The notes below the pieces were generated by a model. The model had not been told where the DNA came from. It saw only the letters and a list, made by a program, of their open reading frames with translations, and did not search any database. Source: Muribaculaceae bacterium (GTDB taxonomy: Bacteria > Bacteroidota > Bacteroidia > Bacteroidales > Muribaculaceae). From it: DNA of 32,035 nucleotides. Positions 1-32,035 of the stretch are shown piece by piece (position 1 is the stretch's first letter; every line of letters starts with the position of its first letter). A program made the translations under genes and the position numbers. The DNA lies in NCBI GenBank assembly GCA_022509105.1, contig JAFLTV010000018.1, positions 1-32,035 on the forward strand, read 5' to 3'.

Positions 1-822
1 GCCTTGACGGTGAAAAGCGTCACCTATGTTTTCGATCTGTTTTTAAAAAACTTCAATGAGATAAGAAAGGATTTCCGTTTGCTTACAAAGGGGAGGAAAT
101 CGGCCGGAATACCCAAATCTACAAGAATTATAGGCAATGACAATTCAAAACGGCAGCTTGTTTTCATAGAGGAGGGAGCCGAGGTGGAATGTATCACAAT
201 CAATGTCAAAAACGGCCCTGTTTATATCGGAAAGAACAGCAATATAATGGAGGGATCCACTCTGCGAGGTCCGTTGGCTGTATGTGAAGAATCTGAAGTG
301 AGGATGGGGGCTAAGATTTATGGTGGCACCACAATAGGTCCGCATTGTAAAGTCGGAGGAGAAGTCAACAATGTTATATTCTGGGGATATAGCAACAAAG
401 CCCACGACGGATATTTGGGTAATGCCGTGATCGGAGAATGGTGTAACATCGGAGCCGGCGTAAACGCTTCCAATTTAAAGAATGATTATTCATTGGTGAG
501 AGTGTGGAATTATCACACCCAGTCGTTTATGCGCACAAATCTTCAGTTTTGCGGTTTGATAATGGGCGATCATAGCAAAATAGGTATAAACACCATGGTG
601 AATACTGCGACAGTGATAGGTGTCGGAGTTAATCTGCATGGATGCGGATTTCCCCGCACATTTGTGAGCAACTTCAGTGAGGGGAGTCCGAATTCGGGTT
701 TCACCAAGGTGAGTCTTAAAAAATTCTATGAAACGGCCGATCGGGTGATGGCTCGCCGTCAAAAGACAATGGATAGGAAAGAGAAGGAAATTTACGAAGA
801 AATTTACGAAAAGTTTGTATAA
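1..822 (+). CDS. GlmU-family left-handed beta-helix protein, 5' truncated
   Basis: This is the C-terminal part of a protein whose frame is open from base 1, so the true start lies before the window. About 273 residues are visible. The middle carries the hexapeptide-type turns of a left-handed beta-helix (for example GPVYIGKN, GTTIGPHCKVGGEVNN, NAVIGEWCNIGAGV, GDHSKIGINTM). This pattern is shared by acyltransferases and the C-terminal domain of GlmU. It resembles, from memory, the roughly 390-residue Bacteroidales protein annotated as GlmU family or putative sugar nucleotidyltransferase, whose N-terminal part would precede this window. Its last codons overlap the -33 box of the str promoter. 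Substrate is unknown; a sugar-nucleotide or acyltransfer role is inference from the fold. Confidence 0.85.
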   Translation, partial: ALTVKSVTYVFDLFLKNFNEIRKDFRLLTKGRKSAGIPKSTRIIGNDNSKRQLVFIEEGAEVECITINVKNGPVYIGKNSNIMEGSTLRGPLAVCEESEVRMGAKIYGGTTIGPHCKVGGEVNNVIFWGYSNKAHDGYLGNAVIGEWCNIGAGVNASNLKNDYSLVRVWNYHTQSFMRTNLQFCGLIMGDHSKIGINTMVNTATVIGVGVNLHGCGFPRTFVSNFSEGSPNSGFTKVSLKKFYETADRVMARRQKTMDRKEKEIYEEIYEKFV

Positions 823-845
823 GACTCTTATTTTCATTATCTTTG
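814..845 (+). promoter_or_regulatory. str/ribosomal cluster promoter (Bacteroidota sigma-ABfr type)
   Basis: A TTTG at 814-817 and TATCTTTG at 838-845 are separated by exactly 20 bases. This matches the Bacteroidota primary promoter consensus TTTG-N19-21-TAnnTTTG. The -33 box lies inside the last codons of the preceding beta-helix gene. Transcription would start near 852, leaving a leader of about 130 bases before rpsL. Confidence 0.85.
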
Positions 846-879
846 CGAAACAATTGAGAGGGTGAAAGCCAAATTATGT

Positions 880-910
880 CGCTAAATAACTGACAGTTAG
901 TTGTTTAGTG
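880..910 (+). promoter_or_regulatory. Hairpin in the rpsL leader
   Basis: Bases 880-891 pair with 899-910 around the 7-base loop GACAGTT, giving a 12-bp stem with two G-U pairs. A short T-run (914-918) follows a few bases later, so it could act as a weak attenuator or a protein-binding site in the str leader. The structure is seen in the sequence; the function is inference. Confidence 0.55.
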
Positions 911-983
911 TCATTTTTCGGGTGTAATTCAATCAATGGTAAAAACAGGAAACAATAACAATTAACAAATACAGCGACAAAGA

Positions 984-1367
984 ATGCCAACTATTCAACA
1001 ATTAGTAAGAAAAGGTCGTGTAGCACTTGAAGACAAGAGCAAGAGCCCGGCTTTGGATTCATGTCCTCAGCGCCGCGGTGTTTGTGTACGTGTATACACA
1101 ACGACACCGAAAAAGCCTAATTCGGCAATGCGTAAAGTTGCGCGTGTGCGCCTCACAAATGGTAAGGAGGTAAACTCCTATATCCCGGGAGAAGGTCACA
1201 ACCTGCAGGAACACTCCATCGTTATGGTGCGTGGTGGTCGTGTTAAAGATTTGCCCGGAGTGCGTTACCACATCGTACGCGGCACACTTGACACAGCAGG
1301 CGTGCAGGGTAGAACCCAAAGACGCTCCAAATATGGTGCGAAACGTCCGAAGGCTGCTAAGAAATAA
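984..1367 (+). CDS. rpsL: 30S ribosomal protein S12
   Basis: S12 lies at the decoding centre of the 30S subunit and monitors codon-anticodon pairing. The 127-residue product has the family signatures [10 protein letters not shown] and [13 protein letters not shown]. Numbering matches E. coli. Lys43 and Lys88, the main sites of streptomycin-resistance substitutions, are both the sensitive wild-type residue, and Asp89 (beta-methylthiolation site in E. coli) is present. It is the first gene of the str block, preceded by an A-rich leader without a Shine-Dalgarno sequence. A 103-base structured spacer separates it from rpsG. Confidence 0.98.
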
Positions 1368-1380
1368 GCAGGCTGACTAA

Positions 1381-1433
1381 CGGCTTCCCGATGAAGCCGG
1401 GGTTGAGTAAACCGAAGCGAGAGAGCTCCGGTT
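1381..1433 (+). promoter_or_regulatory. Tandem hairpins in the rpsL-rpsG spacer
   Basis: A perfect 7-bp hairpin (1381-1387 with 1393-1399, loop CCGAT) is followed by a second stem. In the second, 1410-1414 pair with 1429-1433 and, after one mismatch, 1416-1418 pair with 1425-1427. In E. coli the S12-S7 intercistronic RNA is the target by which S7 represses the str operon. A similar role here is inference, since I cannot compare the binding site in detail. Confidence 0.5.
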
Positions 1434-1470
1434 GAAGATCTCAAAAACAACCGTTTAATTATTTAAAACA

Positions 1471-1947
1471 ATGAGAAAAGCTAAACCAAAAAAGAGGGTT
1501 ATATTGCCCGATCCTGTGTTCCACGACGTAAGAGTGACAAAATTCGTGAACCATCTCATGTACGACGGTAAAAAGAACACAGCATATACAATCTTTTATA
1601 CGGCTTTGGAGACCGTGAAGGCCAAAATGCCGAATGAAGAAAGAAGCGCGCTTGATATCTGGAAAAAGGCGCTTGAAAACATTACTCCGCAAGTGGAGGT
1701 TAAATCTCGTCGCGTCGGGGGTGCAACATTCCAGGTCCCTACAGAAATCAGACCCGACCGCAAGGAATCAATATCAATGAAAAATCTCATCCAATATGCT
1801 CGCAAGCGTGGTGGCAAAACTATGGCCGACAAACTTGCAGCCGAAATCGTAGATGCTTTTAACGACCAGGGTGGTGCATTCAAGAGAAAAGAGGATATGC
1901 ACCGTATGGCTGAAGCTAACCGCGCTTTCGCTCATTTCAGATTTTAA
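1471..1947 (+). CDS. rpsG: 30S ribosomal protein S7
   Basis: S7 is a primary 16S rRNA-binding protein that nucleates assembly of the 30S head and lines the E site. The 158-residue product shows the N-terminal LPDPVFHD motif (residues 12-19), the helical core NHLMYDGKK, the QVPTEIRP hairpin region, and the C-terminal [13 protein letters not shown]. Length is normal for the family. It sits between rpsL and fusA, with only 18 bases to fusA. In E. coli S7 is the autogenous repressor of this operon; the hairpins just upstream make that worth testing here. Confidence 0.98.
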
Positions 1948-1965
1948 AATTGATATAAGTCACAA

Positions 1966-4089
1966 ATGGCAAAACACGAAGATCTAAATTTGACCCGTAA
2001 TATCGGTATCATGGCCCACATCGATGCCGGTAAAACGACTACTTCAGAACGTATATTGTTCTACACCGGTCTTACCCATAAGATCGGCGAGGTGCATGAT
2101 GGCGCAGCCACAATGGACTGGATGGAACAGGAGCAGGAGAGAGGTATCACAATCACTTCTGCCGCCACAACAACATTCTGGAAATACAACGGGGACAAAT
2201 ATAAAATCAATCTTATAGACACTCCGGGACACGTAGACTTCACCGTAGAGGTGGAACGCTCTTTGCGTGTGCTCGACGGTGCTGTCGCAGCTTTCTGTGC
2301 TGTAGGCGGTGTTGAACCCCAGAGTGAAACAGTCTGGAGACAGGCTGATAAATATAATGTGCCCAGAATTGGTTACGTCAATAAAATGGACCGTTCTGGC
2401 GCTAATTTCTATGAAGTAGTGCGCCAAGTCCGTGAGGTGTTAGGCGCAAACCCGCTTCCCATTCAAATTCCGATCGGAGCCGAAGAATCTTTCAAGGGCG
2501 TGGTTGACCTCGTTACCATGAAAGCCATCTTCTGGCACGATGAAACAATGGGAGCTGAATATGAGGTGGCTGAAATTCCGGCTAATCTTCTCCCGGAAGC
2601 TGAAGAATGGAGAGATAAAATGCTCGAAACTTTGGCGGAGATAGATGAAAACCTCATGGAAAAATATTTCGACGACCCGACCACAATCACGGAGGAAGAG
2701 ATCAAGGCTGCGATACGTAAGGCTACGCTGTCTATGGCTGTGAATCCCATGATTTGTGGTTCTTCTTTTAAGAATAAGGGCGTGCAGACTCTGCTGGATG
2801 CAGTTTGCGCTTATCTTCCCTCACCGGAGGATGCGGGCATAGTGGAAGGTCACTCTGTGGATGATTCTGATAAGATCGAGACACGCGAACCTTCACCTGA
2901 AGCTCCTATGTGTGCTCTTGCATTCAAGATTGCCACAGATCCCTATGTGGGCAGATTGTGCTTCTTCCGTGTGTATTCAGGAGAAATGAACTCCGGAAGC
3001 TACGTGCTTAACACACGCTCCGGAAAGAAAGAAAGAGTTTCACGCCTCTTCCAGATGCATTCCAACAAGCAAAATCCGAAAGAAGTGATAGGTTGCGGCG
3101 ATATAGGTGCCGGAGTCGGTTTCAAGGATATCCGCACAGGCGATACCCTTTGCGACGAAAATGCACCTATAGTGCTTGAATCAATGGAATTCCCGGATCC
3201 GGTAATCGGTATTGCAGTGGAACCAAAGACTCAGAAAGACCTTGACAAGCTTGGAGTTGGTCTTCAGAAGCTTGCTGAGGAAGATCCTACTTTCCGTGTG
3301 GAGACAAATGAAGAAACCGGCCAGACAGTGATCAGCGGTATGGGTGAGCTTCACCTGGATATCATCATCGACCGTCTGCGCAGGGAATTCAAGGTAGAAT
3401 GTAATCAAGGACGTCCGCAGGTAACGTATAAAGAAGCCATTACCAAACCGGTGGAACTTCGTGAAGTATTCAAGAAGCAAACCGGCGGACGTGGTAAATT
3501 CGCCGATATCATTGTAAGGATTGAGCCTGTAGATGATGATTTCGAAGGAAATCTTCAGTTTGTGGATGAAGTGAAGGGTGGCAACGTTCCTAAGGAATAT
3601 ATACCGTCGGTGCAGAAAGGTTTCCAGACCGCAATGCGAAACGGAGTCTTGGCCGGCTATCCTGTAGAACGTCTGAAGGTTACTCTGCTCGATGGAAGCT
3701 ACCATCCTGTAGACTCCGATCAATTGTCGTTTGAGCTTTGTGCCATCCAGGCTTTCAAGAAGGGCAGCGAAAAGGCCGGCCCGGTATTGATGGAGCCTAT
3801 CATGAAGATAGAGGTCGTTACCCCGGAGGAATCAATGGGTGATGTAATCGGCGACTTAAACAAGCGTCGTGGACAGGTTGAGGGTATGGAAACAAGCAGA
3901 AGCGGAGCTCGTATTGTTAAGGCAAAAGCGCCTCTTGCTGAAATGTTTGGATATGTGACAGCATTGAGAACCATCACCTCCGGCCGCGCCACAAGCACCA
4001 TGTCATTCAGCCATTATGCCGAAGTCAGCAATTCAATAGCTAAAAATGTATTGACTGAAGTGCAAGGCAGAGTTGATTTATTGAAATAA
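1966..4089 (+). CDS. fusA: Elongation factor G (canonical)
   Basis: EF-G is the GTPase that drives tRNA-mRNA translocation and, with RRF, ribosome recycling. The 707-residue protein has intact G motifs: AHIDAGKTT (residues 17-25), switch I ERGITIT (58-64), DTPGHVDF with the catalytic His89 (85-92), and NKMD (139-142). The domain IV tip loop YHPVDSD is also present. Tight spacing to rpsG and rpsJ (16 bases) shows co-transcription. No tuf gene follows, unlike the enterobacterial str operon. It is the functional contrast to the EF-G paralogue at 29128-31284, which lacks several of these residues. Confidence 0.98.
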
Positions 4090-4105
4090 AAATTTATAAC
4101 CTTAT

Positions 4106-4411
4106 ATGAACCAAAAAATCAGAATCAAACTCAAATCTTACGATCATAACCTGGTTGACAAGTCAGCCGAAAAGATCGTAAAGACTGTGAAGTCAACCGG
4201 TGCTGTGGTTAGTGGTCCGATACCGTTGCCCACCCACAAGCGCATATTTACGGTTAACCGTTCAACATTCGTCAACAAAAAAAGTCGTGAACAATTCCAG
4301 CTTTCAAGCTATCAGAGACTGATCGACATCTACAGCTCGACAACAAAGACTGTAGACGCTCTCATGAAGCTCGAATTGCCCAGCGGCGTAGACGTAAGTA
4401 TAAAAGTCTAA
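4106..4411 (+). CDS. rpsJ: 30S ribosomal protein S10
   Basis: S10 binds the 30S head and, as NusE, joins NusB in transcription antitermination. The 101-residue product has the conserved N-terminal strand [10 protein letters not shown] and the long loop [12 protein letters not shown] (about residues 42-53), with length near the E. coli protein (103). It opens the S10 segment but sits only 16 bases after fusA, so the str and S10 groups look like one transcript. I see no separate promoter before it. Confidence 0.97.
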
Positions 4412-4439
4412 ACATTAATTTTTTTAAACAATACAAGAA

Positions 4440-5057
4440 ATGCCAGGATTATTAGGAAAGAAAATCGGAATGACATCCGTTTTCAGTGCCGACGGAAAGA
4501 ATATTCCGTGCACTGTTATCGAAGTGGGTCCTTGTGTTGTCACACAGCTAAAGACTGTCGAGAAAGATGGTTATGAGGCAGTGCAGGTAGGTTTCCAGGA
4601 AAAGAAAGAGAAACACACCAACAAAGCAGAAGCCGGCCATTTTGCAAAGGCAGGAGTGACACCTCAAAGACACTTGGCTGAGTTCAAATCATTTGAGACC
4701 AAGCCTGAACTTGGCAGCACATTAACAGTAGACCTCTTCCAGGAAGGTGGTTTTGTTGATGTGATCGGCACAAGCAAGGGTAAAGGTTTCCAGGGTGTTG
4801 TTAAACGCCACGGATTTGGTGGTGTAGGTCAGCAGACACATGGTCAGCACAACAGACTGCGTGCTCCGGGTTCAATAGGAGCATGTTCATATCCTGCTAA
4901 AGTGTTCAAGGGTCTCCGCATGGCAGGCCACATGGGCAATGACAGGGTTACTGTGCAAAACCTTCAGGTTATCAAGGTGCTCCCGGAGCATAATTTGTTA
5001 GTGATTAAAGGGTCGATTCCAGGCCATAAAGGTTCAATTGTTTTGGTTGAGAAATAA
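4440..5057 (+). CDS. rplC: 50S ribosomal protein L3
   Basis: L3 is an early assembly protein of the 50S subunit whose loop reaches toward the peptidyl transferase centre. The 205-residue sequence begins [12 protein letters not shown] and carries the signature [20 protein letters not shown] in its C-terminal half plus the loop [13 protein letters not shown]. Length is normal. The stop TAA overlaps the next start in the arrangement TAATG at 5055-5059, so rplC and rplD are probably translationally coupled. Confidence 0.98.
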
Positions 5058-5692
5058 TGGAAGTAGCAGTTTATAACATAAAAGGAGAAGACACCGGTCG
5101 TAAAGTTACTTTAAACGACGAAGTGTTTGCCCGCGACTTAACCGAAGGCAACGCGGATCATACCCTCTATCTTGATATCAAACAATATCTTGGTAATCAA
5201 CGTCAGGGAACTCACAAGAGTAAGGAAAGAAGCGAAATAGCCGGTTCAACCCGCAAGCTTGGTCGTCAGAAAGGTGGCGGCGGTGCTCGTAGAGGTGACA
5301 TCAACTCACCGCTTTTGAAAGGCGGTGGCCGTGTATTCGGACCGCGTCCCCGCGATTATCGCACAAAACTCAACAAGAAGATGAAACAGCTCGCACGCAA
5401 GATCGCTTTGACTTCAAAGGCTAATAAAGGCGTGGTTATGGTTGTTGAAAACTTCAATTTTGACAAACCGTGCACTAAAGATTGGATGAAGATCGCAAAG
5501 AGCTTCAAAGTTAATGAAAAGAAGACTCTTCTTGTAATGAACGATCTCGACAAAAATCTCCTTCTCTCAGTGAGAAATGTGCCCAATGCTTTAATGGTTC
5601 AGGCAATGGATCTTAACGCATACACAGTGCTCAATACAGAAGCTATCCTTATGACAGAAGGTAGTGTAGAAGTGATAAATGAAAATTTCTAA
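5057..5692 (+). CDS. rplD: 50S ribosomal protein L4
   Basis: L4 binds 23S rRNA domain I and extends a loop to the exit-tunnel constriction. The 211-residue product shows the basic tunnel loop ([18 protein letters not shown], about residues 65-85, then [13 protein letters not shown]). The C-terminal Rossmann-like part includes [17 protein letters not shown]. It starts on the last base of the rplC stop codon. In E. coli L4 autoregulates the S10 operon through a leader; no comparable leader is evident here because rpsJ directly follows fusA. Confidence 0.97.
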
Positions 5693-5696
5693 GCCT

Positions 5697-5703
5697 AAAG
5701 GAG
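5697..5703 (+). promoter_or_regulatory. Strong Shine-Dalgarno site for rplW
   Basis: AAAGGAG lies 7 bases before the rplW ATG at 5711, the ideal distance. Most other starts in this window have A-rich leaders with no such motif, as expected for Bacteroidota, so this is an exception. Confidence 0.6.
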
Positions 5704-5710
5704 TAAAGAT

Positions 5711-6001
5711 ATGGAAATTAAGATTAAACCGATAGTAACGGAGAAGGCCAACGCCTATAGCGAAAAGCAGAATTGCTACACCTTCGCCGTGTCTCCCGAG
5801 GCTAACAAATTTCAGATCAAAGACCTCGTAGAGAAAATTTATAATGTCCGCGTAGACAAAGTGAACACAGCTTACTATGCAGGCAAGAGAAAACAACGCT
5901 GGACCAAGGCCGGCCTCATCAAAGGACGTAAACCGTCGTTTAAGAAGGCATACGTAACAGTGGCCAAAGGACAGAAGATTGACTATTTTAGCAACATTTA
6001 A
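5711..6001 (+). CDS. rplW: 50S ribosomal protein L23
   Basis: L23 sits at the polypeptide exit and in bacteria is the docking site for trigger factor and SRP. The 96-residue product has the family start [21 protein letters not shown] (positions about 5-25) and the basic loop [26 protein letters not shown] near the C-terminus, ending DYFSNI. Length is normal. It follows rplD by 18 bases and, unusually for this window, has a canonical Shine-Dalgarno sequence. Confidence 0.97.
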
Positions 6002-6006
6002 AGAAA

Positions 6007-6876
6007 ATGGCAGTAAAGAAATTCAAGCCCGTAACACCCGGGCAAAGACACAAGGTTATTGGTGTGTTTCGCAATGAAATAGCCGTTAAAAATGCAGACG
6101 GCACTGCCACTGTGAAAAAAGTATCAAAGATCACACCAGAGAAATCTCTTACAGTTGGCAAACGTTCCACAGGTGGACGTAACTCTTCAGGACAATTGTC
6201 AGTCCGTTATCGTGGAGGTGGCCATAAGAGGAAATTGCGTCTCATAGACTTTAAGAGAAATAAAGACGGAGTACCCGCAATCGTAAAGACAATCGAGTAT
6301 GATCCCAATCGTTCGGCACGTATCGCGCTTCTTTATTACAAAGATGGCGATAAAGCTTATATGATTGCGCCAAACGGTTTGGAAGTAGGCCAGACAGTGA
6401 TGAGTGGAGCAGACGTTGCTCCTGAAGTAGGCAACACGCTTCCTTTGGCCAACATACCTGTAGGTACTCTTATCCATTGTATTGAACTGCGTCCGGGCCA
6501 AGGAGCTGCAATGGCACGCTCAGCCGGCACGTTTGCTCAGCTCACATCCCGTGAAGGGAACTATGCAATAATCAAATTACCTTCGGGCGAAACACGTAAA
6601 GTATTGCTTACTTGCCGTGCAACAATCGGTGTGGTAGGTAATTCAGAACACTCACTCGAATCAAGTGGTAAGGCCGGAAGAAGCCGCTGGTTGGGTCGCA
6701 GACCTCACAACCGTGGTGTTGTTATGAACCCGCATGATCACCCGATGGGTGGTGGTGAAGGTCGTCAGTCCGGTGGTCACCCGCGTTCACGTACAGGCTT
6801 GTATGCTAAGGGTCTGAAGACACGTTCACCGAAGAAACATTCTTCCAAGTATATAATTGAGAGAAGGAAAAAATAA
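6007..6876 (+). CDS. rplB: 50S ribosomal protein L2, with N-terminal insertion
   Basis: L2 is needed for subunit association and sits close to the peptidyl transferase centre. The C-terminal region has the conserved [12 protein letters not shown], with a histidine near residue 245 equivalent to E. coli His229. The core [19 protein letters not shown] and [13 protein letters not shown] are typical. At 289 residues it is about 15 longer than the Bacteroides and E. coli proteins (about 274). The extra sequence lies near residues 23-40 ([16 protein letters not shown]), before PEKSL. The frame is clean and the genes on both sides are normal, so I take it as a real insertion. Confidence 0.97.
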
Positions 6877-6899
6877 AATTTGATTAAAAGCTGACAGAT

Positions 6900-7169
6900 A
6901 TGAGTCGTTCATTAAAGAAAGGACCTTTTATAAGTGTAAAACTCGAGAAGAAGGTGGCTGATATGGATGCCAGTGGCAAAAAGTCGGTAATCAAGACTTG
7001 GAGCCGTGCATCAATGATCTCCCCGGATTTCGTGGGACACACATTTGCCGTACACAACGGTAATAAGTTCATTCCGGTCTATGTGACTGAAAATATGGTG
7101 GGCCATAAGTTGGGCGAATTCGCACCGACACGCACATTCCGTGGCCATGCCGGAAATAAAAAGAAATAA
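6900..7169 (+). CDS. rpsS: 30S ribosomal protein S19
   Basis: S19 is in the 30S head and contacts A-site tRNA and the central bridge. The 89-residue product has [10 protein letters not shown] at the N-terminus, [23 protein letters not shown] in the middle (about residues 32-54), and [20 protein letters not shown] near the C-terminus. Length is normal. It follows rplB by 23 bases and precedes rplV by 53 bases within the S10 group. Confidence 0.98.
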
Positions 7170-7222
7170 TGGCGTCTTGACGCGATAAATAAAGTCTAAA
7201 ACAAGTAAGAAAAAATTCACAA

Positions 7223-7621
7223 ATGGGTGTAAGAAAAAGAGAAGCAGCAAACGCCATTAAAGATGCTCGCAAGAGTGAATATTTCGCTAAGCTGCGTAAT
7301 GTGCCCTCGTCTCCCAGAAAGATGCGTCTGGTGGTCGATATGATCCGCGGACAAGAGGCTTTCAAAGCACTTGGAATTCTGAAGTTTTCCAACAAGGAGG
7401 CTGCAAGAAGGGTAGAGAAACTGCTCCGTTCGGCTATTGCCAACTGGGAACAGAAAAACGAGAGAAAGGCTGAAGCCGACGAACTTTATGTAAAGACAGT
7501 GTTTGTAGACGCAGCTCCTATGCTGAAAAGATTGCGTCCCGCACCTCAGGGAAGAGGTTACAGGATTCGCAAACGTTCAAACCATGTCACAATATATGTC
7601 GACACAAAAACTAACAAATAA
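7223..7621 (+). CDS. rplV: 50S ribosomal protein L22
   Basis: L22 binds all six domains of 23S rRNA and its hairpin lines the exit-tunnel constriction. The 132-residue product contains [15 protein letters not shown] (from about residue 29), [13 protein letters not shown], and the C-terminal hairpin region [20 protein letters not shown]. It has an N-terminal extension of about 15 residues relative to E. coli (110), common in Bacteroidota. The upstream leader is A-rich without a Shine-Dalgarno. Confidence 0.97.
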
Positions 7622-7631
7622 TCTTTGAAAG

Positions 7632-8363
7632 ATGGGACAGAAAGTTAATCCAATTAGCAACCGTTTGGGCGTTATCCGCGGATGGGACTCCAACTGGTTC
7701 GGCGGTAAGAAATACGGCGAGACTCTTCTTGAAGACTCAGTGATCCGTAAATATCTCCGCACTCATCTTGCAAAGGCAAGTGTGTCGAAGATAATAATCG
7801 AGAGAACTCTTAAGAATGTGACAGTGACTATCTGCACAAGCCGTCCGGGTATGGTGATCGGCAAAGGCGGTAAGGATGTAGACATTCTCAAAGATGCCCT
7901 CAAGAAACTCACAGACAAGGATATTCAGATCAATATCCATGAAATCAAACGTCCGGAACTGGATGCTGAAATCGTAGCCACCAATATCGCTCGTCAGATT
8001 GAGAATAAAGTGGCCTACCGTAGAGCAGTCAAGATGGCCATCGCTTCCACAATGCGTATGGGAGCCGAGGGTATCAAAGTTCAGGTGAGCGGTCGTTTGA
8101 ACGGCGCTGAAATGGCTCGCAGCGAAATGTTTAAAGAGGGAAGAACTCCTCTTCACACATTGCGCGCTGATATTGACTACGCTATGGTGGAAGCTCTTAC
8201 TAAGGTAGGTATTATCGGTATCAAAGTATGGATCTGCCGTGGTGAAGTTTATGGTAAAAAAGAACTGACCCCCTCCTACGCAATCGGCCAGAAAGAAAGC
8301 GGACGTATTCAAGGCGGAGGTAGAAAAGGTGGTTTCAGAGGGAAAAAGAATAACAACCGTTAA
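7632..8363 (+). CDS. rpsC: 30S ribosomal protein S3
   Basis: S3 lies at the mRNA entry tunnel and takes part in helicase activity and decoding fidelity. The 243-residue product has the type 2 KH domain with the GxxG loop VIGKGG (residues 75-80), and the C-terminal half with [12 protein letters not shown] and [17 protein letters not shown] sequence (here [17 protein letters not shown]). The tail is basic and glycine-rich, ending RGKKNNNR. It follows rplV by 10 bases and precedes rplP by 13 bases. Confidence 0.98.
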
Positions 8364-8376
8364 AAGAAATTGAGCC

Positions 8377-8808
8377 ATGTTACAACCTAAAAGAACCAAA
8401 TATCGTCGTTCGCAAAAAGGACGCATGAAAGGGGAGGCCCAGAGAGGCCACCAGCTTGCGTTCGGATCGTTCGGCATAAAGACACTTGAATCAAAATGGA
8501 TCACCGGTCGCCAGATAGAGGCGGCTCGTGTGGCAGTGACCCGCCACATGCAACGTCAAGGACAGATCTGGATCAGAATTTTCCCTGACAAACCTATCAC
8601 AAAGAAACCTGCCGAGGTGCGTATGGGTAAGGGTAAAGGTAATCCGGAAGGCTTCGTAGCGCCTGTGACTCCGGGACGTATCCTTATCGAAGTGGAAGGT
8701 GTTCCTTATGATGTGGCAAAAGAAGCTCTCCGTCTTGCAGCTCAAAAACTTCCTGTGACCACGAAGTTTATCGTAAGACGCGATTATGATGCTTCACAGA
8801 ATGCATAA
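8377..8808 (+). CDS. rplP: 50S ribosomal protein L16
   Basis: L16 contacts A-site tRNA and is added late in 50S assembly. The 143-residue product begins [19 protein letters not shown] and contains [24 protein letters not shown], and [15 protein letters not shown], all family signatures, at normal length. It sits in the canonical rpsC-rplP-rpmC order, 25 bases before rpmC. Confidence 0.98.
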
Positions 8809-8833
8809 TATCATTAAGATATAATAAATAAAA

Positions 8834-9061
8834 ATGAAAAAGGAAGAAATCAAGGAATTAAGCATTCCGGAACTGCGGGCCCAGATAGAGGCAAGCGAGA
8901 AGGCTTATCGTGAATTGAAAGTAGCGCACGCGATCTCTCCCATTGACAATCCGGCGAAAATAACCAAAGACCGCCGTGAAATTGCCAGAATGAAGACTGT
9001 GTTGCGCCAGAAGGAGATTGAAGCCCAGAAGGCAGAAAAAGCAAATCCTTCTAATGTGTAA
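8834..9061 (+). CDS. rpmC: 50S ribosomal protein L29
   Basis: L29 is a small two-helix protein near the exit tunnel, next to L23. The 75-residue product has the helix-turn-helix pattern ELSIPELRAQIEASEKAYREL, then NPAKITKDRREIARMKTVL, the second matching the family motif for the RRxIARxxT helix. A short charged tail (EIEAQKAEKANPSNV) makes it slightly longer than E. coli (63). Its start follows an A-rich, Shine-Dalgarno-free leader. Confidence 0.96.
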   Translation: MKKEEIKELSIPELRAQIEASEKAYRELKVAHAISPIDNPAKITKDRREIARMKTVLRQKEIEAQKAEKANPSNV

Positions 9062-9083
9062 TGATTCTTTATTTTAAGAAAAG

Positions 9084-9344
9084 ATGGAAGAAAAACGTCA
9101 TTTGAGAAAAGAAAGAATCGGCGTGGTCTCAAGCAACAAATGCGACAAGACGATCACAGTCGAAATCAAGTGGAAGGAAAAACATCCTATCTACGGAAAG
9201 TTTGTCAATAAGACAAAGAAATATCACGCACACGACGAAAAGAACGAATGTTCTGTAGGCGATACTGTAAGGCTCATGGAAACAAGACCGTTGAGCAAAA
9301 CTAAGAGATGGAGATTGGTAGAAATAATTGAAAAAGTGAAGTAA
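9084..9344 (+). CDS. rpsQ: 30S ribosomal protein S17
   Basis: S17 is a primary 16S rRNA-binding OB-fold protein in the 30S body. The 86-residue product has [40 protein letters not shown], and the C-terminal [20 protein letters not shown], all typical. It is 22 bases after rpmC and only 2 bases before rplN. Confidence 0.97.
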
Positions 9345-9346
9345 TC

Positions 9347-9712
9347 ATGATACAGGCTGAATCACGTCTCACAGTAGCAGACAATAGTGGAGCTAAAGAA
9401 GTGCTCTGCATCCATGTGCTTGGCGGCACAGGACGTCGTTATGCATCCTTAGGCGATGTGATCGTAGTGACAGTTAAGAGCACTATCCCGTCGTCTGATG
9501 TAAAGAAAGGCACAGTCTCAAAAGCGATCGTAGTAAGAACCAAGAAGGAAGTTAGACGTCCTGACGGCAGCTATATCCGTTTTGATGACAATGCTTGCGT
9601 ATTGTTAAACAACGCCGGTGAAATTCGCGGCACTCGTATCTTCGGACCTGTTGCGCGTGAACTTCGTAACACAAACATGAAGATTGTTTCGCTCGCGCCG
9701 GAAGTTCTTTAA
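9347..9712 (+). CDS. rplN: 50S ribosomal protein L14
   Basis: L14 forms intersubunit bridges and is the docking site for RsfS, which silences ribosomes. The 121-residue product starts [19 protein letters not shown] and contains the basic strand [22 protein letters not shown], then [13 protein letters not shown]. Length is the family norm (about 122). It starts 2 bases after the rpsQ stop, suggesting coupled translation. Confidence 0.98.
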
Positions 9713-9732
9713 ACATTTAAAAGACAGAAAAG

Positions 9733-10053
9733 ATGGCAAAATTTCATATAAAAAAGGGCGACATTGTTTATGTCAACACCGGCGATGACAAAGGAAAGAC
9801 CGGTAGAGTCCTCAAGATGCTTGTGAAGAAGCATCGTGCTTTGGTAGAAGGTATCAACATCGTCTCCAAGAGCATGAAACCGAATGCAAAACACCCGCAG
9901 GGTGGTATTATAAAGATGGAGGCTCCTATTGAAATCTCCAATCTCAACGTTGTAGACCCCAAGACCGGCAAACCTACACGTATCGGTCGTCGTCGCAATG
10001 ATGCAGGAAAATTAGTTCGTTATTCTAAGAAATCAGGAGAGGAGATTAAGTAA
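9733..10053 (+). CDS. rplX: 50S ribosomal protein L24
   Basis: L24 initiates 50S assembly and lies by the exit tunnel. The 106-residue product contains the KOW motif [21 protein letters not shown] near residues 7-27, followed by [22 protein letters not shown]. It ends with the usual [23 protein letters not shown]. The last base of its stop codon is the first base of the rplE start (TAATG), implying translational coupling. Confidence 0.97.
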
Positions 10054-10601
10054 TGGGCAAGACTACACTTGAAAAAGATTATAAGGAAAGAATAGTTCCG
10101 GAACTCCAGAAAGAGTTTGATTATAAAACCGTGATGCAGGTGCCGAAGCTCGAGAAGATTGTGATCAATCAGGGTCTTGGCGCTGCCACTCAGGATAAGA
10201 AAATCATCGAGACTGCGCTCAACGAGCTCACAGCCATCACAGGCCAGAAAGCCGTTCAGACTGTATCTAAGAAAGACATTTCTAACTTCAAATTGAGGAA
10301 GAAAATGCCTATCGGAGCTATGGTGACATTGCGCAAAGACAAAATGTATGAATTCCTTGAGAGGCTTGTAAAGGTTGCTTTGCCGCGTATCCGCGACTTC
10401 AAGGGCATCAACTCCAAACTCGACGGAAGAGGCAATTACACTCTTGGTGTGACCGAACAGATCATCTTCCCGGAAATCAATATAGACAACGTACCGAAAC
10501 TTCAGGGTATGAACATCACTTTTGTTACATCAGCTCCGACTGATGAAGAAGGTTTCGCCCTCTTGAAAAAATTCGGTCTTCCTTTCAAACGTGAAAATTA
10601 A
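10053..10601 (+). CDS. rplE: 50S ribosomal protein L5
   Basis: L5 binds 5S rRNA and contacts P-site tRNA. The 182-residue product has [48 protein letters not shown], and the C-terminal [14 protein letters not shown] with a normal length. A GGAGAGGAG sequence (10036-10044) lies 8 bases before the start but is also the end of rplX coding sequence, so it may be coincidental. It overlaps rplX by one base and precedes rpsN by 8 bases. Confidence 0.98.
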
Positions 10602-10609
10602 TACTGAAT

Positions 10610-10912
10610 ATGGCAAAAGAATCAATGAAGGCAAGGGAAGTAAAGCGCCAGAAGATGGTTGCCAAATATGCAGCAAAGAAGGCCGCTTTGAAAAAGGCTG
10701 CTTTAGCTGACGCCGATGGCAATATCGACTACGACGCTTTGAAAAAGCTTCAGAAACTTCCTAAGAATGCATCAAAAGTGCGTCTTCACAACCGTTGCTC
10801 CATGACAGGACGTCCCAAAGGATATATGAGACAGTTTGGCATTTCAAGAATCGTGTTCCGTGAAATGGCTTCTGCCGGACTTATCCCGGGTGTGAAGAAA
10901 GCAAGCTGGTAA
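10610..10912 (+). CDS. rpsN: 30S ribosomal protein S14 (zinc-independent long form)
   Basis: S14 is in the 30S head beside S3 and S10. The 100-residue product is the long C-minus form: it lacks the paired CxxC motifs of the short zinc-ribbon form. It has [24 protein letters not shown] and ends [15 protein letters not shown]. An insertion region around residues 30-50 (rich in Ala and Asp, [12 protein letters not shown]) is typical of long forms. A 74-base spacer without an obvious structure separates it from rpsH. Confidence 0.97.
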
Positions 10913-10986
10913 TAAAGAGCGAGCATAAATAAACGAGAATTAAATATTGTTCGGAAAATCTGAATCAATTTAACAATCAAAAAAAA

Positions 10987-11385
10987 ATGACTGATCCAAT
11001 TGCAGATTATTTGACAAGACTCAGGAATGCAATCCGCGCAGGACATCGCGTGGTTGACATTCCTGGTTCAAAAATGAAAAGGGAAATAACCAAAATCCTT
11101 TTCGATCAGGGCTACATCCTGAATTATAAGTTTATTGATGGACCGACACCGTCGGGCACTATCAAAATCGCGTTGAAATATGATCCCGTAGATCAAGTAA
11201 GCGCCATTAAAAACCTTCACCGTGTTTCACGTCCGGGTCTGAGACAATACACAGGCTATAAAGATATGCCGCGTGTGCTCAACGGCCTTGGCATAGCTAT
11301 CCTCACCACTCCGCAAGGCGTGATGACAAACAAGGAAGCTAAAGAGAGAAAGATCGGTGGCGAAGTATTGTGTTACGTTTATTAA
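10987..11385 (+). CDS. rpsH: 30S ribosomal protein S8
   Basis: S8 binds helix 21 of 16S rRNA and in E. coli is the repressor of the spc operon. The 132-residue product starts MTDPIADYLTRLRNAIRAGH and has DIPGSKMKREITKIL, RVSRPGLRQYTGYKDMPRVLNGLGIAILTT and ends GGEVLCYVY. Length is normal. It has an A8-rich leader. I did not identify an S8-binding hairpin resembling helix 21 in the neighbouring mRNA. Confidence 0.98.
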   Translation: MTDPIADYLTRLRNAIRAGHRVVDIPGSKMKREITKILFDQGYILNYKFIDGPTPSGTIKIALKYDPVDQVSAIKNLHRVSRPGLRQYTGYKDMPRVLNGLGIAILTTPQGVMTNKEAKERKIGGEVLCYVY

Positions 11386-11386
11386 A

Positions 11387-11395
11387 AGAGGAGGT
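11387..11395 (+). promoter_or_regulatory. Strong Shine-Dalgarno site for rplF
   Basis: AGAGGAGGT lies 7 bases before the ATG at 11403 and immediately after the rpsH stop. The GGAGGT core is nearly full complement of the 16S 3' end. It settles the rplF start at 11403 and is an exception in a window where most genes lack such a site. Confidence 0.65.
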
Positions 11396-11402
11396 TATCA
11401 AT

Positions 11403-11957
11403 ATGTCAAGAATAGGTAAAGCACCCATAGAGATACCTGCAGGCGTAACCGTACAGGTAAAAGACAATGTGGTCACAGTAAAAGGCCCCAAAGGAGAATT
11501 AAGCCAAGAGATCAATCCTGCCATCACAATTGAGCAGGAAGGTAACCTTCTTGAAGTGAAACGTCCGAACGACGAGCGTCAGAACCGCGCTATGCACGGT
11601 CTTTACAGAGCTCTCATCCACAACATGGTTGTAGGCGTTTCAACAGGTTATAAGAAAGAGATGGAGCTTGTCGGCGTAGGCTACAGAGCAAACGCAACCG
11701 GACAAGTGCTTGAACTTTCTCTTGGATATTCACATGCTATTTATATCAAACTTCCGCCGGAAGTAAAGGTAGAAGCCAAGACAGAGAGAAACAAGAATCC
11801 GCTCATCATCCTTGAAAGCTCAGACAAGCAGCTTCTGGGCCAGGTGTGTGCCAAGATCCGCTCTCTGCGTAAGCCAGAACCTTACAAGGGTAAAGGTATT
11901 AAGTTTGTAGGTGAAGTTATCAGACGTAAATCGGGTAAATCAGCCAATGCTAAATAA
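11403..11957 (+). CDS. rplF: 50S ribosomal protein L6
   Basis: L6 lies near the factor-binding site and the sarcin-ricin loop. I choose the ATG at 11403, giving 184 residues starting [15 protein letters not shown]. The open frame extends upstream to 11370 inside rpsH, but the family start and the strong Shine-Dalgarno fix the shorter form. Two repeated domains are visible: [12 protein letters not shown] in the first and [18 protein letters not shown] in the second, the latter the L6 signature. Length is near E. coli (177). Confidence 0.98.
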
Positions 11958-11974
11958 ATAAAACAAGGAAGATT

Positions 11975-12316
11975 ATGATATCTAAAATAGCAAGAAGAAA
12001 TAAGATAAAGACACGCATTCGCGGCAAAATATCCGGAACACCGGCTCGTCCCCGCATGAGTGTGTTCCGTAGCAACAAGGCTATCTATGTGCAATTAATC
12101 GACGATTTGGCTGGTGAAACCTTATGTGCATCTTCATCAAAAGGACTTGAAGGCGGCACAAAAACCGAAATAGCAGCCAAAGTTGGTGCTGACATTGCAA
12201 AGAAAGCTATGGATAAAGGTATAACAGAAGTGGTTTTTGACCGCAACGGATATCTTTTCCACGGAAGAGTTAAATCATTGGCCGATGCTGCCAGAGGAGC
12301 CGGTCTTAAATTTTAA
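11975..12316 (+). CDS. rplR: 50S ribosomal protein L18
   Basis: L18 carries 5S rRNA into the 50S central protuberance together with L5. The 113-residue product has the basic N-terminus [28 protein letters not shown] and the core [14 protein letters not shown]. It ends [26 protein letters not shown], all typical. The leader carries a partial AAGGAAG sequence. rpsE follows 8 bases later. Confidence 0.97.
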
Positions 12317-12324
12317 TAAAAGTC

Positions 12325-12843
12325 ATGGTAAAGAAAGCAAACAGAGTAAAGTCGACCAACGACTTGGAACTTAAAGACCGGCTTGTGGCTATCAATCGTG
12401 TAACGAAAGTGACCAAAGGTGGTCGCGCCTTCAGTTTCGCAGCAATAGTGGTTGTAGGAAATGAAGACGGCGTGATAGGCTGGGGTCTTGGCAAGGCAAA
12501 TGAAGTCACAGCAGCTATCGCCAAGGGCGTTGAAGCTGCCAAGAAGAACCTTATCAGAGTGCCGGTGCATAATGGCACAATACCTCACGAGCAAAGCGCT
12601 AAATTCGGAGGCTCAAGAATATTCCTCAAACCTGCATCTGAAGGTACGGGAGTAAAAGCCGGTGGTGCTATGCGTGCTGTATTGGAAAGCGCCGGAATTA
12701 AAGACGTGCTTGCCAAGAGCAAGGGATCTTCCAATCCTCACAACCTTGTGAAAGCCACTATAGAGGCCCTCTCAGAAATGAGAAGCCCCATCGAGATAGC
12801 AAAAAGCCGAGGAATTTCGGTTGAAAAAGTGTTTAAAGGATAA
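12325..12843 (+). CDS. rpsE: 30S ribosomal protein S5
   Basis: S5 lies at the mRNA entry site and affects decoding accuracy. The 172-residue product has the dsRBD-like N-terminal domain with [26 protein letters not shown] and [17 protein letters not shown], and the C-terminal [26 protein letters not shown]. Length is normal. rpmD begins 10 bases after its stop. Confidence 0.98.
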
Positions 12844-12853
12844 AATTACAGAG

Positions 12854-13033
12854 ATGGCACAATTAGCAATCAAACAGATAAAGAGCCGCATAAATTGCCC
12901 GGCAGTGCAAAAACGCACTCTCGACGCTCTTGGATTAAGAAAGATGAACCAGACTGTAGTTCATGAGGATTGTGCTTCAATCAGAGGCATGATTAAGGCA
13001 GTGCATCATCTTGTAGAAGTAGCTAAACTTTAA
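12854..13033 (+). CDS. rpmD: 50S ribosomal protein L30
   Basis: L30 is a small 50S protein. I choose the ATG at 12854, giving 59 residues beginning MAQLAIKQIKSRINCP. The frame is open upstream to 12821 within rpsE, but that would add 11 residues not found in the family. Visible signatures are QKRTLDALGLRKMNQTVVHED and MIKAVHHLVEV. Length equals the usual 58-60. It sits between rpsE and rplO, the normal spc order. Confidence 0.97.
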   Translation: MAQLAIKQIKSRINCPAVQKRTLDALGLRKMNQTVVHEDCASIRGMIKAVHHLVEVAKL

Positions 13034-13047
13034 AGAAACAACAGAAA

Positions 13048-13494
13048 ATGGAATTACATAATCTCAAACCGGCACCCGGAAGCAACAAGACAAACAAAAG
13101 ATTGGGACGTGGACCCGGCTCCGGTTCAGGTGGCACAGCTTCTCGTGGTCATAAGGGAGCGAAATCACGCTCCGGTTACAGCCGTAAAATAGGATTTGAA
13201 GGCGGTCAGATGCCTTTGCAGCGTAGAGTGCCCAAGTTTGGTTTCAATAATATAAACCGAGTAGAATATAAGGCAATCAACCTTGATGTGCTCCAGGCGT
13301 TGGCTGAAGCTAACAATCTTGAAAAGATCACTCTCGATGATATGAGAGCTGCTGGTCTTATCCCTAAGAAGGGTCTTGTGAAAGTTTTGGCTAACGGTGC
13401 TATAACCCGTGCATTACAGGTAGAAGCAAATGCTTTTTCAAAGAAAGCTGAAGAAGCTATCACCGCTGCCGGAGGTTCAGTTACAAAAAAATAA
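13048..13494 (+). CDS. rplO: 50S ribosomal protein L15
   Basis: L15 is a mid-to-late 50S assembly protein with an extended N-terminus reaching into rRNA. The 148-residue product has MELHNLKPAPGSNKTNKRLGRG, then glycine-rich GPGSGSGGTASRGHKGAKSR. Next come the motif GFEGGQMPLQRRVPKFGF and the C-terminal globular part. Length is normal. It ends 6 bases before secY. Confidence 0.98.
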   Translation: MELHNLKPAPGSNKTNKRLGRGPGSGSGGTASRGHKGAKSRSGYSRKIGFEGGQMPLQRRVPKFGFNNINRVEYKAINLDVLQALAEANNLEKITLDDMRAAGLIPKKGLVKVLANGAITRALQVEANAFSKKAEEAITAAGGSVTKK

Positions 13495-13500
13495 TTTAAA

Positions 13501-14838
13501 ATGGGATTTACACAAACGATAAAAAATATCTGGAGTGTAGACGACCTACGCAGAAGACTCGGCATCACAATCCTTTTAGTGATTGTCTACCGATTCGGTT
13601 GTTATGTAGTTCTTCCGGGCATCAATCCAAATGATTTGACTGCCCTGAAGAATTTCACAAGCGACGGTTTGATGCAGCTTCTCGATATGTTCTCGGGAGG
13701 AGCTTTCTCACAGGCGTCTATATTTGCGTTGGGAATCATGCCATATATCACGGCATCAATCGTGATCCAGCTTTTAGGTATGGTTTTGCCGGCGTTCCAG
13801 AAAATGCAACGAGAAGGAGAAAGCGGCAGAATGAAGTTGAATCAATACACAAGGTATCTCACAGTGTTGATTCTGCTCGTTCAAGGTCCGGCTTATCTTC
13901 TTAACCTGAAATATCAGGTCAGCGCTGCAGGCGTAGCCATAGATATGAACTTCTGGAATGTCTTGTTTATGACTATAGTTTTGGCTGCAGGATCAATGTT
14001 TATCATGTGGCTTGGCGAAAGAATAGATCAGAAGGGTATCGGTAACGGTATTTCATTCATAATCCTTATCGGTATTATGGCAAGATTCCCGGAGGCAGTC
14101 TTCCAGGAATTCACAAGTCGCTTGCTTAATTCAGCAGGTGGTGGTCTCGTGATATTCCTCGTAGAGCTTATAATCCTGGTGGCTGTAATAGCCGGAGCCG
14201 TTCTTTTGGTTCAAGGCACAAGAAAAGTTCCCGTGCAATATGCCAAGAGAATACAAGGCAACAAGCAATATGGCGGTGCAAGACAATACATACCTCTGAA
14301 AGTGAATGCTGCAGGTGTTATGCCGATCATCTTTGCACAGGCTATCATGTTTATACCGGTTACAATGGTGGGCTTCACAACTAACCACACAGGTTTCTTC
14401 GGAGCAATGACCAACCTCTACGGCTTCTGGTATAACCTTGTTTACTTCATCATGATTGTTGCTTTCACATATTTCTATACAGCTATCACAGTGCGTCCGG
14501 CACAGATGGCTGAAGATATGAAGCGCAACAACGGATTTATACCCGGAGTTAAGCCCGGAAAACCGACAGTGGAATATCTTGACTCAATCATGTCGAGAAT
14601 CACTCTTCCGGGTTCGATCTTCCTTGGCATAGTAGCGATTTTGCCGGCTATAGCACATGTAATCGGACTTAACCGTCAGTTTGCAGCTTTCTTTGGTGGA
14701 ACATCCTTGCTCATCATGGTAGGTGTAATTCTCGATACTTTAAGAATTATCGAAGGCCATCTTTTGATGCGCCATTACGATGGTTTGATGAAGGAAGGCA
14801 GAATTAAAGGCCGCACCACAGGCAGCGGAGCGTTTTAA
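13501..14838 (+). CDS. secY: Protein translocase subunit SecY
   Basis: SecY forms the protein-conducting channel of the inner membrane with SecE and SecG. The 445-residue product has about ten hydrophobic segments. The first is at residues 17-38 (LGITILLVIVYRFGCYVVLPG). The plug and second-segment signature is FSGGAFSQASIFALGIMPYITASI, followed by GIGNGISFIILIGI. The C5 loop is VQYAKRI, followed by IPLKVNAAGVMPIIFA. It lies between rplO and map as in other Bacteroidota. The genes have a 6-base spacing, so SecY output is tied to ribosome synthesis. Confidence 0.98.
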   Translation: MGFTQTIKNIWSVDDLRRRLGITILLVIVYRFGCYVVLPGINPNDLTALKNFTSDGLMQLLDMFSGGAFSQASIFALGIMPYITASIVIQLLGMVLPAFQKMQREGESGRMKLNQYTRYLTVLILLVQGPAYLLNLKYQVSAAGVAIDMNFWNVLFMTIVLAAGSMFIMWLGERIDQKGIGNGISFIILIGIMARFPEAVFQEFTSRLLNSAGGGLVIFLVELIILVAVIAGAVLLVQGTRKVPVQYAKRIQGNKQYGGARQYIPLKVNAAGVMPIIFAQAIMFIPVTMVGFTTNHTGFFGAMTNLYGFWYNLVYFIMIVAFTYFYTAITVRPAQMAEDMKRNNGFIPGVKPGKPTVEYLDSIMSRITLPGSIFLGIVAILPAIAHVIGLNRQFAAFFGGTSLLIMVGVILDTLRIIEGHLLMRHYDGLMKEGRIKGRTTGSGAF

Positions 14839-14859
14839 CTGTCAGTCAGAATAGCATTA

Positions 14860-15645
14860 ATGATATATATCAAGACAGCCGAAGAAATTGAAGGAATGCG
14901 GAAGGCCTGTGAGCTTGTAAGTCTCACATTGGCTGAAGTCGCCAAATGGGTGACACCAGGGGTGACTACGCGTAAACTTGATAACGTGGCAAGAGAGTTT
15001 ATCCTCGATAACGGGGGTAAACCTGCTTGCCTGGGCTATCAAGGATTTCCCGGCACTTTATGTATTGAAGTAAACGAAACTGTAGTTCATGGATTCCCCT
15101 CGGGATATGCCTTGAAGGAGGGAGACATCGTTGGAACAGATTGCGTTGTTGAGCTAAACGGATTTCATGGTGACAGTTGCTACACGTTCCCTATAGGAGA
15201 AATCGACGAAAAAGTCAGAAAGCTCCTGGTCACTACTAAAGAGTCTCTTTACATTGGGATTGAGACGGCATTGGCAGGCAAGAGGATTGGAGATATTTCC
15301 AATGCGATTCAAACTTTTTGTGAAAAAGCCGGCTATTCCGTAGTGAGAGAGATGTGTGGTCATGGAATCGGAAAATCCATGCATGAAGAACCGGAAGTGC
15401 CCAATTTCGGTCGCCGAGGGATAGGTCCCGTTTTAAAACCGGGTATGTGTATTGCAATAGAGCCCATGATCAACATGGGAAGCAAGAATGTGGTGATCGA
15501 ACGAAACGGATGGGAATGTCGCACACGCGACCGTCGCCCTTCGGCCCACTACGAACACACCATACTGATAACGGAATCTGAACCGGAGATACTGACCACC
15601 TTCAAATACATTGAAGAAGTGTTGGGCCCGGAAAGAATGATATAA
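14860..15645 (+). CDS. map: Methionine aminopeptidase type I
   Basis: It removes the N-terminal methionine from nascent proteins whose second residue is small. The 261-residue product has the five metal ligands expected for the family: Asp in VGTDCVVEL, Asp in GFHGDSCYTF, His in GHGIGKSMHEEP, Glu in IAIEPMINMG, and Glu in HYEHTILIT. It has no N-terminal extension, so it is type Ia. It sits 21 bases after secY and 30 bases before infA, the standard Bacteroidota arrangement. Confidence 0.97.
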   Translation: MIYIKTAEEIEGMRKACELVSLTLAEVAKWVTPGVTTRKLDNVAREFILDNGGKPACLGYQGFPGTLCIEVNETVVHGFPSGYALKEGDIVGTDCVVELNGFHGDSCYTFPIGEIDEKVRKLLVTTKESLYIGIETALAGKRIGDISNAIQTFCEKAGYSVVREMCGHGIGKSMHEEPEVPNFGRRGIGPVLKPGMCIAIEPMINMGSKNVVIERNGWECRTRDRRPSAHYEHTILITESEPEILTTFKYIEEVLGPERMI

Positions 15646-15675
15646 TCATAAAATACACAAAAAAGACAGTCAGAA

Positions 15676-15894
15676 ATGGCAAAACAGGCTGCAATAGAAC
15701 AAGATGGAGTAATACTTGAAGCATTGTCAAACGCAATGTTTAAAGTGGAGCTGGCCAATGGGCATGAAATCACAGCCCATATATCCGGCAAAATGAGGAT
15801 GCATTATATAAAAATACTTCCCGGCGACAAGGTGAGGGTGGAAATGAGCCCCTATGATCTGTCGAAAGGAAGAATCGCCTTCAGATATAAATAA
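15676..15894 (+). CDS. infA: Translation initiation factor IF-1
   Basis: IF-1 occupies the A site of the 30S subunit during initiation. The 72-residue product is a single S1-type OB domain: [59 protein letters not shown], ending FRYK. Length is exactly the family norm. Only 10 bases separate it from rpmJ. Confidence 0.98.
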
Positions 15895-15904
15895 ACAACA
15901 AAAT

Positions 15905-16021
15905 ATGAAAGTTAGAGCATCAATTAAAAAACGCAGTGCAGATTGCAAAATCGTGCGTAGAAAAGGAAGATTATACGTAATCAATAAGAAGAATCCAAAA
16001 TTTAAACAACGCCAAGGCTAA
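15905..16021 (+). CDS. rpmJ: 50S ribosomal protein L36 (zinc-site-lacking form)
   Basis: This 38-codon gene begins ATG at 15905 and ends TAA at 16019-16021. The product starts [20 protein letters not shown] and ends NPKFKQRQG, the L36 family pattern. Of the four usual zinc ligands only Cys14 remains: positions 11, 27 and 32-33 are Ser, Asn and Lys/Phe instead of Cys, Cys and His. It is thus a C-minus form that should not bind zinc, which agrees with other Bacteroides L36 proteins as I remember them. It sits between infA and rpsM. Confidence 0.95.
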
Positions 16022-16029
16022 TTTTTTAT

Positions 16030-16037
16030 TACCTTTG
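16030..16037 (+). promoter_or_regulatory. Candidate -7 box upstream of rpsM
   Basis: TACCTTTG fits the TAnnTTTG -7 consensus, 24 bases before the rpsM ATG. I find no TTTG at the usual 19-21 bases upstream (only a TTTA at 25 bases), so this may be a weak internal promoter that boosts the alpha segment, or chance. Confidence 0.45.
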
Positions 16038-16060
16038 CAAAATAATTGTAATAAACAGAT

Positions 16061-16441
16061 ATGGCAGTAAGAATAGTCGGCGTTGATTTGCCGCAAAACA
16101 AAAGAGGAGAGATAGCTTTGACCTATATCTTCGGTATAGGAAGAAGCGCCGCCAAGACAATATTAAACAAGGCAGGAGTAAATCTCGACACAAAAGTGAA
16201 AGATTGGACAGACGCAGAAGCTGCAGCTGTGCGTGAAGTTATTCAGAATGAATATAAGGTAGAGGGTGACCTCCGCTCAGAGATCCAGCTTAATATCAAG
16301 CGATTGATGGATATCGGTTGTTATCGTGGCATCCGTCATCGTATCGGCTTGCCCGTTCGCGGTCAAAGCACAAAGAACAATGCCCGCACAAGAAAAGGGC
16401 GTAAAAAGACAGTTGCTAATAAGAAGAAAGCTACTAAATAA
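16061..16441 (+). CDS. rpsM: 30S ribosomal protein S13
   Basis: S13 is in the 30S head and bridges to the 50S subunit. The 126-residue product has [29 protein letters not shown], the helix-two-turn-helix region around residues 45-90, and the C-terminal tail [18 protein letters not shown], which contacts P-site tRNA. Length is slightly above E. coli (118). It begins the alpha segment and is followed 9 bases later by rpsK. Confidence 0.98.
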
Positions 16442-16450
16442 AATTAAAGT

Positions 16451-16840
16451 ATGGCAAAAAAGACAGTCGCAGCAAAAAAGAGAAATGTCAAGGTTGACGC
16501 AAGCGGTCAGCTTCATGTGCATAGCTCTTTCAACAACATTATCGTATGTCTTGCAAATAGCGAAGGCCAGGTTATCTCCTGGAGCTCCGCAGGCAAGATG
16601 GGATTCAGAGGTTCGAAAAAGAACACTCCCTATGCAGCACAGATGGCAGCACAGGATTGTGCCAAGGTTGCTTATGATTTAGGTCTCCGTAAAGTTAAAG
16701 CCTATGTAAAAGGCCCGGGTAATGGCCGTGAATCAGCTATCAGAACAGTGCATGGCGCCGGTATCGAGGTAACAGAAATAGTAGATGTTACTCCGCTGCC
16801 CCATAATGGATGTCGTCCACCTAAAAGAAGGAGAGTATAA
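16451..16840 (+). CDS. rpsK: 30S ribosomal protein S11
   Basis: S11 is on the 30S platform near the E site. The 129-residue product has [61 protein letters not shown], and ends [16 protein letters not shown]. All are strong family signatures. Length is the norm. A 113-base structured spacer separates it from rpsD. Confidence 0.98.
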
Positions 16841-16855
16841 TTATCAAACCTTTCT

Positions 16856-16924
16856 CCTTTTCAGAATGCGAATAGACTGTCTGCTTTCTTTCTCTCGACA
16901 GTCGCGGCTGCGCTAATGAAAAGG
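16856..16924 (+). ncRNA. Structured RNA element in the rpsK-rpsD spacer
   Basis: Two nested inverted repeats are visible. The outer arm CCTTTTCA (16856-16863) pairs perfectly with TGAAAAGG (16917-16924). The inner GACTGTC (16875-16881) pairs perfectly with GACAGTC (16897-16903) around a pyrimidine-rich loop. Further GC pairing is possible inside. It sits 29 bases before the gene for S4, the classic autoregulator of the alpha operon, so it may be a ribosomal leader within the transcript. There is no T-run, so it is not an intrinsic terminator. Confidence 0.55.
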
Positions 16925-16953
16925 TAAGGCCCACTTTAATAAAAAATAGAAAA

Positions 16954-17559
16954 ATGGCAAGATACACAGGTCCAAAGACCAAAATCGCACGTAAATTCGG
17001 CGAAGCTATTTTCGGTGAAGACAAAGTTCTCGCAAAAAAGAATTATCCGCCGGGTCAACACGGACAAAATCGTAGAAGAAAAATTTCTGAATACGGCATC
17101 CAGCTCCGTGAAAAACAAAAGGCTAAATATATGTATGGTGTGCTTGAGCGTCAGTTCCGTAATCTCTTTGACAAGGCTGCCCGCACAAAAGGCATCACCG
17201 GTGAAGTTCTTCTCCAATTGTTGGAAAGCAGATTAGACAATGTTGTCTATCGTTTGGGTATAGCTCCGACTCGTCCGGCAGCTCGCCAGATTGTGCTTCA
17301 CAAACATGTAACTGTCAACGGAAAAGTTGTAAACATTCCATCATATCAGGTTAAGCCCGGAGATGTTGTTGCAGTAAGGGAAAAATCTAAATCATTGGAA
17401 GTTATCGCCGACGCTTTGGCAGGATTTAATCATAGCAAATATCCTTGGATTGAATGGGATGAAACTGTAAAAGGAGGCAAATTCCTTCATGTTCCGCAAC
17501 GCGAGGATATCCCGGAAAATATCAAGGAACAGTTGATCGTCGAGTTGTATTCTAAATAA
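16954..17559 (+). CDS. rpsD: 30S ribosomal protein S4
   Basis: S4 nucleates assembly of the 30S body and in E. coli represses the alpha operon. The 201-residue product starts [17 protein letters not shown] and includes PPGQHGQ and [19 protein letters not shown]. The S4 RNA-binding domain runs from about residue 91 ([12 protein letters not shown]) through [13 protein letters not shown]. It lacks the N-terminal zinc-binding cysteines, so it is the C-minus form. It is the only alpha-segment gene preceded by a long structured spacer, fitting autogenous control here. Confidence 0.98.
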
Positions 17560-17573
17560 TAAAGGATAAACCC

Positions 17574-18572
17574 ATGCCCATATTAGCATTTCAAAAACCG
17601 GACAAGGTAATAATGCTCGAATCCGACAATAAGTTTGGAAAATTCGAGTTCCGACCTTTAGAGCCCGGCTACGGACAAACAATAGGTAATGCCCTCAGGA
17701 GAATATTGTTGTCGTCACTTGGCGGGTTTGCCATCTGTTCAATCAAGATAGATGGCGTTAACCATGAGCTTGACACAATTCCCGGAGTCAGGCAGGACGT
17801 AACCAACATAATCCTTAATCTGAAACAAGTGAGGTTTAAACAGAAAGTGGCCGATCAGGAAACAGAAAAAGGGGTTATCGAGGTTGCAAACACCGATGTT
17901 GTCACAGCCGGCGATTTAGGAAAAGTGCTCACCGGGTTTGAGGTTCTTAATCCTGATTTGGTAATCTGCCGCTTAGATCCTAAGGCCGGATTCCGTATGG
18001 AATTCACAATCAACAAAGGACGCGGATGGGTGCCTGCTGATGAGAACCGAGAAATATTTGGGGATTCCGATCCGGCTCTTATTGCTATCGATTCAATCTA
18101 CACGCCTATAAAAAATGTGAAGTATTCGGTAGAGAATTATAGGGTAGAGCAAAAGACCGACTACGAAAAACTAATCATAGAAGTTTTAACCGACGGCTCA
18201 ATCCAGCCTCAGGATGCGCTTAAAGAAGCATCAAAGATTCTCATTTATCATTTCATGCTTTTCAGCGATGAGAAAATAGCAATCGAAACTCCCACTGAAA
18301 GCGATGTTGATGAATTTGATGAAGAGGTGCTCCACATGCGTCAGCTCCTGAAGAGCAAACTGACCGATATGGACCTCTCAGTGAGAGCACTCAATTGCTT
18401 GAAGAGTGCCGAGGTTGAAACTTTGGCGGAATTAGTGGTGTTCAATAAGAACGACCTGTTGAAATTCCGTAATTTCGGTAAGAAATCCCTGACAGAACTC
18501 GATGAACTTTTGGCAAACCATAACCTGAGTTTCGGAATGGATATTTCAAAATATAAATTAGATAAAGAATAA
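17574..18572 (+). CDS. rpoA: DNA-directed RNA polymerase subunit alpha
   Basis: Alpha dimers scaffold RNA polymerase assembly, and the C-terminal domain contacts activators and upstream DNA. The 332-residue product has the N-terminal dimerisation part with [18 protein letters not shown] (from about residue 33). A short acidic linker ([12 protein letters not shown]) is followed by the C-terminal helix-hairpin-helix domain with [20 protein letters not shown] and [16 protein letters not shown]. Its start has an AAGGA sequence 7 bases upstream. It lies between rpsD and rplQ as usual. Confidence 0.98.
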
Positions 18573-18578
18573 TCGACG

Positions 18579-19148
18579 ATGAGACATAATAAAAAATTCA
18601 ACCACCTCAGTCGTAAGAAGGCTCACCGTGAGGCGCTTCTGAAAAATCTCACCATCTCCCTTATCATGCATAAGAGAATTTTTACGACTTTGGCAAAGGC
18701 TAAAGCCTTGCGAGTGTATGCAGAGCCGCTGATCACTCGTTGTAAGACTGACAACATGGCCAACCGTCGCCTCGTTTTCAGTTATCTTCAGAACAAGGAG
18801 GCTGTAAAAGAGCTTTTCGGCGTGGTTGCTGAAAAGGTTGCTGAGCGTCCGGGCGGTTATACAAGAATACTGAAAACCGTTCACCGTCTTGGCGACAATG
18901 CTGAAATGGCAATGATAGAGCTTGTTGACTTCAATGAACTCATGCTTGCTGAAAAAGCTGCCGACAAGAAAGGAAAAACCACAAGAAGAAGCCGCAAGAA
19001 GAAGACTTCCGCAGATGCTGCTCCTAAAGCTGCTGCTCCTGCTGAACAAAAAGCTGAAGCTCCCGCTGAGCCTAAGGCTGAGGCTCCGGCAGAAGAAAAA
19101 CCGGAAGAAACTGCTCCTGAAGCTCCCGCTGAAGAAAATAAAGAATAA
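18579..19148 (+). CDS. rplQ: 50S ribosomal protein L17 with Ala/Pro/Glu tail
   Basis: L17 lies near the exit tunnel on the solvent side of the 50S. The core (residues 1 to about 122) has the family motifs [28 protein letters not shown]-like [10 protein letters not shown], and the terminal ELVDFNE. It then carries a basic stretch ([12 protein letters not shown]) and a roughly 45-residue low-complexity tail of Ala, Pro, Glu and Lys with a repeated KAEAP unit, total 189 residues versus about 127 in E. coli. It is the last gene of the ribosomal block and ends just before a strong terminator. Confidence 0.97.
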
Positions 19149-19167
19149 TTTCTTTAATTTTTATCAT

Positions 19168-19216
19168 AATCGAGAGGGATATGCTGAAATATTCGGCATG
19201 TCTCTCTTGATTTTTT
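19168..19216 (+). terminator. Intrinsic terminator closing the ribosomal block
   Basis: A 17-bp stem (19168-19184 with 19196-19212, three G-U pairs, 11-base loop) runs directly into TTTTTT at 19211-19216. It lies 20 bases past the rplQ stop and marks the end of the 33-gene transcript. Confidence 0.9.
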
Positions 19217-19264
19217 CGTCATCTTTTAATAAATTAGCATATTTTCAACAACAATCTGACTTGA

Positions 19265-20710
19265 ATGTGGTTTCCTGAAACCATCCATCTAAGCACTTGG
19301 CTTTTATTTGTCGGAATTCTGATATACTTCGTAATCATCATCATTTCAGTGGTGGTGGTCTTAAGAGAGAACCGAAATCCGATAAGAGCTTTGTCATGGG
19401 TGATTGCCCTCATATTTCTTCCCGGAATCGGTTTGATTTTCTATCTGTTTTTCGGAAGAAGCATGAGAGGGGAGATGTTGTCTCAATCCAACCGCAGAAA
19501 GCTACAACATTCTTTTCAACCCTATGGAATCAAATTGCAGGACACAGACTTGAGGAAAGAGCAGAAAAACCTTGTAATCCTTGGTTCCCAGATTGGAGGA
19601 TATCCTCTCACTCAGAATAATGAAATAGAAATTATCACCGACGGAGCCACAAAGTTTGAATCGTTGAAAAGAGACCTGAAAAAGGCTGAAAGATCAATAT
19701 TCCTTCAATATTATATATTTTTAGACGACACAATCGGAAAAGAGATATCATCAATTCTGATAGAAAAAGCCAAAGCCGGCCTGGAAGTAAAAGTGATTTA
19801 TGATCATGTGGGAAGCTTTTCCGCCAGCAACAGCTTTTTCAAAAAAATGGAAGAAAACGGGATAGAGGTTCATCCTTTCTTCAGGGTTAATTTCCCGCAA
19901 TTCGCCAACAGAATCAATTGGAGGAACCACAGAAAAATCGTGGTCATAGACGACACGATAGGCTATATAGGAGGAATGAATATAGCCGACCGGTATGCTT
20001 TCGGAAACGGTAAAAACAAAGAAATGTGGCGCGACACACATTTTCGGCTCCGTGGAGACATTGTGGAATCACTGAAATATTCATTTGTGGTCGACTGGAA
20101 TTTCGGGAAGAAGGAGCCATATATTCCCACGCCTCTGAATCCGATAGGGAAAGTCAGTAACAAGACCGGAATTCAATTGGTGACGGGAGGGCCCGTGAAC
20201 ACCTGGGACAATCTATCGTTGATGTTTTTGAAGGCAATCTCCTCAGCAAAGAAGCTTATTTGGATTCAGACTCCATATTTCCTGCCTACCGATGCTTTGT
20301 TTAATGCCTTGCAGGCCGCGGCCCTCTCAAATATAGATGTCAGGATAATGATGCCTGCACACACAGACAGCCTCTTGCTTCATTATGCTTCTTTTTCATA
20401 TATTTCACAAAGCTTGGCAGCGGGAATAAAGATCTATCTTTATCTGCCCGGCATGTTGCATGCCAAAGCCATGATGATAGACGATGACTTGGTGACCGCC
20501 GGAAGCACAAATTTTGATTTCCGCAGCTTTGAAAACAATTTTGAATGCAACCTCTTCATCCATGATGCGGAAGTGAATCGCAAAATGCGAGATATTTTCT
20601 ATTCCGACATGCAGGAATGTGAAAAAGTGCAGAAAGAAAAATGGAAAAAGCGTCCGTTAAGCCATCGCTTCCTGGAATCCCTGTTACGTCTTGTTTCTCC
20701 TATATTGTGA
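19265..20710 (+). CDS. cls: Cardiolipin synthase (phospholipase D family)
   Basis: It makes cardiolipin by joining two phosphatidylglycerol molecules (or phosphatidylglycerol plus another phospholipid) in the inner membrane. The 481-residue product has two N-terminal membrane segments (about 11-33 and 44-64, the second containing GIGLIFYLFFG). It then has two HKD motifs: His222 in NHRKIVVID and His399 with Lys401 in LHAKAMMIDDD, each followed by the GG/GST-N pattern. Length is normal for bacterial Cls. It sits alone after the ribosomal terminator with no clear promoter found. Which head groups it uses is inferred from the family. Confidence 0.93.
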   Translation: MWFPETIHLSTWLLFVGILIYFVIIIISVVVVLRENRNPIRALSWVIALIFLPGIGLIFYLFFGRSMRGEMLSQSNRRKLQHSFQPYGIKLQDTDLRKEQKNLVILGSQIGGYPLTQNNEIEIITDGATKFESLKRDLKKAERSIFLQYYIFLDDTIGKEISSILIEKAKAGLEVKVIYDHVGSFSASNSFFKKMEENGIEVHPFFRVNFPQFANRINWRNHRKIVVIDDTIGYIGGMNIADRYAFGNGKNKEMWRDTHFRLRGDIVESLKYSFVVDWNFGKKEPYIPTPLNPIGKVSNKTGIQLVTGGPVNTWDNLSLMFLKAISSAKKLIWIQTPYFLPTDALFNALQAAALSNIDVRIMMPAHTDSLLLHYASFSYISQSLAAGIKIYLYLPGMLHAKAMMIDDDLVTAGSTNFDFRSFENNFECNLFIHDAEVNRKMRDIFYSDMQECEKVQKEKWKKRPLSHRFLESLLRLVSPIL

Positions 20711-20776
20711 AATCAAGGAATTCGCCATTAATGTAATTTTGAAATTGATTCAGTAAATTCTTGAAAAAAGAGCTTT

Positions 20777-21355
20777 TCAGTTTTTCTTCTTAAGCCATTC
20801 TTCGGCTACTATTTCAAGCTCATCATACCATTCTTGTCCGAATTTTCTTATAAGTGGAGCTTTTAGGAATTCATAGGCCCTCACATTCAATTCCTTTCCT
20901 TTCTTTTCGGCACACTTGCAAATTTTCCATTTATGAAGATTGAGAGCTGTCATATCTCCCATCTTCACTAATCTCACGGGATAAAGATGGCAAGAGGACG
21001 GTTTGAGCTGAGGAAGTTTCTTTTCACGGTAGGCTTTTTCCAGAGCACAGAGGCATGTGCCGTCTTCAGAGAAAGTAGTGAAAGCGCAGTTGCATCCCTC
21101 AACTAAAGTTGTCACCAGGTCTCCGTCTTTATCATAGTAGGCTGTGCCATCTTCCATGATTGCTTTTTGGCCCCCGGGAGTCAGGAAAGGAAGGATTTTC
21201 TCAACGTTATTGTCAAGTTCGATCTTTTCTTCATCAAGAAGAGGGGCTCCCGCGTCGCCGTCAATGCAACATTGACCTTTGCATACTTCAAGGTCACAAA
21301 CAAAAAATTTCTCAATGAGATCCAAAGAGACCAGGGTGTCTTTTATTACGAACAT
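20777..21355 (-). CDS. DUF3109 family cysteine-rich protein
   Basis: The 192-residue product begins MFVIKDTLVSLDLIEKFFVCDL and has a cysteine cluster: CDLEVCKGQCC near residues 19-29, then CNC and CLC mid-protein, SCHLYP, and ICKC near the C-terminus. This is the pattern of DUF3109 proteins related to the YkgJ zinc/iron-chelating family. The substrate and metal are not known. A TTG six codons upstream could extend it, but the promoter would then overlap it, so I use the ATG at 21355. It converges with cls. Confidence 0.88.
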   Translation of the reverse strand: MFVIKDTLVSLDLIEKFFVCDLEVCKGQCCIDGDAGAPLLDEEKIELDNNVEKILPFLTPGGQKAIMEDGTAYYDKDGDLVTTLVEGCNCAFTTFSEDGTCLCALEKAYREKKLPQLKPSSCHLYPVRLVKMGDMTALNLHKWKICKCAEKKGKELNVRAYEFLKAPLIRKFGQEWYDELEIVAEEWLKKKN

Positions 21356-21375
21356 CTTAAAAGAAATAAACAATG

Positions 21376-21407
21376 CAAAATTAATGAAGAAAATATTTCA
21401 GAGCAAA
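21376..21407 (-). promoter_or_regulatory. Promoter for the DUF3109 gene
   Basis: On the minus strand TTTG (21407-21404) is followed after exactly 20 bases by TAATTTTG (21383-21376), matching the Bacteroidota consensus. Transcription would begin about 15 bases before the ATG at 21355, so the TTG start further upstream is unlikely. Confidence 0.75.
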
Positions 21408-21549
21408 AAGGGATAGCAGACCCATTCCGTCGTTATATTCAAATTTGGAGGAAAGGCCTCAAGAAAGAGTCAACCATAAGATTTAACTGACAAATAAATT
21501 AAAAAATTAGTTAAAAAGATGATTTTTAGTAAAAAAAATAACCCAAACC

Positions 21550-21581
21550 TTTCAAAAAGAGATAATAAAGTAGTATCTTTG
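21550..21581 (+). promoter_or_regulatory. Promoter for the HU gene
   Basis: TATCTTTG (21574-21581) is preceded after 20 bases by TTTC (21550-21553), one base off TTTG. Predicted start is about 15 bases before the ATG at 21604. The bases between 21408 and 21549 show nothing else that I can support. Confidence 0.75.
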
Positions 21582-21603
21582 CGTCAAATTTAAAACTAAC
21601 GTT

Positions 21604-21867
21604 ATGAATAAAGGAGATCTCATTAATGAAATCGCTGCAAAGGCAGGATTGAACAAAGTTGACGCAAAGGCTGCTCTTGACGCATGTCTCGAATCTATTG
21701 AACAGGCTCTTGCCAATGACGACACTGTAAAATTGATAGGCTTCGGCACATTCTCTATGGTTCAAAAACCGGAAAGAACCGGTATCAACCCGCAGACTAA
21801 AGAGAAAATCACAATTGCAGCACGCAAGACTGTGAAGTTTAAACCAGCCGCTGAACTTGGCAAATAA
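21604..21867 (+). CDS. HU family DNA-binding protein
   Basis: HU proteins are dimeric, histone-like DNA benders that compact the nucleoid. The 87-residue product starts MNKGDLINEIAAKAGLNKVDAKAALDA, with the DNA-binding beta-arm region GFGTFSMVQKPERTGINPQT and the C-terminal AARKTVKFKPAAELG. The signature of the family, GFGTF with RTGINPQT, is clear and the length is the norm (about 90). It has its own promoter and terminator, so it is probably a single-gene unit. Confidence 0.96.
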   Translation: MNKGDLINEIAAKAGLNKVDAKAALDACLESIEQALANDDTVKLIGFGTFSMVQKPERTGINPQTKEKITIAARKTVKFKPAAELGK

Positions 21868-21885
21868 TTTTGACTATCTACTATA

Positions 21886-21930
21886 AAAAGAATGCGTTCA
21901 CGGCTTTGTGTCGGGAACGCTTCTTTTTTA
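21886..21930 (+). terminator. Intrinsic terminator after the HU gene
   Basis: GCGTTC (21894-21899) pairs with GAACGC (21915-21920); the stem extends by five more pairs across a one-base bulge (888-892 with 921-925), and a T-run follows. argS starts only 19 bases later, so argS may rely on readthrough or an unseen promoter. Confidence 0.8.
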
Positions 21931-21948
21931 TTTTAAGAAAATAAAAAA

Positions 21949-23724
21949 ATGGCTGTAGAAGAGTTAGTTGCAAAAAATGTAGCAGATGCCCTGAAAGATT
22001 TATATGGGGTAGATATTAAAGAAGAAACAATAAATCCTCAACCCACAAGAAAGGATTTCGAAGGAAACCTCACAGTGGTGGTTTTCCCGTTTCTCAAAGC
22101 GTCAAAAAAATCGCCTGAAGAAACAGCCCGGGAAATAGGAGAATGGATTTTGAAACATGATTCCGCTATTGAAAAATTCAATGTAGTCAAAGGTTTCCTG
22201 AATATAAGCATATCTCCAAAATATTGGGTTACAAGGCTCAACGATATTGCCGCCGACAAAAAGTTCGGACTGAAGGAAGCCGACGACAAATCTGAACTTG
22301 TAATGGTTGAGTATTCGTCGCCAAACACCAACAAACCGCTCCATTTAGGCCATGTCAGGAATAATCTTCTGGGATACTCATTAAGTGAAATCTTAAAGGC
22401 CAACGGCTATAAAGTTGTCAAAACAAATATTGTAAACGACCGTGGAATCCATATTTGCAAGTCGATGCTTGCATGGAAGAAATGGGGCAACAATGCCACT
22501 CCGGAATCAGCCGGCAAGAAAGGCGACCATCTGATAGGCGATTACTATGTTGAGTTTGACAAACACTATAAGAAAGAGGTTGAAGACTTGATGGCGTCAG
22601 GAAAAACCAAGGAGGAAGCGGAAGCTGAATCCCCCTTGATGCTCGAAGCTCGTGAAATGCTCAGAAAATGGGAAGCCGGAGATCCGGAAGTGAGAAATCT
22701 CTGGAAAACAATGAACGAGTGGGTTTATAAGGGTTTTGACGAGACTTATAAAAGACTCGGAGTGGACTTCGACAAAATCTACTATGAAAGCGAAACTTAT
22801 TTAGAAGGTAAAGACCTTGTTTTGAAGGGCCTCGAAGACGGATACATGTATCGGAAGGATGACGGTTCCGTATGGGCTGACTTGACAGCCGACGGTCTCG
22901 ACAACAAACTTCTGTTGCGTTCAGACGGCACTTCTGTCTATATGACACAAGACATAGGCACGGCTAAACTCCGTTATCATGATTACCCCATAGATAAAAT
23001 GATATATGTGGTTGGCAACGAACAGAATTATCATTTTCAGGTTTTGTCTTTGCTGCTCGACCGCCTCGGCTTCAAATGGGGTAAGGATCTGACCCATTTC
23101 TCCTACGGTATGGTGGAACTTCCCGAAGGAAAAATGAAATCGCGCGAAGGCACTGTTGTAGATGCCGATGATCTAATCGACAGCATGATCACTTCGGCAA
23201 AAGAAGCTTCCGCAGAAAGATTCGCGGATATGGATAAGGCTGAAGCTGAGGAAGTGGCCCGGATGGTAGGTTTAGGCGCCTTGAAATACTTCCTTTTGAA
23301 AGTAGACCCGAAGAAAAACATGCTCTTTAATCCCAAGGAGTCTATAGATTTCAACGGCAACACAGGTCCCTTCCTGCAATACACATACGCAAGAATAAAT
23401 TCAGTGATCAGGAGAGCGGGAGAATTCCCCGAAGAAGTTTCGGAAACAGTTGTTCCCAATGAAAAGGAATCAGCATTGATTCAGAAAGTAGCTGAATTCC
23501 CCGGAGTTGTTGCCGAAGCCGGCAAGAATTATTCTCCGGCTCTTATAGCCAACTATTGCTATGATCTGGCAAAAGAATACAACCAATTTTATCATGATTA
23601 TCCGATTCTCAAGGAAGAGGATAAAGATGTCAGGGATTTAAGGCTTGTCTTGTCGCAAGTGGTGGCACGCACGCTTAAATCCGGGGTTTCATTGCTCGGT
23701 ATGGAAATGCCTGAAAGAATGTAG
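21949..23724 (+). CDS. argS: Arginyl-tRNA synthetase
   Basis: It charges tRNA-Arg using ATP and arginine. The 591-residue class I enzyme has the N-terminal additional domain (Arg_tRNA_synt_N). The HIGH-type motif is HLGH at residues 132-135 in SSPNTNKPLHLGHVRNN. A degenerate KMSKS-like site is at 395-398 (KMKS within GKMKSREGTVV), and the C-terminal DALR anticodon-binding domain includes FLQYTYARINSVIRRAG. Length is normal. It follows the HU terminator closely. Confidence 0.97.
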   Translation: MAVEELVAKNVADALKDLYGVDIKEETINPQPTRKDFEGNLTVVVFPFLKASKKSPEETAREIGEWILKHDSAIEKFNVVKGFLNISISPKYWVTRLNDIAADKKFGLKEADDKSELVMVEYSSPNTNKPLHLGHVRNNLLGYSLSEILKANGYKVVKTNIVNDRGIHICKSMLAWKKWGNNATPESAGKKGDHLIGDYYVEFDKHYKKEVEDLMASGKTKEEAEAESPLMLEAREMLRKWEAGDPEVRNLWKTMNEWVYKGFDETYKRLGVDFDKIYYESETYLEGKDLVLKGLEDGYMYRKDDGSVWADLTADGLDNKLLLRSDGTSVYMTQDIGTAKLRYHDYPIDKMIYVVGNEQNYHFQVLSLLLDRLGFKWGKDLTHFSYGMVELPEGKMKSREGTVVDADDLIDSMITSAKEASAERFADMDKAEAEEVARMVGLGALKYFLLKVDPKKNMLFNPKESIDFNGNTGPFLQYTYARINSVIRRAGEFPEEVSETVVPNEKESALIQKVAEFPGVVAEAGKNYSPALIANYCYDLAKEYNQFYHDYPILKEEDKDVRDLRLVLSQVVARTLKSGVSLLGMEMPERM

Positions 23725-23734
23725 GCAATATTAA

Positions 23735-23765
23735 TTTAATGGTTAAGAAAAAATCATTAACTTAG
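23735..23765 (+). promoter_or_regulatory. Weak candidate promoter for the Bax inhibitor-1 gene
   Basis: TTTA (23735-23738) and TAACTTAG (23758-23765) are 19 bases apart, each one base off consensus. This is the best match I found in the 115-base gap before the gene; it could be chance in AT-rich sequence. Confidence 0.35.
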
Positions 23766-23839
23766 CGGATAATAAGCAATAAACCTGGCATAAAATTTGT
23801 TGTCATAATAATAAAAGAAACCCATAAAATTCAAATATA

Positions 23840-24556
23840 ATGGATTACAGAAATAATAACATGACGCCCCCTCCGTATTTTGGAGGCAACACCGTAACGA
23901 CACAGACCAATTCCGTAATGAAGCGCGTCTATGTCAGAATGTTTGTAGGTTTGCTCATTTCAGCATTCTGCGCATTGGGAGTTGTGTCAAGTCCGGCAGC
24001 AATGTCATTTTTCTTCGGAAATCAGATTGTTTTCTGGGGATTGTTTATCGCAATGCTTGTGATGGCATTTGTATTGCCCGCTCGATTGACAAGAATGTCG
24101 ACCTCCACCTGCCTTCTGCTCTTCTGTGTTTTCTCGGCAATGATGGGAGTATGGATCGCCCCGATATTTATTGTATATAAATTAGGAACTATAGTCTCTA
24201 CCTTCTTCATCACAGCCGGCACGTTCGGAGCGATGTCGATCTACGGATATTTCACAAAGTCTGATCTTTCCAAAATAGGCACATATCTCATCATGGCCCT
24301 TTGGGGATTGATTATTGCCATAGTGGTTAATATCTTCCTGAAGAGCTCAAGCCTTGAATGGATAATTTCGATTGTAGGTGTGCTTCTTTTCACAGGATTG
24401 ACAGCTTGGGACACTCAGACAGTTAAGCGTCTTGCAGCAGCAAACCTCGAGCCGCAGATGGCAGATAAACTGGCAACGATGGGAGCCCTCAATCTCTATC
24501 TTGACTTTATCAACCTCTTCCTGTTCCTTCTTAGATTTGTAGGCGGCAGAGACTGA
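23840..24556 (+). CDS. Bax inhibitor-1 / YccA family membrane protein
   Basis: The 238-residue product has seven predicted hydrophobic segments, starting about residue 33 (VRMFVGLLISAFCALGVVSS), and is preceded by a short polar N-terminus with prolines. Near the C-terminus is the family signature GLTAWDTQTVKRL followed by GALNLYLDFINLFLFLLRF. This identifies the Bax inhibitor-1 (UPF0005) family, which includes calcium-leak and YccA-type proteins that interact with FtsH. The precise role here is unknown. It ends before a hairpin terminator and the glycogen pair. Confidence 0.93.
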   Translation: MDYRNNNMTPPPYFGGNTVTTQTNSVMKRVYVRMFVGLLISAFCALGVVSSPAAMSFFFGNQIVFWGLFIAMLVMAFVLPARLTRMSTSTCLLLFCVFSAMMGVWIAPIFIVYKLGTIVSTFFITAGTFGAMSIYGYFTKSDLSKIGTYLIMALWGLIIAIVVNIFLKSSSLEWIISIVGVLLFTGLTAWDTQTVKRLAAANLEPQMADKLATMGALNLYLDFINLFLFLLRFVGGRD

Positions 24557-24594
24557 TATAAAATCATAAATCGTAATAAAACATCTTAAATAGA

Positions 24595-24636
24595 AAGGAC
24601 ACTCGTTATTTACAATAGCGGGTGTCTTTGTTGTTT
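24595..24636 (+). terminator. Intrinsic terminator after the Bax inhibitor-1 gene
   Basis: A 16-bp stem (24595-24610 with 24614-24629, three G-U pairs, loop TAC) is followed by a broken T-run, TTTGTTGTTT. The end of the stem is the -33 box of the next promoter. Confidence 0.75.
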
Positions 24637-24658
24637 AATGTTTTTTTATGTAATTTTG
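24627..24658 (+). promoter_or_regulatory. Promoter of the glycogen gene pair
   Basis: TTTG (24627-24630) and TAATTTTG (24651-24658) are exactly 20 bases apart. The -33 box overlaps the descending arm of the preceding terminator. The predicted start is near 24665, so the ATG at 24638 is upstream of it and the ATG at 24704 is used. Confidence 0.85.
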
Positions 24659-24703
24659 CAGTTGAAACTTAAGTTTACAGGTAATAAAATCAATTCAGAC
24701 ACC

Positions 24704-26356
24704 ATGCAATCTGAACACCATAGGGCTTTTGACAAAATAGGGCTTTTGGCGGAATCAAGCTGGGAAGTTTGCAATAAAATTGGTGGTATCTACACCGTTT
24801 TGTCGACAAAAGCAAGGGTATTGCAAGAAACATACGGGGACAAGCTGGTTTTTATAGGTCCCGATGTATGGTCGCAAGAGAATCCCTCCCCGAATTTCAA
24901 AGAAGACAAAAAGCTTTTCAATAATTTTTCCGAGTCGTCCATCTCCGAATTCAATATTAGCGTCAGAACCGGAAGATGGGATATTCCGGGCTCTCCACAA
25001 GTGATTTTGGTAAAGTTTGAAGGCGTATATCCTTCGTTAAACGACATTTTCGGACAAATGTGGCAGCGGTTCGGCGTCGATTCAATGCATGAATACGGCG
25101 ATTATCGCGAGGGATGTGCCTTCGCGGTGGCCACAGCCATAGTTATCCGTCATTTGTCGCAACATCTGGGCTTAAAAGAAAAAGACGTATATGCCCACTT
25201 CAACGAATGGACAACGGGAATGGGATTGCTTTACCTGCGATTTTTGATGCCGGAAGCAGCAACCCTCTTTACCACGCATGCAACAAGTATCGGGCGTAGC
25301 ATTTGTGGCAACGGAAAGCCCCTTTATGACTATTTCGACGGTTACAACGGCGACCAGATGGCTCGCGAGCTGAATATGGAGGCAAAACACAGTCTGGAGA
25401 AAAATGCCGCTCTGCAGGCAGACTGTTTCACGGCTGTGAGCGAGCTGACAGCTCATGAAGCTGAGAAATTGCTTGAGATTCGCCCTCAGGTTGTGACTCC
25501 CAACGGATTTGAACCTGACTTTGTGCCTCAAGGAAGAAAATATCAGACATTACGCACAGCCGGGAGAAAGAAATTGCTTGAGATTGCAACTCAATTGAAA
25601 AACCGGGAGTTTAAAAAAGATTCACTTATAGTTGCCACATCCGGAAGAAACGAATATCGCAACAAAGGCCTTGATCTTTATCTCGATGCATTGGCAAGAC
25701 TGGAATCAAAAAATCCGGGAAAAGAGATTATCGGCCTTGTGCTTGTGCCCGCATGGGTGAGCCACCCCTCTCCCTATCTCCTTGACAACATGATGGAAAA
25801 GGCGAATCCGGATTATATCACCCACATACTCCACAATATGGAGTATGATTCTGTGGCTTTAAGAATAAAAAGTCTTGAGGAATCGGGAAGCTTGGGCAAG
25901 AATGTCAATGTTATATACGTGCCTTGTTATCTTGACGGTGGGGATGGAATTGTAAACATTTCTTACTACGACCTTCTCCCGGCCATTGACATCACGGTTT
26001 TTGCCTCTTATTATGAGCCGTGGGGCTACACTCCGCTTGAAAGCATAGCCTTCGGATTGCCGACCATCACTTCAGATAAAAGCGGATTCGGACAATGGGT
26101 CCTTGAAAATGAGAAGAATTCGATTCTTGAATCCGGAGTAAAGGTGGTAAGCCGCAATGATTCGAATTATAATGAGGCGGCTGATGAAATAGCCTCTGCA
26201 TTGCAAGAATATAGTGAATTAAATAACGTTAAAAGAAAAGAGGCCTCGACGGCTGCCGCAAAGACAGCCTCGAAAGCCGACTGGAAATATTTCATCTCTT
26301 CTTATTATGAAGCTTTCAAGACAGCTGCAAAAAGAAGAGACGAGCGAATCAAATAG
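24704..26356 (+). CDS. GT3-type (eukaryote-like) glycogen synthase
   Basis: The likely reaction is transfer of glucose from a nucleotide sugar (UDP-glucose in the GT3 family) to the growing alpha-1,4 chain. I choose the ATG at 24704, giving 550 residues, because the promoter lies after the upstream ATG at 24638. The N-terminus has LLAESSWEVCNKIGGIYTVL, like the KVGG region of animal and fungal synthases. The E-x7-E motif is YYEPWGYTPLES with Glu438 and Glu446, followed by DKSGFG. It is shorter than the yeast protein (about 705) and lacks the regulatory tails. It is 20 bases before the phosphorylase gene. Confidence 0.9.
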   Translation: MQSEHHRAFDKIGLLAESSWEVCNKIGGIYTVLSTKARVLQETYGDKLVFIGPDVWSQENPSPNFKEDKKLFNNFSESSISEFNISVRTGRWDIPGSPQVILVKFEGVYPSLNDIFGQMWQRFGVDSMHEYGDYREGCAFAVATAIVIRHLSQHLGLKEKDVYAHFNEWTTGMGLLYLRFLMPEAATLFTTHATSIGRSICGNGKPLYDYFDGYNGDQMARELNMEAKHSLEKNAALQADCFTAVSELTAHEAEKLLEIRPQVVTPNGFEPDFVPQGRKYQTLRTAGRKKLLEIATQLKNREFKKDSLIVATSGRNEYRNKGLDLYLDALARLESKNPGKEIIGLVLVPAWVSHPSPYLLDNMMEKANPDYITHILHNMEYDSVALRIKSLEESGSLGKNVNVIYVPCYLDGGDGIVNISYYDLLPAIDITVFASYYEPWGYTPLESIAFGLPTITSDKSGFGQWVLENEKNSILESGVKVVSRNDSNYNEAADEIASALQEYSELNNVKRKEASTAAAKTASKADWKYFISSYYEAFKTAAKRRDERIK

Positions 26357-26376
26357 AAAAAAATAAAATTTAGTAT

Positions 26377-28947
26377 ATGAAATTACAAGTAAGCAATACT
26401 AATGAGCCGGTGTGGCGTAGTCTTACGGTAAGCGCCAACCTGCCCAAGGAATTGAAACCATTGGAGGAAATGTCGAAAAACCTCTGGTGGGTATGGAACA
26501 GTGAAGGGAAAAATTTATTCCGTGATCTTGATCGCGAATTATGGAGAGAAGTGGGTGAAAATCCTGTGATGCTTCTCCAAAAGATAAGCTCATCGCGTCT
26601 GAATGATGTTCGCAAGAACAGTGAAATGATCCTCCGCATAAAGAGGGTATATGGCCAGTTTAAGGCTTATATGAGTGAGAAAATGCGCACAGATATTCCT
26701 TCTGTAGCTTATTTCTCAATGGAATATGGTCTTTGCAACTGCCTTAAGATCTATTCAGGCGGTCTTGGAGTTTTGGCCGGCGACTATATCAAACAGGCTT
26801 CCGACAGCCGGGTTAGAATGACAGCCGTTGGTTTCCTTTATCGTTACGGATATTTCGCACAGGCCCTTTCAATCGACGGCCAACAGGTGGCCAACTACGA
26901 GCCTCAGAATTTCGAACAGTTGCCTATCGAACAGGTTATGGGCGAGGATGGTCAGCCTATGATTCTTGAGGTTCCCTATCCGGGTCGTATCATCTATTGC
27001 CATATCTGGAGAGTCAACGTGGGCCGTATGAATCTTTATCTGCTTGACACAGACTTCGAGATGAACTCGGAATTCGACCGTCAGATCACTCACAAACTCT
27101 ACGGCGGCGATTGGGAAAACCGTATGAAACAGGAATACCTTCTCGGTATCGGTGGCATTTATATGCTCAACAAGCTTGGAATTCATACAGATATCTACCA
27201 CGCCAATGAGGGCCACGCTGCGTTGCTTAATCTCCAGCGTCTTGTAGACTATGTTCAGAACGATCATCTCTCCTTCAATGTAGCTTTGGAAGTGGTGAGA
27301 GCCAGTTCGCTTTATACTGTCCACACTCCCGTGCCGGCTGGTCATGACTATTTTGAAGAGAGTCTTTTAGGCAAATATTTGGGTGAATATCCTGCTAAAT
27401 TAGGAATTTCATGGTCCGATCTTATGAATATGGGACGTGAAAATCCTGATTCTCCGGAAAGATTCTCCATGAGTGTTTTTGCATTGAACACTTGTCAGGA
27501 GGCAAACGGCGTGAGCTGGCTCCACGGAGAGGTTTCGAAGAAAATGTTTGCCGGAGTATGGAAAGGCTACGGACCGGCAGAATCACATGTGACCTATGTC
27601 ACCAATGGTGTCCACATGCCTACATGGGCCGCTTCTGAATGGAAAGAATTCTATGCCAAACATCTCGGCCAGGTTGTCTTTGAAGAACAAAGCAACCCGG
27701 AGGCATGGAAAGGCATTTTCGACGTTCCTGATGAGGAGATCTGGAATATGAGAATGACACTCAAACATAAGTTTATCAACTTTGTTAAAAAGGATTTCAA
27801 AGAAAAATGGCTTAAAAACCAGGGAGATCCCGGTGCAGTTGTAAGCATTCTCGAAAAGATTAACCCGGATGCGCTCATCATAGGTTTCGCACGTCGTTTT
27901 GCCACATATAAGAGAGCTCATTTGCTCTTCACCGACCTTGATCGTCTTGCAAAGATTGTAAACAACGACAAATATCCGGTGCAATTCATCTTCTCCGGTA
28001 AAGCCCACCCTGCTGATGGAGCCGGTCAGGGCCTTATCAAGAGAATTGTTGAAATCTCAAAGATGCCACAATTCCAGGGAAAGATTATCTTCCTCGAAGA
28101 CTATAACATGATTGTTGCGAAACGTCTTGTCTCCGGAGTTGATATCTGGCTCAACACTCCGACACGTCCTTTGGAAGCTTCCGGCACATCGGGAGAAAAG
28201 GCTGAAATGAACGGAGTATTGAATTTCTCTGTGCTCGACGGATGGTGGTATGAAGGCTATAAGTTTGATGAACTCGCCGGTTGGGCTTTGACTGAAAAGC
28301 GCACATTCGCCGACCAAGGCCAGCAAGACCGACTTGATGCAGCCACAATCTATTCAATGCTTGAAAATGAAATTGTGCCTTTATATTTCAAGAAAAACTA
28401 TAAAGGATATAGCCCTGAATGGATTGACAGAATCAAACGTTCGATAGGCCATATAGCGCCTCATTTCACAATGAAGCGTCAGCTTGACGATTATATCTCA
28501 CGCCTCTATGTTCCGGAAGCAAAACGTGCTGACAAACTCAAAAAGAATGATTTTGCAAAGGCACGCGAAATTGTGGAATGGAAAGAGAACGTGGCTTCAA
28601 AATGGAACGATATCCAGGTGCTTAGCGTGGAAATTAACGACGGTCAGGCAGCCTCCGGCACAGCTTTGAGATCCGGAAATTCGATCTATGTGAAATGTGT
28701 GATCGACACTAAAGGTCTCGGAGACTCAATTGGAGTTGAATTGGTGAAATATCGCGACCACGATGGAAATGCTGAATTTGTAGATACAGTTCCTTTGAAG
28801 GTTGTAGGCCATGAAGGTGATATCTACACTTATGAATACGACCATAAGCTTGAAAATGTGGGTGCTTTCAGATATTCTCTCAGATTGTATCCGAAGAATA
28901 AGGATCTGCCTCACCGCATGGACTTCGCCTATACAAAATGGTTCTAA
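26377..28947 (+). CDS. glgP: Alpha-glucan (glycogen) phosphorylase
   Basis: It releases glucose-1-phosphate from alpha-1,4 glucans, so it opposes the upstream synthase. The 856-residue protein has the DUF3417 N-terminal region (SKNLWWVWN near residues 34-42) and the GT35 core with SMEYGL and [10 protein letters not shown]. The pyridoxal phosphate site lies in [14 protein letters not shown], with Lys608 the likely Schiff-base residue. It belongs to the shorter bacterial and archaeal phosphorylase branch (TIGR02094-like) rather than the animal-type branch. No glgB or glgC lies nearby, so branching and nucleotide-sugar synthesis must be elsewhere. Confidence 0.95.
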
Positions 28948-28968
28948 AATTTTGAATTCCTTATAAAT

Positions 28969-29004
28969 AAAGTCGTATCGGATTGTCTGGTGCGACTTTT
29001 TTAT
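28969..29004 (+). terminator. Intrinsic terminator after glgP
   Basis: Bases 28969-28979 pair with 28989-28999 (two G-U pairs) around a 9-base loop, and a T-run to 29002 follows. It ends the glycogen pair facing the oppositely oriented EF-G2 gene. Confidence 0.85.
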
Positions 29005-29070
29005 ATGAATATATCCCGCAGTAGTTTTGTTTTTTCAGAAGGCTAACAAAGGGAATATAAAAAGCAAAAT

Positions 29071-29103
29071 AAAAAATGAAGGAAGCCCGAACAGACTTCC
29101 TTC
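29071..29103 (-). terminator. Intrinsic terminator for the EF-G2 gene
   Basis: On the minus strand GAAGGAAG and CTTCCTTC (29103-29096 and 29085-29078) form a perfect 8-bp stem with a 10-base loop, followed by A then T6 (29076-29071). It lies about 25 bases past the stop. Confidence 0.85.
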
Positions 29104-29127
29104 TGAAATTGGTTAATTGAAGTTTGA

Positions 29128-31284
29128 TTAATCTTCTTCTTGAGTTTCTGCGTATTCTTTGAGGAGTTTTTCTTGTACGTCGCCCGGCACGAGTTCGTAA
29201 GAAGAGAACTGCATTGAGAACGAGCCACGTCCACCGGTGATAGAGCTCAAAGAAGTAGCATAAGATGACATCTCTTTGAGAGGCACTTTAGCGTTAAGTT
29301 TCGGGATGCCTCCTTCAGAATCCTGATCCATGATTATACCGCGACGACCGTTAACGTCTTTCATAACATCACCCATTGTGTCGGCCGGAGTTATAACCTC
29401 AACGTCGTAAACCGGTTCGAGAATCTTCGGATTGGCAGCCTTAAACGCCTGAGAGAATGCATTACGTCCTGCGAGACGGAAAGAGATTTCATTGGAGTCA
29501 ACCGGGTGCATCTTGCCGTCATAAATCATTACGCGCACGTCGCGGGCATAAGAACCTGTCAACGGACCTTGTTCCATTCTGTCCATAAGACCCTTCACGA
29601 TTGCAGGAATGAAGCGTGCATCGATAGCACCACCGACGATACAGTTGTAAACTACGAGCTTGCCACCCCAATCCAATGGAATTTCCTGTTTGTCGCGCAC
29701 GTTAAGCTTGAATTCCTGACTGCCGAATTTGTAAGCATCCGGTTCAGGCATGCCTTCTGTGTAAGGTTCGATGATGAGGTGAACTTCACCAAACTGACCG
29801 GAACCTCCGGATTGTTTCTTATGACGATAGTCTGCGCGTGCAGCCTTGGTGATTGTTTCACGATAAGGAATCTTCGGTTCGATAAATTCGATAGGAAGTT
29901 TATCATTGTTTTCAACTCTCCATTTGAGTGTGCGGAGGTGGAATTCACCCTGGCCCTTAACGAGAGTCTGTTTGAGTTCCTTGCTTTGTTCAACAAGGAT
30001 TGTGGGATCTTCTTCGTGCATACGTGTCAGGATGCCCATAAGCTTTTCAGCATCGCTTTCTGAAAGCGGACGGATTGCACGGATATATCTGGGAGCCGGA
30101 TATTTTATAAAGTCGAACACATAGTCGCAGCCTTTTGCATCGAGAGTGTTGCCTGTGCGCACGTCTTTCAATTTCACGGCAGCGCCCAAGTCACCGGCTT
30201 CAATAGTTTCGACAGCGTTTCTGATCTGTCCGGACACGGTGAAGAGTTGAGCCATACGTTCTTTTCCACCTCTTGAAATATTTTCAAGGTCGTCGCCTGC
30301 TTTGAGAGTGCCGCTCATAACTTTGAAATAAGAAACTTCTCCGATATGCGGCTCAACTGAAGTCTTGAATACGAAGATTGAAAGCGGACCGTTTGAATCC
30401 GGCGCCACAGCATCGCCGTTGACTGTTTCGGGAGCGGCAACCTCATTGGGTGAAGGACAGATATTTCCGAGGAATTCCATCATTCTTCTGATACCCATAT
30501 CTTTTATTGCGCTTGCAATGAAAACGGGGAAAATCTTGCGGTCAACGAGACCTTTGCGAAGTCCGTGGCGGATTTCATCTTCAGTCAAAGCTTCGTCGGC
30601 AAAATATTTTTCCATCAATTCCTCGTCGTTGGTAGCTGCGGCTTCAAGGAGAGCGTCGTGCATTTCCTGAGCTTTGTCAAGCTGGTCGGCCGGGATGTCG
30701 GAAATTTTTGGAACGCCGCCTTCGGGGCCCCATTCATATTTCTTCATCGTGAGCACGTCGATCATGGAATTGAAGTTAGTGCCGGCGTTAAGCGGATATT
30801 GCACAGGCATAACGTTCTGGCCGAAGTGTTCGCGAAGTTGATCTAAAAGATTGTCAAAGTCAACTTTTTCACCATCCATGTGGTTAAGAGCGAACACAAC
30901 AGGTTTGTTGAGTTTGTTGGTGACACGGAAAATATTCTGTGTTCCCACCTCTACGCCATAACTTGCGTTTACAACGATAACACCTGTGTCGCATACTCCA
31001 AGAGCAGTGTAGACGTTGCCTGTGAAGTCATCGGCTCCCGGGCAATCGATCACGTTTAATTTCTTCCCGTTGAATTCGGTGTTGAAAACTGTGGAGAATA
31101 CTGAATAGCCGTATTCTTTTTCAACCGGGAAATAGTCTGTCACTGTGTTTCCTGCTTCAATAGTACCCCTGCGTTTAATCACACCGCTTTCAAAAAGCAT
31201 TGATTCCGCAAGGGTGGTTTTGCCTGCGCCTTTTGAGCCTATCAAGGCAATGTTTTTAATCTCGTTTGTTTTGTATATCTTCAT
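29128..31284 (-). CDS. fusA2: EF-G paralogue (EF-G2-like) with altered GTPase motifs
   Basis: The 718-residue protein has all five EF-G domains, including the domain IV tip loop HPVDSNE and GGRGSFSMQFSSYELVP at the end. The G domain is altered. G1 reads GSKGAGKTT (16-24) instead of AHIDAGKTT. Switch I reads EKEYGYSVF (55-63) instead of ERGITIT. G3 reads DCPGADDF (80-87) with Ala84 where the catalytic His sits; G4 is NHMD (134-137). In Bacteroides thetaiotaomicron an EF-G2 of this kind is reported to lack GTPase activity yet support translocation and gut colonisation under carbon limitation. I infer the same role here. It is a single-gene unit. Confidence 0.9.
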   Translation of the reverse strand: MKIYKTNEIKNIALIGSKGAGKTTLAESMLFESGVIKRRGTIEAGNTVTDYFPVEKEYGYSVFSTVFNTEFNGKKLNVIDCPGADDFTGNVYTALGVCDTGVIVVNASYGVEVGTQNIFRVTNKLNKPVVFALNHMDGEKVDFDNLLDQLREHFGQNVMPVQYPLNAGTNFNSMIDVLTMKKYEWGPEGGVPKISDIPADQLDKAQEMHDALLEAAATNDEELMEKYFADEALTEDEIRHGLRKGLVDRKIFPVFIASAIKDMGIRRMMEFLGNICPSPNEVAAPETVNGDAVAPDSNGPLSIFVFKTSVEPHIGEVSYFKVMSGTLKAGDDLENISRGGKERMAQLFTVSGQIRNAVETIEAGDLGAAVKLKDVRTGNTLDAKGCDYVFDFIKYPAPRYIRAIRPLSESDAEKLMGILTRMHEEDPTILVEQSKELKQTLVKGQGEFHLRTLKWRVENNDKLPIEFIEPKIPYRETITKAARADYRHKKQSGGSGQFGEVHLIIEPYTEGMPEPDAYKFGSQEFKLNVRDKQEIPLDWGGKLVVYNCIVGGAIDARFIPAIVKGLMDRMEQGPLTGSYARDVRVMIYDGKMHPVDSNEISFRLAGRNAFSQAFKAANPKILEPVYDVEVITPADTMGDVMKDVNGRRGIIMDQDSEGGIPKLNAKVPLKEMSSYATSLSSITGGRGSFSMQFSSYELVPGDVQEKLLKEYAETQEED

Positions 31285-31308
31285 TCTTTAAAAGATTTTA
31301 AGTGTTTC

Positions 31309-31340
31309 GAAGGTTAGAGTCTATTGCTTGATTTTTCAAA
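31309..31340 (-). promoter_or_regulatory. Candidate promoter for the EF-G2 gene
   Basis: On the minus strand TTTG (31340-31337) is 20 bases from TAACCTTC (31316-31309), which matches TAnnTTTG in 6 of 8 positions. Predicted start is near 31302, about 18 bases before the ATG. The weak -7 box would fit a promoter that needs an activator. Confidence 0.45.
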
Positions 31341-31354
31341 AATCAATAACTTTG
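31323..31354 (+). promoter_or_regulatory. Candidate plus-strand promoter in the divergent region
   Basis: ATTG (31323-31326) and TAACTTTG (31347-31354) are 20 bases apart. The -7 box is perfect. It points toward hemW but is 270 bases upstream, leaving a long leader; I see no gene in that leader that I would trust. Confidence 0.5.
31328..31346. repeat. Perfect palindrome between the divergent promoters
   Basis: Bases 31328-31336 and 31338-31346 form a perfect 9-bp inverted repeat with a one-base centre (TTGATTTTTCAAAAATCAA). It fills the spacer of the plus-strand candidate promoter and contains the -33 box of the minus-strand one. It looks like a dimer operator rather than a terminator. The rest of this 342-base gap (31285-31626) is AT-rich; apart from the promoter candidates listed I see nothing in it. 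Confidence 0.6.
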
Positions 31355-31583
31355 TTTAATCGTTTTTCCGATTGTTTTTGGGGCCATGATATGGTTGCCC
31401 TCAAAAAGCTTTGCAATTTACTAAAAATTTGCTTCAGATTAATGATATTTAAATATGTTAAAAAACACCTTTTTCCTCTCAAAAGCGTGTTTTATATATA
31501 TTTTAAACAAATTTAATACTACAACATGGAAATCGGGCTCTGACTCTTCCTGAAAAATAATGTATTCTGTGATATAGAGAGTG

Positions 31584-31593
31584 TATAAATTTG
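31584..31593 (+). promoter_or_regulatory. Candidate -7 box upstream of hemW
   Basis: TATAAATTTG contains a perfect TAAATTTG -7 box (31586-31593), with the start expected about 27 bases before the hemW ATG. No TTTG is found at the usual upstream distance, so the match is partial. Confidence 0.4.
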
Positions 31594-31626
31594 ATATAAA
31601 TTAAGAAGAAAAAGCTCATTCCTACC

Positions 31627-32035
31627 ATGGCCGGTCTTTACATTCATATTCCATTTTGCAGATCTAAATGCCTTTACTGTGATTTTTACAGTGGAGGCAG
31701 CCGTATAGCAGATTGGAATTCCTATGTCGAGGCTCTACTTTTAGAATTAAAACTGAGGAGAAAAGAATTTAGCGAACCATTTGACACTCTCTATATAGGA
31801 GGAGGGACTCCGTCTCTTATGCCCGAGGAAAAATTTTCCTTTCTGAAAAAATCAATTTCCGATTGCATCGACGCCGGCAAGTTGGAGGAATTTACAATTG
31901 AAGTGAATCCGGAAGATATTTCAGAGGAGAAATGTGAATTATGGAAAACCAATGGAGTGAATCGTGTGAGCATTGGCGTTCAATCCATGATTGATAATGA
32001 GCTGAAAAAAATAGGAAGGCGTCATACCTCTGAAG
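31627..32035 (+). CDS. hemW: HemW-like radical SAM protein, 3' truncated by window end
   Basis: The ATG at 31627 opens a frame that runs off the window, giving 136 visible residues. It starts MAGLYIHIPFCRSKCLYCDF, with the radical SAM motif CxxxCxYC (CRSKCLYC), then the SAM-contacting LYIGGGTPSLM and the strand EFTIEVNPEDI and RVSIGVQSM. This is the HemW family (formerly called coproporphyrinogen III oxidase-like), which binds a 4Fe-4S cluster and heme and is thought to insert heme into respiratory enzymes rather than oxidise coproporphyrinogen. The fourth cysteine position typical of HemW (CxxxCxxCxF/C) has Phe after Asp, as usual for HemW. Divergent from the EF-G2 gene. Confidence 0.92.
   Translation, partial: MAGLYIHIPFCRSKCLYCDFYSGGSRIADWNSYVEALLLELKLRRKEFSEPFDTLYIGGGTPSLMPEEKFSFLKKSISDCIDAGKLEEFTIEVNPEDISEEKCELWKTNGVNRVSIGVQSMIDNELKKIGRRHTSE

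Follow-up and report, generated by a model that had tools for sequence, protein, structure and literature searches.

A Muribaculaceae EF-G2 with alanine at the catalytic histidine position, preceded by a Cur-type palindrome

The DNA analysed here is a 32,035-nucleotide stretch (the window) from a Muribaculaceae bacterium (GenBank assembly GCA_022509105.1, contig JAFLTV010000018.1). It carries two EF-G genes, a canonical EF-G and a divergent paralogue, EF-G2, separated by about 25 kb of the same contig. The original prediction of a glycogen gene pair beside EF-G2 agrees with the Pfam assignments, and on its other side EF-G2 diverges from a radical-SAM gene, which we take to be HemW-like. The features of the window are as follows.

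1966..4089, plus strand: canonical EF-G (fusA), 707 aa, with the catalytic His, used as the comparison protein (sequence and family model)
24638..26356, plus strand: neighbouring glycogen synthase family gene (Pfam)
26377..28947, plus strand: neighbouring glycan phosphorylase family gene, convergent with EF-G2 (Pfam)
29128..31284, minus strand: EF-G2 gene, 718 aa, ATG start (ORF, family model, B. theta alignment, tree)
29674..29754, minus strand: codons of residues 511-537, a 27-residue domain IV insert without counterpart in canonical EF-G (position worked out manually from the ATG at 31284)
31015..31047, minus strand: codons of residues 80-90 with the G3 motif DCPGADDF, the Ala84 codon at 31033-31035 (positions worked out manually from the ATG at 31284)
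31413..31420, minus strand: TAAATTGC, a possible -7 element of the promoter, centred on the box alignment at 41 nt downstream (promoters aligned on the box)
31454..31469, minus strand: Cur-type palindrome GGTGTTTTTTAACATA, with the exact core TGTTTTTTAACA at 31456-31467 (consensus scan, relatives' promoters)
31627..32035, plus strand: start of the radical-SAM gene, divergent from EF-G2 (Pfam)

Comparison of the two EF-Gs of the window revealed that position 84 is Ala in EF-G2 (DCPGADDF) and His in the canonical protein (DTPGHVDF). The G1 motif of EF-G2 is GSKGAGKTT, with Gly aligned to an Asp of the canonical P-loop; its switch I reads EKEYGYSVF, in which YGYSV stands where canonical EF-G has the RGITI of RGITIT; and its G4 motif is NHMD, in which the Lys of the canonical NKMD is lost. 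EF-G2 retains the P-loop GKTT, the DxPG and the switch I residue Ser61. The Pfam layout is of the EF-G type, with the GTPase domain followed by domains II, III, IV and V. The domain IV loop HPVDSNE resembles HPVDSDQ of canonical EF-G, and residues 511-537 of the same domain face a gap in the canonical protein. The original prediction had read Ala84 in place of the catalytic His, as well as the G1 motif, switch I and the domain IV loop, in the same way, and was accurate on each of these points; it had named neither the strand nor the G4 change nor the domain IV insert. A third full-length EF-G was not found in the window's own genome, which is rated 88.85% complete, the remaining matches being partial and weaker. 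In some Bacteroidales genomes (G359:C5, G367:C46, G377:C3, G383:C12, G385:C25, G395:C111 and G408:C13), EF-G2 and a canonical-type EF-G gene diverge, with approximately 1.2 to 1.6 kb between them.

EF-G2 scores 1263.3 bits with the NCBIfam model EFG2_Bacteroid (cut-off 1000) and 532.3 bits with the EF-G model TIGR00484, below the cut-off of 659.4, whereas the canonical EF-G passes TIGR00484. The best solved structure is PDB 7uvp/8dmf, matched over residues 1-717 with 69% identity over 717 residues, and the title of 8dmf describes ribosome-bound Bacteroides thetaiotaomicron EF-G2. The predicted structure of EF-G2 (pLDDT 88.4, pTM 0.81) aligns to EF-G structures, with a 70S-EF-G complex on top by Z and 8dmf at rank 12 (717 residues aligned at 4.0 Å), a rank that we take as an effect of domain arrangement. 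In a FastTree phylogeny of 71 proteins (43 EF-G2s, 27 Bacteroidota canonical EF-Gs and E. coli EF-G as root), all 43 EF-G2s, including the B. theta protein, form a single clade with support of 1.0, and the 16 Bacteroidales EF-G2s form one with support of 0.983. The tree took in 11 of the 78 close relatives, and a length filter removed L174, L177 and L178 from 29 fetched canonical EF-Gs. A position outside the Bacteroidota EF-G2 clade had been named beforehand as evidence against the assignment; this did not occur, and EF-G2 groups inside that clade together with its B. theta counterpart, separate from the canonical EF-Gs. The motif YGYSV was given by Margus et al. 2011 as the G2 motif of a Bacteroidetes sub-subgroup of EFG II (PMC3150367); with the B. 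theta match, this makes EF-G2 a kind of protein already known. The membership of the window protein in the family of B. thetaiotaomicron EF-G2 is supported, and the earlier claim of a factor of this type stands on the B. theta alignment, the family model, the phylogeny, the changes in the G domain and domain IV, and the Cur-type promoter described below. The extra region of EF-G2 without counterpart in EF-G1 reportedly comprises 26 residues (Han 2023), and we infer that the 27-residue insert of the window protein is this region.

The loss of the catalytic His was followed across relatives. None of 158 EF-G2s, the window and B. theta proteins included, has His at position 84, whereas 28/28 canonical EF-Gs carry DTPGHVDF. 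The residue is Ala in 66, Ser in 10 and Gly in 2 of 78 close relatives; Ser in 2 and Ala in 1 of three other Bacteroidales; Tyr in 15, Phe in 6, Leu in 5 and Pro in 1 of 27 other Bacteroidota; Tyr in 12, Thr in 6, Ser in 1 and Ala in 1 of 20 more distant Bacteroidota; and Ser in 14, Ala in 7, Leu in 6, Met in 1 and Pro in 1 of 29 order-level loci, among which L088 had already been counted. These nine residues provide natural variants at the catalytic position. The 158 proteins come from two collections, between which a partial identity check found no duplicates beyond L088, and a species may occur twice. The close-relative set consists of 79 loci (L008-L086, 74-93% identity), of which the N-terminally cut L082 was excluded from residue reading and promoter scan; 36 are named as Muribaculaceae or its genera and the rest are bins labelled Porphyromonadaceae, Bacteroides sp., Bacteroidales or bacterium, so that we infer family membership for the set as a whole. 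An EF-G2 with 83% identity to the window protein carries the name Lepagella muris. The loss of the G4 Lys is less strict than that of the His, since the Lys is still present in 12/78 close relatives, 15/27 other Bacteroidota and 9/20 distant ones. The domain IV insert comprises 27 residues in 78/78 close relatives and 3/3 other Bacteroidales, and 18 residues in 27/27 other and 20/20 more distant Bacteroidota. In a phylum sample, an EF-G2-type match of at least 727 bits occurs in 109 of 296 genomes (the next score below the gap is 566), of which the G3 motif was read in 50, and only 15 of the 296 score above the curated EFG2_Bacteroid cut-off; in an order sample, this cut-off is passed in 53/60 genomes.

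With a probability of about 0.83, this EF-G2 with Ala84, a member of the Bacteroides EF-G2 family, is predicted to carry out slow translocation without GTP hydrolysis under carbon limitation. Going from the missing His to absent hydrolysis depends on what is reported for the orthologue of B. theta and on statements in papers that cite that work. The T. thermophilus EF-G-2 (1wdt chain) presumably also has a G3 motif without His. For this protein, another member of EFG II, GTPase activity has been reported (PMC3150367). The window EF-G2 might likewise still hydrolyse GTP, slowly or intrinsically via other residues, with Ala84 lowering turnover and not abolishing it, as the retained P-loop, DxPG and switch I Ser61 would allow. 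With GTPase activity in a Thermus protein whose G3 is presumably His-free, the absence of His alone is no proof of absent hydrolysis. We nevertheless regard residual hydrolysis as unlikely, since no GTPase activity is reported for the B. theta orthologue, whose residue at this position is Ser, and the window protein has lost the G4 Lys too. The B. theta EF-G2 is reported to work without GTP hydrolysis (PMC10294740, PMC12775393), and its gene fusA2 to be needed for gut colonisation (PMC6989115, PMC10294740).

In B. theta, the palindrome upstream of fusA2 is bound by the regulator BT4338 (Cur), which activates the gene, and fusA2 mRNA rises 238-fold under carbon limitation (PMC6989115); B. fragilis, B. 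ovatus and B. vulgatus are reported to share this wiring (PMC10294740). Comparison of the window with the Cur consensus wwwTATGTTnTAnAACATAwww of Ravcheev et al. 2013 (PMC3878776) revealed two places with three mismatches to its 16-base centre and none with fewer, one of them starting 185 bases before the EF-G2 start. The box of the window has an exact TGTTN4AACA core but departs from the full consensus at three bases, with GG replacing TA on one side, which weighs against the preferred reading of EF-G2 given above. In promoters with at least 350 bases upstream, a Cur-type box with at most two mismatches was found in 70/77 close-relative promoters (window included), vs 0.5% of dinucleotide shuffles, and in 0/29 other EF-G2 promoters under the same limit to the 16-base centre (106 scanned in all). 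The core is present within one mismatch in 73 of the 77, and is exact in 61 of these, including the window. When these 73 promoters were aligned on the box, TAAATTGC (at most one mismatch) appeared 41 nt from the box centre in 53 and at 40 nt in 9 others (62/73), with the window having it exact at 41 nt, and 200 shuffles gave at most 3 occurrences in any column. Taken alone, a single match to the core in so short an intergenic region would mean little; a chance box is set aside by the conservation and fixed spacing across promoters.

We take TAAATTGC as a putative promoter element. The Bacteroides -7 consensus is TAnnTTTG, which on the box-aligned promoters gives weak columns (11/73 at 32 nt and 6/73 at 41 nt, with a shuffle maximum of 6), so that the reading of TAAATTGC as a -7 element is a guess. 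Four loci (L008, L038, L047 and L054), of which L008 is the closest named relative, lack the Cur-type box before EF-G2 and keep TAAATTGC, the loss in L008 likewise weighing against the preferred reading; having no core within one mismatch, they fall outside the 73 aligned promoters. EF-G2 may be under other control there, and the four promoters are available as natural variants. In the order sample (L221, which has no upstream stretch, omitted), the 12-base form TATGTTN4AACATA within two mismatches occurs in 13/28 promoters vs 7% of shuffles, namely in 8/10 where EF-G2 has YGYSV (one from the window's family) and in 5/18 where it does not. An RNA element in the EF-G2 leader was rejected: the fold z-score is -1.27 and no Rfam match reaches the gathering score in 28900-32035. 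The conserved palindrome probably turns EF-G2 on once sugar is exhausted.

Analysis of the window's genome for a regulator yielded three genes with a cNMP-binding domain. A one-mismatch box starts 67 bases before the start codon of one of them, L118 (233 aa). In Bacteroides, BT4338 and its orthologues have been described with such a box before their own genes (PMC3878776). L118 is present in 57/59 genomes of the window's family, and its promoters contain a box with at most two mismatches in 18/30 cases vs 0/30 control stretches. In 13 other Bacteroidales genomes, the L118 counterpart is 46-63% identical in 12 and only 35% in one; the box (at most two mismatches) precedes 5/12 of these counterparts vs 1/12 CRP paralogues and 1/11 L120-like genes, for which 12 of 14 and 11 of 12 sequences were retrieved. 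The own-promoter box and the conservation in relatives, rather than a comparison with BT4338 itself, favour L118 as the likely Cur orthologue and regulator of EF-G2. Among PDB chains, 1zyb (CRP) matches L120, another CRP-type gene of the window's genome, at 52 bits, and does not match L118. We take 1zyb to be a B. theta protein, and the match speaks against L118 if 1zyb is BT4338. Across the genome, 23 sites lie within one mismatch of the Cur-type pattern, vs 4 for the reversed pattern; of 15 inspected, 8 have an ORF of at least 100 aa starting within 350 bases, some of them doubtful. A gene for a SusC-like outer membrane receptor has a perfect site 214 bases ahead of it (L122), and a glycosidase-like gene has a one-mismatch site 60 bases ahead of it (L127), both genes named by reading the translation, as expected of a carbohydrate regulon; the other inspected sites showed no convincing downstream gene.

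The adjoining glycogen genes had been proposed to link storage and slow translation, which would tie EF-G2 functionally to glycogen storage through co-regulated neighbours. The neighbourhood does recur among close relatives: glgP flanks 32/79 EF-G2 loci in at least two orientations, being upstream and co-directional within 500 bases at 15, downstream and convergent as in the window at 9, and further away at 8, so that 24 lie within 500 bp. Against the tie, 30 of the 79 loci have at least 2.9 kb on each side and no glgP (17 were too short to judge), L024 and L041 among the 30 still keeping glgS within 6 kb; 2/2 order-level relatives have the radical-SAM gene near EF-G2 and lack the glycogen pair; and 0/25 glgS promoters contain a Cur box with at most two mismatches (5 have three), which argues against Cur control of the glycogen genes. 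With neighbours that are not universal and carry no box, the storage link is unsupported; a regulatory link to the glycogen genes was not found, and we consider the tie improbable. At L011, L025, L029 and 12 further loci, glgP is co-directional with EF-G2 and stops less than 500 bases ahead of it, and read-through into EF-G2 is possible there. A seemingly more similar hemW (77%) on a Prevotella-labelled contig (L087) was dropped, as only 233 bases are present there, a short N-terminus.

It is highly improbable that EF-G2 acts in tetracycline ribosomal protection, or only in recycling and not as a translocase. The B. theta orthologue does bear the name TetQ in its PDB chain, but EF-G2 reaches just 139.9 bits against the TetQ cut-off of 1425, and 165.1 bits with the TetM/W/O/S model (cut-off 1100), so that the ribosomal protection identity was rejected; the B. 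theta chain itself scores 139.6 bits with TetQ and 1390.4 with EFG2_Bacteroid. The canonical-like domain IV loop also speaks against this reading. The name tetracycline resistance protein TetQ on the 7uvp/8dmf chain looks like an annotation error, its score being far below the TetQ model.

For the preferred reading, hydrolysis-free translocation during carbon limitation, we propose the following mechanism. When preferred sugars are exhausted, the Cur-type CRP-family activator L118 (the C12 gene) would bind the palindrome and start EF-G2 transcription. EF-G2, with its retained P-loop, would take up nucleotide and occupy the A site of the ribosome, where the energy of binding by itself would let domain IV move tRNA and mRNA. 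Release from the ribosome would be slow because no GTP is hydrolysed, and EF-G2 would sustain low-level protein synthesis while sparing GTP, with the canonical GTP-hydrolysing EF-G serving fast growth beside it. Although the EF-G2 type of protein has been described, the window adds a member outside Bacteroides with a Cur-type promoter. A narrow literature search on EF-G2 with Muribaculaceae gave only papers that do not mention Muribaculaceae, and one on Muribaculaceae with BT4338 gave a single review. More tentatively, and at somewhat less than even odds, a starvation module that pairs a Cur-type activator controlling its own gene with an EF-G2 working free of hydrolysis may exist across Muribaculaceae and several other Bacteroidales families and not just in Bacteroides, the His-free translocase may be an old trait in much of Bacteroidota, and GTP-sparing translation may be a general survival strategy. 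Since both the protein and the logic of its promoter recur outside Bacteroides, the idea of ribosome movement free of GTP hydrolysis becomes testable there.

Comparison with known systems places EF-G2 within the EFG II subfamily, with which it shares the exact YGYSV, the switch I Ser, Gly16, Leu25 and the lack of RGITI; the match covers switch I, Gly16 and Leu25 among the conserved positions. The G4 motif NKxD is stated to be conserved in EFG II, as a trait and not a defining feature, whereas the window protein has NHMD (PMC3150367). As in the Cur/BT4338 regulon of Bacteroides (PMC6989115, PMC3878776), a TGTTN4AACA-type palindrome precedes both EF-G2 and a CRP-family gene; here the arrangement is seen outside Bacteroides, and the regulator is identified indirectly, not by direct comparison with BT4338. 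Relative to B. theta EF-G2 (BT2167, fusA2; 7uvp/8dmf), the window protein has Ala in place of Ser at the catalytic position, NHMD in place of NQLD in G4 and SAI in place of CGG in G5, its box is weaker on one side, and glycogen genes adjoin its gene. The two proteins share DCPGxDDF without His, the EYGYSVF switch I and the 27-residue domain IV insert, which aligns without a gap, and both have a Cur-type promoter and a canonical EF-G in the same genome.
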